Below, in pieces: positions 1 to 57,279 of a stretch of DNA of 57,279 nucleotides (positions are counted from its first letter, which is position 1; each line of letters opens with the position of its first letter). Source of the stretch: Lachnospiraceae bacterium (GTDB lineage: Bacteria; Bacillota; Clostridia; Lachnospirales; Lachnospiraceae). The DNA lies in NCBI GenBank assembly GCA_017518185.1, contig JAFWWB010000086.1, forward strand, positions 1 to 57,279, written 5' to 3'. The notes beneath the pieces are model-generated. The model had not been told where the DNA came from, searched no databases, and was given only the letters and a program-made list of their open reading frames with translations. Made by a program: the position numbers and the translations under genes.

Positions 1-990
1 CAGGTAAAAACAACTGTCGGCACAGCGAATGCCCCGAAAGAAGAGAAAAAGGGGATGACTGTGTTTGCCGGGAACCTGAATATGGGGCAGGATCCGGTTA
101 AAGAAAAGCTGGAAAGCGCCAGAAAGCAGGCCTTTAAGATGGTATCGGATGCCTGGAATACAGACAGGGATTTCCAGAAACGCTTGCAGGATCTGAAGGA
201 TTTTGTGGCGGAGCAGAGGTCGGAGAAGGCATCTGCAAAACAGATGGCCAATGATGCGGAAAAGACGATGAAAGAACTCAAGGAAGAGTATAATCTTGAC
301 CCTGAGTCGGATGAGCAGAAGGATCTGGAATGGATAATGGCGTGGAGAAAACAGCCGTTAGAGGAAAAACTTAACAATCCTGATTTTGTAAACAATGTAG
401 AACGTTCGAAAGAAATAATGAAGAACCTGACAGAGTATCAGTCCCGTATGCTGGAAGCAGATGAGAGGCTTACTGTTGCAAAGCAACGTATCGATGAGGC
501 GGATAAAGCCATGATCGCGGCAACGCAGAGTTATACGGATGCGGAATCGGAGAATAATAAACAGCATACCATGCTGGATGCGAAGAAGGACGGAGAAGCT
601 ATTATCGCAGCTGCAGAGCGTGATGTGATCGGGATGGTGGTCACGGATGCCAAAGAAAAACAGGACGAGAAGATCCGCGAAGAGCAGGAAGAAAAAGAGA
701 AAGAGAAGGAAGAAGAAAAAGAACAGGCCAAGATCGAAGCGAAGCGCGAGGAGCAGAAGGAACTTCAGGAAGCTCTGGCTCATAATAACCGTGAGTCCAT
801 CAGTGATGTGGAAGCAAGAAGCCGGGAAAGAAAACAGGAAGATCTGGAACTATCGGACTTGACGGATCTTAATCCGGTGCAGATGTATCAGAGTTCAGGG
901 CAGGCAGAAGCGGCACTGGAAGAACTTAAGAATAAGATGGCGCTGATTGATGTGGACCTTATGGGACTTAAGGTGGACGAGACGGTTTGA
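1..990 (+). CDS. Coiled-coil protein of unknown function, 5' end outside window
   Basis: The reading frame is open from base 1 to the stop at 990, so the gene probably starts upstream of the window. An ATG at 55 is possible, but the only purine-rich stretch abuts it with no spacing, so I do not favour it. The product is very hydrophilic. Its middle and C-terminal parts are rich in Glu, Lys and Gln, including a long run of E/K/Q near residues 215-250, which predicts extended coiled coil. No signal peptide, membrane segment or catalytic motif is visible. The next gene starts 37 bp downstream behind its own strong ribosome site, so the two are probably co-transcribed and may act together. I do not recognise the family. 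Confidence 0.6.
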   Translation, partial: QVKTTVGTANAPKEEKKGMTVFAGNLNMGQDPVKEKLESARKQAFKMVSDAWNTDRDFQKRLQDLKDFVAEQRSEKASAKQMANDAEKTMKELKEEYNLDPESDEQKDLEWIMAWRKQPLEEKLNNPDFVNNVERSKEIMKNLTEYQSRMLEADERLTVAKQRIDEADKAMIAATQSYTDAESENNKQHTMLDAKKDGEAIIAAAERDVIGMVVTDAKEKQDEKIREEQEEKEKEKEEEKEQAKIEAKREEQKELQEALAHNNRESISDVEARSRERKQEDLELSDLTDLNPVQMYQSSGQAEAALEELKNKMALIDVDLMGLKVDETV

Positions 991-1027
991 TCAACACGCG
1001 GGAAAAACGGATCCGAGGAGGCGGACG

Positions 1028-1624
1028 ATGAAGATTAAGGACGCAAAGTCCATATATTATGCCAATCGAAAAGAACTGGTCGACCAGATGCGGAGCCTTA
1101 CCAAACAAAAGGAAGAGGCTGAAAAGAAGTATAGTCTGACCGGTGAAAGCAGGTTTTCAGAGGAGGCAGCAACTCTGGAACTGTCGATTAATGCTACAAC
1201 AGAGGCTTTTGAGGATAATCAGAAGGTCATCGATTCCATCATGGAGCAGTGGTGTAATGTTTCAAATATGGAATCTTCGAAGCAGCAGGGCGAAGCCATG
1301 AAGGAATACACGGAGGATATGGGCAAGATCATGATGGTGTTCCGCAGGCTGGCGAATGGTGATATCGTACCCAGGACAGATGAAAAGAAGCTGATGGAGT
1401 ACGATGATAAAATGTATCAGATGGCCAAGAATATGCAGCTGCAGGCGATGCAGATGGATAAGAAGCATAAAAAGCACAAATCTCTGTGGGAAGAGGAAGA
1501 GAAAGAGACACCGGAGGATCCGATGGAAGTAGCGGATAATACCGAATACGCCGGAGAACTGCCGGATATAGCGATCCCGGAAGTGGCTGCTGATATGAGC
1601 AGCGGAGATGGGATGGCGGAGTGA
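1028..1624 (+). CDS. Hypothetical helical protein, 198 aa
   Basis: The start at 1028 is chosen because GAGGAGG lies just upstream at normal spacing; a longer frame back to 947 would overlap the previous gene without a ribosome site. The protein is charged and helix-rich (Lys/Glu/Gln/Met), with no membrane span or signal peptide and an acidic tail. A motif rich in Met, Lys and His (AMQMDKKHKKHK) sits near residue 150. It follows the coiled-coil gene by 37 bp and is followed by a clear terminator, so the two form the end of one operon. The family is not recognised, and partnership with the upstream protein is inferred from position and similar composition only. Confidence 0.7.
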   Translation: MKIKDAKSIYYANRKELVDQMRSLTKQKEEAEKKYSLTGESRFSEEAATLELSINATTEAFEDNQKVIDSIMEQWCNVSNMESSKQQGEAMKEYTEDMGKIMMVFRRLANGDIVPRTDEKKLMEYDDKMYQMAKNMQLQAMQMDKKHKKHKSLWEEEEKETPEDPMEVADNTEYAGELPDIAIPEVAADMSSGDGMAE

Positions 1625-1642
1625 TTATAGTGGTAATAGTGT

Positions 1643-1676
1643 AAAGCGGCGAGTATGTATCCCGCCGCTTTTTTAT
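1643..1676 (+). terminator. Rho-independent terminator
   Basis: The arms AAGCGGCG (1644-1651) and CGCCGCTT (1663-1670) are perfectly complementary and are followed by a T run to about 1675. It ends the two-gene coiled-coil operon. Confidence 0.85.
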
Positions 1677-1982
1677 ATTTCAGTATTGGCATCCGATAAT
1701 AGGAGTGTGTGAAATAATCTCTGTAAAAACGGAATAACACTATTCGAATGAGGTCTCCTAAGGTAAAATAAATCTTAAGGAATGACGATGCAGCCGGAAA
1801 TGTGGGCAAGGAGCGGTTAATAGGGGTGTAAAAATTTTATTGAGGAAACAAGCGGGAAGCGGCGGATAAATTGCCTTATCGATGCCGGCGGGTGACAAAG
1901 CCGGAGTGATATGGTATCATATTAAATGAATGCGGAATGCGACACTGATAGGAGATGATCCGGAGATAGGACAGCAAAGGGG
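1677..1982. other. Intergenic region before the LacI pair
   Basis: About 305 bp between the terminator and the first LacI gene holds no convincing gene. TTGAGG at 1840 and GATAAA at 1865 could be promoter elements, but the 19-bp gap is too long for confidence. An inverted arm pair CCGGCGGGTGACAAAGCCGG near 1884 is the only other structure seen. Confidence 0.4.
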
Positions 1983-3014
1983 ATGAGACCATATAAGGAC
2001 GTAAAACTGAAAGATATTGCGAATGCGCTGGGGGTTTCGGTGGTCAGTGTATCGAATGCGTTACGGGGAAAAAGAGGGGTCAGCGATGAACTGAGAAAAA
2101 AAGTCTGTGAGGAGGCAAAGCGGTTAGGATTGGATCTGACTGTATATGAGCGGCAGATCGGGGAAAAATCGGAAACTGTCGAACATAAATCCACCCTCTC
2201 CATTGCCGTGATCGTTTCGCAAAGATATATTTCGATCGGCACCTCGTTTTATTGGCAGATGTATCAGAAAACCGCGTATATTGCAGCCGGGAGAGGGTGT
2301 ATCACTACGTTGGAAATCGCAGATGATGAACATGAAGCAGTGGCGCCTTTGATCATACGTCAGCAGGAAGTGGATGGTGTGATCGTTATCGGACCGATGC
2401 GGGAGCCGTTTCTGAAAAGTCTGTTAAATGCAGCCGCTTGTCCTGTTGTTTTTATGGATCAGCAGATCGGATACGGAAAAAATTCTGCCGTATTATCCGG
2501 GAATTATTATGGTATGTATCGCTCTACATACGAACTTGTTCTGGCGGGACATAAGGAAATCGGTTTTGTCGGAACGCTTGCCAGATCAGGAAATATCATT
2601 GATCGCTATTATGGTTATAAAAAATGTATGCGTGAGAATGGTCTGAAAGTTTTAAAACAATGGGTTTTGTCGGATCGGAAAGGGAAAAATGAAATCCCGG
2701 GGATAAAGTTGCCGGAGCACCTTCCTTCAGCTTTTGCCTGCAGCAGTGACTATGCGGCAGCTATTCTGTATGATGCGTTAAAGGAGCGGGCGGTACGTGT
2801 TCCGGAGGATATATCGATAGTGGGATATGATGATTATTTGATCGGACATGAGTTGTCAGGTAAATTAACCACTTATCGGGTGGATTTAGAACGTATGGCG
2901 AAATGTGCGGTGAAACTGGTTCTTCGCGAGATACAGGATCCTATGACCTCCGGAGTGATCTATGAGGTGGATTCGGATGTGATAAAACGGGAATCCGTTC
3001 GCAGGATCGTATGA
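1983..3014 (+). CDS. LacI-family transcriptional regulator (first of a tandem pair)
   Basis: A DNA-binding repressor, probably controlling the adjoining mannoside operon. Residues 8-55 form a typical LacI helix-turn-helix and hinge (KDIANALGVSVVSVSNALRG, then VSDELRKKV). Residues 70-340 are a periplasmic-binding-like sensor fold with the usual late motif DISIVGYDDY. The length of 343 aa is normal. The ATG at 1983 follows AAAGGGG very closely, so translation may be weak. The next LacI gene overlaps its stop codon, so they are co-translated. The effector is unknown; a manno-oligosaccharide or phosphorylated mannose is inferred from context. Confidence 0.9.
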   Translation: MRPYKDVKLKDIANALGVSVVSVSNALRGKRGVSDELRKKVCEEAKRLGLDLTVYERQIGEKSETVEHKSTLSIAVIVSQRYISIGTSFYWQMYQKTAYIAAGRGCITTLEIADDEHEAVAPLIIRQQEVDGVIVIGPMREPFLKSLLNAAACPVVFMDQQIGYGKNSAVLSGNYYGMYRSTYELVLAGHKEIGFVGTLARSGNIIDRYYGYKKCMRENGLKVLKQWVLSDRKGKNEIPGIKLPEHLPSAFACSSDYAAAILYDALKERAVRVPEDISIVGYDDYLIGHELSGKLTTYRVDLERMAKCAVKLVLREIQDPMTSGVIYEVDSDVIKRESVRRIV

Positions 3015-4060
3015 CTGCATATAATATGGGTGAAAATATGGAACAGAATGTGACAATGAGCGATATTGCCAAGGCATTGGGAATCAGTACAGTAGCAGTA
3101 TCAAAGGCTCTTTCCGGAAAAAACGGAGTAAGTGAAAATCTGAGAAAAGAAGTTTTTGAGACAGCGGAAGAACTTGGATATGAACGAAAAGAAAAAAAGA
3201 AAAAAGGGAAAACAAGTGTTACGGTCGGCGTGGTCGTAGCGGATCGATTCATGGCGGAGAACAGATCCTATTATTGGCGGATCTATCAGGAACTCACATT
3301 TGCGGCAAAGCAGAAGCAGTATTTTACGCTTTTGGAAGTCATCGATCAGAAAGCGGAAAAGGCAGGGGAAATACCGAAACTACTGCAGGGAAGTATTGAC
3401 TGCTTGATCGTATTGGGGGCTTTTTCCGGAAAATATCTGGATATGCTTAACAGAAAAGCAGTGGTTCCACTGGTAGGGCTGGACACCATTTACGAACAGA
3501 TCAATGGTGATGCGGTGATAGCAGATAATACGATCGGGGGCTACCGTATGACGGAATACCTGATACAGTCCGGGTATCACAGGATCGGCTATGTAGGTAC
3601 CCTGAAGGCTACGCCAAGCATAGATGACCGGTATATGGGATATTGCAAAGCAATGTTTTTTTACGGACTTTCCGTGCAGGAAGCCTGGTTGATCAAAGAT
3701 CGTGATATTGAAAGCGGGAGAATGGATACCGAAGAGTGTTTCCGGCTGCCGGAAAAACATGATATGCCGGAAGCCTTTTTTTGTAACAGTGACTTAAGTG
3801 CTATGATACTTATCGGTAAATTACGGGATAAAAGACTGAAAGTACCGGAGGATGTATCGGTAGTCGGATTTGACCATTTCTTGCCGGAGCCGTCGGAAGA
3901 TCTGCAGCTGACAACTTATGAAGTGGATATCCGCGGTATGGCATTTGAGGTAATGGAACTGATCAGGGATCGTATGGAAAAACGGGATCGTCCATACAGG
4001 GTGTTGACGGTCCGGGGGAAAATGGTGAGTGGAAAAACGGTGAAAATCCGTAACGATTAA
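3011..4060 (+). CDS. LacI-family transcriptional regulator (second of a tandem pair)
   Basis: The second LacI-type repressor has its helix-turn-helix at about residues 16-65 (SDIAKALGISTVAVSKALSG) and a sensor domain ending in a VSVVGFDHF motif. It overlaps the first regulator by the ATGA at 3011. ATGs at 3026 and 3038 are also possible and would shorten the N-terminus by 5 or 9 residues. It shares layout and motifs with its neighbour but the two have diverged, so this is an old duplication rather than a recent copy. It is convergent with the AraC gene, with only 4 bp between the stop codons. Effector unknown. Confidence 0.88.
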   Translation: MTAYNMGENMEQNVTMSDIAKALGISTVAVSKALSGKNGVSENLRKEVFETAEELGYERKEKKKKGKTSVTVGVVVADRFMAENRSYYWRIYQELTFAAKQKQYFTLLEVIDQKAEKAGEIPKLLQGSIDCLIVLGAFSGKYLDMLNRKAVVPLVGLDTIYEQINGDAVIADNTIGGYRMTEYLIQSGYHRIGYVGTLKATPSIDDRYMGYCKAMFFYGLSVQEAWLIKDRDIESGRMDTEECFRLPEKHDMPEAFFCNSDLSAMILIGKLRDKRLKVPEDVSVVGFDHFLPEPSEDLQLTTYEVDIRGMAFEVMELIRDRMEKRDRPYRVLTVRGKMVSGKTVKIRND

Positions 4061-4064
4061 AAAT

Positions 4065-4964
4065 CTAAGCTTTTCGAAATTTACCGGGTGTCATCCCGGT
4101 ATGCTTTTTAAAAATCCGGATAAAATTATTTGTATCATAAAAACCTGTGCGACTGCTGATCTCCTGAACTGTCAGGGAAGTATTGATCAGCAGTTTTTTT
4201 GCGTTGTTAATCCGAACGCGGTTCAGATCCTGCATCGGGGAAATACCGAAAATGGAACGGTATTCCCTGCAGAGCTGGAAACGGCTGATACCCAGGCGGT
4301 CAGAAAAATGCTGCAGCGTATGAGGTTCATCGGAGTGATACAGGATAGCGTGATGCATTGTGTCCAGGTATCCGGGAGTGGCTCCGGATGCCTGTGAAAA
4401 GGTGTCCTTTTCATTACAAAGGGTTTTGCAGTAAGTACTGAGGATCCGTGTTAGCAAAAGATGTGTATCCAGAGCCTGCTCGGCAGAGAAATGCTGCGGA
4501 ATAGCGGACAGTTCGGTCAGTATAAGGGGGGAACAGGAACGCAGTGCCGGATGGATCGGCTTTCCGGCGGACAGATAATCTGAAAAGACGGAATAATCGC
4601 CGCCGATGAAGCAGAATCGAAGACTGCATGGAAGCATAACGAGCCTGATACGAATAGGCTGCGATACCGGTAAGGCAAAGAACTGACCGGTAGCTACATT
4701 GTATTCAACAGGTTCACAGTTGTTGCCGGCCTGGATCAATACAGCTCCTTCCACACAGTAGATGAGAAACAGAAAAGGCATGGGAGAAAACGTATATTCC
4801 TGCAGGATGGTAAGATTCCTTTCGCAAGAGGCAACAGGATGGAGTAAATGATCGGTAATATTCGGGGCATATGTATAAAGCTTTAACCCAAAGGTATCAT
4901 CTGTAGTAATATCTCCAATTGTCTGAATACTTCTGATCAGAAGTGCAGAATCATCTGAATTCAT
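4065..4964 (-). CDS. AraC-family transcriptional regulator
   Basis: A 299-aa regulator with an N-terminal ligand-sensing region (about residues 20-150, cupin-like) and a C-terminal pair of helix-turn-helices. Both HTH signatures are visible: LQHFSDRLGISRFQLCREYR, then VQEISSRTGFYDTNNFIRIF followed by FKKHTGMTPGKFRK, the classic AraC ending. It is transcribed away from the GH130 operon from a shared AT-rich region of about 200 bp, which fits a divergent activator of that operon, as for other glycoside-utilisation loci. The ATG at 4964 follows an AAAGGAGGGA site. The sugar ligand cannot be read from the sequence. Confidence 0.92.
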   Translation of the reverse strand: MNSDDSALLIRSIQTIGDITTDDTFGLKLYTYAPNITDHLLHPVASCERNLTILQEYTFSPMPFLFLIYCVEGAVLIQAGNNCEPVEYNVATGQFFALPVSQPIRIRLVMLPCSLRFCFIGGDYSVFSDYLSAGKPIHPALRSCSPLILTELSAIPQHFSAEQALDTHLLLTRILSTYCKTLCNEKDTFSQASGATPGYLDTMHHAILYHSDEPHTLQHFSDRLGISRFQLCREYRSIFGISPMQDLNRVRINNAKKLLINTSLTVQEISSRTGFYDTNNFIRIFKKHTGMTPGKFRKA

Positions 4965-4999
4965 GTATGTCCCTCCTTTTGAATAAGCAGTAAATGACA

Positions 5000-5027
5000 G
5001 TTATATGATATTTCTATTATCATACAA
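5000..5027 (-). promoter_or_regulatory. Candidate promoter for the AraC gene with overlapping dyad
   Basis: On the minus strand TTGTAT and TATAAC are separated by 16 bp. A dyad with arms TATGATA (5004-5010) and TATCATA (5018-5024), 7 bp apart, lies across the spacer, and a third TATGATA is at 5033. This would suit autoregulation or repression by a LacI protein. Confidence 0.5.
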
Positions 5028-5057
5028 GAATATATGATAAAAGTCAATAATAGCATA

Positions 5058-5086
5058 TTGAATTTTAATGTAAAAAGAAATATATT
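5058..5086 (+). promoter_or_regulatory. Sigma-A-type promoter of the mannoside operon
   Basis: TTGAAT (5058-5063) and TATATT (5081-5086) are separated by 17 bp in very AT-rich DNA, upstream of the first GH130 gene. Transcription would start near 5093, at the edge of the palindrome listed next. Confidence 0.7.
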
Positions 5087-5093
5087 AAAGATA

Positions 5094-5103
5094 GTTAATT
5101 AAC
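5094..5103. promoter_or_regulatory. Candidate operator palindrome at the transcription start
   Basis: GTTAATTAAC is a perfect 10-bp palindrome just downstream of the -10 box. GGTTAAATTAAATTAA follows at 5115, a partial second copy. Its location fits a repressor site, with the adjacent LacI proteins as candidates. Binding is inferred. Confidence 0.4.
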
Positions 5104-5163
5104 CATACTACAAAGGTTAAATTAAATTAAAAAACAATGCGATCGACACGAGGAGGTTTGACG

Positions 5164-6345
5164 ATGATACATAGCAGATACTTTATAGAAAAGGAAAAAC
5201 AGGAGCGTTTGCTGGAAAGGAAAAATGAAAGAACAACGTTCTATAACGGTATATTTGATCGTTATACCTGGCCGGTGATCACAAGACAGCATATCCCGTT
5301 GAGCTGGAGATATGATCTGGATATTGAAACCAATCCGAATTTCCAGGAAAGACTGGGGGTAAATGCAACACTGAATTCAGGGGCCATACGGTTGAACGGA
5401 AAGAATTACCTGGTAGTTCGCATTGAAGGGAATGATCGTAAATCCTTCTTTGGAGTGGCGGAAAGTGAAAGTGGTATTGACGGATTTCGGTTTTGGGAAA
5501 AACCGATCCTGTTTGAAGATACCTGTCCGGAAGAGACTAATGTATATGATATGCGTCTGACGCAGCATGAGGATGGCTGGATCTATGGCGTGTTCTGTTC
5601 CGAGAGTCATGATGATTCCGTTAATGATCTTTCTGCGGCGGTTGCAGCCGCCGGGATTGTGCGGACCAGAGATCTGAAAACCTGGGAGCGTCTTCCAAAT
5701 CTGATCACCAGACGTTCTCCGCAGCAGCGAAATGTGGTTTTACATCCGGAGTTCGTAGACGGAAAATACGCATTTTACACACGACCGATGGACAGTTTTA
5801 TTGATACAGGCAGTGGTGGTGGTATCGGTTTCGGGCTGTGCGATGATATCACGAATGCAGTGATCGATGAGGAAAAATTACTGAGCAGGAGAAAGTATCA
5901 TCAGATCACGGAGGCAAAAAACGGTGAATGCATCGTTCCGATCAAAACGGAAAAAGGGTGGCTTCATATTGCACATGGTGTGCGTAATACAGCAGCAGGG
6001 CTTCGTTATGTACTCTATGCCTATGCTACCGCAACAGATCATCCGGAGAAGGTGATCGCAGAGCCGGGAGGATTGCTGCTGGGACCTCTCGGATGGGAAA
6101 GAACAGGGGATGTTTCCAATGTGGTGTTTTCCAACGGAGCGATCGTGAAGGAAAACGGAGAGATTTATCTATACTATGCAGGAAGCGATACCAGGGTCTA
6201 TGTAGCTACAACGACGGTGGAAAAGCTGGCGGATTATATCTTCCATACACCGGAAGATGCAGGCAGAAGTGTTCTTTGCGTAAGGCAAAGATGCGCAATG
6301 ATCGATCATAATCTGGAGATCATGGAAAAGGAGGGATTAAAATGA
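5164..6345 (+). CDS. GH130_1 4-O-beta-D-mannosyl-D-glucose phosphorylase
   Basis: Cytoplasmic phosphorylase that splits beta-1,4-mannosyl-glucose with phosphate to mannose 1-phosphate and glucose. The start at 5164 is set by GAGGAGGT; an upstream ATG at 5137 lies before that site. GH130 subfamily 1 features are clear: [42 protein letters not shown] with the putative proton donor Asp129, [33 protein letters not shown], and [15 protein letters not shown]. The length of 393 aa is typical. It opens an operon and overlaps the second phosphorylase gene. A cellobiose 2-epimerase, which often accompanies this enzyme, is not in the window. The subfamily call rests on remembered family sequences. Confidence 0.92.
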
Positions 6346-7364
6346 GGTATCAGATCGTAAACAGCCAGGCAGTTCCCAATATGCCATGGCAGGATGCACC
6401 ACAGAAAAAATCGGATATCCCTATGTGGAGATATAGTGAGAATCCTATCATCAACCGTAATCCGCTAAAAAATGTAGCCAGAATCTTTAACAGTGCAGTG
6501 GTTCCCTATCACGGAGCTTTTGTCGGAGTATTTCGAGGGGAACAAAAGGATGGAATCCCCTTTATCTATTTTGGGAGAAGTAATGACGGTATTCATTGGG
6601 ATTTTGATGAGAAAAAGATCTCCTTTTCCGATGATGAAGGAAACGAATTCATGCCTAAGTATGCCTATGATCCGCGCCTGGTGGAGATTGAGGGAACCTA
6701 TTATGCGATCTGGTGTCAGGATGCCTATGGTGCTGCGATCGGTATGGCAAAGACGAAGGATTTTAAAACCTGGACCAAAATGGAAAATCCGTTTCTTCCT
6801 TTTAATCGAAATGCAGTACTGTTTCCACGTAAAGTAGGCGGAAAATACATGCTGCTGTCGAGACCTTCGGACAGTGGCCATACACCGTTTGGAGATATCT
6901 ATCTTTCGGAAAGTCCGGATCTGGAATACTGGGGGCATCATCGGCATGTGATGGGGAGAAGCGAGAAATGGTGGGAGTCGGTAAAGATTGGGGCAGGTGC
7001 GGCGCCGATTGAGACAACAGAAGGATGGCTTTTGTTCTACCATGGCGTAACCGGAACCTGTAACGGATTTGTATATTCCATCGGAGCCGCCATTCTTGAT
7101 ATCGATCATCCATCCATTGTGAAATACCGGTGCAGTACATTTTTGCTGACGCCCGAAGAATGGTATGAGGAAAGAGGATTTGTGCCAAATGTATGCTTCC
7201 CCTGTGCTGCTATCTGCGACAGTGAAACCGGCAGGATCGCTGTGTATTACGGCTGCGCAGACAGTTATGTATCATTGGCATTCACAACACTGGACCAGAT
7301 CGTGGATTATATAAAGGAACACTCCGTTGTCCGGGATTTGGACGGCGAAGAAGGGAAACAATAA
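6342..7364 (+). CDS. GH130_2 beta-1,4-mannooligosaccharide phosphorylase
   Basis: Predicted to remove mannose units from beta-1,4-manno-oligosaccharides by phosphorolysis, yielding mannose 1-phosphate. It overlaps the upstream GH130_1 gene by the ATGA at 6342. Family features include [35 protein letters not shown] with putative catalytic Asp110, [41 protein letters not shown] and a late [13 protein letters not shown]. The length of 340 aa fits subfamily 2. Having both subfamilies in one operon matches the known split of labour: GH130_2 shortens oligosaccharides and GH130_1 finishes the mannosyl-glucose. No signal peptide is present, so both act after import. Confidence 0.92.
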
Positions 7365-7391
7365 ACAAAAACACAAAGAGGAGGACTCAAA

Positions 7392-8810
7392 ATGAAGAGG
7401 AAAGTAGCAACAATGGTAATGTCCATGGTGATGGCAGTTTCTGCGATCGGATGTGGATCTACGGGGGAAACGGCTGCCGGAAACGGAAATGCTCCGTCTG
7501 CGACGGAGGACGGTTCAAAGGCAGGCGATATCACGGAGAACAGCTCGGGAACGGGTGCGTACGGTTCGATCATTCTGGGAGAAACCGGATCGGACATTAC
7601 CACAACGATCAAATTCATCCACCACAAGACAGACCGTGAGCAGGACGGAACGATGGCGGGATATATTGCCGAGTTTAATAAGATCTATCCGAATATTACC
7701 GTGGAAACCGAAGGGATCACGGATTATGCGGAAGATTCTCTTTTGCGCCTGCAGGGGGGCAATTGGGGGGATATTATGTTCATCCCTGCGATCGATAAGG
7801 CGGAGCTTCCCAATTACTTTGAGCCGTGGGGAACGGTGGAAGAGATGAGTAACTATATCAATTTTGCCGGAGAATGGGCTACCGGCGGACAGAATTATGG
7901 TATCAGCTATATGGGAAATGCGCAGGGACTGCTGTATAACAAAAAGGTATTTGCGGATGCAGGCGTGACAGAGCTGCCCAAGACCCCGGATGAGTTTATC
8001 GAAGCATTACAGAAGATCAAGGACAATACAAATGCGATCCCGCTCTATACGAACTTTGCTGCAGGCTGGACTATGGGCGGTCAGTGGGATGCATTTCTGG
8101 GTGCGATCACAACGGGGGATGAAACCTGGTTGAATCAGAAATTCGTGCATAGTGCAGAACCCTTTAAAGACAACGGTGATGGTACCGGAGCCTATGCACT
8201 GTATAAGATTCTTTATGATGCGACCGCAAAGGGGTTGATCGAGGATGATTATACGACAACCGATTGGGAAAGCTGTAAAGGCAGGATCAATAATGGTGAG
8301 ATCGGATGCATGGTACTTGGTTCCTGGGCGATAGTACAGATGAAGGATGCAGGTCCGAACCCGGATGACATCGGATACATGCCCTTCCCGATCACGGTAA
8401 ACGGAAAACAATATGCGACCGCAGGTGCGGATTACTGTTACGGTATCAATAAGAATGCAGATGATACGAACAAACTGGCAGCACAGATTTTTGTTAAGTG
8501 GATGGTTGAAGAATCCGGCTGGTGCGATTTTGAAGGCGGGTATCCGATTTCAAAGAATGCTCCGACATCCTTCGCATTCGATGGCGTGGAAGTTGTGGAA
8601 AATGCAACAGCACTCGAAGGAGAAGAGGATTTTATGGGGGAAATGAATGCGGAATCGGGTCTGAACTTTAACAACGGTGGTGATTCTAAAGTGCAGGATA
8701 TCGTTGTAAATGCGTTCAATGGGACCAAAACCTATGATGAGATCATGGCCGATTGGACAAAGAAGTGGAATGATGCACAGGAAGAACTGGGAATCGAAGT
8801 ATTGTATTAA
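7392..8810 (+). CDS. ABC sugar transporter substrate-binding lipoprotein
   Basis: An extracellular solute-binding protein of family 1, expected to capture beta-manno-oligosaccharides for the two permeases downstream. Residues 1-21 form a lipoprotein signal ending at a lipobox with Cys21 (SAIGC), followed by a flexible Gly/Ser/Thr-rich linker to about residue 60. The remaining 410 residues carry the family pattern, including a GTMAGYIAEFNKIYPNI region, WGDIMFIP and GEIGCMVLGSWAI. The start follows AGAGGAGGA. It lies 28 bp after the GH130_2 gene in the same operon. Substrate is inferred from neighbours. Confidence 0.93.
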   Translation: MKRKVATMVMSMVMAVSAIGCGSTGETAAGNGNAPSATEDGSKAGDITENSSGTGAYGSIILGETGSDITTTIKFIHHKTDREQDGTMAGYIAEFNKIYPNITVETEGITDYAEDSLLRLQGGNWGDIMFIPAIDKAELPNYFEPWGTVEEMSNYINFAGEWATGGQNYGISYMGNAQGLLYNKKVFADAGVTELPKTPDEFIEALQKIKDNTNAIPLYTNFAAGWTMGGQWDAFLGAITTGDETWLNQKFVHSAEPFKDNGDGTGAYALYKILYDATAKGLIEDDYTTTDWESCKGRINNGEIGCMVLGSWAIVQMKDAGPNPDDIGYMPFPITVNGKQYATAGADYCYGINKNADDTNKLAAQIFVKWMVEESGWCDFEGGYPISKNAPTSFAFDGVEVVENATALEGEEDFMGEMNAESGLNFNNGGDSKVQDIVVNAFNGTKTYDEIMADWTKKWNDAQEELGIEVLY

Positions 8811-8835
8811 GTAGTTGCTTCCTTATGTTTTGATG

Positions 8836-8880
8836 GGTCGGGGAAATCGGAAGATAACCCCGACCTGTTAAATAAACAGG
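8836..8880 (+). other. Tandem stem-loops between binding protein and permease genes
   Basis: GGTCGGGG (8836-8843) pairs with CCCCGACC (8858-8865). A second stem, CCTGTT (8864-8869) with AACAGG (8875-8880), overlaps its 3' end. No T run follows, so this is more likely an mRNA-stabilising or processing structure than a terminator. Such structures commonly raise binding-protein mRNA above permease mRNA. Confidence 0.6.
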
Positions 8881-8928
8881 GCAGTTGTGACAATAACGCC
8901 GGTGAAAGCGGCGTAGAAAAGAGGTTAT

Positions 8929-9927
8929 ATGTCAGCTGGTATTAGAGTAAATGTAAGTGATGAGAAGAATATTTTGAATTGGTTTACATCGCGAAAAGGT
9001 CAGAGGATCATTATCATATTCTGTTTTATGATCCTTCCGCTGCTTCTGCTTTTTACATTTACATATCTGCCGTTTGGCAAGATGGTGGGTTTTAGTTTTT
9101 ACAAGATGAAGTACATCGGAGAAAGAAAGTTTGTAGGTCTGAAAAACTATGCCAGAGTATTTACTGATCCGGACTATTTCAGATCGCTCAAGTTGAGCTT
9201 TTATTATATGGCCGGCTCTATGGTACAATTGGTGATTTCTCTGTATCTTGCAACAATATTGAGTTTTAAGATAAAAGGCGGGAATATATTTAAAGGATTT
9301 ATGTTCTTTCCGTATCTGATCAATGGTATAGCGGTTGGTTTTATCTTTAAATTCTTCTTCACACATGGTTTTGTGCTGGATACGGTTCTCGGGTGGTTTG
9401 GGTTCAAAGCAGATCAGCTGCCGTACTGGCTCCGTGATCAGGGAATCAATAACTGGTCACTTGTAGGGACATCCGTATGGAGATATTTTGGACAGAATAT
9501 GGTACTTTTTATCGGAGCGATCATGTCTGTTCCCGGGGATCTATACGAAGCAGCTATGCTGGATGGCTGTAATAAGTTTCAGCAGTTTTTCTATATCATC
9601 CTTCCGAATATCCGTACAGTACTGGTACTAAATGTGATCCTTTCGATCACAGGTTCGCTGAGTGCTTTTGAACCGCCATATGTTATTACGGGTGGTGCAA
9701 ACGGAACGGCTACTTATTTTGTAAAAATGCATGAAGTGGCACATACATCACAAAAGGTCGGACAGGCTTCGGCGATGGCGGTTGTTTTGCTGATCATTAT
9801 TCTGATCGCGACACTGGCACAGAAGCTGTTCTTCAAATATGTGTTCCATAATGCGGAAGATGATGGCCCGATGTTGAATGATCCAGGTAAAGATCGTGTT
9901 CTGAAGAGACGGAAAGGAGGTAGATGA
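8929..9927 (+). CDS. ABC sugar transporter permease (MalF/UgpA type)
   Basis: First membrane subunit of the importer. The N-terminus is cytoplasmic, with a first membrane span at about residues 25-48 and about five more after it. The cytoplasmic loop that contacts the ATPase is visible as EAAMLDGCNKFQQFFYIILP near residue 205. The length of 332 aa is normal. The next permease starts right at its stop. No ATP-binding subunit is encoded in the operon, so a shared MsmK/MsiK-type ATPase elsewhere is likely. Confidence 0.93.
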   Translation: MSAGIRVNVSDEKNILNWFTSRKGQRIIIIFCFMILPLLLLFTFTYLPFGKMVGFSFYKMKYIGERKFVGLKNYARVFTDPDYFRSLKLSFYYMAGSMVQLVISLYLATILSFKIKGGNIFKGFMFFPYLINGIAVGFIFKFFFTHGFVLDTVLGWFGFKADQLPYWLRDQGINNWSLVGTSVWRYFGQNMVLFIGAIMSVPGDLYEAAMLDGCNKFQQFFYIILPNIRTVLVLNVILSITGSLSAFEPPYVITGGANGTATYFVKMHEVAHTSQKVGQASAMAVVLLIIILIATLAQKLFFKYVFHNAEDDGPMLNDPGKDRVLKRRKGGR

Positions 9928-9929
9928 TC

Positions 9930-10784
9930 ATGGAAAAAGACAACAACATGAGTATCATCAAAAAAAGGATTCTCGGTATTTTGAAATATTCATCGTTGGC
10001 AATCTTTGCGTTTATTGCAGTGCTTCCGCTGGTTTCGGTACTGATAACAGCGCTGAAGAGCAATGAAGAATATGCAAGGACCAGTGTGATGTCTTTTCCT
10101 GAAAAGATCAATATCCAAAATTTTGCGGAAGCGATCAAAACGGCAAATATGGGTACTGCTTTTTTGAATTCCACAGTGATACTGATCGTGGTATTGCTGG
10201 TATCTACCATTATCGGAACGCAGCTGGCTTATGTTTTAAATCGTTTTAAATTTCGGGGAAACAGTCTGATCCGCAATCTCTTTCTGTTTGCGACGCTCCT
10301 GCCGGGAATAGCAATGCAGGTATCGGTTTATGAGATCATGACCAAACTGCAGCTGATCAATCATCTGTATGGCTATATCATCATGATGTGTGGGACGGAT
10401 GTGATTTCAATCTATGTATATATACAGTATTTTGAAAATATCCCGCAGTCACTGGATGAATCCGGAATTATGGATGGAGCAGGTTATTTTCGGATCTACT
10501 GGTCTATCCTTTTACCGCTTTTAAAACCGGCAATTGTTACCAGCTGTGTGTTGAAGGGGGTCAGCACATACAATGAATACTATTGTGCGAATCTGTATCT
10601 GCAGGATAAAACGAGATATGCAACGGTAGCAACTTCTCTTTATACTTTTGTCGGGCCACTGGGGAGTCAGTACAATATGATCTGCGCAGGCGTGATCATT
10701 TCGCTTTTGCCGGCGTTGATCGTTTTTATCACTTGTCAGAATCAGATTTATTCCGGACTGACTTCGGGAGCTGTGAAAGGATGA
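9930..10784 (+). CDS. ABC sugar transporter permease (MalG/UgpE type)
   Basis: Second membrane subunit of the mannoside importer, 284 aa with six predicted spans. Its ATPase-contact loop reads SLDESGIMDGAGYFRIYWSI, a normal EAA-type motif. AGGAGGT at 9915-9921 sits 8 nt before the ATG at 9930 but only 2 nt before one at 9924, so 9930 is preferred. It follows its partner permease without a gap and precedes the YesL-like gene by 3 bp. Confidence 0.92.
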   Translation: MEKDNNMSIIKKRILGILKYSSLAIFAFIAVLPLVSVLITALKSNEEYARTSVMSFPEKINIQNFAEAIKTANMGTAFLNSTVILIVVLLVSTIIGTQLAYVLNRFKFRGNSLIRNLFLFATLLPGIAMQVSVYEIMTKLQLINHLYGYIIMMCGTDVISIYVYIQYFENIPQSLDESGIMDGAGYFRIYWSILLPLLKPAIVTSCVLKGVSTYNEYYCANLYLQDKTRYATVATSLYTFVGPLGSQYNMICAGVIISLLPALIVFITCQNQIYSGLTSGAVKG

Positions 10785-10787
10785 TAT

Positions 10788-12158
10788 ATGATGAAAAATC
10801 CGGCTGGTGACAATGCGTATAACAGAGTAATGACCAGAGTATTTGATCTGATACTCATATCAGCTCTTGCCTTTCTCTTCAGTGCTCCGGTCATAACGGC
10901 AGGAGCGGCCTGGACAGCAGCTTGTGCATTGTTTATGAAGATGTCAAAGGGGCAGGAAGGAGCCATCGTTAAATCCTATTACAAAGAGTTTTGCGGCAAT
11001 CTGAAGGAGTCTGTCGGGGGATGGGTGATCAATCTGATGTTGATGGGGATCCTGACACTGGAATTATTTCTTACAAGAGATGATGCGCTGCAGTACGGTA
11101 TCATGATCGGACCGGTGATCTTATGTCTGGCGTACTTGTGCTGGTATCTGTGCCTGCGGGCGCGTTTTCGGGAAAATACGGTATCTGCGATTGTAAACGC
11201 ACTGAAATTTACGATGGCAAATCTTCCGGTCAGTCTTCTCAGCGGAGGTTCTATGATCTTTTGTATCATTATTCTGTTTCGGTGCCCAATCCTGATTTCA
11301 TTTCTCCCGGTAGCAGGGATCGCATGTTTTTTATATCTGCCATCCTGCCTGATCGGAAAGAAGATCGACGTATATATGAAAGAAAAAAATCTGGTACGGG
11401 AGAATGGGGGCGAAGAATCAGAAAGCGGGAGCTGTATGCAGGGAAATGTTGAAATGCTGACATCGTTATCCGCCAGAAGAACCGATATTTCAAAGATAGA
11501 TGGATTCTTTCATTATTTAAAAATGTATTTAGCAAATGAATGCAGAAAGCTTCGGGAAATGAAGAAAAAAGAAAAAATCGGATATCTTCTGACCTATTAT
11601 CGCGGAATCCTGTTGATGGGAGTGTTGTTGATCGCCGGCGTTCTGATGCTGACAGGCAGAAGTACTGCTGCATCCGAAAGTGAGATATTACGTATCGCTG
11701 TGATCAACAGCTACCACAGCAACGGACAGTCCGATCAGGAGATATCCGAAAAACTGTTTCGGAAAATGGCAGTGTATTCGCAGGAAACCTTTGCGGACGG
11801 AATCATAAGATATGACAGCAGTTATCAGATCGCGTATTCATTCGGAGGCCGTTATTACGGAAGCAGTGCGGCGAATGACAGTGATTACGATAAGTTTTTC
11901 CTGAATATACGCAATGGGTGGATCGATGTGGCGATCGTACCGCAGAGTTTTTTGGAATACTGTGATCTTCTGGGGGAAGTTTATGATGGAATTCCTCTGG
12001 ATATCAGTGATGGTAGTTTTGTACAGGAAGCCGGTATTGATTTTGTCGGGGATAATGCCGGGGAACGGTGTTATTTGATCCTGCCTTGCGGCGGAAAAAA
12101 CAGAGAAAATGCGGAACTATTGAAAAGCTATTTTGGAGAGGATAATAAAAAGAGATGA
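10788..12158 (+). CDS. YesL-like (DUF624) membrane protein fused to an extracytoplasmic domain
   Basis: Residues 1-200 resemble the DUF624/YesL family, which commonly accompanies family-1 sugar ABC importers: four to five membrane spans starting with a RVFDLILISALAFLFSAPVI-like segment. YesL proteins are usually about 200 aa, whereas this one is 456. The extra part has a charged cytoplasmic stretch (about 200-265), another membrane span (about 277-295, YYRGILLMGVLLIAGVLML), then about 160 residues outside the cell (AVINSYHSNGQSDQEISEKL ... WIDVAIVPQSF). That tail has a mixed alpha/beta look but I do not recognise it. It could sense substrate or contact the binding protein; this is inference. 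It overlaps manA by ATGA. Confidence 0.75.
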   Translation: MMKNPAGDNAYNRVMTRVFDLILISALAFLFSAPVITAGAAWTAACALFMKMSKGQEGAIVKSYYKEFCGNLKESVGGWVINLMLMGILTLELFLTRDDALQYGIMIGPVILCLAYLCWYLCLRARFRENTVSAIVNALKFTMANLPVSLLSGGSMIFCIIILFRCPILISFLPVAGIACFLYLPSCLIGKKIDVYMKEKNLVRENGGEESESGSCMQGNVEMLTSLSARRTDISKIDGFFHYLKMYLANECRKLREMKKKEKIGYLLTYYRGILLMGVLLIAGVLMLTGRSTAASESEILRIAVINSYHSNGQSDQEISEKLFRKMAVYSQETFADGIIRYDSSYQIAYSFGGRYYGSSAANDSDYDKFFLNIRNGWIDVAIVPQSFLEYCDLLGEVYDGIPLDISDGSFVQEAGIDFVGDNAGERCYLILPCGGKNRENAELLKSYFGEDNKKR

Positions 12159-13114
12159 AACAGGTCAGAAACAGTCTGATTCCGTTAAAACCGGTGCTTG
12201 TCAGCCGTGTATGGGGAGGGAAAAGACTGAAAACCGAATGGGGATATGAGAGTGAAAAAGACGAGGGTCTGGGGGAATGCTGGGCAGTGTCCTGCAATCA
12301 GCAGGTGGATAGTCTTGTAACGGATGGTTTTTATTCCGGAAAATATCTCTCACAACTGTGGAAGGAGGAGCCACAGCTCTTCGGAAAAAAAGAGAAGGAT
12401 GCCGAATTTCCGCTTCTGGTGAAGATGATCGATGCAAAGGGAGATCTGTCCATTCAGGTACATCCGGATGATGCCTATGCAGGAAAGCATGAACACAGTA
12501 AAGGGAAAAGAGAATGCTGGTATATTCTGGATTGTCCGGAGAATGCAGAACTGATCGTTGGAAATAATGCGACGGATCGTGAAGAATTCAACCGTATGAT
12601 CAAAGAAAAAAAGTGGGGGCAGTTATTGAAAAGAATCCCGGTGAAAACGGGGGATTTCCTGCAGATCGAGCCCGGAACGCTTCATGCGATCACATCCGGT
12701 GTTGAATTGTTGGAAGTACAACAGAACAGTGATGTGACTTATCGGATCTATGATTATGACCGGCAGGAAAATGGCAAGCCACGCGAGCTGCATCTCCGGC
12801 AGGGGATGGATGTAGCGATTGTTCCGGATATGTTTTCGGAAAAGAGCGTTATTCATACGGCCGGTCGGGATAATCTGCTGCAAAAACTTGTTTCCACGCC
12901 GGATTATACTATCTGGACGATCGGCATCAACGGAGTTGCTTCGATCGGACGGCTTACAGACAGTTTCCTGATCTGCAGCGTGATCAAAGGAAGCGGTCGG
13001 CTGAATGGTATAGAATTGGAAAAGGGAATGCATTTTATTGTTCCGAATGGGTATCCGATGGATCGGTTGGAAGGAAAGATGAGAATCAATCTTGCAGCCC
13101 CGGTATATGATTAA
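12155..13114 (+). CDS. manA: Mannose-6-phosphate isomerase, class I
   Basis: Zinc enzyme interconverting mannose 6-phosphate and fructose 6-phosphate, feeding mannose into glycolysis. Type I motifs are present: PVLVSRVWGGKRL at the N-terminus, LSIQVHPDDAYA with metal-binding Gln and His, GKRECWYIL with the metal-binding Glu, and EPGTLHAITSGVELLEVQQ with the second His. The length of 319 aa matches the short Bacillus-type enzymes. It is the last gene of the mannoside operon, overlapping the YesL-like gene. The phosphorylases release mannose 1-phosphate, so a phosphomannomutase encoded elsewhere must link them to this enzyme. Confidence 0.95.
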   Translation: MKQVRNSLIPLKPVLVSRVWGGKRLKTEWGYESEKDEGLGECWAVSCNQQVDSLVTDGFYSGKYLSQLWKEEPQLFGKKEKDAEFPLLVKMIDAKGDLSIQVHPDDAYAGKHEHSKGKRECWYILDCPENAELIVGNNATDREEFNRMIKEKKWGQLLKRIPVKTGDFLQIEPGTLHAITSGVELLEVQQNSDVTYRIYDYDRQENGKPRELHLRQGMDVAIVPDMFSEKSVIHTAGRDNLLQKLVSTPDYTIWTIGINGVASIGRLTDSFLICSVIKGSGRLNGIELEKGMHFIVPNGYPMDRLEGKMRINLAAPVYD

Positions 13115-13177
13115 GAATGGTTCCTTAATTGAAAATCATCCGGGTATGATATGCATTGACATTCTCCTAATTTTTTC

Positions 13178-13206
13178 TTGACATATTATATTTGATAAAA
13201 TATAAT
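13178..13206 (+). promoter_or_regulatory. Consensus sigma-A promoter of the redox operon
   Basis: TTGACA (13178-13183) and TATAAT (13201-13206) are both perfect matches with a 17-bp spacer, upstream of the glutathione peroxidase gene. A promoter this strong implies tight repression when not needed. Confidence 0.9.
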
Positions 13207-13208
13207 AT
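13183..13208. promoter_or_regulatory. Candidate OhrR operator
   Basis: ATATTATATTT (13183-13193) and AAATATAATAT (13198-13208) form a perfect 11-bp inverted repeat around GATA. It fills the spacer and covers the -10 box, so a bound dimer would block polymerase. An OhrR gene lies in the same operon, making autoregulation likely. A Fur/PerR-type protein is an alternative. Confidence 0.65.
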
Positions 13209-13242
13209 GGTCAAACCTAATGCCAAAAAGGAGGGCGTGACC

Positions 13243-13791
13243 ATGAACTTTTATGAACTGAGTGTTACTGCAGCGACGGGCGAAGAGATATCCATGAAGG
13301 ATTATGAAGGAAAAGTAGTGCTGATAGTGAATACGGCAACAGGCTGCGGATTTACTCCGCACTACAAAGACATTGAGGCTATGTTTGAGAAGTATCATGA
13401 CAAAGGTTTTGAAGTGATCGACGTGCCTTGCAACCAGTTTGCAGGCCAGACACCGGGGACGGATGAGGAGATCCACGAGTTCTGTCAGCTGAAGTATAAG
13501 ACGCAGTTTCCGCAGATGAAGAAGTCAGACGTGAACGGCGAGACAGCGATCCCTCTGTTTAAGTATCTGAAGGAGCAGAAAGGCTTTGAAGGATTCGGAA
13601 AAGGACCTGCTGCCCTTGCAATGAGTGCCATGCTCAAGAAGATCGATAAGGATTATAAGAACAATCCGGAGATCAAGTGGAACTTTACGAAATTTGTGGT
13701 AGACCGCAGCGGAAACGTGGTGGCAAGATTTGAGCCTACCGTTAAAATGGATACAGTGGATGCTTTTATAGAAGGACTGGTAAATGACTGA
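13243..13791 (+). CDS. Glutathione peroxidase family protein (BsaA type)
   Basis: Thiol peroxidase that reduces hydrogen peroxide or lipid hydroperoxides, in bacteria usually with thioredoxin. The start at 13243 is set by AAGGAGGG; a frame extending back to 13192 would begin inside the promoter. Motifs: IVNTATGCGFTPHY with the peroxidatic Cys in place of selenocysteine, the VIDVPCNQFAGQTPGT block with a second conserved Cys, and IKWNFTKFVVDRSGNVVARF. The length of 182 aa is slightly above typical, with an insertion near residues 115-135. It is first in the operon and its stop overlaps the radical SAM gene. Confidence 0.93.
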   Translation: MNFYELSVTAATGEEISMKDYEGKVVLIVNTATGCGFTPHYKDIEAMFEKYHDKGFEVIDVPCNQFAGQTPGTDEEIHEFCQLKYKTQFPQMKKSDVNGETAIPLFKYLKEQKGFEGFGKGPAALAMSAMLKKIDKDYKNNPEIKWNFTKFVVDRSGNVVARFEPTVKMDTVDAFIEGLVND

Positions 13792-14881
13792 TAACGAAAA
13801 GAAATTCGATATTCAGGCCTATATGACACGCGGAGTGGAGAGGATCGTTGCCGAATCGATCAGAGCGACATTTAAGAACCCACGTGAAAGCGCATATATG
13901 GTCCGGTTTGCGGCTGCGAGCAGGACAGCAGCAGGGAAACGTGAAAAAAGTGAAAGAGAAGGCCTGCATATTCCGCCTTTCCTGATCGCTAGTATAACCA
14001 GCAGCTGTAACCTGCATTGTGCCGGCTGTTATTCCAGATGCAATCAGGCTACGACTGATGATGAACCGGTACGTCAGCTTACGGACGAAGAGTGGGCTGT
14101 GATATTTGATGAAGCGGAGGAGCTTGGTGTCAGTTTTATCCTTTTAGCCGGAGGCGAACCCTTACTGCGTCATAAGGTGCTTGAAGCAGCCGGGAAAAAG
14201 CAGGAGATACTCTTTCCGGTATTTACTAACGGAACTTTTATAAATGAAAGGTATTTTGAACTTTTTGACGAGTGCCGGAATATCGTCCCTGTCATGAGCA
14301 TAGAGGGAAACAGGAAAACAACGGACAGAAGAAGAGGAGAAGGTGTCTATGACAGGCTGATGCGTAATATGGATGAACTTAAAAAACGTGGGCTTATCTT
14401 CGGAACATCGGTTACCGTGACAACGGAAAACTATGGGGAAGTAAGCTCGGAAGAATTCATCGGTATGTTGTCGGATAAAGGATGTAAGGCTGTCATATTC
14501 GTGGAATTCGTGCCTGTAACGGAAGATAGCGTTTCACTATCGCCGGGAGCAGAAGAAAGGGAGTTTATGAGGGACAGAGTGGAAAAACTGCGTAATGAGC
14601 ATCCGGAGATTGTTTTTGTTTCTTTTCCCGGAGATGAAAAAAGTTCAGGAGGCTGTATTGCAGCGGGACGCGGTTTTTTCCATATCAATTCCCATGGCGG
14701 TGCCGAACCGTGTCCGTTTTCTCCGTATTCTGACATCAACGTAAGGGATTCATCTTTAAAGGGGGCGCTGGAGTCCCGTTTGTTCCGTGCGATCATTGAA
14801 GTCGGACTGTTGAAGGATGATCACAACGGAGGCTGCGTTCTCTTTGAAAAAAGGGATCAGGTCATTGAGCTGTATAAATGA
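13784..14881 (+). CDS. Radical SAM protein of unknown substrate
   Basis: Binds a 4Fe-4S cluster and S-adenosylmethionine to start radical chemistry. The cluster motif is SCNLHCAGC (Cys75, Cys79, Cys82), followed by the SAM-binding LLAGGEPLL and a later VMSIEGNRKTTDRRRG segment, typical of the MoaA/SPASM-like group. The C-terminal part has CIAAGRGFFHINSHGG and EPCPFSPYSD, with two cysteines and one more near the end, so an auxiliary cluster is possible. The gene overlaps the peroxidase gene by 8 bp, so it belongs to the redox operon. It could mature a peptide or install a modification; the substrate cannot be deduced. Confidence 0.88.
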   Translation: MTDNEKKFDIQAYMTRGVERIVAESIRATFKNPRESAYMVRFAAASRTAAGKREKSEREGLHIPPFLIASITSSCNLHCAGCYSRCNQATTDDEPVRQLTDEEWAVIFDEAEELGVSFILLAGGEPLLRHKVLEAAGKKQEILFPVFTNGTFINERYFELFDECRNIVPVMSIEGNRKTTDRRRGEGVYDRLMRNMDELKKRGLIFGTSVTVTTENYGEVSSEEFIGMLSDKGCKAVIFVEFVPVTEDSVSLSPGAEEREFMRDRVEKLRNEHPEIVFVSFPGDEKSSGGCIAAGRGFFHINSHGGAEPCPFSPYSDINVRDSSLKGALESRLFRAIIEVGLLKDDHNGGCVLFEKRDQVIELYK

Positions 14882-14913
14882 AAGCAGACATAGTATTGAT
14901 ATGGAGGTGAGCT

Positions 14914-16110
14914 TTGCGGTACAGGAAAGATAAAAACGGAAACGATCTTTCGGTCCTGGGATACGGCTGTATGCGGTTTACTAAGAAAGGAAACCAGATA
15001 GATATCGATAAAGCGGAGAGGGAGATAATGGCTGCGTATCATGCAGGGGTGAACTATTTTGATACGGCGTATATCTACCCCGGAAGTGAGGCTGCTCTCG
15101 GTGAGATATTAGAGCGTAATGCCATCAGGGATAAAATATTTATCGCGACAAAACTACCCCAATATCTTATAAAAGACGGAAAGGGGATAGATAAGTACTT
15201 TAATGAGGAACTGTCGCGTCTGCGCACGGACCATATTGATTATTATCTGATGCATCATCTTACTGATGTTGATATGTGGGAGAAGCTGAAGGTTGTCGGG
15301 ATCCTGGACTGGATCAGGGAAAAGAAAAAGTCGGGGCAGATAAGGAATATCGGATTCTCCTATCACGGGAATACGGATAATTTCATCACGATACTGAACG
15401 ATCATGACTGGGACTTCTGCCAGGTACAATATAATTATCTGGACGAGCTTACACAGGCGGGAGTGAAGGGAGTAAAAGCTGCTGCTGCAAAGGGGATCCC
15501 TGTTGTGATAATGGAACCGCTCCGTGGCGGAAAGCTGGTCAATATGCTGCCGGCACAGGCAAAACGGATATTCGCGGAAGACGAGCATGGATGGTCACCG
15601 GCTGAATGGGCATTCAGATGGTTATATAACCAGCCCGAAGTGACGGTTGTGCTGTCAGGTATGAATTCTTCCGAAATGGTTGAAGAGAACGTAAGGACCG
15701 CAAGTGATATGAGCAGCGGAATGCTTACCGAAAAAGACCTTGAGCTGCTTGAGAGGGTGAAAAAGGCGATAAGGGAAAATGAAAAGGTAGGCTGTACGGG
15801 ATGCCGCTATTGTATGCCGTGTCCTAAGGGAGTAGATATCCCCGGTACTTTTGCATGTTACAATATGATGTATATCGAGAACAAAAAGGAAGGTCGTTTT
15901 CAGTTCGCCCAAACCGTCGGACTGACTAAGGAACCTGCTTTTGCAACCCAGTGTGTGGGCTGCGGAAAGTGTGAGAAGCATTGTCCCCAGTCTATTCCTA
16001 TCCGTGAGAAGCTTAAAGAAGCAGATAAGGCGCTCAGACCGCTGCCCTATAAACTGGGCATTGATATCGCAAGGAAATATATGTTCCGGTCAAGGAAAGA
16101 GAAAAAGTAA
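14914..16110 (+). CDS. Aldo-keto reductase with C-terminal 4Fe-4S domains
   Basis: Residues 1-285 form an aldo-keto reductase barrel with the catalytic tetrad visible: YFDTAYIYPGSE (Asp, Tyr), ATKLP (Lys) and YYLMHH (His). Residues 290-370 add a ferredoxin-like part with CTGCRYCMPCPKGVDIP and CVGCGKCEKHCPQSIPI, enough cysteines for two 4Fe-4S clusters. This domain order is a known clostridial type. Translation starts at TTG 14914, 5 nt after GGAGGTGA; the ATG at 14901 is out of frame. The gene sits in the OhrR operon, so it may detoxify reactive carbonyls formed from lipid peroxides (inference). Confidence 0.92.
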   Translation: MRYRKDKNGNDLSVLGYGCMRFTKKGNQIDIDKAEREIMAAYHAGVNYFDTAYIYPGSEAALGEILERNAIRDKIFIATKLPQYLIKDGKGIDKYFNEELSRLRTDHIDYYLMHHLTDVDMWEKLKVVGILDWIREKKKSGQIRNIGFSYHGNTDNFITILNDHDWDFCQVQYNYLDELTQAGVKGVKAAAAKGIPVVIMEPLRGGKLVNMLPAQAKRIFAEDEHGWSPAEWAFRWLYNQPEVTVVLSGMNSSEMVEENVRTASDMSSGMLTEKDLELLERVKKAIRENEKVGCTGCRYCMPCPKGVDIPGTFACYNMMYIENKKEGRFQFAQTVGLTKEPAFATQCVGCGKCEKHCPQSIPIREKLKEADKALRPLPYKLGIDIARKYMFRSRKEKK

Positions 16111-16130
16111 GTATCTGAGAGGAGATGAAG

Positions 16131-16565
16131 ATGGCGCAGGAATATGAACAGCTTTTACTGAAAAACCAATTATGCTTCCCCATGTATGCCTGCGGAAGGA
16201 AGATCGTTGCGGCTTATACTCCGTATCTGAAACCGCTGGGGCTGACTTATACACAGTATATCGTGTTCATGGTCCTGTGGGAAAAAGAAAAAGTGAACGT
16301 AGGACAGCTCGGGAGCATACTCCATCTGGATGCAGGGACACTTACGCCTCTGCTCAAGCATCTTGAAAAAGAAGGGTATATCACCAGGGCAAGGTCGAAA
16401 GAGGATGAGCGCGTTACCATAGTGAGTATCACAAAGAAGGGAAATGAGCTTAAAGAGAAGTGCAGGGATATCCCGCTTAAGCTCGCCGCGAAGGGATCGT
16501 CGCTTTCCGAAGAAGAAGCCGGCGAGTTATACAGGCTTCTGTATAAGTATCTGGAGGTTATATGA
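16131..16565 (+). CDS. ohrR: OhrR-type MarR family redox repressor
   Basis: Winged-helix repressor that senses organic hydroperoxides. With the start at 16131, the sensing cysteine falls at residue 15 (LLLKNQLCFPMYACGR), the same position as in Bacillus OhrR. An ATG at 16125 is too close to the GAGGAGA site. The MarR core follows: LGLTYTQYIVFMVLWEKEKV, the recognition region LHLDAGTLTPLLKHLEKEGY and the wing RSKEDERVTIVSIT. An extra Cys19 nearby and a further Cys in EKCRDIPL could give disulfide sensing. It lies inside the operon it probably controls through the palindrome at 13183. Confidence 0.93.
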   Translation: MAQEYEQLLLKNQLCFPMYACGRKIVAAYTPYLKPLGLTYTQYIVFMVLWEKEKVNVGQLGSILHLDAGTLTPLLKHLEKEGYITRARSKEDERVTIVSITKKGNELKEKCRDIPLKLAAKGSSLSEEEAGELYRLLYKYLEVI

Positions 16566-17269
16566 ATTCAATGCCTTCGATAAGGAAAACAGTGAGCATT
16601 ATCCTGAAGCTTATCACCGTCATTTCGGCGGTAACAGGAACATTTATCAGTGCATATGCAGGGCGGGCTTCTTTCATGGGCGGAAGCCGTGTCTTCATGT
16701 ACTTTACTATACAGTCCAATATACTTATCGCCCTGATCTGTGCGGTGGGAGTCCTGCTTCTGTTAGGAAGAAAAAAGACCGGCAGAGCCTGGTATGTCAT
16801 CAAATTTGTCGGAACCGTCTCGATCACATTGACAGGAGTGGTCTTTGCGGTGCTTCTTGCACCGCTTCTCGGGGCGGATGCATGGAACATCCAGAATACC
16901 CTGACGCATCTGGTGGTACCGGTGGCGGCTGTAGCTGATATGTTTGCGGTCACAGGATCCGGAATGCTCAAAAGAAAGGATGTGGTCTACGTGATCATCC
17001 CGCCGCTCCTGTATGCGATATATGCCGGCATAGGTTATGCAAAGGGATGGGAATTTGCTTCGGGAGCTAATTACCCGTACTTTTTCCTGAACTGGGGCAG
17101 CCCCGCCGGTGCCTTCGGATTCAGCAATGAGCTGCCGTTTCTGGGAACGGTATGGTGGATCCTTTTGCTGCTGCTCTTTTTGACGGGGGTCGGGCATGCA
17201 TACATTTCTGTCATAAGGGCTGTCGAAAAGCTTTACGCCTCACGAAAACCATCTTCGACGGATATTTGA
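16562..17269 (+). CDS. Pr6Pr family integral membrane protein
   Basis: A 235-aa protein with about six membrane spans and the family's small conserved stretches: FMYFTIQSNIL near residue 47, NTLTHLVVPVAAVADM near residue 118, and a late YPYFFLNWGSPAGAFGF block. The biochemical role of the family is poorly defined. It overlaps the ohrR stop codon (ATGA at 16562) and is the last gene before a strong terminator, so it belongs to the redox operon. A role in membrane defence is possible but only by association. Confidence 0.85.
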   Translation: MNSMPSIRKTVSIILKLITVISAVTGTFISAYAGRASFMGGSRVFMYFTIQSNILIALICAVGVLLLLGRKKTGRAWYVIKFVGTVSITLTGVVFAVLLAPLLGADAWNIQNTLTHLVVPVAAVADMFAVTGSGMLKRKDVVYVIIPPLLYAIYAGIGYAKGWEFASGANYPYFFLNWGSPAGAFGFSNELPFLGTVWWILLLLLFLTGVGHAYISVIRAVEKLYASRKPSSTDI

Positions 17270-17292
17270 TGTGTTATCTTCTTTATAAGCCG

Positions 17293-17330
17293 AAAGATCC
17301 GGTATGCATAAGGCAGATCCGGATCTTTTT
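17293..17330 (+). terminator. Rho-independent terminator of the redox operon
   Basis: AAAGATCCGG (17293-17302) pairs perfectly with CCGGATCTTT (17319-17328), followed by further Ts. It ends the operon that starts at 13178. Confidence 0.9.
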
Positions 17331-17334
17331 GCAT

Positions 17335-17363
17335 TTGACAGAATTGTACTGCAAAAATATAAT
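17335..17363 (+). promoter_or_regulatory. Consensus sigma-A promoter
   Basis: TTGACA (17335-17340) and TATAAT (17358-17363) match perfectly with a 17-bp spacer, directly after the terminator. It would drive the Dabb gene at 17580 through a leader of about 210 nt that holds a probable gene remnant. Confidence 0.85.
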
Positions 17364-17377
17364 GAACGTATTTGATC

Positions 17378-17555
17378 TTCGACCTGCAAAAAGGTTTGAA
17401 GGCATTTGGAAGCGGAGGTCCGAAGACGGACGATATTATTTATCAATGCCTGTGTCAGGGCTGATTCAAGGACAAAGAGGATAGCAGATGCTTACCTTTC
17501 GGGAACGGATAAAGCGGTTACGGAAAAGATCCTTGAAAAAGCTATGAAAGTGTAA
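17378..17555 (+). pseudogene. Probable remnant of a frameshifted gene
   Basis: Between the promoter and the Dabb gene two protein-like stretches lie in different frames. The first (from 17378) reads FDLQKGLKAFGSGGPKTDD and stops at about 17463. The second (17454-17555) reads ADSRTKRIADAYLSGT, then DKAVTEKILEKAMKV and stop. One indel would join them into the end of a gene. The parent family is not recognised, and the stretch may be only leader RNA. Confidence 0.3.
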
Positions 17556-17579
17556 AGTGACAGGGAAAGGAGAAGAGAG

Positions 17580-17885
17580 ATGGTAAAGCATGTGATACTG
17601 TGGAAACTTAAGGAGGAGTATACAGAGGAACAGGTCCTTAAGATCAAGGCTGACATCAAGGAAGGTCTGGAAGGTCTGAAGGGACAGATCCCCGGGCTCA
17701 TCGATATACGGGTAAACACCGAGCCGCTTGCAAGCTCAAACTGCGACCTTATGCTGGATTCTTCCTTTGAGGATGAGGAGTCTCTTAAAGGCTACGCGGT
17801 GCATCCGAAGCATGTGGAGGTGGCAGATACAAAGGTAAGACCCTTCACCGCTTCCCGCGTATGCATGGATTACATAGCTTTGTAG
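17580..17885 (+). CDS. Dabb (stress-responsive A/B barrel) domain protein
   Basis: A 101-aa protein made of one dimeric alpha/beta-barrel domain. The family signature is clear: MVKHVILWKLKEEYTEEQ at the start, IPGLIDIRVNTEP in the middle and the late YAVHPKHVEVADTKVRP block. The ribosome site GGAAAGGAG lies 8-14 nt upstream. Homologues are linked to stress responses in many organisms, but the substrate here is unknown. It stands downstream of its own strong promoter, next to a redox operon. Confidence 0.9.
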   Translation: MVKHVILWKLKEEYTEEQVLKIKADIKEGLEGLKGQIPGLIDIRVNTEPLASSNCDLMLDSSFEDEESLKGYAVHPKHVEVADTKVRPFTASRVCMDYIAL

Positions 17886-17955
17886 GAACTGTCTTACCTG
17901 CGGAGCGGCAGTGAAAGGGCCTGAGTAGACGGGGGCGGTATACAACTGAGGTTTT

Positions 17956-18603
17956 ATGGAAGTGACGGGATATGGCGAAGCAGGGGCGGAGATCGTCCTG
18001 CTGCAGCCGGTAGATGAAAGGGACAGGGTATCGGCCGGAAAAGAAGCGGAGCTGATACGCGAAAGCACAGGTGCCGGCTTTGAACTGCTGGCGTTTCCGG
18101 TGAAAAGCTGGAATGACGAGCTGTCACCCTGGGAGGCTCCTGCAGTGTTCGGAAAGAACGGCTTCGGAGGAAGGGCTTCCGATACGCTGGCTGAGATACT
18201 GGGATACTGTAAGGACAGGGAGCGGAAGTATATCCTTGGCGGCTATTCGCTGGCAGGGCTGTTTGCTTTGTGGAGCGCGTATCAGACCGGTGTTTTCTGC
18301 GCCGTGGCGGCTGCATCCCCCTCCGTATGGTTTCCGGGTTTTACGGAATACATGGATTCACATGAGATCAAGACGGGAAACGTTTACCTAAGCCTCGGGG
18401 ACAGGGAGGAAAAAACAAAGAATCCTGTCATGGCCACGGTGGGAGACAGGATAAGGGACGCAAAGGAGATCCTGTCCGGCAGAGATATAAATTGCATCCT
18501 GGAATGGAACGAAGGCAATCATTTCAGGGATCCCGAGCTCAGGACCGCCAGGGCCTTCTGCCGGGCGATAGATGAACTGCTGCGGACCGGCAGCAGAAAA
18601 TGA
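17956..18603 (+). CDS. Putative alpha/beta-hydrolase (esterase family)
   Basis: A 215-aa predicted serine hydrolase. The nucleophile elbow is GGYSLAGL (Ser98), followed by AAASPSVWFPGF, as in enterochelin-esterase-like proteins. The likely catalytic His is His189 in GNHFRDPE, near the C-terminus. The acidic partner is uncertain, possibly in the LSLGDREEKTKN segment. There is no signal peptide, so it is cytoplasmic. The ribosome site is weak (CTGAGG), and the gene lies 70 bp after the Dabb gene, perhaps in the same transcript. Substrate unknown. Confidence 0.8.
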   Translation: MEVTGYGEAGAEIVLLQPVDERDRVSAGKEAELIRESTGAGFELLAFPVKSWNDELSPWEAPAVFGKNGFGGRASDTLAEILGYCKDRERKYILGGYSLAGLFALWSAYQTGVFCAVAAASPSVWFPGFTEYMDSHEIKTGNVYLSLGDREEKTKNPVMATVGDRIRDAKEILSGRDINCILEWNEGNHFRDPELRTARAFCRAIDELLRTGSRK

Positions 18604-18633
18604 TAAGTTATTGACAGAGGGAGACGATTTAAG

Positions 18634-21399
18634 ATGCATGATATCTTCATCAGTTATTCAACGAAGAACAAGAATGTGGCGGACGCCATAGTAGCCAACT
18701 TTGAGCAGAACGGCATAAAGTGCTGGTATGCGCCCAGGGATATCATGCCCGGGCAGGAATGGGTATCGGCCATCAATGAGGGACTTCACAGCTCGAAGGT
18801 TGTGGTGCTCATTTATACGGATGAGTCGAACCAATCCAGGCAGGTTATGAACGAGATCGCCCTGGCCTTCAACGCAGGCATCACCATAGTTCCTTTCCGT
18901 CTCACCGAAAATGAGATGAGCGATGAATTTGAGTATTATCTTACCCGCGTGCACTGGCTGGATGCGCTCTCGAAGCCGCTGAGCAAGAACATTGACGCTC
19001 TCAGGGAATACGTGGAGGTGATACTGCAGAAGCCCCATGAGGAGACCGAGGAGTCTTCGCAGGCAGGAAACGTAAAGAAGAAAACAAAGAAAAAGTGGGT
19101 ACTCCCTGCAGCCGTGGCGGCGGCACTGCTGGTCATAGCTGCGGGAGTTTTCTGTTTCCTTAAGTTCGGAAGGCCGGATAAAGAAGAACTGGCACGGCAG
19201 CAGATAGAAGAACTGATGGAAGAAGGGAAAGAGCATTATTATACGGAATATCACGGTACTGAGGATAATGCGAAGGCACGTGAGTGCTTTGAGCAGGCGG
19301 CAGAGCTGGGAGAGGCTGAGGCGTATTATTTTCTGGGACAGCTGGATGAGCGGGATTATGAATTTCAGAGCGCAGTAAAGAATTATGAGATTGCCATCGA
19401 TAATGACTGTTACATCGCAGCAACAGCTCTGGCGGGAAAATACAGGCTCGGTTATGGAGTGGAACAGAATGTGGAGAAGGCCAGGGAGCTGTGTGAAGAG
19501 GCTGTTGATAACGACTGTCCTGATGGATATCTTGGTCTGGGAAGGCTTGTGGCTGAGGGACAGGCAGGGTTTGATCCTGATGCGCAGAAAGCTTTGAAGT
19601 ATTATGAAAAGGCTCTTAAATCGGATTCTCCCGAGGATAAGAGCAACGCTTTGATCAGTATTGGTGATCTGTATAAAAACGGCTATGCCGGGGTCGAACG
19701 GGACTATGATGAGGCTGAAGATTATTATTTGCAGGCGATGGAGGCGTATCCATATTGTACGGGCAGCGCATACGAGAGGATAGCCTCCCTGTATGTAGCC
19801 CAGGATGAAAATGTGTTTGCAGAGGACTATTACGGAAAGGCATTGAAGTTCTATGAGAAGGCTGCGGATGCCGGGGATCTGACCTCAATCAATGCGGCCG
19901 GTTATCTATATTCGGATGGCAAGGGAACTGAAGCTGATGGGGAAAAGGCCATGGATTATTACCGGAAAGCGGCTGATGCCGGCAATACATGGGCTATGAC
20001 CAACATAGGCAGGTTGTATGAAAACGGTGGCGGTAATGTGGTGCAGAATTATGATAAGGCTTATGAGTGGTACCGAAAGGCTGCGGATAAAGACCACGGA
20101 CCTGCCATGCGGGAAATAGGGGATCTGTACTATAACGGACACTATGGGGCAGAAGGAGATGATAGGGATTACCGATCCGCCAGGCAGTGGTATCAGAAGG
20201 CGGCGGACGAGGGAGATGTTACGGCGTATTCAGAACTTGGAAATATGTACCGTGACGGAACTTCGGACGGAGCGGGTGGGGAACCCGACTACGTAAAGAT
20301 GATGGAACAGTACCGTAAAGGAGAAAATGCGGGAAGTGAAACAGCGATATTCTACATAGGGTATTCATATTATATGGGTTATACGGAAGACGGCAAGACC
20401 GATTTTGAAACGGCGTCGAGATATTTTGAAAAAGCAGCCAATATGGGATTGCCCAATGCTATGAGAGCCCTGGGTATAATGTACAGTAATGGTGATCTGG
20501 GTGAGCCTGATCCGCAGACTGCAAGGGATTGGTACCTTCGCGCGGCAGATGAGGGTGACGCTGTTTCAATGCAAAATCTTGGCTTTTTGTATTATAATGG
20601 CGCACTTGATGGCAAAAAGGATTATGACAATGCGCTTAAATGGTTTGAAAAGGCTGCTGAAAAAAGTGACCCGGATGCCATGGATATGATAGGCTATATG
20701 TATGAGTGCGGCCTCGGCCTGGAGGTGGATCTTAAGAAAGCGGAGGAGTGGTATCTGAAAGCGGAGGAAAACTATAAGGGATCAGCCACGGAGGATCTCT
20801 GCAGATTGTATTATGAAAATGATATGGATGGTGACGGGAAAAAAGACTACACGGAGTCGTTTAAGTATGGAAGCGCTGCGATAGACAGCGGCAGTGTCAT
20901 TTACTATAAAACATATGAGAGAATAGGAAAGATGTACCGGTATGCGAACGGTACCGGAGTGGATTTTGACAGAGCGTATGATATGTTCACCAAAGCGTAT
21001 GAGATGATAAAAGAAAGCGGGAAAGGAGATCTCGACGGAGACACCTGGTATATACTGGCGTACTCATATGCTGTGGGAGAATACGGTGTTGAAATGGATA
21101 TTGCCAAGGCGACCTACTTTGCCCAAAAAGCGGCTGAAGCCGGAGATGAGGACGGAATGCTCCTGATAGCAGTATATTATGAAGCCGAAACGGCAACTGA
21201 AACTAACAGAAAGAAAGCACTGTACTGGTATGCCAGAGCATTGGAAAAGTATAACGAGACGGGGGACGAAGCCGCTTCGTCTGCTGCTGACGGCATAGAC
21301 GGAATGATCGACGAAGGCACCATCAGCAGAGATGATATACAGGCGCTGGTGGATAACGGGGACGTAAAATACGATACCGTGGCGCAGTGGCTGGAATAA
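18634..21399 (+). CDS. TIR domain, membrane anchor and Sel1-repeat protein
   Basis: A 921-aa protein in three parts. Residues 1-135 are a TIR domain (HDIFISYSTKNKNVADAIV, then KCWYAPRDIMPGQEW). Glu74 in SRQVMNEIALAF sits where TIR NAD-cleaving enzymes carry the catalytic Glu. After a Lys-rich stretch, residues 155-177 form one membrane span. Residues 200-900 are about fifteen Sel1/TPR-like repeats, each ending in a pattern such as ARQWYQKAADEGDVTAYSELG. Several linkers are Asp/Gly-rich (DMDGDGKKDY), like EF-hand loops. The TIR part would be inside and the repeats outside the cell. Signalling or defence is possible, but neither is shown. RBS GAGGGAG. Confidence 0.85.
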   Translation: MHDIFISYSTKNKNVADAIVANFEQNGIKCWYAPRDIMPGQEWVSAINEGLHSSKVVVLIYTDESNQSRQVMNEIALAFNAGITIVPFRLTENEMSDEFEYYLTRVHWLDALSKPLSKNIDALREYVEVILQKPHEETEESSQAGNVKKKTKKKWVLPAAVAAALLVIAAGVFCFLKFGRPDKEELARQQIEELMEEGKEHYYTEYHGTEDNAKARECFEQAAELGEAEAYYFLGQLDERDYEFQSAVKNYEIAIDNDCYIAATALAGKYRLGYGVEQNVEKARELCEEAVDNDCPDGYLGLGRLVAEGQAGFDPDAQKALKYYEKALKSDSPEDKSNALISIGDLYKNGYAGVERDYDEAEDYYLQAMEAYPYCTGSAYERIASLYVAQDENVFAEDYYGKALKFYEKAADAGDLTSINAAGYLYSDGKGTEADGEKAMDYYRKAADAGNTWAMTNIGRLYENGGGNVVQNYDKAYEWYRKAADKDHGPAMREIGDLYYNGHYGAEGDDRDYRSARQWYQKAADEGDVTAYSELGNMYRDGTSDGAGGEPDYVKMMEQYRKGENAGSETAIFYIGYSYYMGYTEDGKTDFETASRYFEKAANMGLPNAMRALGIMYSNGDLGEPDPQTARDWYLRAADEGDAVSMQNLGFLYYNGALDGKKDYDNALKWFEKAAEKSDPDAMDMIGYMYECGLGLEVDLKKAEEWYLKAEENYKGSATEDLCRLYYENDMDGDGKKDYTESFKYGSAAIDSGSVIYYKTYERIGKMYRYANGTGVDFDRAYDMFTKAYEMIKESGKGDLDGDTWYILAYSYAVGEYGVEMDIAKATYFAQKAAEAGDEDGMLLIAVYYEAETATETNRKKALYWYARALEKYNETGDEAASSAADGIDGMIDEGTISRDDIQALVDNGDVKYDTVAQWLE

Positions 21400-21418
21400 A
21401 AAAGGAGAGGAAAAGATC

Positions 21419-22555
21419 ATGTTCTGTATAAGATGCGGTAATCCGATAGAGGACGGCGGAAAATTCTGCACTAAGTGTGGCGCGGAGATAAAGATGCCCG
21501 GAGAGACGCCGGCTGAGATAACGGCAGCGGCCCCGGCAGAGGTCCCCATACGAAAGAAGAGCCGTCTGCCGCTTTTGCTGCTCCTGCTCATACCCCTGAC
21601 AGGAGTCATAGTTTTCCTTGTGCTCATAGGGTTCAGGAAAACGGAGGAAAAGGAAGACCCCTATGACAGAAAACTGCGGATGGCGGCCCGTTATCTTGAG
21701 GAACTGGATTATGACAGGGCCATTGCCGCATATCAGGAGGCCATTGAAATAGACCCGTCCAGGGAAGAGGCGTATCTGGGGCTTGCCGATGTTTATGAAG
21801 AGATGGAAGATTATACCGGTCTTATCAGCTATCTGGAGCAGCTGGAAAAATCTTGGGACAGGGATACGCCGGAAGATCTGCCGGAAGATGCGATAAAGGA
21901 AGTACATGAGCGGCTGGAAATGGCTTACGCCAGGCTCCTTGATGAAGCGGGCGCAGTGAACCTGACAGAGGCGCTTACGATGTACGGGGAAGCCCGGCTG
22001 ACAGAGGACGAAGAAATAGTCCTGACCGACCTGGAAACCTGGCAGTCCGGCAGTGTGTGGCTGGAGCAGAAGTTTAATACCAAAAACGGCTTTGCTGTAT
22101 TCTTTTCGTTCCAGGCCGGCGGCGGCCGTGAATATGATTTCGGCGGTGCGGACGGTATAGTTGTGACCTTTGCTGACCGGATGGGCCTGGGGGGACAGGG
22201 AGAGAATCTCGGTTTTGTAGAAGGCAGCTACGGTATAGAGTTTGATTCCTTCTATTACAATGACGGTGATCCGGAGGGCAAGCACATTGCTTTTATAGAC
22301 GGCAGCACCAGCAATCATGTGAGCTATGTCCTGGACGACCGTGTGGATGACAGCCGGTGGCACAGGGCTTCCGTGTTGTATATAAACAACCGGATGGACC
22401 TTTATGTTGACGGAGAAAAACTGCTTTCGGAGCAGGTGAAACTGCCTGATGAGGTATGCATAGGCATCACCGCAGCCACCGGCGACGGCATGAATCATCA
22501 TTGGATAAAGGATTTCGAAGTGACGGAAGCTTCACTGGAAAAACAGCAGCGGTGA
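21419..22555 (+). CDS. Zinc-ribbon, membrane, TPR and L-type lectin-like protein
   Basis: A 378-aa membrane protein following the TIR-Sel1 gene by 19 bp with a strong AAAGGAGAGG site. Residues 1-23 are a zinc ribbon (CIRCG and CTKCG; Cys3, 6, 17, 20), residues 50-71 a membrane span, and residues 80-130 a TPR-like pair (DYDRAIAAYQEAIEIDPSRE). Residues 195-370 resemble legume-type (L-type) lectins: GADGIVVTFADR, GSYGIEFDSFYYNDGD and HIAFIDGSTSNHVSYV, with carbohydrate- and calcium-site-like Asp residues. The zinc ribbon would be inside and the lectin outside. Glycan binding is inferred from the fold, and a joint role with the TIR protein from adjacency. Confidence 0.8.
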   Translation: MFCIRCGNPIEDGGKFCTKCGAEIKMPGETPAEITAAAPAEVPIRKKSRLPLLLLLLIPLTGVIVFLVLIGFRKTEEKEDPYDRKLRMAARYLEELDYDRAIAAYQEAIEIDPSREEAYLGLADVYEEMEDYTGLISYLEQLEKSWDRDTPEDLPEDAIKEVHERLEMAYARLLDEAGAVNLTEALTMYGEARLTEDEEIVLTDLETWQSGSVWLEQKFNTKNGFAVFFSFQAGGGREYDFGGADGIVVTFADRMGLGGQGENLGFVEGSYGIEFDSFYYNDGDPEGKHIAFIDGSTSNHVSYVLDDRVDDSRWHRASVLYINNRMDLYVDGEKLLSEQVKLPDEVCIGITAATGDGMNHHWIKDFEVTEASLEKQQR

Positions 22556-22645
22556 CAGGAAAAAGGGGGAAAGATGCCCTTATGGCTGAACTGGCCAGGC
22601 TCGGATCATGAGACTGAACGTTTGTCATCGGCCGACCAACGGCAG

Positions 22646-22674
22646 GTGACAAAGTGAAAAAATCATGTTATAAT
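22646..22674 (+). promoter_or_regulatory. Sigma-A promoter with extended -10
   Basis: GTGACA (22646-22651) and TATAAT (22669-22674) are 17 bp apart, and TG at 22666 gives an extended -10. It lies 36 bp upstream of the GGDEF/EAL gene and separates it from the lectin gene. Confidence 0.8.
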
Positions 22675-22709
22675 ACTATGTCAACCTTAGATTATCGAGG
22701 GGGGTTAGC

Positions 22710-25103
22710 ATGGATTTTCAGGCTGTAGTTGATGGAATGTCCGCCATGACCTGCGTGGTCTCGGTGGAAACGCTGCCGGACGGAAAGCCGGGAAAGTTCC
22801 GGATAGTCACAGGTAATAAAGTCTATATCGATTCTATAGAACATCCGGCCCCCGGGGCACAGATGCTTTCGGATAAATTCGTTCCGAATTCGGAATACAC
22901 CGATTATCTCACAAGGGATCTGAATTTCGAGGATTACTGTTACAGATCGGCGGTGGGGAGGAAATGCCTTCACTCCTACGCCCATCCCGACAGGATGGAT
23001 CTGTGGCTGAATATGATGTTCATACCCGTGGGAGAACCGGGGGAGAATATCAATTACTGCCTTTACATGATGGAGATGAGTTTCGAGGCGGACCCGGAGC
23101 AGATGACTTTCATGTCAGGCGATACTTCATCATCCGTTCTGGACATATGTATAAGGCTCCGCGGCACAAATGATTTCAAGGCAACCATGAAGGAGGTCAT
23201 AAAGGGCATAAGGGATCTCTGCGATTCCGAGCACTGCTGCATCCTGGTGCTAAATGAGGCAAAGCGCTCCTGCTATGTGCTGGGGGAGGCATTCGCGCCG
23301 GGATCACCCCTACTGCCCATGGAGCACTACATAAATGATGAATTCTATGACATAGTCGAATCCTGGGCGCCCACGATAGCAGGCAGCAACTGCCTTATTG
23401 CCAAGGACGATCAGGGCATGGAATATGTGCGTGAGAAAAACCCTGTTTGGTATGGATCACTCACCGCGGCAGGTGCACATAATGTGGCACTGTTCCCTCT
23501 TAAATCGAGAAATGAGCTCATGGGCTATATGTGGGCCCTGAACTTTAATCCCGCCCTTGCCGGAAAGATAAAGGATACACTGGAGGTCACCACCTTCATA
23601 CTGGGCTCGGAGCTGGGTAACCATCTGCTGCTGGACAGGCTGAGGAATCTAAGCTCGAAGGATCTGCTCACGGGCGTTATGAACCGTAACGAGATGAACA
23701 ATTTCGTTGACAGCCTGTGCAATTCCTCCGAGGCGGAAAAGAAGTCCGTAGGCGTAATCTTTTCCGATCTCAACGGCCTTAAGGCGGTTAACGATATCGA
23801 GGGGCACAATGCCGGAGACATTCTGCTAAAGAACGCGGCCAGTGCGCTGAGGGAGGTCTTTGAAGAAAAGAGCGTATTCCGTGCGGGAGGCGATGAGTTT
23901 GCCGTTATCGTGACGGATATCGATGAAAAGGGTCTGGAGGAAAAGATCGCCGAGATCCGGAAGGTAAGCGAAAAATACCGCAACGTTATATTTGCAATAG
24001 GCGGGGCCGTGGAAGAGGACAGCCGCAATGTGCGGATGGCCCTCAGACGCGCGGATGAGAGGATGTACGAAGATAAACGCATCTTCTATGAGCAGAATCC
24101 GGAACGGGCCGGGGAGAACAGGGCCGGACATTCCGGCAGCGATGAGGTGGAAGAAAAGTTCCGTGAGAGGAGCATCTTCCGGGATATGAACTTCGACCAT
24201 CTCACGGGCCTGGCCAGCATGACCTATTTCTTTAAGCTGGCCGAAGATGGCCGGAGACGCATGCACGAGGCAGGTACGGATTCGGTGGTGCTCTTTGTGA
24301 ACCTCAGCGGGATGAAGTTCTTTAACCAGAAGAACGGCTTCGCGGAAGGAGACGTGCTGATCAAAGGGCTTGCGGGCATTCTTTCAGATGAGTTCGGTGA
24401 GGAGAATTGCAGCCGTTTCGGACAGGATCATTTTGCGGTGTTTACCGGGGCTGAAGGAATTGAGGATAAGCTCAAAAAGGTCTTCAGGGAAGTAAAGCAT
24501 CTGAACAACGGGAACAGCCTTCCCGTACGTGCCGGTATCTATCCCGATTCAATGGGCCTTGTGGAGGCAACACTGGCCTGCGACAGGGCAAAGTATGCCT
24601 GCAATGTGAAAAGGGATGATTACAGCTCTTATTACAATTTCTTTGACAGCAAGATGCTCTCAAGGGAACTGAGCCGGCAGTATATACTGGATAATCTGGA
24701 CAGGGCCATTGCCGAGAACTGGGTCAAGGCTTTTTACCAGCCCATAGTAAGGTCCACCAACAGAAAGGTGTGCGACGAGGAGGCTCTCGCCCGCTGGATC
24801 GATCCTGTAAAGGGCATGCTTTCCCCTGCCGATTTCATACCGATACTGGAAGATACAAAGCTGATCTACAAGGTAGACCTTCATATATGCGATCTGATAC
24901 TCGAGCGTATCAAAAAACAGCTGGCGGCAGGAAAAAAAGTTGTACCCATATCGATAAACCTCTCAAGAACGGATTTCGAGGTCTGTGATATAGTGGCTGA
25001 GATCGATAACCGTTTTAAAGCTGCCGGTGTTTCGAAGGATCTTGTGACCATAGAGATCACCGAAAGCGTGGTGGGTGAGAACTTTGAGTTCATGAAGGAG
25101 TAG
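22710..25103 (+). CDS. PAS-GAF-GGDEF-GGDEF-EAL protein, N-terminal part before an in-frame stop
   Basis: Signalling protein for cyclic-di-GMP turnover. Order: a PAS-like region (about 10-130), a GAF-like region (about 160-320), an intact GGDEF domain (RAGGDEF, motif 393-397), a second degenerate GGDEF domain (GQDHF, 571-575), then an EAL domain that starts normally (EALARW, EAL at 691-693) but is cut at codon 798 by TAG. The missing half, with DDFGSGYSS and the later metal ligands, follows in the same frame. The synthase domain should work, but the phosphodiesterase would be incomplete unless the stop is read through. The ribosome site AGGGGGG is strong. Confidence 0.85.
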   Translation: MDFQAVVDGMSAMTCVVSVETLPDGKPGKFRIVTGNKVYIDSIEHPAPGAQMLSDKFVPNSEYTDYLTRDLNFEDYCYRSAVGRKCLHSYAHPDRMDLWLNMMFIPVGEPGENINYCLYMMEMSFEADPEQMTFMSGDTSSSVLDICIRLRGTNDFKATMKEVIKGIRDLCDSEHCCILVLNEAKRSCYVLGEAFAPGSPLLPMEHYINDEFYDIVESWAPTIAGSNCLIAKDDQGMEYVREKNPVWYGSLTAAGAHNVALFPLKSRNELMGYMWALNFNPALAGKIKDTLEVTTFILGSELGNHLLLDRLRNLSSKDLLTGVMNRNEMNNFVDSLCNSSEAEKKSVGVIFSDLNGLKAVNDIEGHNAGDILLKNAASALREVFEEKSVFRAGGDEFAVIVTDIDEKGLEEKIAEIRKVSEKYRNVIFAIGGAVEEDSRNVRMALRRADERMYEDKRIFYEQNPERAGENRAGHSGSDEVEEKFRERSIFRDMNFDHLTGLASMTYFFKLAEDGRRRMHEAGTDSVVLFVNLSGMKFFNQKNGFAEGDVLIKGLAGILSDEFGEENCSRFGQDHFAVFTGAEGIEDKLKKVFREVKHLNNGNSLPVRAGIYPDSMGLVEATLACDRAKYACNVKRDDYSSYYNFFDSKMLSRELSRQYILDNLDRAIAENWVKAFYQPIVRSTNRKVCDEEALARWIDPVKGMLSPADFIPILEDTKLIYKVDLHICDLILERIKKQLAAGKKVVPISINLSRTDFEVCDIVAEIDNRFKAAGVSKDLVTIEITESVVGENFEFMKE
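25101..25103 (+). other. In-frame amber stop splitting the EAL domain
   Basis: GAG-TAG-ATC interrupts a frame open from 22710 to 26675. A single change, for example CAG to TAG, explains it. Downstream codons continue the EAL family without any gap, so this is a point nonsense change and not an indel. Confidence 0.9.
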
Positions 25104-25121
25104 ATCGAACGCTTCCAGTCC

Positions 25122-26675
25122 ATGGGCTATAAGGTATGGATGGACGATTTCGGGAGCGGATATTCTTCGCTGGAGCTGCTGCAGGAGATGCATTTCGACC
25201 TGATCAAGTTCGATATGCGTTTCATGAGGCGCTTTGACGCCACTCCCAGATCCAGGATACTGCTCACCGAGCTTATGAGAATGGCCCAGAGTCTGGATGT
25301 GGAGACTGTCTGCGAAGGCGTTGAGACTGAAGAGCAGGCGGATTTCCTGACTGAGGTGGGCTGCACCAGGCTCCAGGGCTACTATTTCTGCAAGCCCATC
25401 CCGGAAGAGGAAATATGGGAAAGGCACAGGAAGGGCATACAGATAGGCTTTGAGAATACTGATGAGTCCGGATACTACAAGACACTGGGCGAGATCAACA
25501 TGTATGACCTGAGTTCCATTTACAATGGAGAGAGTACGGAACGGCAGTATTTTGACATAATCCCCATGGCGGTGTTGGAATTCGGCGCCGAGGGTCTGCA
25601 GATAATAAGGGGTAATAAGTCCTATAATGACTTCCTGGAGCGCTATATAATGAATGAGGAAGCTGAGGATGATGAAGACGGAAAGGCTGTTGATGAGCTG
25701 ACGAGCGCTATAAGGAGCTGCCACGAAGTGGGGAGCCGTGTCTTCATGGACGAGAGGCTTTATGACGGTTCAACCATGCACGCCATGATAAAGAAGATAG
25801 CGGACAACCCGGTGAGGAATGTGGCGGCTTATGTGATAGCCATACTGGATATCAAGCAGAACAAGGATGAGCTTACCTACGCGGATATAGCAAAGGCTCT
25901 TTCCGCCGACTATATCGACATCTATCATGTGGATATGGAGACGGAGCAGTTTGTCCAGTACAGCCCGGACGGAAGCGGATTGGGAGTAAGCGCGGAAAGA
26001 CACGGTGAGAACTTCTTTACTGAGGCCGGGAAGGATGCGCAGGTATATGTCTACGAAGCCGACAGGGAACAGTTTGCCAAGCTCTTCAATAAGGAGAATG
26101 TTATCAGAAGCCTTAAGGAAAACGGTGTTTTTGTTCATACCTACAGGCTTAAGACCGAGAACGAACCTGTTTATGTCAACATGAAGGTTGTCCCCATGAA
26201 GAATGACCCCAGGCATTTTGTTATGGCAGTGAATAACGTGGATGGCCAGATGAAACAGCAGGAGATCATCGAGCGCCTCAGGGAGGAGAAGACTGTCTAC
26301 TCCAGGATATCGGCGCTTATGGGCGATTTTATAGCCATTTACACAGTTGATCCTGAAAACGGGAGTTACATGCAGTACAGCGCGGCTGACAACTTTTCGG
26401 ATCTGGGCACATCCAAGCTGGGACTGGATTTCTTCGGGGATTCGAGAAAAGAGATCAGCATGGTTATATGCCCGGAGGACCTGGATTATTTCAAGTCCGC
26501 ATTTACGAAAGAGAAGGTTCTTAAAAGGACTGAAAAAGGACAGATATTTAAGATACGATACAGACTCATGATAGGAGGCGAACCCGTTAAGGTCACACTC
26601 AGGGCAGGAATGACCGGGGAGAATGACGGGGCCCAGCTCATAGTGGGAGTCGGATTTTCCTCAGAGGAAGCATAA
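25122..26675 (+). CDS. C-terminal part of the interrupted GGDEF-EAL protein
   Basis: Same reading frame as the upstream part, 6 codons after the stop. Residues 1-105 are the second half of the EAL domain, with WMDDFGSGYSSL, the FDLIKFDMRF segment, ETVCEGVETEEQ and a final LQGYYFCKPIP. Residues 120-510 hold three repeats of a PAS-like domain; the latter two contain related YTVDPENGSYMQYS-type segments. No ribosome site precedes the ATG at 25122, so independent translation is doubtful and the product may not be made. Alone it could not form a complete EAL enzyme, because the EAL motif lies in the upstream part. Confidence 0.7.
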   Translation: MGYKVWMDDFGSGYSSLELLQEMHFDLIKFDMRFMRRFDATPRSRILLTELMRMAQSLDVETVCEGVETEEQADFLTEVGCTRLQGYYFCKPIPEEEIWERHRKGIQIGFENTDESGYYKTLGEINMYDLSSIYNGESTERQYFDIIPMAVLEFGAEGLQIIRGNKSYNDFLERYIMNEEAEDDEDGKAVDELTSAIRSCHEVGSRVFMDERLYDGSTMHAMIKKIADNPVRNVAAYVIAILDIKQNKDELTYADIAKALSADYIDIYHVDMETEQFVQYSPDGSGLGVSAERHGENFFTEAGKDAQVYVYEADREQFAKLFNKENVIRSLKENGVFVHTYRLKTENEPVYVNMKVVPMKNDPRHFVMAVNNVDGQMKQQEIIERLREEKTVYSRISALMGDFIAIYTVDPENGSYMQYSAADNFSDLGTSKLGLDFFGDSRKEISMVICPEDLDYFKSAFTKEKVLKRTEKGQIFKIRYRLMIGGEPVKVTLRAGMTGENDGAQLIVGVGFSSEEA

Positions 26676-26679
26676 AGCG

Positions 26680-27609
26680 ATGGACGAAAAACTCGGGCTT
26701 TTCAGAAAACAGATGAAGGAATACTTCGCCGGCAAGGAGGAGATCACGGAGAGCGTGCTCTGCTGTTTCCTGGCGGGAGGACATGTGCTGCTCGAGGATG
26801 TACCGGGAGTGGGCAAGACCACCCTGGCAGGCTGTTTTGCAAAATCCCTGGGACTCAGCTTCGGACGGATCCAGTTCACGCCCGATACCATGCCTGGGGA
26901 TGTGACCGGTATGTCCGTTTATAACATGAAGAGCGGGGAATTTGAGCACAGGGACGGAGCCATCATGAAGAATATCATCCTGGCTGACGAGCTGAACCGT
27001 ACCTCCCCGAAGACACAGTCGGCTCTTCTGGAGGCTATGGCCGAGGCCCAGGTCACGGTGGACGGCGTTATATATCCTCTGCCGTCTCCTTTTATGGTCA
27101 TAGCCACCCAGAATCCAGTGAGCTTTTCCGGAACCTATCCGCTCCCGGAGGCACAACTGGACCGTTTCATGATGAGGCTGTCCATAGGCTATCCCGAGGA
27201 AGAGGAAGAGCTCCGTATGGTGCGCGCCCATATGGAGGGCAGGGATGCAAAAGGGGCTGAAAAGATACTGGGACCGGAGGATGTGGCCGGGCTTAAGGCT
27301 TCAGTATCGGAGGTGCGGATAAGCGATGCCATGCTCTCATATATGCAGCAGATAGTGGCGGCTACCAGAAAAGACAATTCTTTTGCACTGGGGGCCAGCC
27401 CCAGGGCACTTATCCATCTGATGCAGGCATCAAGGGCAAAGGCATTTCTGGAGGGCAGGGATTTTGTGAAGCCCGATGATATAAAGCAGACTTCTCTCAA
27501 AGTGCTCTCCCACAGGCTGGTGCTCACAACGGATATGAGGCTCCAGAAGAAGGAGGCTCAGGCATTGCTCAATGCTCTGGTGCACAGTATCAAGATACCC
27601 GTTGAATGA
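26680..27609 (+). CDS. MoxR-family AAA+ ATPase
   Basis: A chaperone-like ATPase of 309 aa that usually acts with a DUF58 protein. Walker A is VPGVGKTT with Lys46, Walker B is IILADELNR, sensor 1 is IATQNPV, and PEAQLDRFMM carries the arginine finger. The C-terminal lid (SPRALIHLMQASRAKAFLEG) is typical. It starts 4 bp after the previous stop and overlaps the DUF58 gene by ATGA, forming the common MoxR-DUF58-transglutaminase operon. The role of such operons is poorly defined, often linked to envelope protein maturation. Confidence 0.95.
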   Translation: MDEKLGLFRKQMKEYFAGKEEITESVLCCFLAGGHVLLEDVPGVGKTTLAGCFAKSLGLSFGRIQFTPDTMPGDVTGMSVYNMKSGEFEHRDGAIMKNIILADELNRTSPKTQSALLEAMAEAQVTVDGVIYPLPSPFMVIATQNPVSFSGTYPLPEAQLDRFMMRLSIGYPEEEEELRMVRAHMEGRDAKGAEKILGPEDVAGLKASVSEVRISDAMLSYMQQIVAATRKDNSFALGASPRALIHLMQASRAKAFLEGRDFVKPDDIKQTSLKVLSHRLVLTTDMRLQKKEAQALLNALVHSIKIPVE

Positions 27610-28748
27610 AAGCACGGTACTTCATAATTCCGGCATTATTTATTCTCTCCCTGGTGGGCATATCCAATTTCGGAGGCCCTGTGACCTGGGGATTTTTCTT
27701 TGTTGTACTCAGCATCCCGCTGATGTGTTTCAGCTACATTTTCGCAGTGATGATGTCCCTCCGGATCTATCAGAAACCCGAGGGCAGGAGCATGGTAAGC
27801 GGCTGTCCTTCGCCCTTTACCATTACCCTTCAGAATGAAGGATGGTTTTCTTTTTCTTCACTGCGTATCATCTTTTATTCATCCTTTTCCACCATATCGG
27901 GTATAGAGGACAGCACGGTCTATGAGATACCGCCCCATTCCGGCGTAAGGAAGGAGACACAGCTGGTATGCCGCTACCGCGGGGAATACAGCGTGGGTAT
28001 CAAGAAGATCGTGGTGGGGGATTTCCTCGGCCTTTTTTATCTCACCTATCCCATAAAGGAGCCCCTTACGGTGATCGTGGCTCCCGCAATGGTGAACCTT
28101 CAGGAGTTAAGGGATGCAGTGACTGATGAGGATACCACCAGGGACAGCCTGGTGAACCGCACGCGCCCGGATATACCTGTAAGGGAATATTTCCCCGGGG
28201 ACGAGCTGCGTTTTATCAACTGGAAGGCCAGCGCTCTTATGCAGAAGTTGATGGTGCGCGAGACCATAGGCGAGGGAAAGGACGGGATAGCCCTGATACT
28301 GGAGCCCAGACGTTTCGGTAAGACCACGGAGGAATACCTGCCTCCTGAAAATAAGATCATAGAGTGCGTGCTGGCTTTAAGCCTTTATTACATCGGGAAG
28401 AACATACCCGTGGACGTGTTTTACGGACCCTTAAGTCCCAATATGAGGGCGCTCAGGAGTCACGGGGATGTGGAGCAGCTTTACAGTGACATGACATCCT
28501 ATTCTTTCCGGGAGGAGGGAAAGCTGGCAGGCATAATGCCCGAAAGAGGAGGACTTTCCGGTTACAGGGAACTGGGACTGATAACGGAACGCTTCGGAAA
28601 TGAGGAGTACGCCCTTATGGAGGAGATGAACACGGAGCATCTTCCGCTGCGTGTTTACCTGATAGAAGGCGAGGCGGAAACGGAGCTGCCAAGAGGCGTG
28701 AAGGTGATACCCATAGGGGCCGGGGATGCCCTGACGGAGGTGCTGTGA
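27606..28748 (+). CDS. DUF58 domain protein
   Basis: A 380-aa partner of the MoxR ATPase. Two membrane spans occupy about residues 5-55. The DUF58 signature is clear in the middle: RPDIPVREYFPGDELRFINW followed by KASALMQKLMVRE. The remainder resembles a von Willebrand A-like fold. It overlaps MoxR upstream and the transglutaminase gene downstream, so all three are probably translated in a coupled way. Confidence 0.92.
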   Translation: MKARYFIIPALFILSLVGISNFGGPVTWGFFFVVLSIPLMCFSYIFAVMMSLRIYQKPEGRSMVSGCPSPFTITLQNEGWFSFSSLRIIFYSSFSTISGIEDSTVYEIPPHSGVRKETQLVCRYRGEYSVGIKKIVVGDFLGLFYLTYPIKEPLTVIVAPAMVNLQELRDAVTDEDTTRDSLVNRTRPDIPVREYFPGDELRFINWKASALMQKLMVRETIGEGKDGIALILEPRRFGKTTEEYLPPENKIIECVLALSLYYIGKNIPVDVFYGPLSPNMRALRSHGDVEQLYSDMTSYSFREEGKLAGIMPERGGLSGYRELGLITERFGNEEYALMEEMNTEHLPLRVYLIEGEAETELPRGVKVIPIGAGDALTEVL

Positions 28749-31018
28749 TGACGGGGCTTATCTATGAAATGCTCTTTCTCATACCTCTGTCCATCGGCGT
28801 ATTCTCCTTTCTTATGCCTTATACGGGGCTTCCGGAGGCTGTTCCGGAGTGGGGCGTGTTTGTGATCTCAGCTGCTTTGGCACTGACCCTGTGCATTTTC
28901 AAGCAGCTGAAGAACCGGTGGCGTGTGGTACTCATGGGGCTCATCGTGACTTTTGCATTGTCGGTCTTCTTTCTCAACCCCGGGGAAGAACGCCTGGACT
29001 TTCTGCTCTCCCTTTTGTGGCTTTACCGTATCATCCTGGCAGAGCTGCTCTGTTTTCTTGCGGAGGAGCTTCTGGAACGTATGCCGCTGATGCGGCTGAT
29101 ACCCGTCTTATGCGGCTGGATACTCTCCTGTGTGCTGCTCTTTTTCTACAGGCAGCCCGGGAAGACCGCGGTGCTTTCGGTGCTCCTTTTCACTGTGCTC
29201 ACGGCTGCTGATCTATTCCAGCGGCGTTCCCGCAAGGAGGGGGATACGGGGAACGAGAAGCATCTGGTGTGCACCTCGCCGTTTATCCTGGTATTTTTTA
29301 TCATCCTGATATTCATAAAAATGCCCGAGCGTCCTTACGACTGGGGCATAGTAAAGCGCATAGGCACGACCGTGAGGAGTACCTGCGCCCTTATCACGGA
29401 GCAGTTTTTTTCCGGTGACCGCTGGAGCGTGGGAGATCCGCTCCTGGGCTTTTCGGACAGGGGGAATGTGGGAGGAAACCTGAAGGGTACCGACTACGCT
29501 GTTATGAACCTGGGGAGCTTAAGCGAGAGTGACCGCTGGATCTACCTTTCGGGCAGGAGCTTTGACAGCTTTGACGGAAGGGAGTGGCATAAGACCGATG
29601 AGAGCAGCTTCGATGAGAGAGGACTGGATACGATAGAGACCCTTTCAGCCATCCTGGATGAAGCCCCTGACGGGAGCTTCGGGGAAATGGCGAAGAGCGT
29701 GGGCCTGACCATAGCGTATGAGGGCCTGAGGACAAAGAGCACCTTCATACCGCCCAAGGTATATCCTTATAATGCAGGTACGGGAAAGGAGCTAAATGCC
29801 GGGGGAGGAGACTTCAGCTTCGGCAGCAGTTCAGCTGCAAGAGAGTCATATACAGTCAGGTATTTCAGGATAAACAGGGATTTCGAGCCCTTTGTGGAAC
29901 TCTTGAAAAACGGGCATGTGACGGATGAGGAAAGCTGGAACAGGGCCTGTGAGAACCTGGGCGGGCTTAGCGGGGAGGAGTATTCCTACAGCAGGTATCT
30001 GGAGTATAAGGATATGCTGTATACCACCTACCTTACAGATCCGGAGATATCGGCGGAGGTCAGGGCATATGCCGACAGCCTTACTGAAGGTGCAGAGACC
30101 GATTATGAAAGGCTGAAAAGCATAGAGGCGGCGCTTGCCTCCATGAATTATAACGACAGCCCGGGAAAGCTGCCCCAGAGCATAAAGAACAGCTCGGATT
30201 ATCTGGACAGCTTCCTGATGGATAAAAAAGAAGGCTACTGCAGCCATTACGCCACCACCTTTGTGCTGCTGGCGCGGGCCTACGGTATACCCGCAAGATA
30301 TGTGCAGGGCTTCAGGGCTCCGATGGGCAAGGCACTGAAGAACGAGGCGCGTTCCTATATGGCGCATGCCTGGCCCGAGGCTTATATAGAAGGCGTGGGC
30401 TGGATCATCTTTGAGCCGACTCCCGGCTATTCCAACGAAGTCAGGTGGCTGACGGATGAGGAGAGGTTTGCCGAGAACAGGCTGAATACCTGGGATCCTT
30501 CCGCTAACCATGTGCCCGCTATGACGGGGGCAGCGGAGACGAAGGCGGAAAAGAAGAGCGGGACGGAAGAAACGGAAGAGGAAGCGGGCTTTGCGCTTAA
30601 ATGGTACCAGCTGGTCATACCCCTGGGAGCCGGCGCAGGCATCGTCCTCATGATACTGCTCCTGGATATGCTGGCAAAAAGGAGACGCTACGCCCGTATG
30701 AGCGAAAGGGATAAGTGCCTCTGGCAGTGCAGGAGAGGTATTAACGTGCTGAAGAGGCTTACAAAGGGAAGGCAGGATAACGAAACCCTCCAGGAGTACG
30801 GTAAGAGAATGAGAGCGCTGGTGCCGGAGAGCCTGCTCGGGTTTATCGGGCTCTACGAAGAGATGCTATACGGAGAGGGTGAGCCCTCCGCTGAAGAGAG
30901 GGAAGAGCTGGAGGAGAGCATGCGGGAACTGAGGCGGTATGTGAGGAAGGCAAGGCGCATTGTGGGAAAGAAGAGAGGGGGAAGATCCCTCGACTCCACT
31001 GCGCTGCGCTCGGGATGA
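28748..31018 (+). CDS. Membrane-bound transglutaminase-like protein
   Basis: A 756-aa membrane protein of the TgpA/DUF3488 type. About six membrane spans fill residues 1-210. A long outer region contains the transglutaminase-like core with Cys in KKEGYCSHYATTF, His in MAHAWPEAYIEGVGW and the Asp-equivalent position in IFEPTPGYS. One more span (about 620-640) is followed by a charged cytoplasmic tail. GGAGGT favours the ATG at 28748 over the GTG at 28745. The last codons, reading STALRSG, are supplied by an intergenic repeat, so the native C-terminus may have been changed. Enzyme substrate unknown. Confidence 0.9.
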   Translation: MTGLIYEMLFLIPLSIGVFSFLMPYTGLPEAVPEWGVFVISAALALTLCIFKQLKNRWRVVLMGLIVTFALSVFFLNPGEERLDFLLSLLWLYRIILAELLCFLAEELLERMPLMRLIPVLCGWILSCVLLFFYRQPGKTAVLSVLLFTVLTAADLFQRRSRKEGDTGNEKHLVCTSPFILVFFIILIFIKMPERPYDWGIVKRIGTTVRSTCALITEQFFSGDRWSVGDPLLGFSDRGNVGGNLKGTDYAVMNLGSLSESDRWIYLSGRSFDSFDGREWHKTDESSFDERGLDTIETLSAILDEAPDGSFGEMAKSVGLTIAYEGLRTKSTFIPPKVYPYNAGTGKELNAGGGDFSFGSSSAARESYTVRYFRINRDFEPFVELLKNGHVTDEESWNRACENLGGLSGEEYSYSRYLEYKDMLYTTYLTDPEISAEVRAYADSLTEGAETDYERLKSIEAALASMNYNDSPGKLPQSIKNSSDYLDSFLMDKKEGYCSHYATTFVLLARAYGIPARYVQGFRAPMGKALKNEARSYMAHAWPEAYIEGVGWIIFEPTPGYSNEVRWLTDEERFAENRLNTWDPSANHVPAMTGAAETKAEKKSGTEETEEEAGFALKWYQLVIPLGAGAGIVLMILLLDMLAKRRRYARMSERDKCLWQCRRGINVLKRLTKGRQDNETLQEYGKRMRALVPESLLGFIGLYEEMLYGEGEPSAEEREELEESMRELRRYVRKARRIVGKKRGGRSLDSTALRSG

Positions 31019-31110
31019 CAAAGGGGTGCTGCGCTGCGCTCGGGATGACAAAGGGGTGCTGCGCTGCGCTCGGGATGACAAGAATGGTGTGTGCTGCGCC
31101 CGGGATGACA
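30989..31110 (+). repeat. Tandem GGGATGACA repeat, about 4 copies
   Basis: A 30-bp unit, TGCTGCGCTGCGCTCGGGAT plus GACAAAGGGG, is repeated at 31027 and 31057. A preceding copy at about 30997 overlaps the end of the transglutaminase gene, and a diverged copy lies at 31091-31110. Related single copies are near 36298 and 56035. It resembles the dispersed intergenic repeats of many clostridia. Confidence 0.85.
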
Positions 31111-31132
31111 GATTTTTGAAAAAAGTTTACAA

Positions 31133-31153
31133 AACCTATTGACATAGTAGGTT
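31133..31153. promoter_or_regulatory. Candidate operator over the metY -35 box
   Basis: Arms AACCTA (31133-31138) and TAGGTT (31148-31153) flank TTGACATAG. A repressor here would cover the -35 element. The shape recalls sites of Rrf2-type (CymR/IscR) sulfur regulators in clostridia; the assignment is inference. Confidence 0.45.
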
Positions 31154-31167
31154 AATGATGATATTGT
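31139..31167 (+). promoter_or_regulatory. Promoter of metY
   Basis: TTGACA (31139-31144) and TATTGT (31162-31167) are 17 bp apart. The leader of about 70 nt carries a short stem, GATCCT (31193-31198) with AGGATC (31211-31216), which itself resembles a dispersed repeat (CTGAGCGAAGCGGAAGGATC). Confidence 0.65.
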
Positions 31168-31243
31168 ATGATCATTCCAAAAATAAAAGAAAGATCCTGA
31201 GCGAAGCGGAAGGATCATATTAAAAACCGAGGAGGGAATGATG

Positions 31244-32527
31244 ATGAGCGAATACAGATTTGAAACACTTCAGCTGCACGTAGGACAGGAAGAGCCGGAT
31301 CCGGCCAGCGATGCCAGAGCGGTACCCATTTACCAGACCACTTCCTATGTGTTCAGGAACAGCCAGCATGCAGCAGACCGTTTCGGGCTTGCGGATGCGG
31401 GAAATATCTACGGCAGACTGACCAACTCAACACAGGACGTGCTGGAGAAGAGACTGGCAGCACTTGAGGGCGGCTCTGCAGCACTGGCCCTGGCTTCCGG
31501 AGCGGCTGCCATCACCTATACCATAGAGGCCCTTGCGGCAAACGGCGGACACATAGTGGCGCAGAAGACCATCTACGGCGGCAGCTACAATCTTCTTGCA
31601 CACACTCTTCCCCAGTACGGTATAGAGACTACCTTTGTGGATGCACATAATCCTGCCGAGGTAGAGGGAGCGATCAGGGAGAACACCAGAGCCATCTATC
31701 TTGAGACTCTCGGAAATCCAAACAGCGATATCCCGGATGTGGATGCTATAGCGGAGATAGCCCATAAGCACGGACTGCCCCTGGTGGTGGACAACACCTT
31801 CGGAACGCCTTTCCTCTTCAGACCCATAGAGCACGGTGCCGATGTGGTGGTACATTCGGCGACCAAGTTCATCGGCGGACACGGAACTACCTTGGGCGGC
31901 ATCATAGTTGAGTCAGGAAAGTTCAACTGGAAGGCAAGCGGCAAGTATCCTGCCATCGCTGAGCCCAATCCCAGCTATCACGGCGTTTCATTCTATGATG
32001 TGGTAGGCCCCGCTGCTTTTGTTACCTACATCAGGGCGATCCTCCTCCGCGATACCGGTGCGACCATCTCGCCTTTCAACGCTTTCCTGCTGCTCCAGGG
32101 CGTTGAGACCCTGTCACTGAGACTGGAGAGACATGCGGAGAACACAAAGAAGGTCGTGGAATTCCTGAGCAGCCATCCCCAGGTAGAGAAGGTGAACCAT
32201 CCTTCACTGCCGGACCATCCGGATCATGCACTCTATCAGAAATACTTCCCCAACGGCGGCGGCTCGATCTTCACCTTTGACATAAAGGGAGGCAAGGATG
32301 CTGCATGGAAGTTTATCGATAACCTGAAGATCTTCTCACTGCTGGCAAATGTGGCGGATGTGAAGAGCCTGGTGATCCATCCCGCATCTACCACCCATTC
32401 ACAGCTTACCGATGAGGAACTGGCGGATCAGGGAATAAACCAGAGCACCATCAGACTCTCTATCGGTACGGAGCACATCGACGATATCATTGCCGATCTG
32501 ACTGCCGGATTTGAAGCGGCTAAGTAA
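31244..32527 (+). CDS. metY: O-acetylhomoserine sulfhydrylase
   Basis: Pyridoxal-phosphate enzyme making homocysteine (or methionine from methanethiol) from O-acetylhomoserine and sulfide. The fold-type I motifs are present: [44 protein letters not shown], and the cofactor lysine Lys208 in [13 protein letters not shown]. The length of 427 aa fits this family rather than the shorter cystathionine enzymes. Three ATGs occur in a row (31238, 31241, 31244); GGAGGG at 31231 has the best spacing to 31244. It stands alone behind its own promoter, with a possible sulfur-responsive operator. Confidence 0.93.
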
Positions 32528-32539
32528 GAAAGATACGAT

Positions 32540-32568
32540 TTGCACACTGTGGCAGCTTGTAGTACAAT
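32540..32568 (+). promoter_or_regulatory. Promoter of the DHH gene
   Basis: TTGCAC (32540-32545) and TACAAT (32563-32568) are separated by 17 bp. Transcription would begin near 32575, just upstream of the gene. Confidence 0.7.
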
Positions 32569-32601
32569 AGTCCCGTAGATCTATTTATGGGAGAGACCGG
32601 G

Positions 32602-34107
32602 ATGTCGCTTAAGCTGTCACAGTTGCTTAAATTCAAGGATGTAGTGATACAATGTCATGATAATCCGGACGCGGACGCACTTGCCTGCGGCTTTGCAATG
32701 CAGAGCTATTTCAGAACGCAGGGGAGAAGCGTCCGTTTTGTATATGGCGGAAGGGCGCCGCTGAGTAAATGCAACCTGCTGAAGATGGCAGAGAATCTGG
32801 GCATAGAGGCTGAATTTGTTACCGAGCTGGATCCGCCGGAGCTTCTCGTGACGGTGGACTGCCAGTACGGGGAGAGCAACGTGACTCATTTTGATGCGCA
32901 GAATATCGCCGTCATAGACCATCACCAGATCTCTACAGAGCTTCCGGAGCTGGCCGAGGTGCGGAGCAATTACGGCTCCTGCTCGACTCTTATGTACAAG
33001 CTTCTGGAGGCTGAAGGTATAGATATCAATTCGGACAGGGCGCTGGCCACTGCCCTTTTTTACGGCCTTTTTACCGATACGGGAAATCTCGCCGAGATAT
33101 CGCATCCTGCGGACCGGGATCTGCGGGATCTGGCGAATTACAGCAGGGAGGATATACTCTGCTTCAGAAACTCCAACCTGTCCAGGGAAGAACTTGAGAT
33201 AGCGGGCAATGCACTGAAGAGCGCGTATTATGAGGAAGAGTATCCCTACGCGCTGATCGAATCCGAGCCCTGCGACCCGAACATCCTGGGTGTCATCAGC
33301 GACATGCTTCTGGAGGTGGAAGGGCTGGAGAGCTGTCTGGTGTACAGCGTTATGCCTTTCGGGGTCAAGCTGTCCGTCAGGAGCTGTACCACAAAGGTCA
33401 AGGCTGATGAGCTGGCAGCCTATCTGGCGGAGGATTACGGCGGCGGCGGCGGACACCTCACCAAGGCGGGAGGCTTCCTTCAGAAGGATCTCTTCGTGGA
33501 GAACGGAGTGCCCTATGAAAAGGAAGTCCTGAGGAGATTCCTGCGCAGGCGTATGTATCTGTATTACAAGGAGAGCGAGATACGCTATGCCGGAGTGAAG
33601 GATGAGGATCTCACCGGTTACAGGAAGTATGTCAAGCTCGAGGCTGAGCTCGGATATGTGGAGGCAAAGGATCTGGCTGAGGCCGGAAGCCGCATCATGA
33701 TACGTACCCTGGAGGGAGACGTGGAGGTGACGGTAGAGGACGATCTCTATATAATTCTTGGCATAGAAGGCGAGATATACCCCTGCAAGAAGAAGAAGTT
33801 CGAGGCATCGTACCGTTTGAGTGACAAGCCCTATGTCTATCCCGGGGAGTATGAGCCGGCGGTGATAGACAGTGACAGCGGTACGCATATAGGAATACTG
33901 CCCTACGCAAAGAGCTGTATTTCCGGCGGGGGCGGAGGGATATACGCAAAGGAGCTGGACCACAGGGTCAAGCTCTTCACCACCTGGGATCCGGACAAGT
34001 ATTATCTGGGGATCCCCGGGGATTACATGGCAGTCCGCACCGACGATCATAAGGATATCTATATCATAGCCGGTGAGATATTCGCAAAGACCTATGAAGA
34101 AGCGTGA
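32602..34107 (+). CDS. DHH/DHHA1 family phosphoesterase
   Basis: Metal-dependent phosphoesterase of the NrnA/Orn-like DHH superfamily. N-terminal motifs: IQCHDNPDADALACG, VTVDCQ, and IDHHQI (the DHH triad), then FYGLFTDTGNL. The DHHA1 substrate-binding motif is GGGGGHLTKAGG near residue 290. The protein is about 500 aa, and its C-terminal 190 residues are an extra part I do not recognise, so it is longer than NrnA (about 310 aa). GGGAGAG favours the start at 32602 over 32587. Likely substrates are short oligonucleotides or cyclic-dinucleotide products; this is inferred from the family. Confidence 0.88.
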   Translation: MSLKLSQLLKFKDVVIQCHDNPDADALACGFAMQSYFRTQGRSVRFVYGGRAPLSKCNLLKMAENLGIEAEFVTELDPPELLVTVDCQYGESNVTHFDAQNIAVIDHHQISTELPELAEVRSNYGSCSTLMYKLLEAEGIDINSDRALATALFYGLFTDTGNLAEISHPADRDLRDLANYSREDILCFRNSNLSREELEIAGNALKSAYYEEEYPYALIESEPCDPNILGVISDMLLEVEGLESCLVYSVMPFGVKLSVRSCTTKVKADELAAYLAEDYGGGGGHLTKAGGFLQKDLFVENGVPYEKEVLRRFLRRRMYLYYKESEIRYAGVKDEDLTGYRKYVKLEAELGYVEAKDLAEAGSRIMIRTLEGDVEVTVEDDLYIILGIEGEIYPCKKKKFEASYRLSDKPYVYPGEYEPAVIDSDSGTHIGILPYAKSCISGGGGGIYAKELDHRVKLFTTWDPDKYYLGIPGDYMAVRTDDHKDIYIIAGEIFAKTYEEA

Positions 34108-34115
34108 GATTGCTC

Positions 34116-34144
34116 TTGTTATTTCAAAAGGATGTTGGTATTAT
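34116..34144 (+). promoter_or_regulatory. Promoter of uraA-upp
   Basis: TTGTTA (34116-34121) and TATTAT (34139-34144) have a 17-bp spacer. A second candidate -10, TGGTATAAT at 34151-34159, is an extended type. The leader is too short for a riboswitch. Confidence 0.55.
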
Positions 34145-34182
34145 AGTCGTTGGTATAATTTGAGTAATAAGGAGGAGGAAGA

Positions 34183-35562
34183 ATGGAAAAGAAAACTGCT
34201 ATCCATGATGCCAAAGAGCTTGGCATCCCAAAGATGCTGGTGCTGGGACTCCAGCACATGTTTGCAATGTTCGGTGCCACGATACTTGTACCGATACTGG
34301 TTAATTCGTATTTTCATGGAGAGGGTCTTTCCGTACAGGTGACCCTCTTTTTTGCGGGTATGGGAACCCTGTTCTTCCATCTGTGCACAAAGCTGAAGGT
34401 ACCGGCCTTTCTTGGCTCGTCCTTCGCTTTCCTCGGCGGTTTTTCAACGGTGGCGGAGCTCAATGTGGGTAGGTTCGCGGAGATGAGCTACGGCGAGAAA
34501 CTGCCCTACGCCTGCGGCGGCATAGTGGTGGCCGGAGCCCTTTACCTGGTGCTGGCGCTGGTCATCCGTCTGGTGGGAGTAAAGCGTGTCATGCGCTTCC
34601 TGCCCCCAGTGGTGACGGGACCCATAATCATCTGCATAGGCTTAAGCCTTGCACCTTCCGCTGTTTCGAACGCTTCGATGTGCTGGCCCCTGGCCATCAT
34701 CGCACTGACTGTAGTTATAGTCTTCAATATCTGGGGTAAAGGCATGTTCAAGATCATCCCCATACTCATGGGTGTAGTGATCTCTTATGCGGCAGCCCTT
34801 ATCATGAACGCCTGCGGCCTTAAAAATGCCGACGGCAGCGCGATATTTGATTTCGCCTCCATCAGCTCCGCGGCATTCGTGGGCCTGCCTGATTTCATAA
34901 TAGCGAAGTTTGATATCACCGCCATCCTGGTAATGGCTCCAATAGCCATAGCCACCATGATGGAACATATCGGCGATATCTCAGCCATATCCGCAACCAC
35001 CGGAAAGAACTTCATCGAGGATCCGGGTCTTCACAGGACCCTTCTCGGTGACGGTCTTGCAACCTCCATGGCTGCAATGTGCGGCGGCCCCGCAAACACC
35101 ACCTATGGTGAGAACACCGGCGTGCTGGAGCTTTCCAGGGTATTCGATCCGAGAGTGGTGCGTATAGCCGCATGTTTTGCCATAGTGCTCAGCTTCATAC
35201 CCAAGATGGCAGCTGCCCTGGGAACCATGCCCACGGCGATCATCGGATGCATAAGCTTCGTACTCTACGGAATGATCTCCGCCATAGGCGTAAGGAACGT
35301 GGTAGAGAACAAGGTGGACTTTACCAAGTCACGTAATCTTATAATCGCGGCAGTGATCCTGGTCTGCGGGCTGGGCTTTACAAACGGTCTGACCTTCACC
35401 GTGGGCAGCACATCCATCACCCTTACCGCACTTGCCATCGCGGCTATCGCAGGCATACTGCTGAATGCGATACTTCCCGGAAATGACTACCAGTTTGGTG
35501 AAAATCCCAAGGGAGACATAAACAGGGGCTTAAGCATCAACAACATAGAAGAGGAGGAGTGA
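34183..35562 (+). CDS. uraA: Uracil/xanthine permease (NCS2 family)
   Basis: A 459-aa membrane transporter with about 14 spans. NCS2 features: [19 protein letters not shown] near the N-terminus, [11 protein letters not shown], a MVGIxxLxxxx-type span region, and the signature [27 protein letters not shown] around residue 288 with the conserved Glu. It precedes the uracil phosphoribosyltransferase gene by one base, so the substrate is very probably uracil, taken up by proton symport. The ribosome site AAGGAGGAGG is strong. Confidence 0.94.
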
Positions 35563-35563
35563 C

Positions 35564-36208
35564 ATGGATTTTCAGAACGAGAAGAACATCTACATAATGG
35601 ATCATCCGCTGATCCAGCACAAGATCACCAGGCTCAGGGATAAGTCCACCGGAACGGCGGAATTCCGGCAGATAGCGGGAGAGATCGCCATGCTCATGTG
35701 CTACGATGCACTCAGGGATCTGGAGACAGTGGATATAGACGTGGAGACTCCTATCGAGAATACCAAGAGCCCTGTCATCGCGGGTAAGAACCAGGCAGTG
35801 GTTCCCATACTCCGCGCGGGCCTGGGAATGACTGACGGTATCTTAAGCCTTCTTCCCACGGCAAAGGTGGGACATATAGGCATGTACCGCGATGAGGTGA
35901 CACACAAGCCTCACAGCTATTACTGCAAGCTTCCCAGCCCTATAAGCGAGAGGATAATAATAGTGACGGATCCCATGCTGGCTACCGGCGGATCCGCCGC
36001 GGATGCCATCAACTTTATAAAGGAAAAGGGCGGTAAGATGATCAAGTTCATGTGCATCATCGCAGCGCCCGAAGGTCTTAAGCATCTTCACGAGGTGCAT
36101 CCGGATGTACAGATCTATGTGGGACATCTGGACAGGGAACTGAATGAAAATGCGTATATCTGCCCCGGACTCGGTGATGCCGGAGACAGGATATTCGGTA
36201 CAAAATAA
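35564..36208 (+). CDS. upp: Uracil phosphoribosyltransferase
   Basis: Salvage enzyme making UMP from uracil and PRPP. The 214-aa protein has the usual N-terminal [19 protein letters not shown], the [13 protein letters not shown] block, the PRPP-binding loop [16 protein letters not shown], and the uracil-binding ending [17 protein letters not shown]. It starts right after uraA with a GGAGGAG site overlapping the uraA stop, and forms a two-gene uptake and salvage operon. Confidence 0.97.
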
Positions 36209-36247
36209 GGAAGGAGAAGATCCCTGCCACAGCATAAGTTCGGCAAC

Positions 36248-36315
36248 GAAGATCAAAGATCTTCTGCCTCACTTATCGACTCCGGCTGCTGAGCAGCCTT
36301 CGCTCGGGATGACAA
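36248..36315 (+). repeat. Hairpin and single GGGATGACA repeat copy
   Basis: GAAGATC (36248-36254) and GATCTTC (36258-36264) form a hairpin with an AAA loop, which may serve as a weak terminator after upp. CTTCGCTCGGGATGACA at 36298-36314 matches the repeat family seen at 31000. Confidence 0.6.
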
Positions 36316-36395
36316 TAGAAGTATGTGTTTATGCGGGAATGGAGTCTGGGGAATGACAGAAGTAAAGATCATGTTACAGGAAGAGAAAGAGTAAG

Positions 36396-38090
36396 ATGAA
36401 AAAGGCTCCTGTCATAACGGCGGTGGTGCTTGTGCTTGCCCTCATCGCGATCATACTGGTACGCCGTCATACCATTGAAGAAGAGGAAAGAGTCCAGGCT
36501 GAGCTGAGGGCCGAAGAACAGAGGCAGCAGGAAGAGTTTGAGCAGCACGAAAAGGAGCTTCGGGATGCGGCTGAAGAGTCTGCTTCCCTGGCCTGGAGCC
36601 TTCTTGAAGCAGGGGAATACGACGAGGCTGTAAAAGAAGCAGGTAAGGTGCTGGGTGACAAGGCGCATGCATCGGATAAGGTTTATGCGGAAGCGGAGAA
36701 TGCCATAAGGATGGCAGGCTGCTTCGGCGTAAGCCTTAATTTTGTTCTTGAGGAAAGCATATCCTTTAACGGGGCCGCTGAGGAGGAATTCTGGGACTCC
36801 GTATCGGACGATGCCCTGAGGCTGGGCGTATATCCCGAATATGATCCGTTATCAGAACTCAGAAAAAAAGCAATGGATGCGGGTTATGACAGCTTTTTTG
36901 AATATACAGCTGCTACCCCGTATTATCTGGTCTCTGGCGGAGCCGGGCATGAACTTAAATGCGACAGCCTTTATTTCGACAGCAGCTTCAGCTACAGTCT
37001 TGGCGGAGTTGAGCAGGAAGCAGAGATACTTGCCGGCAGCGGAAAGAGCTTTGTGGCAAGGAGCGTGAGCGACGGCAGGGCGGGGCTATACAGCTGCAAC
37101 AAAAGGGAGGGCATTACCCTTGAGACCGGAGGGGCGGTAAAAGCTGCGGAGCTAATGGATAGCATAAGCGGAAACGGCAGCGGTACCGTATATGTAAGTG
37201 ACGGGGAGAAGCTTTATTCCTTTGACACGGTAAGCGGGGACGGTATTACGAGCGTATCCGGGGACCATGTGTGCCTTAAGGGCTTTTATGATACGGAAAA
37301 CGAAAGCTGCAGTCTCTGGACTGTTACGGCAGACGGAAAGCTGGAACTTCGTGACGGAGAGAGCCTTGGGATACTTGCGGAATATGAGTGCCCCGGGGAA
37401 GTAAAGGATATATATGCCGGGTACGGTTTCCGGAAGATCATCGTACTTACCGAAACGGGAGCAATGGTATGCGGGGAAGACGGGACGTTCGGACTGCCGG
37501 ATACGGAAGATGCTGAGGCAGCCTGCTGGCTTGATACTGCCGGAACCGTGCTTGAACTCGTATATGCGGACAGGAGCGAACGCTGGAGGCTGAAGCAGGA
37601 TCCTGCCGACAGTTTCGGGAGGATAGTGGCGGATGTGCCTTACGGCTTCGGAGCTCCGTTTTATTCAGAGGATTCGGCGCTGCTCTTCCTTCAGAAGGAT
37701 GGGGAAGTATGCTGTATAAATGCACTCAGCGGAGAACTGATCTGGCTCAATGAGGGCGAGTCGGGTCTTTCAAGATGCTGCGCTCCCGCACAGGACGGCG
37801 TGAACATAATAAGGGAGAAATACGACGGAAGCGGCTGCGAACTCATAGATATGAAGAGCGGCGTTTCGGCGGGGGATACGGCAGAAGCTTTTCCCGAAGC
37901 GGCGGAGCCCGTATACAGTTTCCATGGCGACGGGCTTACGAGGCAGGGCGACGAATGGCTGAGGGAAGGTGACAAGGCCAGAGTGCTGTGCAGCCGGGCA
38001 GGTGATGAGAGCTATGAACTCCTGACTGCGCCGGACGGCAGCAGCGTCTGCTTCTGGGACGGAAATATCTGTTTTCTTATCAGGGAATGA
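36396..38090 (+). CDS. Membrane-anchored propeller-like hypothetical protein
   Basis: A 564-aa protein with an N-terminal membrane anchor (residues 4-23, PVITAVVLVLALIAIILVRR), then a Glu/Gln-rich coiled coil (about 27-65) and a short helical part. Residues 190-560 are made of repeated beta-strand blocks with turns such as VSDGEKLYSFDTVSGDG and FLQKDGEVCCINALSGELIW, a pattern like PQQ or WD-type beta-propellers. The bulk would be outside the cell. No catalytic motif is seen and the family is not recognised. It ends directly at the next promoter. Confidence 0.75.
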   Translation: MKKAPVITAVVLVLALIAIILVRRHTIEEEERVQAELRAEEQRQQEEFEQHEKELRDAAEESASLAWSLLEAGEYDEAVKEAGKVLGDKAHASDKVYAEAENAIRMAGCFGVSLNFVLEESISFNGAAEEEFWDSVSDDALRLGVYPEYDPLSELRKKAMDAGYDSFFEYTAATPYYLVSGGAGHELKCDSLYFDSSFSYSLGGVEQEAEILAGSGKSFVARSVSDGRAGLYSCNKREGITLETGGAVKAAELMDSISGNGSGTVYVSDGEKLYSFDTVSGDGITSVSGDHVCLKGFYDTENESCSLWTVTADGKLELRDGESLGILAEYECPGEVKDIYAGYGFRKIIVLTETGAMVCGEDGTFGLPDTEDAEAACWLDTAGTVLELVYADRSERWRLKQDPADSFGRIVADVPYGFGAPFYSEDSALLFLQKDGEVCCINALSGELIWLNEGESGLSRCCAPAQDGVNIIREKYDGSGCELIDMKSGVSAGDTAEAFPEAAEPVYSFHGDGLTRQGDEWLREGDKARVLCSRAGDESYELLTAPDGSSVCFWDGNICFLIRE

Positions 38091-38115
38091 CAAATATGAA
38101 TTTTTGTGATATAAT
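38087..38115 (+). promoter_or_regulatory. Promoter overlapping the upstream stop codon
   Basis: ATGACA (38087-38092) and TATAAT (38110-38115) are 17 bp apart, with TG at 38107 as an extended -10. The -35 box includes the stop codon of the propeller-like gene. It drives GNAT and, likely, the arginine genes. Confidence 0.75.
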
Positions 38116-38148
38116 ACGCGTTCATTGTAATTCGGAGAGGAATATTTT

Positions 38149-38595
38149 ATGAACGTCAGAGCGATGACAAAGGAAGACTATGACGGAGTGAAGGCACTGT
38201 GGATGACGATCCACGGCTTCGGTATCCGCAGCGTTGATGATTCCCGGGAAGGCGTGGAGCGCTTTCTTGAAAGAAATCCGGGACTGAGTGTGGTTGCAGA
38301 GGAGGAAGGCAGCATAATAGGCGCCATACTCTGCGGGCATGACGGCAGACGGGGCTGTCTTTATCATGTGTGTGTTCATGAAGCCCACCGCCTCAGAGGC
38401 ATAGGCAAGGCCATGGTGGTCCACTGCATGAACGCCCTGAAGGCGGAAAAGATAAACAAGGTCTCCCTCATAGCCTTCACCAGGAATGATGTGGGAAATG
38501 CTTTCTGGAAGCAGATAGGCTGGACAAAGAGAGAAGATCTGAATTACTACGATTTCACACTTAACGAAGACAACATAACGGCGTTCAACAGTTAA
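38149..38595 (+). CDS. GNAT-family N-acetyltransferase
   Basis: A 148-aa acetyl-CoA-dependent transferase. The acetyl-CoA-binding stretch is VCVHEAHRLRGIGKAMVVHC, and the C-terminal FTRNDVGNAFWKQIGW is typical of the YpeA-like group. It starts behind GGAGAGG and lies 12 bp before argJ in what appears to be the same transcript. The substrate is unknown; a link to N-acetylglutamate synthesis is only a guess from position, since ArgJ normally supplies that activity. Confidence 0.9.
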   Translation: MNVRAMTKEDYDGVKALWMTIHGFGIRSVDDSREGVERFLERNPGLSVVAEEEGSIIGAILCGHDGRRGCLYHVCVHEAHRLRGIGKAMVVHCMNALKAEKINKVSLIAFTRNDVGNAFWKQIGWTKREDLNYYDFTLNEDNITAFNS

Positions 38596-38607
38596 GGGAG
38601 GTGCGAT

Positions 38608-39846
38608 ATGAAGGAATATATAAAGAAGATAGACGGCGGCGTGACTGCGGCAAAGGGGTTTAAGGCTGCAGCGCATGCGGCAGGCATAAAGTATAAGGGC
38701 AGGGACGACATGGCTCTGATCTTCAGCGACGCTCCCTGTGTGACGGCCGGTACCTTTACCACAAATAACGTGAAGGCGGCGCCGGTCATCTGGGATATGC
38801 AGGTCATAAGGAACGGTGCGGGCTGCCGGGCGGTTGTTGTGAACTCCGGCATAGCCAATGCAGCTACCGGAAAGGCAGGCATGGAGATCTGTGAGAAGAC
38901 CGCAGAGGCCATGAGCAGTCTTTACGGCGGCAGCCGAGACGGGGTACTGGTGGCTTCCACCGGCGTCATCGGCATGCAGATAGATGCGGGACGCATCACT
39001 GCGGGCTGCGGGGAGCTGTATAAGAAGCTTTCGGATTCCAGGGAAGCGGGAGAGGCTGCGGCAAGAGCCATTATGACCACTGATACCCATAAGAAGGAAA
39101 GCGCCGTGGAGCTTACTCTGAGCGGAGGCAGCACAGTGCGTATAGGAGCCATGACCAAGGGCTCCGGCATGATACATCCCAACATGTGCACCATGCTGGG
39201 CTTTGTCACCACGGACGCGGATATAGACAGGACACTTCTCCAGAAGGCGCTCACCTCAGTGGTGGATGATACCTTCAATATGATAAGCGTGGACGGTGAT
39301 ACCTCCACCAACGATACTTATGTGGTGCTGGCCAATTCTCTCGCGGGGAATCCCAGGATCGAGACAGAGGAGGAGGATTACGAGCGCTTCCGTGAAGCGC
39401 TGTTCGTTGTCAGCGAGGATCTGGCAAAGCAGATGGCCGGGGACGGCGAAGGCGCTACCTCGCTTTTCGAATGCAGGGTGTGCGGAGCCAGGAGCGTGAC
39501 GGATGCAAAGCAGCTTTCCAAGTCCGTCATAGGCTCATCCCTCTGCAAGGCTGCCATATTCGGACACGATTCCAACTTCGGCCGTTTCCTCTGCGCTCTT
39601 GGTTATTCGGGTGTGTCCTTTGATCCCGAGCAGGTGGATATCTGGTATGAGAGTGCTGCCGGAAAGATGCACATAGTCCACAACGGGATGGGTACCGGTT
39701 ATGACGAGGAGGAGGCAACAAGGCTTCTTTCGGAAGATAAGATAACCGTGCTTGTGGATATGCATATGGGTGAGGCAGAGGCCACGGCCTGGGGCTGTGA
39801 CCTGAGCTATGACTACGTAAAGATAAATGCGGATTACCGCTCATAA
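38608..39846 (+). CDS. argJ: Glutamate N-acetyltransferase/amino-acid acetyltransferase
   Basis: Transfers acetyl from N-acetylornithine to glutamate, and may also use acetyl-CoA, in the cyclic arginine pathway. The 412-aa protein shows VTAAKGFKAAAHAAGIK at the start and the self-cleavage site KGSGMIHPNMCTMLGF, where the Thr is the nucleophile; Cys replaces the more common Ala before it. DGDTSTNDT and the late SNFGRFLCALGY are also typical. It is followed by a phosphodiester glycosidase-like gene, then argB and argD. argC is not in the window. Confidence 0.96.
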   Translation: MKEYIKKIDGGVTAAKGFKAAAHAAGIKYKGRDDMALIFSDAPCVTAGTFTTNNVKAAPVIWDMQVIRNGAGCRAVVVNSGIANAATGKAGMEICEKTAEAMSSLYGGSRDGVLVASTGVIGMQIDAGRITAGCGELYKKLSDSREAGEAAARAIMTTDTHKKESAVELTLSGGSTVRIGAMTKGSGMIHPNMCTMLGFVTTDADIDRTLLQKALTSVVDDTFNMISVDGDTSTNDTYVVLANSLAGNPRIETEEEDYERFREALFVVSEDLAKQMAGDGEGATSLFECRVCGARSVTDAKQLSKSVIGSSLCKAAIFGHDSNFGRFLCALGYSGVSFDPEQVDIWYESAAGKMHIVHNGMGTGYDEEEATRLLSEDKITVLVDMHMGEAEATAWGCDLSYDYVKINADYRS

Positions 39847-39858
39847 AAGGAAAGAGCG

Positions 39859-41610
39859 GTGGACTTCGATACACTGATAAACATCCTTGAAAGAGGAGCG
39901 GAGAATACGGCGGCTGTCTGCGGGAGCTTCAACTCTCAGGCGCTGCTGCTCTACCGTGTTATACTCGGGCTCTTCGGACTGGAGGTGCTTTTTGTCACCC
40001 TTCATTCCTGCAGGAGCAGACAGCGCATGCTCAGCGGCGTCGTATCCGCGGCGTGTTCCTGCGCGGCCCTTTTTTTATGCCTGCTGGCTTATGAGAGCAG
40101 GACACTGGTATTCATGCCCTCCGAGGAACCCGAAGCCTCCGTGGAAAGGTTCTTTGATACTTTTCTGGAGGGGGACCGGGCGGCGGCAGAGAAGGAGCTT
40201 TCAAAGCCGCTGGTGGTAAGGGAGGCGGATACCTCGGACGTTAACGGAAGGCTTTTCGCGGAGGCTCTTTCGGACAGCTTTTCCTGGGAAAGCCTGGGAG
40301 AGTGTGAGCTTCAGGGGACACATGCGGTGAGCAGGGTGAAGATCTCCTATCTTAAATGCGGGGACATGACCGGGGATATACACGGAGTCATAACGGAGGA
40401 GCTGGAGAGGCTCGTATCCGTGCTGCCCAGGAAGGATGTATATGACGACAATGACAATTACAGGAAAGAGATCCTGGAGGATACCTATACAAAGGCTGTA
40501 AGGGTATGCCTGGCTGATGCGAAACGCTACAGGGAGAGCCGTGAGGTGGAGATCCCTCTGGATTACGTGGAGGGACGCTGGGTCATCACCCCCACGGAGG
40601 AGCTTTCCCTTGCCCTTTCCGGAGGCATCTCCCCGCTGGAGGATTTCGAGACCAATATGAAGAGCGAGGCACTGAGCGGCCTTGTATATATACCCAAGCA
40701 TTACGTGATAGCCGAGGGGGCAACTGAGGGACCGGTTCCCGAAGAGAGCCGGTTCATAGTGACGGACGATCTTCAGGAGGTACATTCCCTTATAGATGAG
40801 GCCTCGGATCTTACGGAAGGCTACGAGCTCTTCTTTAATGATGACTGCGATTTCTATTCCGATTTTGCAGTGTATCATGACGAGACCATACTTACGGTAT
40901 CCTGGAAGGAAATGTGGAACCGGCACGAATGCGCCTTTACCGAGATCTTTATAGCGGATGCTTCCCAGTTCCGCAGGAAGCTGGCGGAGAACACCTTCGC
41001 TTCCCCTGTGCAGAAGAGCGCCACGATGCTGGCGGCGGAGACCAATGCAGTAGTGGCGTCCAATGCCGACTTTTACAAATACAGGCCGGAGGGCATCACC
41101 ATATATGACAGCGAGCTTTACCGCTTTAATCCCCAGAACGTGGACATCTGCTATATAGACAGGAAGGGGGATCTGATCATGTCCTTTGCGGGAGAGATAA
41201 AGACCGAGGAGGAGATGAAGAAGTATATCAAAGAGAAGGATATAACCTTCTCGCTGGCCTTCGGCCCCGTTGAGGTATACGAAGGAAAGCTCTGCAAGAT
41301 AAACACGGCCTATCCGCTGGGGGAGGTGAACGACAGGTATTCACGCTCGGCCATAGGACAGCGGGGAGAGAGACACTATCTCCTCATGAACATCAACAAT
41401 AACAAGGGCTTCCCCGGCACCAACATCTATGATGCTGCGCAGCTCATGTACGAGAAGGGCTGCTACAATGCCTATGCCCTGGACGGCGGACAGACCGCCG
41501 AGATAGTTTTCCAGAACCGGATCTACAACATGCTCAATCATAACCACGAACGCATGGTAAGTGATATAATATATTTCTGTACGGCGCTGCCGGAGAATGA
41601 CAGGAGGTAA
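39859..41610 (+). CDS. Phosphodiester glycosidase (NAGPA-like) membrane protein
   Basis: A 583-aa protein starting at GTG 39859 behind AAAGGAAAGAG. Residues 25-85 contain two membrane spans. A middle part (about 90-360) is unrecognised. The C-terminal 220 residues match the NAGPA phosphodiester glycosidase domain: [19 protein letters not shown], then a middle strand region and the signature [18 protein letters not shown]. The domain would be outside the cell, where relatives remove sugar-phosphate links from wall polymers. It sits between argJ and argB, an odd place for an envelope enzyme, with short gaps that imply co-transcription. Confidence 0.85.
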
Positions 41611-41614
41611 TGAA

Positions 41615-42505
41615 ATGTACTCAAAGGATATCAATGCCCTTACACAGAAGGCGGAGGTGCTGATAGAGGCGCTTCCCTATATCCAGAAGTTCAACAGGAA
41701 GGTGATAGTCGTAAAGTACGGCGGATCGGCAATGACGGATCCCGAGCTTCAGAGGAACGTCATAAAGGATGTGACTCTTCTTAAGCTTGTAGGCTTTAAG
41801 CCCATCATCGTTCACGGCGGCGGCAAGGAGATCTCCGAATGGGTGAAGAAGACCGGAAAGGAATCCCGCTTCGTCAACGGCCTCAGGGTCACCGACGGCG
41901 AGACCATGGAGATAGCGGAGATGGTGCTCTCCAAGGTGAACAAGCGTCTGGTGGCCATGGTTGAGGAGCTGGGAGTCCATGCTGCCGGCATCAGCGGAAA
42001 GGACGGAGGACTGCTGAAGGTCACAAAGAGGCTTTCAAACGGCGAGGATATAGGCTATGTGGGCCAGATACAGAGCGTGGAGCCAAAGATACTCTTTGAC
42101 CTCATCGACAGGGATTTCCTGCCCATAGTTGCGCCTATAGGAATGGATGATAAGTTCGAGAGCTATAACATCAACGCGGATGATGCAGCCTGCGCGGTGG
42201 CCAAGGCCGTAGGCGCGGAGAAGCTGGCCTTTCTCACGGACATAGAGGGTCTTTACAGGGATATCAACGATCCCGGATCCTTTATATCAAGGATACACAC
42301 ATCGGAGGCAAAGAAGCTCATCGATGACGGCATAATCGGCGGAGGCATGCTGCCCAAGCTGGGCAACTGCATCGACGCGATAGAGAGCGGCGTCAGCAGG
42401 GTGCATATACTGGACGGAAGGCTGGCGCACTGCCTGCTGCTGGAGATGTTCACCAGAAAAGGTATCGGTACGATGATCGCGCCGGACAGTGTGGAACTGG
42501 ATTAA
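41615..42505 (+). CDS. argB: Acetylglutamate kinase
   Basis: Phosphorylates N-acetylglutamate with ATP, the second step of arginine synthesis. The 296-aa protein has [17 protein letters not shown], the substrate loop [13 protein letters not shown], and [20 protein letters not shown] near residue 190. [19 protein letters not shown] late in the protein is typical. AGGAGGT at 41602 sets the start at 41615; a frame extending to 41597 would precede that site. Whether it is arginine-inhibited cannot be judged by eye. Confidence 0.96.
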
Positions 42506-42518
42506 GGAGGTTCATATC

Positions 42519-43706
42519 ATGGGAATGATGCAGGATTATATCGAAGAGGCGGAGCGGGATCTGCTCCATACCTATAACCGCTATCAGGTGGTCTTTGACC
42601 ACGGCGAGGGCGTGCAGCTCTATGACCTTGAGGGAAAGGAATATCTGGACTTTGTGTCCGGCATAGGCGTGTTCGCGCTGGGCTACGGTGTGAAGGAATA
42701 CAACGACGCCCTGAAGGCGCAGATCGATAAGATACTCCATACCTCCAATTACTATTACAACGTGCCCGCGATAGAGGCCGCGAAGGGCATAAAGAAGATC
42801 TCGGGCATGGACAGGGTGTTCTTTACCAACAGCGGCGCGGAAGCAGTGGAAGGCGCGATAAAGGCGGCAAGAAAGTACGCTTATCTTAAGGACGGCAGCA
42901 CGGATCACGAGATCATCGCCATGGAGCATTCCTTCCACGGACGGACCTTCGGCGCTCTTTCCGTGACGGGCAATGAGAAATACCGTGCACCCTTTGAGCC
43001 CATGATAGGGAATATACGTTTCGCAAAGTATAACGATATAGAGAGCGTTAAGGCGCTGGTGAACGATAAGACCTGCGCGGTGATACTTGAGACCGTCCAG
43101 GGCGAGGGCGGCATAAGGCCCGCAGACGAAGCCTTCCTTAAGGAGATAAGGAAGATCTGCGACGAAAGGGATATGCTGTTAATCCTTGACGAGATACAGT
43201 GCGGTATGGGACGTACCGGCAGCTACTATGCGTGGCAGCGTTACGGCGTGAAGCCGGACATCATGACGAGCGCCAAGGCCCTGGGCTGCGGCGTTCCCGT
43301 GGGAGCCTTCATGATGACGGAAAAGGTGGGACAGAATTCGCTTGTGGCCGGGGATCACGGCACCACCTACGGCGGAAATCCTCTTGCGGGAGCAGCCATC
43401 TGCAGTGTGCTGAAGCTCTTTGAGGAGAAGGACATTCCCGGTAATGCGGCCAAAGTGGGAGCTTATCTCTTTGAAAAACTGGATGAGCTCGCCGCGGAAA
43501 AGGCGGATATAAAGGAGCACAGGGGAACCGGTCTCATGCAGTGCCTTGAGTTCGACCATCCTGTTGCAGACATCATAAATAAAGCCCTGGAGAAGGGGCT
43601 TGTGCTCATAAATGCGGGAACCGATATCATCCGTTTCCTGCCGCCTCTGGTGATAAGCGAGAGCGATGTGGACAGGATGACCGCAATACTCCGGGAGTGC
43701 CTTTAG
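42519..43706 (+). CDS. argD: Acetylornithine aminotransferase
   Basis: Pyridoxal-phosphate aminotransferase converting N-acetylglutamate semialdehyde to N-acetylornithine. The 395-aa class III protein has YLDFVSGIGVFALGYG, FFTNSGAEAVEGAIKAARK, HSFHGRTFGALSVTGN, LLILDEIQCGMGRTG and the cofactor lysine in MTSAKALGCGVPVGAF. AAGGAGG at 42504-42510 sets the start at 42519. It follows argB by 13 bp and precedes an orphan binding protein by 3 bp. Confidence 0.96.
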   Translation: MGMMQDYIEEAERDLLHTYNRYQVVFDHGEGVQLYDLEGKEYLDFVSGIGVFALGYGVKEYNDALKAQIDKILHTSNYYYNVPAIEAAKGIKKISGMDRVFFTNSGAEAVEGAIKAARKYAYLKDGSTDHEIIAMEHSFHGRTFGALSVTGNEKYRAPFEPMIGNIRFAKYNDIESVKALVNDKTCAVILETVQGEGGIRPADEAFLKEIRKICDERDMLLILDEIQCGMGRTGSYYAWQRYGVKPDIMTSAKALGCGVPVGAFMMTEKVGQNSLVAGDHGTTYGGNPLAGAAICSVLKLFEEKDIPGNAAKVGAYLFEKLDELAAEKADIKEHRGTGLMQCLEFDHPVADIINKALEKGLVLINAGTDIIRFLPPLVISESDVDRMTAILRECL

Positions 43707-43709
43707 TGC

Positions 43710-45080
43710 ATGAAGATAAAGACCTGGATATTTATAATACTGATATCGGCTTTTCTCGGCGCGCTCTACTTTGTACTGAAGCCTGAGCCTTCGGAAAAGC
43801 CGGAAACGGCTGGCAGCGTATCGGCAGATGCGCTGCTGCTCTGGTATACGGACGAAGCTCTGGACCGCTACGTGGCGGATGCTGCCGCTGCCTTTTCGGA
43901 GAGTAACGGCATAAAGGTAAGGGTTGAGAGAAAGAATGCCCGGGACTATGCCGAGGCTGTCTACAAGGCTTCCGTGGAGAACGGGGAATACCCGGATCTG
44001 TATATATGCGGAGCAGACTCTCTGGAAAAGCTTTACATGATGGGCATAGCGGGAGAGCTTAAGGATCCCGCTCATGTGGTGAACAATCTGAACTTCCCCG
44101 AGGCGGCCCTTAATGCGGTGAGCTATAAGGGAAAGCTCTGCGCATATCCCCTCAGCTTCGAAACGGCATTTCTTCTGTATAACGCTGAGTATCTGAAGAA
44201 CATGGGAGACCAGTCCATAAGGATGGAGCTTGACCCCATCGGGGAGGATGACCTGCCCTGGATATACAGGGAAGAAGACGACACCCTTCCTGCGGGCTAC
44301 ACCAAAGAGCAGTGGGATGCAGCCTGTGTTGAAAGAGGCAGGGAGCTGATACCCGGATCGATCGGGGACATACAGGAGCTGGCTTCGGATTACAGGACTC
44401 CGGAGGGGATGGAAAGTTTCTTTAACTGGGATGTATCCGATATCTTTTATAATTATTTCTTTACCGGCGCCTATATGAACGTCGGAGGCCGCTGCGGGGA
44501 TGATCCGGCTGTGATGGAGATCCGCAACGAGGATACGGTACGCTGCATGCACAGCTATCAGGAGCTGTCCGGCTTTTTCTCCATTGATCCGAAGGAGAGC
44601 AGTTATGAGTCCGTGCTGAACGATTTCCTGGAGGGAAAAGTGCTCTTTACCGTTGCGACTACAGATGCTGTTAAGCGCATCTCCGAACAGGACTTCAGCT
44701 ACGGATACGGAGTGGCAGCCCTTCCGGCTGTGGATAAGGATCATAAGGCTTCGGGGCTTTCCACTACCGTATGTATAGCAATAAATCCTTACAGCGAAAA
44801 CGTCGAAAGGGCAGAGCTTTTCGGGGCACATCTCTGCGGGGAAGGTGCCACGGCTCTTTATGATAAGAGCGGAAAGCTTCCGGCTATGAAGGTCTCCGGA
44901 AGTGAGGAGGCTGACAGGATAAGGGAGATATATGCCGACAGCGTGCCTCTGCCGAAGCTTATGAAGCTTTCGGATTTCTGGGCGGAGCTGGAACTTGCGT
45001 ACATTAGGGTATGGAACGGAGAGGATCCGGAGGAGACACTCATTAAACTTGAAGAGACGATGAAAGCGAGAGTGCAGTAG
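43710..45080 (+). CDS. Family-1 extracellular solute-binding protein, membrane-anchored, orphan
   Basis: A 456-aa maltose-type binding protein. The N-terminal hydrophobic segment (residues 5-23) has no lipobox cysteine, so it is an uncleaved anchor or a signal peptide. The fold is indicated by LLWYTDEALDRYVADAAAAF near the start, SYKGKLCAYPLSFETAFLLY and a VLFTVATTDAVKRI segment. No permease or ATPase gene is nearby. It starts 3 bp after argD with a poor ribosome site, so it may depend on translational coupling. It could serve as a sensor partner rather than a transporter part. Ligand unknown. Confidence 0.82.
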   Translation: MKIKTWIFIILISAFLGALYFVLKPEPSEKPETAGSVSADALLLWYTDEALDRYVADAAAAFSESNGIKVRVERKNARDYAEAVYKASVENGEYPDLYICGADSLEKLYMMGIAGELKDPAHVVNNLNFPEAALNAVSYKGKLCAYPLSFETAFLLYNAEYLKNMGDQSIRMELDPIGEDDLPWIYREEDDTLPAGYTKEQWDAACVERGRELIPGSIGDIQELASDYRTPEGMESFFNWDVSDIFYNYFFTGAYMNVGGRCGDDPAVMEIRNEDTVRCMHSYQELSGFFSIDPKESSYESVLNDFLEGKVLFTVATTDAVKRISEQDFSYGYGVAALPAVDKDHKASGLSTTVCIAINPYSENVERAELFGAHLCGEGATALYDKSGKLPAMKVSGSEEADRIREIYADSVPLPKLMKLSDFWAELELAYIRVWNGEDPEETLIKLEETMKARVQ

Positions 45081-45128
45081 ATATTCCGAACGCTCACGTG
45101 ATCGTTGGAAAATATATTTAAATTATAC

Positions 45129-45157
45129 TTGAATAATCACAAAAGATAGAATAATAT
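45129..45157 (+). promoter_or_regulatory. Candidate promoter of the comEA operon
   Basis: TTGAAT (45129-45134) and TAATAT (45152-45157) with a 17-bp gap lie in AT-rich DNA; a better -10, TATAAT at 45155, would need a 20-bp gap. An imperfect stem (TTCCGAACG with CGTTGGAA, 45084-45110) precedes it and may end the arginine transcript. Confidence 0.35.
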
Positions 45158-45212
45158 AATTTCATCGGATCTCTGAGAAGGCCTTTTGCCCGAAAGGACG
45201 AAAGGAGAGACC

Positions 45213-45806
45213 ATGAAAAATATAATATCATATCTGACGGCGGTGGCGTTATGTCTGATGCTGGCCGGGTGCAGTTCCGCACAGGAATACCTCAGCGAAC
45301 AGATGTCAGAGGTGGAAGGAACAGAAGAGCTTTCCGCAGGTGAAACAGAAGAAACAGCCCGTAGCGAGACTGAGGAGCTGTTTTTTGTACATGTCAGCGG
45401 AGCCGTCAGCAAACCGGGAGTTTATGAACTGCCTGAGGGCAGCCGGCTTTTTGAAGCCGTGGAAGCAGCGGGAGGTTTTCTTGAGGAAGCCGACTGCGGA
45501 TACGTGAACCTGGCCGAAGAGATAAGGGACGGAGAAAAATATCACATCCCTACTATCGAAGAGACTGCGGCAGGGCTCCCGGAGGAGCAGGGCGGCGCAT
45601 ACGGCGCATCGGGACTCCTCAATATAAACAGAGCCGGTGTGGAAGAGCTGATGCAGCTCAATGGCATCGGGAAGAGCAAGGCGGAGGCCATAGTGGCATA
45701 CCGCTCGGAACATGGTGATTTTGAAGATATCGAAGAGCTTAAGAATGTGTCCGGCATCGGCGAAAAGCTTTTCGCGGGAATAAAGGACGATATAAGCATC
45801 AGATAG
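45213..45806 (+). CDS. comEA: ComEA-like DNA-binding lipoprotein
   Basis: DNA-receptor type protein of natural competence, 197 aa. The signal ends in a lipobox (LMLAGC, Cys20), whereas classic ComEA has a membrane anchor. An SLBB-like part follows (FFVHVSGAVSKPGVYELPEG, residues about 58-110), then a linker and a helix-hairpin-helix DNA-binding domain (NINRAGVEELMQLNGIGKSK and FEDIEELKNVSGIGEKL). AAAGGAGAGA sets the start at 45213. comEC lies three genes downstream, split from it by a two-component pair and a GerMN gene. Competence in this organism is not shown. Confidence 0.9.
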   Translation: MKNIISYLTAVALCLMLAGCSSAQEYLSEQMSEVEGTEELSAGETEETARSETEELFFVHVSGAVSKPGVYELPEGSRLFEAVEAAGGFLEEADCGYVNLAEEIRDGEKYHIPTIEETAAGLPEEQGGAYGASGLLNINRAGVEELMQLNGIGKSKAEAIVAYRSEHGDFEDIEELKNVSGIGEKLFAGIKDDISIR

Positions 45807-45820
45807 AAAGAGAGGAATAA

Positions 45821-46513
45821 ATGCCCGGAAGGATACTCATCGTTGACGATGAGAAGGCTATAGTCAAAGGTTTAAAGTACAGTATAGAACAGGACGGAAT
45901 GGAAACGGATGCAGCGTATGACGGCGAGGAAGCCCTTGCGCTGGCCAGGGAGAATAAATATGATCTGGTACTGCTGGATCTGATGCTCCCCAAGATAGAC
46001 GGAATGGAGGTATGCAGGCAGCTGCGTTCCTTCACTGATGTGCCGGTGATATTTCTCACCGCGAAGGGTGACGATATGGATAAGATCATGGGCTTCGAAT
46101 CGGGAGCCGATGATTATATCGTGAAGCCCTTCAATATCCTGGAGGTCAAGGCCAGGATCAAGGTGTTCATGCGGCGCTCAAGAAAAAATGCCGCTCCCAC
46201 AGGCCAGGAAAAGAAGGTGGTGGAGAACGGCGAGTTCAGGCTCGATATAGAGAACAGACGGCTCTTCATCAAGGGCAGCGAGATAAACCTTACGGCCAAG
46301 GAATATGATATCCTTGAGCTCCTTGTTACCCACCCCGGCAAGGTATACAGCCGGGATAACCTTCGTGAGCTGGTATGGGGCAGCGATTTCCACGGTGACG
46401 CAAGGACTGTGGACGTGCATGTCAGGAGACTGAGGGAGAAGGTGGAGGAAACTCCGGGTTCTCCCGCCTATATCCAGACCAAGTGGGGCGTGGGGTATTA
46501 CTATAAGGGATGA
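45821..46513 (+). CDS. OmpR/PhoB-type response regulator
   Basis: A 230-aa transcription factor. The receiver domain has acidic residues Asp9 and Asp10 (ILIVDDEKAIV), phospho-acceptor Asp53 (LVLLDLMLPKIDG), and a conserved Thr/Lys pair in VIFLTAKGDD. The C-terminal winged helix reads LTAKEYDILELLVTHPGKVY through RTVDVHVRRLREKVE and KWGVGYYYKG. It overlaps the kinase gene by 4 bp, so the pair is stoichiometrically linked. The target genes are unknown; the co-transcribed GerMN lipoprotein gene is a plausible one. Confidence 0.95.
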   Translation: MPGRILIVDDEKAIVKGLKYSIEQDGMETDAAYDGEEALALARENKYDLVLLDLMLPKIDGMEVCRQLRSFTDVPVIFLTAKGDDMDKIMGFESGADDYIVKPFNILEVKARIKVFMRRSRKNAAPTGQEKKVVENGEFRLDIENRRLFIKGSEINLTAKEYDILELLVTHPGKVYSRDNLRELVWGSDFHGDARTVDVHVRRLREKVEETPGSPAYIQTKWGVGYYYKG

Positions 46514-47943
46514 AGAGGTTTGCCTATCTTAAGAGCTTCCGTCTCCGCATCTTTCTCATAATGTTCCTTACCGGCTTTATCGCCACGGGGATCATGCGTT
46601 TCGGCATGACCGCAAATACCAGGAACAGAGCGATACGTGAACGCAGCATGGAAGTCACTGAACAGATACGTATCTGTGCCAACCGTATGATCAACTACGG
46701 TTATTTTCACAGTGCGCCTTCAGATATAATCTCGGCGCAGCTTACCCAGCTTTCGCTTGTATATGAGGGCCGTATCCTTGTGATAGATTCGGCCTTTAAG
46801 GTGATCTCCGATACCTATGACATAAGTCTCGGCAAGACCATGATAGGCGAGGAGGTCATGCTCTGCTACAGGGGCGAGACCATCAATAACTACGACAGGG
46901 ACAGCCGCTATATCGAGGTGGCGGTGCCGGTGATGGAAAAGGATCCGGAGACCGGAGAGAACGTGATACTCGGCATGATACTTGCCAGTGCGTCCACCGA
47001 CAGTATAAGAAGGGAAGCGGACATACTGACGAGACAGGGGTTTATCATCGAACTGGTGGTGCTGGCGGCTCTCATCGGCATATCAGCACTCACGGCAACG
47101 CTCAGCGTCCGGCCCTTCGAGCGTGTTACGAAGGCCATGGCCGGCGTGGTCAGTTTTGAAGAGGACATACCCGTGGTCTCCGATTACAAAGAGACCGGGG
47201 AGATAGTGGAGGCCTTTGAAAAGCTGAGACAGAGACTTAAGGTGCTGGACGAATCCAGACAGGAGTTTGTGAGCAACGTGTCCCATGAACTTAAGACCCC
47301 CATCGCCTCCATAAAGGTGCTGGCGGATTCCCTCAACATGCAGGAAGATGCACCGCTGGAGATGTACAGGGAGTTCATGCAGGACATAAGCGCCGAGGTG
47401 GACAGGGAGAATGAGATAATAAGCGACCTGCTGGAGCTGGTACGTATGGAAAAGGGCGCATCGGGGATGCATGTGGAGAACATAAACATCAACGAGCTGC
47501 TGGAGCAGATTATAAAGCGTCTCGGTCCCCTGGCCAGAAAGAGCGAGGTGGATCTCATACTGGAGAGCAAGAGAAACGTCAATGCGGATATCGATGAGGT
47601 GAAGATGACCCAGGCCATCACAAACATCATTGAGAACGGCATCAAGTACAACAAGCATCCGGGCTGGGTGAGGATACTGCTGGATGCGGATCACCAGTAC
47701 ATGAGCATAAGCATAAGCGATTCCGGCGTGGGCATACCCGAGTCGGAGCAGGCACATATCTTCGAACGATTTTACAGGGGTGACAAATCGCATTCGAAGG
47801 AGATAAGCGGTACGGGACTCGGGCTTTCCATAACCAGGCGTACCATACTGCTGCATAAGGGCTCCATAGAGGTTGAGAGCAAGCCGGGAGAGGGTACTAC
47901 CTTCCTGGTGAAGGTGCCCCTGAGCTTTATCGTGGGAGAGTAG
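46510..47943 (+). CDS. Sensor histidine kinase
   Basis: A 477-aa membrane kinase paired with the response regulator upstream. It has a first span at about residues 12-31, an extracellular sensor (about 35-175), a second span (about 178-198), a HAMP-like linker, then the phospho-acceptor His259 in NVSHELKTPIASI. The ATP-binding domain shows ITNIIENGIKYNKH (N box), ISDSGVGIPES (G1) and GTGLGLSITRR (G2). The signal is unknown. The GerMN lipoprotein encoded next could sit close to its outer domain. Confidence 0.95.
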   Translation: MKRFAYLKSFRLRIFLIMFLTGFIATGIMRFGMTANTRNRAIRERSMEVTEQIRICANRMINYGYFHSAPSDIISAQLTQLSLVYEGRILVIDSAFKVISDTYDISLGKTMIGEEVMLCYRGETINNYDRDSRYIEVAVPVMEKDPETGENVILGMILASASTDSIRREADILTRQGFIIELVVLAALIGISALTATLSVRPFERVTKAMAGVVSFEEDIPVVSDYKETGEIVEAFEKLRQRLKVLDESRQEFVSNVSHELKTPIASIKVLADSLNMQEDAPLEMYREFMQDISAEVDRENEIISDLLELVRMEKGASGMHVENININELLEQIIKRLGPLARKSEVDLILESKRNVNADIDEVKMTQAITNIIENGIKYNKHPGWVRILLDADHQYMSISISDSGVGIPESEQAHIFERFYRGDKSHSKEISGTGLGLSITRRTILLHKGSIEVESKPGEGTTFLVKVPLSFIVGE

Positions 47944-47946
47944 GGA

Positions 47947-48888
47947 TTGAGGCTTAAGAGTATCTCCGGAAAAGTAAATACCGGCATTAAGCGGGTGGCA
48001 GTGGCTGCCCTGCTCATCATGCTCCTTATCTCAGGCTGCGGCAGGCAGGAGGAGGAGAGTGTGCCGGGGCTCCGTATCTATTACCTGAATGCCAGGGAGA
48101 CTGCCCTTACCTATGAAAGCTATGAGACTGAAGAGGAGTCGCCGGCAGAGCTGGCTTCAGCACTCCTTAAGGATATGGCTGTGGTGCCCGGCGGCGCTGA
48201 GAAACGGGCCGTGATACAGAACTTCAGCGTTAAGAGCTTCAGGGTGGAGGGAAACCAGATAGTGCTTGATCTCAGTCAGGAGTATCTGGATCTTTCACCG
48301 GTGAGGGAGGTGCTCACAAGGGCGGCTCTGGTACGCACCCTTTCCCAGATAGAAGGGATAGAGGGGGTGAGCATGATGGTGGAGGAGGCGCCTCTTACGG
48401 ATGCCAAAGGCAATCCCGTGGGTGTCATGAATGCCGACAGCTTCGTGGATAACGAGGGCGCTGAGATCAACGCCTATGACAGGGCCCAGCTTAAGATCTA
48501 CTACGCGGATGCGGAGGGAAAGAAGCTCGTCCCTGCGGTGACAGATGTGGTGTACAATACTAACACCTCCATGGAAAAGCTGGTGGTCGAACAGCTGATA
48601 AAGGGGCCAGAAGGCATGGATATCTACCAGTCCGTGCCGGCGGATACAAGGCTTATCTCGGTCACGGTCTCAGACGGTGTGTGCTATGTCAATCTGGACA
48701 GTGCTTTCTTGAATCCGGTGGGAAATGTCACGCCGGAGGTTACCATTTATTCTATAGTCGATTCACTAGCCGAACTTTCCAATGTCCACAGGGTGCAGTT
48801 TATGGTGGAGGGAAGTTCGGATGTCATCTTCAGGGAACAGATTTCCCTTGAACAGGAGTTTACGAGGAATCTGGAGATAGTGGAATAA
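47947..48888 (+). CDS. GerMN-domain lipoprotein
   Basis: A 313-aa lipoprotein with a lipobox at Cys31 (LLISGC). Two GerMN (sporulation/germination) domains follow: about residues 40-160 (LASALLKDMAVVPGG, IVLDLSQEYLDLSP) and about 175-300 (KLVVEQLIKGPEGM, VCYVNLDSAFLNPV). Translation seems to start at TTG 47947, 3 bp after the kinase stop and behind a GGGAGAG-like site. GerM proteins act in spore envelope assembly in Bacillus, but this one stands with a two-component pair, an arrangement like LpqB with MtrAB. Confidence 0.88.
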   Translation: MRLKSISGKVNTGIKRVAVAALLIMLLISGCGRQEEESVPGLRIYYLNARETALTYESYETEEESPAELASALLKDMAVVPGGAEKRAVIQNFSVKSFRVEGNQIVLDLSQEYLDLSPVREVLTRAALVRTLSQIEGIEGVSMMVEEAPLTDAKGNPVGVMNADSFVDNEGAEINAYDRAQLKIYYADAEGKKLVPAVTDVVYNTNTSMEKLVVEQLIKGPEGMDIYQSVPADTRLISVTVSDGVCYVNLDSAFLNPVGNVTPEVTIYSIVDSLAELSNVHRVQFMVEGSSDVIFREQISLEQEFTRNLEIVE

Positions 48889-48899
48889 AAGGAGGCTTG

Positions 48900-51116
48900 A
48901 TGAAAAGGCCGTTGTGTTTTTACTGCCTTCTCTTTCTGCTCCTTCTCCGTATCGTGCTGGCCCTTTCCGGTCCGCCTTCCGGCGGATGGGAGAAATATAC
49001 CGGTAGCACGGTAACCATAAGCGGACGTGTTGAGAAGAAAGAGATCAGGAACGGAAACAGGATCTTCTACCTGAACGGCACTGCTGTCAGCAGTGCGGGA
49101 TCACAGAAAAAAACGGATACGGGAATAGTCTGTTACCTGGAGGAAGGCGTGCTGCCGCCTCTGGGGGCACAGGTCTGTATAAGTGCGAAGCCGGGGGCCT
49201 TCAGGAAGGCGACAAACCCGGGAGAATTCGATATGTATTCCTACTATCTGTATCAGGGCTACGGAGCCAGGGCTTATATCAGCGGATATGAGCTGGCATC
49301 CGGAAGCTATTCCCGGTTCAGGGAGGGACTCTGGAATCTCAGGAACTATATGAGCGGCATCTATGGGAGCATACTTCCGGATGAGGAGGCCGGGGTACTC
49401 CGGGCCATGGTGCTGGGAGACAAAAGCGAGCTTTCGGGAGACATAAAGGAACTTTACCGTGTAAACGGCATAAGCCATATACTGGCTATATCCGGGCTTC
49501 ACATATCTATACTCGGAATGGGGCTGTACAAGGCTCTGAGAAAGAGCGGCTTACCCATCAGCATTTCGGCCCTCGTGGCCATACCATTTATGGCTGTATA
49601 TGCGATGCTTACGGGAGCGGGGACCTCAACGGTCAGGGCCGTTACCATGTTCGGCATAGTGGTGGCCGCGGATATCGAAAGGAGAAGCTATGACCTGCCC
49701 ACGGCCCTTGCGGTATCTGCAGCGGGAACGGCGCTGTACCAGCCCTATCTTATCATGACATCCTCCTTTGCACTGTCATATCTTGCAGTGGCGGGAGTGG
49801 CGGTTTATTATCCGGCGATGATGAGGGATACTGAAAACGGCAGTGGCCTTGGGGCTGCGTTTTTCAAGAGCTTTACCGCAAGTCTCTGCGTCAGCATGTT
49901 TACCATGCCGCTCATCGAGCTCTTCTATTATGAGCTGCCACTGTACTCCGTGCTCCTAAATCTGCTGGTCATACCGCTTATGAGCGTGCTCATGGTATGC
50001 GGGCTCATTGCGCTCACTGCCGGCTGTTTTCTGCTGAAGGCCGGTATAGTGCTGGCCCTGCCCTGTCATTATATACTCATGCTATACGAGACGCTGTGCC
50101 TCAAGCTTGCCTCACTTCCGTGGCACAGCATCATAACCGGGGCTCCCGCCGGCTGGCAGGTGGCGGCGGCTTATGCTCTTTTCATAGCCGTGATCCCTGT
50201 GAGGAAAGGGCTGGTGATAAGGGCCGGAAAGAAGGCGGGGGGCAGGAGGCTTAAACAGAAGGAGGCAGCGGCTTTAAGGATCGTGTTCAGCCTGGCAGCC
50301 GTGCTCATACTAAACCTGCGTATCAGGCCGGAATCCAAATTTACGATGCTGGATGTGGGTCAGGGTGACGGGATCTGCCTGCAGACGGGAAGGACGACGC
50401 TGATGATAGACGGAGGCTCTACTTCAAAGGACGCGCTCTATGACTACCAGCTGTCCCCCTTTCTGAAATACAGCGGTATCTCTTACATAGACAGGTGGTT
50501 CCTAAGCCACCCTGACCGGGATCATATCTCCGGGCTTACGGATATGCTAGCGGACCCGGGCAGGAATATAGGCATAGGCAGCATCGTGCTTCCGGCGGCT
50601 GCCGGGGCGGCAGAGGATTTCAGTGAGATCATCACTGCGGCGAAGGCACAGGGTATAAGGATAGAATACATGGCTGCCGGGGATGAACTGGGATACGGGG
50701 ATCTGAAGATAAGGAGCCTGCATCCGGCGAAGGGATATAAATGTGAGGATGTGAATGAATATTCACAGATACTGCTGGTAGAGTATAAAGATTTCAGCGG
50801 AGTATTTACCGGTGACGCCACGGTGGAGAGCGAAGCGGCAGTGATGAAGGCATATCCCCGGGGGATAGATGCCGATGTGCTGAAGCTCGGTCATCACGGG
50901 TCGCACACGTCAAATTCGGAGGAGTGGCTTGAGTTGGTATCACCTGAGTCCGTACTGATATCCTGCGGTTATAAGAATTCCTACGGCCATCCTCATGAAG
51001 AGGTGATGGAAAGAGTGGAAGCCCTGGGATGCAGGGTTTACCGTACCGATCATGACGGCGCCGTGACAGCGGTTATCCATAATGGGAAGGTAAGAATAGA
51101 GGTGTTCTGCAAGTGA
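48900..51116 (+). CDS. comEC: ComEC/Rec2 DNA-uptake channel protein
   Basis: Membrane channel for single-stranded DNA in competence, 738 aa. An N-terminal DUF4131-like outer domain is followed by the Competence domain (YRVNGISHILAISGLHISIL, about residue 185 on) with about ten spans, and a C-terminal beta-lactamase-like domain: FTMLDVGQGDGICLQT, the metal-site motif LSHPDRDHISG (His537) and LKLGHHGSHTSNSEEW. AAAGGAGG sets the ATG at 48900. The last part of its coding region (51025-51066) is copied at 52470-52511, beyond the repeat-nuclease unit. The gene itself looks complete. Confidence 0.95.
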   Translation: MKRPLCFYCLLFLLLLRIVLALSGPPSGGWEKYTGSTVTISGRVEKKEIRNGNRIFYLNGTAVSSAGSQKKTDTGIVCYLEEGVLPPLGAQVCISAKPGAFRKATNPGEFDMYSYYLYQGYGARAYISGYELASGSYSRFREGLWNLRNYMSGIYGSILPDEEAGVLRAMVLGDKSELSGDIKELYRVNGISHILAISGLHISILGMGLYKALRKSGLPISISALVAIPFMAVYAMLTGAGTSTVRAVTMFGIVVAADIERRSYDLPTALAVSAAGTALYQPYLIMTSSFALSYLAVAGVAVYYPAMMRDTENGSGLGAAFFKSFTASLCVSMFTMPLIELFYYELPLYSVLLNLLVIPLMSVLMVCGLIALTAGCFLLKAGIVLALPCHYILMLYETLCLKLASLPWHSIITGAPAGWQVAAAYALFIAVIPVRKGLVIRAGKKAGGRRLKQKEAAALRIVFSLAAVLILNLRIRPESKFTMLDVGQGDGICLQTGRTTLMIDGGSTSKDALYDYQLSPFLKYSGISYIDRWFLSHPDRDHISGLTDMLADPGRNIGIGSIVLPAAAGAAEDFSEIITAAKAQGIRIEYMAAGDELGYGDLKIRSLHPAKGYKCEDVNEYSQILLVEYKDFSGVFTGDATVESEAAVMKAYPRGIDADVLKLGHHGSHTSNSEEWLELVSPESVLISCGYKNSYGHPHEEVMERVEALGCRVYRTDHDGAVTAVIHNGKVRIEVFCK
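51025..51066. repeat. Direct repeat flanking the nuclease unit, left copy (end of comEC)
   Basis: These 42 bp code for the GCRVYRTDHDGAV stretch of ComEC. They match 52470-52511 at 38 of 42 positions in the same orientation. Confidence 0.85.
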
Positions 51117-51170
51117 GCACCGCCGTTCTGGGCTTAATATCCCGGAAATCTTTGTCTGTCTTTGGCCTGT

Positions 51171-51357
51171 GGCTAACACAAACGGTGATATCGAGTCATG
51201 TATTAGCTGAAAATGGCTTTTTAGCTACTGAATCCGGGAATGTTGGCTAACACAATAATTGAAACCGGGAGATGTGTTAGCTGTGCAGGGCTTACGGCTT
51301 GTGAAAAAAGGAAAAATTGGCTAACACGGAAATAAAAAAATGTGGGGTGTGTTAGCC
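51171..51357. repeat. Upstream array of three 74-bp-spaced inverted repeats
   Basis: Three hairpin units lie between comEC and the nuclease gene. Left arms GGCTAACACA start at 51171 and 51245, and GGCTAACACG at 51319: exact 74-bp steps. Right arms: TGTATTAGCT at 51199, TGTGTTAGCT at 51273, TGTGTTAGCC at 51348. Loops are 18, 18 and 19 nt with differing sequence, and linkers between units are 36 nt. The linkers are only partly conserved, with GCTT at linker positions 8-11 in both. Confidence 0.92.
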
Positions 51358-51374
51358 GAAGGAAAGGAGGAACT

Positions 51375-52190
51375 ATGATAAGGGAGAAGGAAATAGACAA
51401 TGAGATCTGTTTTCTGCAGGATAATCTGGAAAAACTGTATGATGAGATCGGACATCTGAGAGCTAAGACGCCTGAAGGCGTAAGACTGCGGGCGGTCAGA
51501 CATGGTGACAGATTCCAATACTTTATGAGACATCGCGGTGAAAGAAACAATGGTGAATACATTAAGCAAAAAGATGTAAAGCTTGCCGCGATGCTGGCAC
51601 AGCTTGAATATGATGAAAAGCTGATCAGCATTATCGAACAGGCTGTGGAATCCCTTGAAATGTGTAAAGAGTCACTGCCGGATACAGTTTTTAATGAGGT
51701 TCTCAGGCAGATCGCCCCCGGGAAAAAAGAACTCATACAGCCTTGTTATGTTAGTGATGAGATCTATATCAAAAGCTGGAAAGAGCAGGAATATGAGGGC
51801 GTGGCGTTCAGAGAGGAAGCGGCGAAATACTACACGCGTCGCAGTCTCAGGGTAAGGTCCAAGTCGGAGGTCATGATCGCGGACATCCTGGATGAAGCGG
51901 GGATACCGTTTCTTTATGAGAAACCGCTAAAGCTGAAGCATACTACGGTCCATCCTGACTTTACGCTTCTGAACGTACGGGAACGGAAGGAAATATACTG
52001 GGAGCACTTCGGAATGATGGATGACAGGGAGTACAGGGACAATGCATATATCAAAATACGGGAGTATGAGGAGAGTGGATTCTACCAGTTCGACTCCGTG
52101 ATCCGCACATTTGAAACTTCCAGATATCCGCTGAATACAAGGGATATACGAAAGATGGTAAAGCTGTTGAAGGAGAAAATTACAGTGTGA
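51375..52190 (+). CDS. Putative PD-(D/E)XK-like nuclease between repeat arrays
   Basis: A 271-aa protein with no signal or membrane span. Residues 1-100 are helical and charged. Residues 155-265 carry a restriction-endonuclease-like pattern: Glu165 in RSKSEVMIADIL, Asp195 in TVHPDFTLL, and Glu210 in EIYWEHFGMMDD, then a helix and a late ETSRYPLNTRDI. The lysine of a canonical (D/E)XK is not obvious, so activity is uncertain. AAAGGAGG at 51363 sets the start. No promoter is clear, and the message may come from comEC readthrough, which would include the hairpin array. It is the only gene in a unit bounded by repeat arrays. Confidence 0.75.
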   Translation: MIREKEIDNEICFLQDNLEKLYDEIGHLRAKTPEGVRLRAVRHGDRFQYFMRHRGERNNGEYIKQKDVKLAAMLAQLEYDEKLISIIEQAVESLEMCKESLPDTVFNEVLRQIAPGKKELIQPCYVSDEIYIKSWKEQEYEGVAFREEAAKYYTRRSLRVRSKSEVMIADILDEAGIPFLYEKPLKLKHTTVHPDFTLLNVRERKEIYWEHFGMMDDREYRDNAYIKIREYEESGFYQFDSVIRTFETSRYPLNTRDIRKMVKLLKEKITV

Positions 52191-52200
52191 GTAATGGTGC

Positions 52201-52460
52201 GGCTAACACATGGGGGGGCTTTGGGGCTTGTGTTAGCCGATAACTGCTTGTTTTCCGGGGAATTGCGGGCCGCTGGCTAACACAGGAACTGAAAACCGAA
52301 AAAGTGTTAGCTGAAATCAGCTTGATAGACCTCAAATCCGGTGCTGACAGCTAACACTAAAGCGGAAAATGACAATTGTGTTAGCTGAACTAGCCCGGAA
52401 ACATAAAAAATAAGGGGAGTTGGGCTAACACAAGAGCGATAACAAAGGCGTGTGTTAGCT
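52201..52460. repeat. Downstream array of four 74-bp-spaced inverted repeats
   Basis: Left arms start at 52201, 52275, 52349 (AGCTAACACT) and 52423: exact 74-bp steps. Right arms TGTGTTAGC or close variants start at 52229, 52303 (AGTGTTAGC), 52377 and 52451. Every loop is 18 nt and every linker 36 nt. In linkers, AA at positions 23-24 and G at 29 are constant across both arrays and GCTT at 8-11 is in four of five, so this is a degenerate 74-bp tandem repeat with a strongly kept dyad. The first unit has perfect 10-bp arms. The array fills the 304-bp gap after the nuclease gene. Confidence 0.93.
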
Positions 52461-52469
52461 TGGGGAGGA

Positions 52470-52511
52470 TGGGATGCAGGGTTTAACGTACCGACTATGA
52501 CGGCGTCGTGA
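52470..52511. repeat. Direct repeat flanking the nuclease unit, right copy (comEC remnant)
   Basis: This copy of the comEC end reads GCRV, stop, RTDYDGVV in the matching frame: the Tyr codon TAC became TAA. It runs into the 3' end of the convergent tmcAL gene, whose last codons lie within it. Confidence 0.85.
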
Positions 52512-53613
52512 TGATAGAACGGCGCTGGTCGGGCACAGCCCTGCCCGAGAGCTTTGAGTAGAGGAAAGAGGCGCTTAAGTCCTTTTCGAAGAGGGCGAGG
52601 GCACGCTCATCCAGCAGGGACGGAGCGTCCGCGGTCTTTGAGATGAGGGGCCTGTCGCAGTTTTCCTTTACGGCATGGAGAAGAGCGCTGTTTTTTCTGT
52701 TAACGCCGAGTATGCGTAGCCAGGGGCAGGAGTCATATTCATGCCTGAAGATCTCCGCATCTTTCTTTCTGAGATCCAGGAGTATGTGTATAAGGGTCCT
52801 GGAGAGACGGCTGTGGGTTATGTCCTTGGATTTCAGGCGGGCGATGAATCTGTCCGCATCCTCATAGTTTTCAAGCTCCCTGAGCAGCTTATCCGAAAGA
52901 TCTTCGTAGATATCAAAAAATCTTGCATAGCCCTCATCTCGGTGTGAGAGCAGGGCGTAAAAGATAAGCTCCGAAAAGTCAGCGCGGGAAAGAAGACGTC
53001 TGTCTTTCATATAGTCTTTAAGGATGGCGGAGGAAGAAGTGGGGAGCCATTCTCCGGCAGCTTCTCCCGAAAGGAGCTTCTCCCTTATGTATGTGGCGGA
53101 GGCAAAGCCTTCACCGGGAACTGGGGAATCGTGGTCAGGCCCAAGACGCTTGAAGGGGACGGGGCTTACGTCTGCATCAAGCCGGTCAAGTGCGCGCAGG
53201 TATTCGCAGGCCAGCAGGTCATTGGAACTCATGCGTTCTTCAAAAGGAAGAGTGCTGTGTGGCCGGGCAGCAGCCTCTTTAAGAAAGCTTATATCTCCGC
53301 TCTCGCTGCCGAAGAGCAGTATGTCCGTCACACCGCAGTGCTTAAGAGCGGATACCGCCCCCTCTGCAAAATACTGCGCGCTTCCTGTTGCGGAAAGAAC
53401 AGGCAGCTCCAGCACGAGATCGGCTCCGGCCGAGATTGCCATGGACGCACGGCAGTATTTGTCAGCTATGGCGGGTTCGCCGCGCTGCATATAATCCCCG
53501 CTCATGATGACTATTACGCCGTCACAGCCATGTTCCTTTACGGCGTGTTCTATCAGGGCGGCATGGCCCTTATGGAGCGGGTTGAATTCAGCAATTATGC
53601 CGCAGACCTTCAT
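52495..53613 (-). CDS. tmcAL: tRNA(Met) cytidine acetate ligase
   Basis: Makes N4-acetylcytidine at the wobble position of elongator tRNA-Met using acetate and ATP. The 372-aa protein begins with the nucleotidyltransferase block KVCGIIAEFNPLHKGH (His14 and His17 of the HxGH motif) and has VIMSGDYMQRGEPAIADKYC and a GADLVLELPVLSATGSAQYF segment, all typical of YlbM/TmcAL. It is a little shorter than the Bacillus protein (about 415 aa). Its final codons fall in the right-hand comEC repeat, so the C-terminus may have been altered by that rearrangement. It overlaps the acyltransferase gene by ATGA. Confidence 0.93.
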   Translation of the reverse strand: MKVCGIIAEFNPLHKGHAALIEHAVKEHGCDGVIVIMSGDYMQRGEPAIADKYCRASMAISAGADLVLELPVLSATGSAQYFAEGAVSALKHCGVTDILLFGSESGDISFLKEAAARPHSTLPFEERMSSNDLLACEYLRALDRLDADVSPVPFKRLGPDHDSPVPGEGFASATYIREKLLSGEAAGEWLPTSSSAILKDYMKDRRLLSRADFSELIFYALLSHRDEGYARFFDIYEDLSDKLLRELENYEDADRFIARLKSKDITHSRLSRTLIHILLDLRKKDAEIFRHEYDSCPWLRILGVNRKNSALLHAVKENCDRPLISKTADAPSLLDERALALFEKDLSASFLYSKLSGRAVPDQRRSIITTPS

Positions 53614-54698
53614 TTCGCCGCCTTTCTCTTTCCTATGAGTGCCGGAAAGAAACGGTTTATCACGTATATAACGGGAAGCTCGGTGATAAGAGTGAGCAGC
53701 AGTACCAGAATGAAATATATGGTCCCGCCCGGGGCGGAGACAAGGGATGCCAGCTTCCTTGCTGGAGTCAGGAGATAGAAGTCCGTGTGTGTCAGCATTA
53801 TTATGAGGGAGTTCATCCCGATGAAGACAAAGGGTTTATATACAGGCAGGGCGCAGATGCAGCAGGACAGGAGCATCATCCCGCCGCAGCCCGTGAGCAT
53901 GGACAGCAGGAACAGGACAGGGCTCTTTCCGTAGTAGATCATGCCCAGGCTGCCGCCGCCGTTCTTTACTGATATGAAGGCACAGAGTGTCAGGAGGCAG
54001 GCCGCCGAAATGGGCGGGAGGAGATTCCGCACGCCGGGGCGCAGGGCGTAAAAGAAGGAAAGGTACTGCCTGAAAAAAGCGGCGGTGTAAAAAGATATCC
54101 CGTATACGATAAGGCACAGGGGAAGCCTGGCCAGGGCTGTCAGAAGACAGATGAGTATGAAGCCGGCGGCGGAGCTGTCCGGATCCTGCGCCGAAAAGGC
54201 GGCGCTCAGCTTATCCGCGTTAAGGCAGATAAGCACGAAGAGTGCGATGTCTGCAAGAGCCGTGCAGAGCTTCAGGAGCCCCGGAAGCTTTAAGTAAAGC
54301 ACAAATAGAAGCTCCGTGGCCATAAGGGCTGCCAGGAACCAGAGTACGGAAATGCCGAAGCCCGAGATGAAAAAGCAGCCGTAGCGCGTAAGGGCCGGGA
54401 GGTCGGGGCCTCCGGTCTTAATAAAACTTACTGCCTGTACTATGGCGGTATCGGCAATGGAAAAGACCAGGTAAGGTATGAAAAGCCTGAGCGTCCTTTT
54501 TTTCAGATGTTCCTTTATGCTCTGCTCCGGGTTCAGGAACAGGGCGGAGAGGGCGAAAAACAGGGGGACGTGAAAAGAAGTCATGAAGCAGAAAAAGGGG
54601 CCGCTGTCCAGTCCCGCGTGCTGCAGTATGACCGCGAACAGAGCCAGAGCTTTCGCCGCATCCGGCTGCGGTATCCTTTTTGAAGCCTTGTCATTCAT
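53610..54698 (-). CDS. Acyltransferase 3 family membrane protein
   Basis: A 362-aa integral membrane acyltransferase with about ten spans. The family's N-terminal helix with catalytic-type His is present (DAAKALALFAVILQHAG), followed by FHVPLFFALSALFLNP. It resembles surface-sugar O-acetyltransferases. A longer frame extends upstream, but the ATG at 54698 fits the family start. No ribosome site precedes it; instead a TATAAT lies 7 nt upstream, so the mRNA may be leaderless. It is the first gene of a two-gene minus-strand operon with tmcAL. Acceptor unknown. Confidence 0.88.
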   Translation of the reverse strand: MNDKASKRIPQPDAAKALALFAVILQHAGLDSGPFFCFMTSFHVPLFFALSALFLNPEQSIKEHLKKRTLRLFIPYLVFSIADTAIVQAVSFIKTGGPDLPALTRYGCFFISGFGISVLWFLAALMATELLFVLYLKLPGLLKLCTALADIALFVLICLNADKLSAAFSAQDPDSSAAGFILICLLTALARLPLCLIVYGISFYTAAFFRQYLSFFYALRPGVRNLLPPISAACLLTLCAFISVKNGGGSLGMIYYGKSPVLFLLSMLTGCGGMMLLSCCICALPVYKPFVFIGMNSLIIMLTHTDFYLLTPARKLASLVSAPGGTIYFILVLLLTLITELPVIYVINRFFPALIGKRKAAK

Positions 54699-54705
54699 GA
54701 GGAGT

Positions 54706-54711
54706 ATTATA
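54706..54711 (-). promoter_or_regulatory. -10 box very close to the acyltransferase start
   Basis: TATAAT on the minus strand is followed 7 nt later by the ATG, so transcription would begin at or near the start codon. The -35 region is weak (TTCCTA at 17 bp). Confidence 0.5.
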
Positions 54712-54767
54712 CAGCATTTGGACGGGAGTAGGAAGAGGGGAATGGAAGGCTGTATTGACGGCGCAGA

Positions 54768-54796
54768 TTGTAAAAAAGCCGGTGGTATGGTATATT
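54768..54796 (+). promoter_or_regulatory. Promoter of the transglutaminase lipoprotein gene
   Basis: TTGTAA (54768-54773) and TATATT (54791-54796) are 17 bp apart, with TGG before the -10 as an extended element. Confidence 0.65.
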
Positions 54797-54886
54797 CTCG
54801 GGAGGGCCAAACGATCGGAAGTGTACGCTGCATGAAAAGAAGAGATGCGTTTCAGGCAGCGGAGAGATATTTGGGGGAAGAGAGTT

Positions 54887-56014
54887 ATGAAGAGAGAGCA
54901 TATCGCGGGAGCTGCGGGACTGTGGATCCTGTCACTGTTTCTGGGCAGCTGCGGGGCGGAAGCTCCGGCGGAAAAAGATGCTGCCCTGATCACGGAGGCT
55001 GTGGCGGAACCTACAGCGGAAGAGGCAGAAGTGCCGGAACCGACGGCAGTGCCGGAACCGACAGAAGTGCCGGAGCCGACGGCGACGCCCACTCCCGTCC
55101 GGGATAAAAATATCTCCATCGGCGAGATCGATCATTATGTGATGAGCCCGATGGTGGCCGCGTATTTTCCCGAAGATGAAGCTTCCGGACAGGCATTCAG
55201 GGATCTGATCGATGCGGTCTTTGCACATGAAAGCTCGGTAAAGCTCACGGATGACTGGGATAATAATCTGGTGATATGGAATGCGGCCACGGAGAGCCCC
55301 TACTTTTTCGTGGTGGATGAGGATCATCTGGCGAATGATCATAAAACACTGACACTCACCTACAGATACGGGGAAGAGGAAGCGGCAGAGATGCTGCAGT
55401 TCATTGATGATTCTTATATAGAGATACTGAACGGATGCATCACCGAGAATATGAGCGATCTCGAAAAGGTCCTTTCCGTTTACCACTATTTCGGGGAAAG
55501 GATCAGTTATGATTATGAATGGTATGACAGCCTGCAGGCTATGGATACCGGCAATCGTTTTGAGGCACCGGATATTGCGGTTTACGATGCGCTTAAAACC
55601 GATTCCGGCGTGTGCCATTCCTATACCTATCTCTGCCAGTTCGCCTTTCAGCAGCTGGGGATCGAGTGCATAAGGGTATCGGCTGATATGGCTTCCGGAG
55701 ACGACAGTCATATGTGGCCCATTGTTAAGATAGACGGAAACTTTTATAATATCGATCCCACCTGGGACAGCCATGCGGAGGATGACACGGTGGGACTGCG
55801 GTATTTCGGCATGACCCATGATGAGGCGACCACGGACCGCGGCATCCAGGATTATGAGGCCGGCATCGATGTGTCGTATGGTGAGGTGGTCTGCGAGGAT
55901 CACCGCTTTGACTGCCTGCATGATGTGACCGATTATCATATGAACTACGATGGGACCATCACGGTCTACAGGGAGGACGGCAGCGAGGAGATCATCGATG
56001 TACGGGAATTGTGA
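54887..56014 (+). CDS. Transglutaminase-like lipoprotein
   Basis: A 375-aa surface protein. The signal ends in a lipobox with Cys22 (FLGSC), followed by a Glu/Pro/Thr linker made of EVPEPT-type repeats (about residues 45-75). The transglutaminase-like core (about 190-320) has Cys in SGVCHSYTYLC, His in DDSHMWPIVKIDG and Asp in YNIDPTWD, so the catalytic triad is complete. It could be a cysteine protease or cross-linking enzyme of the cell surface. GGGGGAAGAGAG sets the start at 54887. It stands alone between a promoter and a terminator. Substrate unknown. Confidence 0.92.
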   Translation: MKREHIAGAAGLWILSLFLGSCGAEAPAEKDAALITEAVAEPTAEEAEVPEPTAVPEPTEVPEPTATPTPVRDKNISIGEIDHYVMSPMVAAYFPEDEASGQAFRDLIDAVFAHESSVKLTDDWDNNLVIWNAATESPYFFVVDEDHLANDHKTLTLTYRYGEEEAAEMLQFIDDSYIEILNGCITENMSDLEKVLSVYHYFGERISYDYEWYDSLQAMDTGNRFEAPDIAVYDALKTDSGVCHSYTYLCQFAFQQLGIECIRVSADMASGDDSHMWPIVKIDGNFYNIDPTWDSHAEDDTVGLRYFGMTHDEATTDRGIQDYEAGIDVSYGEVVCEDHRFDCLHDVTDYHMNYDGTITVYREDGSEEIIDVREL

Positions 56015-56058
56015 AGCGATACAAACCTTTTGCATGGGATGACAAAACAAGGATGACA

Positions 56059-56088
56059 AAAGCGTCGGCTCCGGCCGGCGCTTTTTTT
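56059..56088 (+). terminator. Rho-independent terminator
   Basis: AAAGCGTCGGC (56059-56069) pairs with GCCGGCGCTTT (56074-56084), with one G-T pair, and is followed by a T run. Two GGATGACA repeat fragments lie just before it (56035-56058). Confidence 0.88.
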
Positions 56089-56116
56089 GAAAAAGAACTT
56101 GCAATTCATAAATATC

Positions 56117-56133
56117 TGTGATAAATTATCACA
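56117..56133. promoter_or_regulatory. Perfect 17-bp palindrome upstream of the Rpn gene
   Basis: TGTGATAA and TTATCACA are perfect 8-bp arms around one A. A possible promoter (TTGCAA at 56099, TAAATT at 56122) overlaps it. The TGTGA...TCACA ends recall CRP/FNR-family sites, though the 7-bp centre differs from the usual 6. Confidence 0.5.
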
Positions 56134-56241
56134 CAATTATTGAGCTGCGTTCCGCAGCACCTGACAGGTTTCCTGCAGGCTATTTCAAACTATTATATTG
56201 AAACTACAGGCAAGATACAGTACAATGAAGGGAGATTTTCT

Positions 56242-57186
56242 ATGGTAAATCGAGAACACAAAGACCGGCTTTTTAAAATGATCTTCGGAAGAGAAGAGCA
56301 TCGGGAATGGACGCTGAGTCTGTATAACGCAGTGAACGGTACAGATTACGATGATCCGTCACAGATCGAATTCAATACGCTGGAAGATGGATTATATCTG
56401 GGAATGAAAAATGATATGTCCTTCATTCTGGACGACCAGCTGATGATCTACGGACATCAGAGCACGTATAACCCGAATGCTCCGGTCCGCTGCCTGATCT
56501 ATTTGGGAGATTTATGGAGTGGATTACTGTATGGCAGGGAAACAAACAGTATATACGGAAGTCGTCTGATACGCCTTCCTGCTCCGAGATTTGTTGTTTT
56601 CTATAACGGAACAGAGAAAGCAGACGAGGAGATCGTACTGAAACTCAGTGAGGCGTTCACGGAGGAAACACGTAAAAAGTCGGATGTTGAACTGAGTGTA
56701 CGTATGGTGAACATAAACAGCGGTTATAATATGAAATTACTGGATAAATGCCGCCCGTTGTATGAGTATTCGTGGTTGATCGCAAGGATCAGGGAAAACC
56801 TGAAGACCATGAAAATAGAGGAAGCAGTCGACAGAGCATTGGATGATATGCCGGAGAACTTTCTTATCAGGAGGTTTTTGATGGAAAACAGAGGTGCAGC
56901 ACATCTGAGTATCCTGACAGAGTATGATGAGGAAAAGGTAAAGCGTACTTACAAAGATGAAGGCAGGGAAGAAGGCAGCGAACATCGCCTGATCGATCAG
57001 ATATGCAAGAAACTGAGAAAAGGGAAAAATGTCAGACAGATAGCGGATGAGGTAGAGGAAGATGAGACGCTGGTACAGAAGATCTGCGACATAGCCGAAG
57101 CGTTTGCCCCGGAGTATGAAACGGAGAAGGTGTTCGATTCCGTGCAGAAAAAATCGCCTTGCAAAATAGTGTCGAATCTGTCATGA
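56242..57186 (+). CDS. Rpn family recombination-promoting nuclease/putative transposase
   Basis: A 314-aa protein of the PD-(D/E)XK Rpn group, common in many copies in Lachnospiraceae. It begins with the family's REHKDRLFKMIFGREEHREW, then SLYNAVNGTDYDDPSQIEFN and a middle nuclease core (MSFILDDQLMIYGHQST; RFVVFYNGTEK). The C-terminal 60 residues are a charged helical tail (EEGSEHRLIDQICKKLRKGK). AAGGGAGA sets the start at 56242 rather than an upstream one at 56140. E. coli RpnA relatives cut DNA and promote recA-independent recombination; the function here is inferred from that family. Confidence 0.88.
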   Translation: MVNREHKDRLFKMIFGREEHREWTLSLYNAVNGTDYDDPSQIEFNTLEDGLYLGMKNDMSFILDDQLMIYGHQSTYNPNAPVRCLIYLGDLWSGLLYGRETNSIYGSRLIRLPAPRFVVFYNGTEKADEEIVLKLSEAFTEETRKKSDVELSVRMVNINSGYNMKLLDKCRPLYEYSWLIARIRENLKTMKIEEAVDRALDDMPENFLIRRFLMENRGAAHLSILTEYDEEKVKRTYKDEGREEGSEHRLIDQICKKLRKGKNVRQIADEVEEDETLVQKICDIAEAFAPEYETEKVFDSVQKKSPCKIVSNLS

Positions 57187-57259
57187 TGTAGTGTCGGAGA
57201 CAGGAAAAATTTTTTACCAGAGGCGTTGACAGAAATGGACGAAAGAGGCAAAATCCTGG

Positions 57260-57279
57260 TGGACTGGACTGGACTGGAC
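57260..57279. repeat. TGGAC pentamer repeat at the window end
   Basis: Four perfect TGGAC copies run to the last base, so the true length is unknown. An ATG at 57235 opens a frame through them, but no ribosome site is visible. Confidence 0.75.

Follow-up and report, generated by a model that had tools for sequence, protein, structure and literature searches.

A nuclease gene between two arrays of dyads

The window, that is, the whole 57,279-nt stretch of Lachnospiraceae DNA analysed here, holds seven inverted-repeat units (dyads) around one gene for a 271-aa protein, three before it and four after (Table 1). Re-measurement confirmed the geometry reported by the first-pass annotation: the start-to-start pitch is 74 bp in 5/5 within-array steps, loops are 18 nt (one of 19) and linkers 36 nt. 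Its claim that the units share their arms held for the left arm, GGCTAACACA in 5/7 units; the right arm is less uniform than was claimed, with TGTGTTAGCT in 3/7, TGTGTTAGCC in 2/7 and one-off variants in 2/7. Mean pairwise identity between units is 0.91 in the arms, 0.38 in the loops and 0.43 in the linkers, and the described combination of rigid spacing with variable filler stands: arms and spacing are held, filler drifts. Allowing up to one mismatch, the window has 13 copies of GGCTAACACA, of which 11 fall inside the arrays; in 100 dinucleotide shuffles the count averaged 2.0 and never exceeded 7. A chance origin of the arrays is excluded.

Table 1. Positions of the nuclease gene, the dyads and the comEC sequences in the window.
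Feature	Positions	Strand	Remarks
comEC/rec2	48897..51116	+	TIGR00361, E 8e-79; element follows its 3' end
Dyad unit 1	51171..51208	.	arms 10 bp, loop 18
Dyad unit 2	51245..51282	.	74 bp from unit 1
Dyad unit 3	51319..51357	.	loop 19; ends 17 nt before start codon
Nuclease gene	51375..52190	+	coding 51375-52187 plus stop; 271 aa from ATG
Dyad unit 4	52201..52238	.	
Dyad unit 5	52275..52312	.	
Dyad unit 6	52349..52386	.	
Dyad unit 7	52423..52460	.	
Copy of comEC 3' end	52470..52511	+	42 bp, 90%; source 51025-51066; starts 9 bp after last dyad

The protein consists of an N-terminal domain (about residues 1-122) with a helix, a beta-hairpin and a long helix, and a C-terminal domain (about residues 128-271) of the PD-(D/E)XK/VSR-like nuclease type. 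Residues S162, K163, E165, P194, D195 and Y208-W-E-H211 are invariant in 52/52 aligned proteins, H211 being the single invariant histidine. The assignment to a PD-(D/E)XK-type nuclease made from the sequence at first reading is supported by the PADLOC model HEAT_CxxC_PDDEXK, which matches 26/52 members (best E 1.4e-8), and by structural alignment: within the AF2 model (pLDDT 93), the C-terminal half has its best alignments, of middling Z, with homing-endonuclease, Bax1, TnsA and Vsr domains. The nuclease domain also resembles the PADLOC candidate families PDC-S68 (52/52) and PDC-S69 (48/52), and Cas models match single members only (best E 0.003). Foldseek gave zero matches at E <=0.001, whether queried with the full model or with the N-terminus, the Pfam scan of the window protein (E <=10) yielded neither a Y1 transposase nor a Nop domain, and no second homologue was found in the window's own genome at E <=0.001. 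Elsewhere in the window, the ORF at 56239-57186, judged by eye, is presumably akin to Rpn-type PD-(D/E)XK transposases; it has no Pfam match at 1e-5.

Spacing and arms of the arrays at homologous loci

A homologue (E <=0.001) is present in 100/299 sampled genomes of the GTDB family. The 181 loci compared include the best 80 of 228 relatives and 100 places from this family sample, places near contig ends being skipped. Those best 80 relatives come mostly from Lachnospiraceae or other Clostridia-type bins, and the rest from Treponema and other spirochaetes. A phylum-wide sample of 299 genomes gave full-length matches at E <=1e-8 in 4, all of the same family, and in 9 further genomes a partial profile match only, chiefly to the nuclease domain. 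Among genomes of the genus from which comEC was retrieved, the element occurs in 4/14 others, and 3 of the remaining 10 loci are cut soon after comEC. The family is found in Treponema (L092, L095, L103 and other loci) as well as in Lachnospiraceae, a distribution suggestive of inter-phylum transfer in the guts of animals. Viral contigs and plasmids gave no full-length match to the nuclease; phage records gave one match, at 77% cover, in a 4.2-kb faecal contig labelled bacteriophage (MT839528.1, 413-1036).

A de novo search up to 1200 nt from the gene found at least three like dyads at 125/181 loci, two at 26 and none at 30; in block-shuffled flanks, three or more occurred at 0/181. Dyads at a fixed pitch, which the first-pass annotation had proposed looking for beside homologues, are thus a common feature of the family, with arms that vary between lineages. 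Among the 56 poorer loci, 28 are still periodic above the shuffled maximum, and 28/181 lack dyads and periodicity alike; in 20 of these, flanking sequence extends for 600 nt or more on either side. Homologues devoid of repeats, which that annotation held to speak against the association, are therefore a minority only. Arrays lie upstream only in 88 cases, on both sides in 25 and downstream only in 12, so that 113/125 are at least partly upstream of the gene; there, the last dyad lies a median of 102 nt from the start codon, and within 150 nt in 69/113. Arms are mostly 8-13 bp, a locus may have up to 20 dyads, and in many arrays the fillers are diverged copies of one another.

The dyads follow the helical repeat of DNA. 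In 121 arrays, 511/534 dyad-to-dyad steps differ from the nearest multiple of 10.5 bp by at most 1.5 bp (steps of 40-115 bp counted, shorter or longer ones, chiefly missed units, left out), compared with 27/534 for multiples of 11.0 and 25/534 for multiples of 10.0. Steps occupy 50-54, 62-65, 69-76, 83-86, 94-96 and 102-108 bp, or 5 to 10 turns, some of the 10-turn steps being two 5-turn steps with a unit missed; zero of 534 lie at 55-61, 66-68, 77-82, 87-93 or 97-101 bp. The slope is 10.454 bp per turn class, with classes pre-assigned by rounding to 10.5. The best period is 10.4-10.5, with a phase of 0.08 bp at 10.5, which 0/5000 smooth-null draws reached. The rule is also visible inside single loci, from arrays of mixed class such as L078 (73/84) and L096 (54/64/74), as well as L094, L101, L107, L181, L185, L188, L231, L232 and L233, and turn class needs 27 changes on the tree. 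The outer span of the dyad has medians of 35.5-40.5 bp across the six classes (range 29-46; 111 of the 121 arrays, those detected in long-gap register left out). Since this span is similar in all classes, the whole-turn changes between classes fall in the linkers, and a pitch of 5 to 10 whole B-DNA turns places successive dyads on the same face of the helix. The early estimate of about seven helical turns was right for the window, the rule extending to 5-10 turns, and selection on geometry, also proposed then, is supported by these steps.

The arms, in turn, follow the protein. They match in 16/17 pairs of nucleases above 70% protein identity (L089/L090, 99% alike, is scored against the rule with the L089 array undetected) and in about 1-2% of pairs below 40%, the identical proteins L104 and L150 being counted once in the 120. 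The protein alignment had 176 rows, 5/181 loci being left out at <200 aa. With the nuclease domain allowed for, arm similarity tracks the N-terminus (0.27, 0/2000; 694 pairs from 98 loci at 42-90% identity). The signal lies in windows over residues 31-92 (maximum 0.32 at 61-80) and 1-26 (0.17-0.22), and from residue 127 onward it is between -0.14 and 0.08. In 19 genomes with at least two fetched arrays, 2/54 same-genome pairs have like arms, and six paralogues in genome G073 (equated with G628 by contig coordinates) have six different arms. By these comparisons each nuclease lineage has arms of its own, which go with the N-terminal domain (mainly residues 31-92, with a contribution from 1-26), in support of the repeat-bound nuclease unit first hypothesized.

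Neighbouring genes and arrays without a nuclease

In the window the element follows comEC, and this gene lies upstream on the same strand at 35/181 loci, several others being cut by contig ends. Other upstream same-strand genes are guaA (8/181) and lysS, tuf and rpsI (4 each). The nearest upstream ORF of at least 180 aa is on the same strand in 105/153 loci and on the opposite strand in 48/153, and in the mreB group the element sits on the 5' side of mreB. Neighbour labels are clustered on the protein tree (FastTree), with 11 changes for 7 groups and 0/200 shuffles as low. The comEC, lysS and tuf labels nevertheless need several changes each, the simplest reading being that separate lineages reached the same gene, though gene losses could contribute to these repeated neighbourhoods. 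The 42-bp copy of the comEC 3' end beyond the last dyad overlaps the 3' end of a convergent nucleotidyltransferase gene and is a possible scar of insertion. A relative from the genus (L119) has a solitary GGCTAACACA-18-TGTGTTAGCC dyad after the comEC stop, followed by the contig end.

A mosaic was found in the pair L040/L042, which share a 93% identical block of comEC tail (last 200-275 nt), array and gene. The block runs from 276 nt (in L040) or 231 nt (in L042) upstream of the comEC end to about 10 nt past the nuclease stop codon, and identity jumps about 200 nt before comEC ends. ComEC identity in this pair is 88% over the last 40 aa, 65% over the next 40 and 24-33% beyond; the baseline for ComEC pairs is 45% in the last 40 aa and 29% in the main part. 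L071, L075, L076 and L077 lean alike (57-75% and 27-46%, respectively). Conversely, L045 and L063 have 88% identical ComEC and 57% identical nucleases. Homing with co-conversion of the flank, together with replacement of one element by another, would leave such patterns, the signature being clear in the one pair L040/L042. The family-wide test for co-conversion was not specific (ComEC tail 0.207, 80/2000; body 0.19, 64/2000). Nuclease and ComEC distances are weakly congruent (0.253, 14/2000), so that inheritance is in part vertical. The genus does include comEC genes with an unoccupied 3' end, but they are too diverged to reveal the junction, and no close empty/filled pair was found among the loci compared.

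Arrays with the nuclease's own arms also occur apart from any nuclease in 5/6 genomes searched: exact own-arm searches found them in G627-G630 and G236, and gave no orphan array in G297. Counts of the exact dyad pattern are 19, 20, 22 and 13 for the genomes of L065, L067, L068 and L084, a few of these dyads standing alone, against 0 for the reversed control. Eleven fetched arrays lacking a nuclease match comprise 49 units at 72-74 bp, several of these arrays being mutual orthologues and four (L275, L277, L278, L279) touching contig ends. In them 95/98 arms are exact, with units seeded on exact matches, and loops are 73% and linkers 62% identical. The orthologous arrays L276 and L279 comprise 5 and 7 units, respectively, and match in their edge units, which places the gain or loss of units in the middle; the sharing of orthologous orphan arrays by related species means that these arrays are old. 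In G236, which belongs to a distant clade, the orphan array has a pitch of 52-53 bp and is accompanied by outlying copies; the fetched 10 and 3.5 kb contain no nuclease match. The window's own genome contains a second, possibly cognate array (L282, about 3690-4165 of contig 84) at 73 bp pitch, with six exact units, a seventh with a changed arm and the same 7-bp core as the window, GCTAACA; no nuclease lies beside it. The first-pass annotation had taken repeats elsewhere without the gene as a sign of chance association. Such arrays do exist, but they carry the local nuclease's own arms in those 5/6 genomes, which argues for a trans-acting system and not for chance.

A candidate self-spreading element

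Phased dyads, private arms, orphan arrays and recurrence at the same conserved genes on several branches are the points that the sequences show, and together they make it fairly probable that this is a small self-spreading element in which a single nuclease gene is combined with the DNA sites recognized by its product. As to mechanism, we infer that two protomers would read one dyad through the N-terminal beta-hairpin and the following helix, with their long helices pairing, and that neighbouring dimers would stack side by side along one DNA face. The C-terminal VSR/homing-type nuclease may then nick or cut the array or the unoccupied 3' end of a host gene, and repair of the break would copy gene and array into the cut site, as in homing with flank co-conversion, and occasionally copy or expand array units elsewhere. 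Binding beside its own start codon probably also regulates the nuclease gene. Several observations fit a self-spreading element less well: the lack of Foldseek matches at E <=0.001 for whole model or N-terminus, a co-conversion signature clear in one pair only with a non-specific family-wide test, the vertical component, the lack of a close empty/filled comEC pair, the age of the orthologous orphan arrays, the opposite-strand ORFs and the mreB group, the 28/181 loci without dyads or periodicity, G297, and the fact that sites stay intact beside their own nuclease.

A different possibility, which we regard as unlikely but worth weighing, is that of a DNA-binding nuclease serving its host in chromosome organisation, defence or restriction of incoming DNA. 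In that case the dispersed arrays would be functional sites for docking or sequestration, maintained by selection instead of self-spread. Orphan arrays at orthologous places, whose arms stay almost unchanged (95/98 exact) while loops and linkers drift (in units seeded on exact matches), would agree with such a role, as would the nuclease residues invariant in 52/52 proteins, the likeness to PDC-S68 and PDC-S69, and the fact that comEC, the commonest neighbour found, is a DNA-uptake gene. However, the patchy distribution (100/299 family genomes; 4/14 other genus genomes, 3 of the remaining 10 loci being cut), the private arms of most paralogues, the recurrence beside unrelated genes such as guaA, lysS, tuf and rpsI, and the L040/L042 mosaic are better accommodated by a mobile element.

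Plain operator arrays, through which the protein would only autoregulate its own gene, the repeats being otherwise passive tandem duplications, could account for the short distance between the last upstream dyad and the start codon; we think this very improbable, as up to 20 dyads per locus, 12 arrays lying downstream only and orphan arrays far from the gene go beyond the needs of autoregulation. Least probable of all is the RNA alternative, be it the hairpin RNA of the first-pass annotation or a transcribed array with loops or linkers as guides, which the tandem stem-loops with variable fillers adjoining a nuclease, mostly upstream of it, might evoke but which is disfavoured since the pitch tracks 10.5-bp B-DNA turns within and between arrays (511 against 27 of 534 steps), at odds with an A-form period of about 11 bp, the fillers of many arrays are diverged copies of each other, a fixed mismatch breaks pairing in some arrays (L037), and Rfam gave zero matches in the window at gathering scores, which also leaves no known structured RNA there. 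In dyads selected for pairing only the mismatch spectrum is informative, and among 6882 cells G.T (144) shows no clear preference over A.C (119; other 370), with 45 arrays leaning to G.T and 37 to A.C, which makes a hairpin RNA unlikely.

Returning to the self-spreading element, its closest counterpart may be the REP/BIME and RAYT/REPIN systems, for which PMC2817692 and PMC3116915 describe an enzyme gene flanked by inverted palindromic repeats that co-evolve with the enzyme, regular spacing, alternating orientation and dispersed gene-less copies. Here too, an enzyme gene is flanked by cognate inverted repeats that co-vary with the protein, and these repeats are dispersed in the genome (5/6 genomes, not G297). 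Unlike RAYT, a tyrosine (HUH) transposase, the enzyme is a PD-(D/E)XK/VSR-like nuclease, the arrays are locked to 10.5-bp turns, and the four genomes counted have 13-22 exact dyads each instead of the >100 copies usual for REPs. Pfam (E <=10) gave no Y1 transposase, and H211 is the only histidine invariant across the 52 proteins, so by these tests the enzyme does not belong to the RAYTs; the element would work like REP/RAYT and like a homing endonuclease. Compared with the EDxHD (VSR-like) homing endonucleases such as I-Bth0305I, a family of which it may be a member (homing endonucleases are the subject of the review PMC3943268), it lies outside introns and inteins, comes with arrays of its own sites, has an N-terminal domain of another build and resides in cellular genomes, phage records having given the single partial match. 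It differs from TnsA of Tn7 in that no second element gene was recognised, among the Pfam matches listed for 60 neighbour proteins, and that its sites form long arrays, not just two end marks. With TIGR-Tas, in which, according to PMC12045711, the Tas effectors carry a Nop domain and the arrays give rise to 36-nt guide RNAs with 9-nt spacers, it shares a compact array of stem-loops or alternating short repeats next to one effector; no Nop match was obtained (Pfam E <=10), and the window has loops of 18-19 nt and linkers of 36 nt. CRISPR-Cas was rejected as the repeats are inverted and the fillers of many arrays are diverged copies, not unrelated spacers. None of the open-literature records listed by our searches describes this nuclease-array layout.

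Taken together, the evidence suggests a self-spreading genetic element of a kind not described before. Whether it constitutes a new class of mobile element, with a private 'address' of phased dyads bound by a one-face cooperative filament, seeded elsewhere in the genome and carried between species into the 3' ends of comEC, guaA, lysS, tuf and rpsI, is in our judgement evenly balanced. In these loci the intergenic sequence bears a direct evolutionary imprint of the DNA helical repeat, at about 10.45 bp per class, and the phasing of dyads may serve as a natural read-out of protein stacking on DNA. If the proposal is true, the system would have arrived by convergence at a REP/RAYT-like arrangement with an unrelated nuclease, and repeat arrays that are unannotated in genomes of Lachnospiraceae and Treponema would find an explanation. 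It would also provide very many orthogonal protein-arm pairs, six of them in one genome, and such natural pairs of a small domain and its site may be useful for learning a recognition code.
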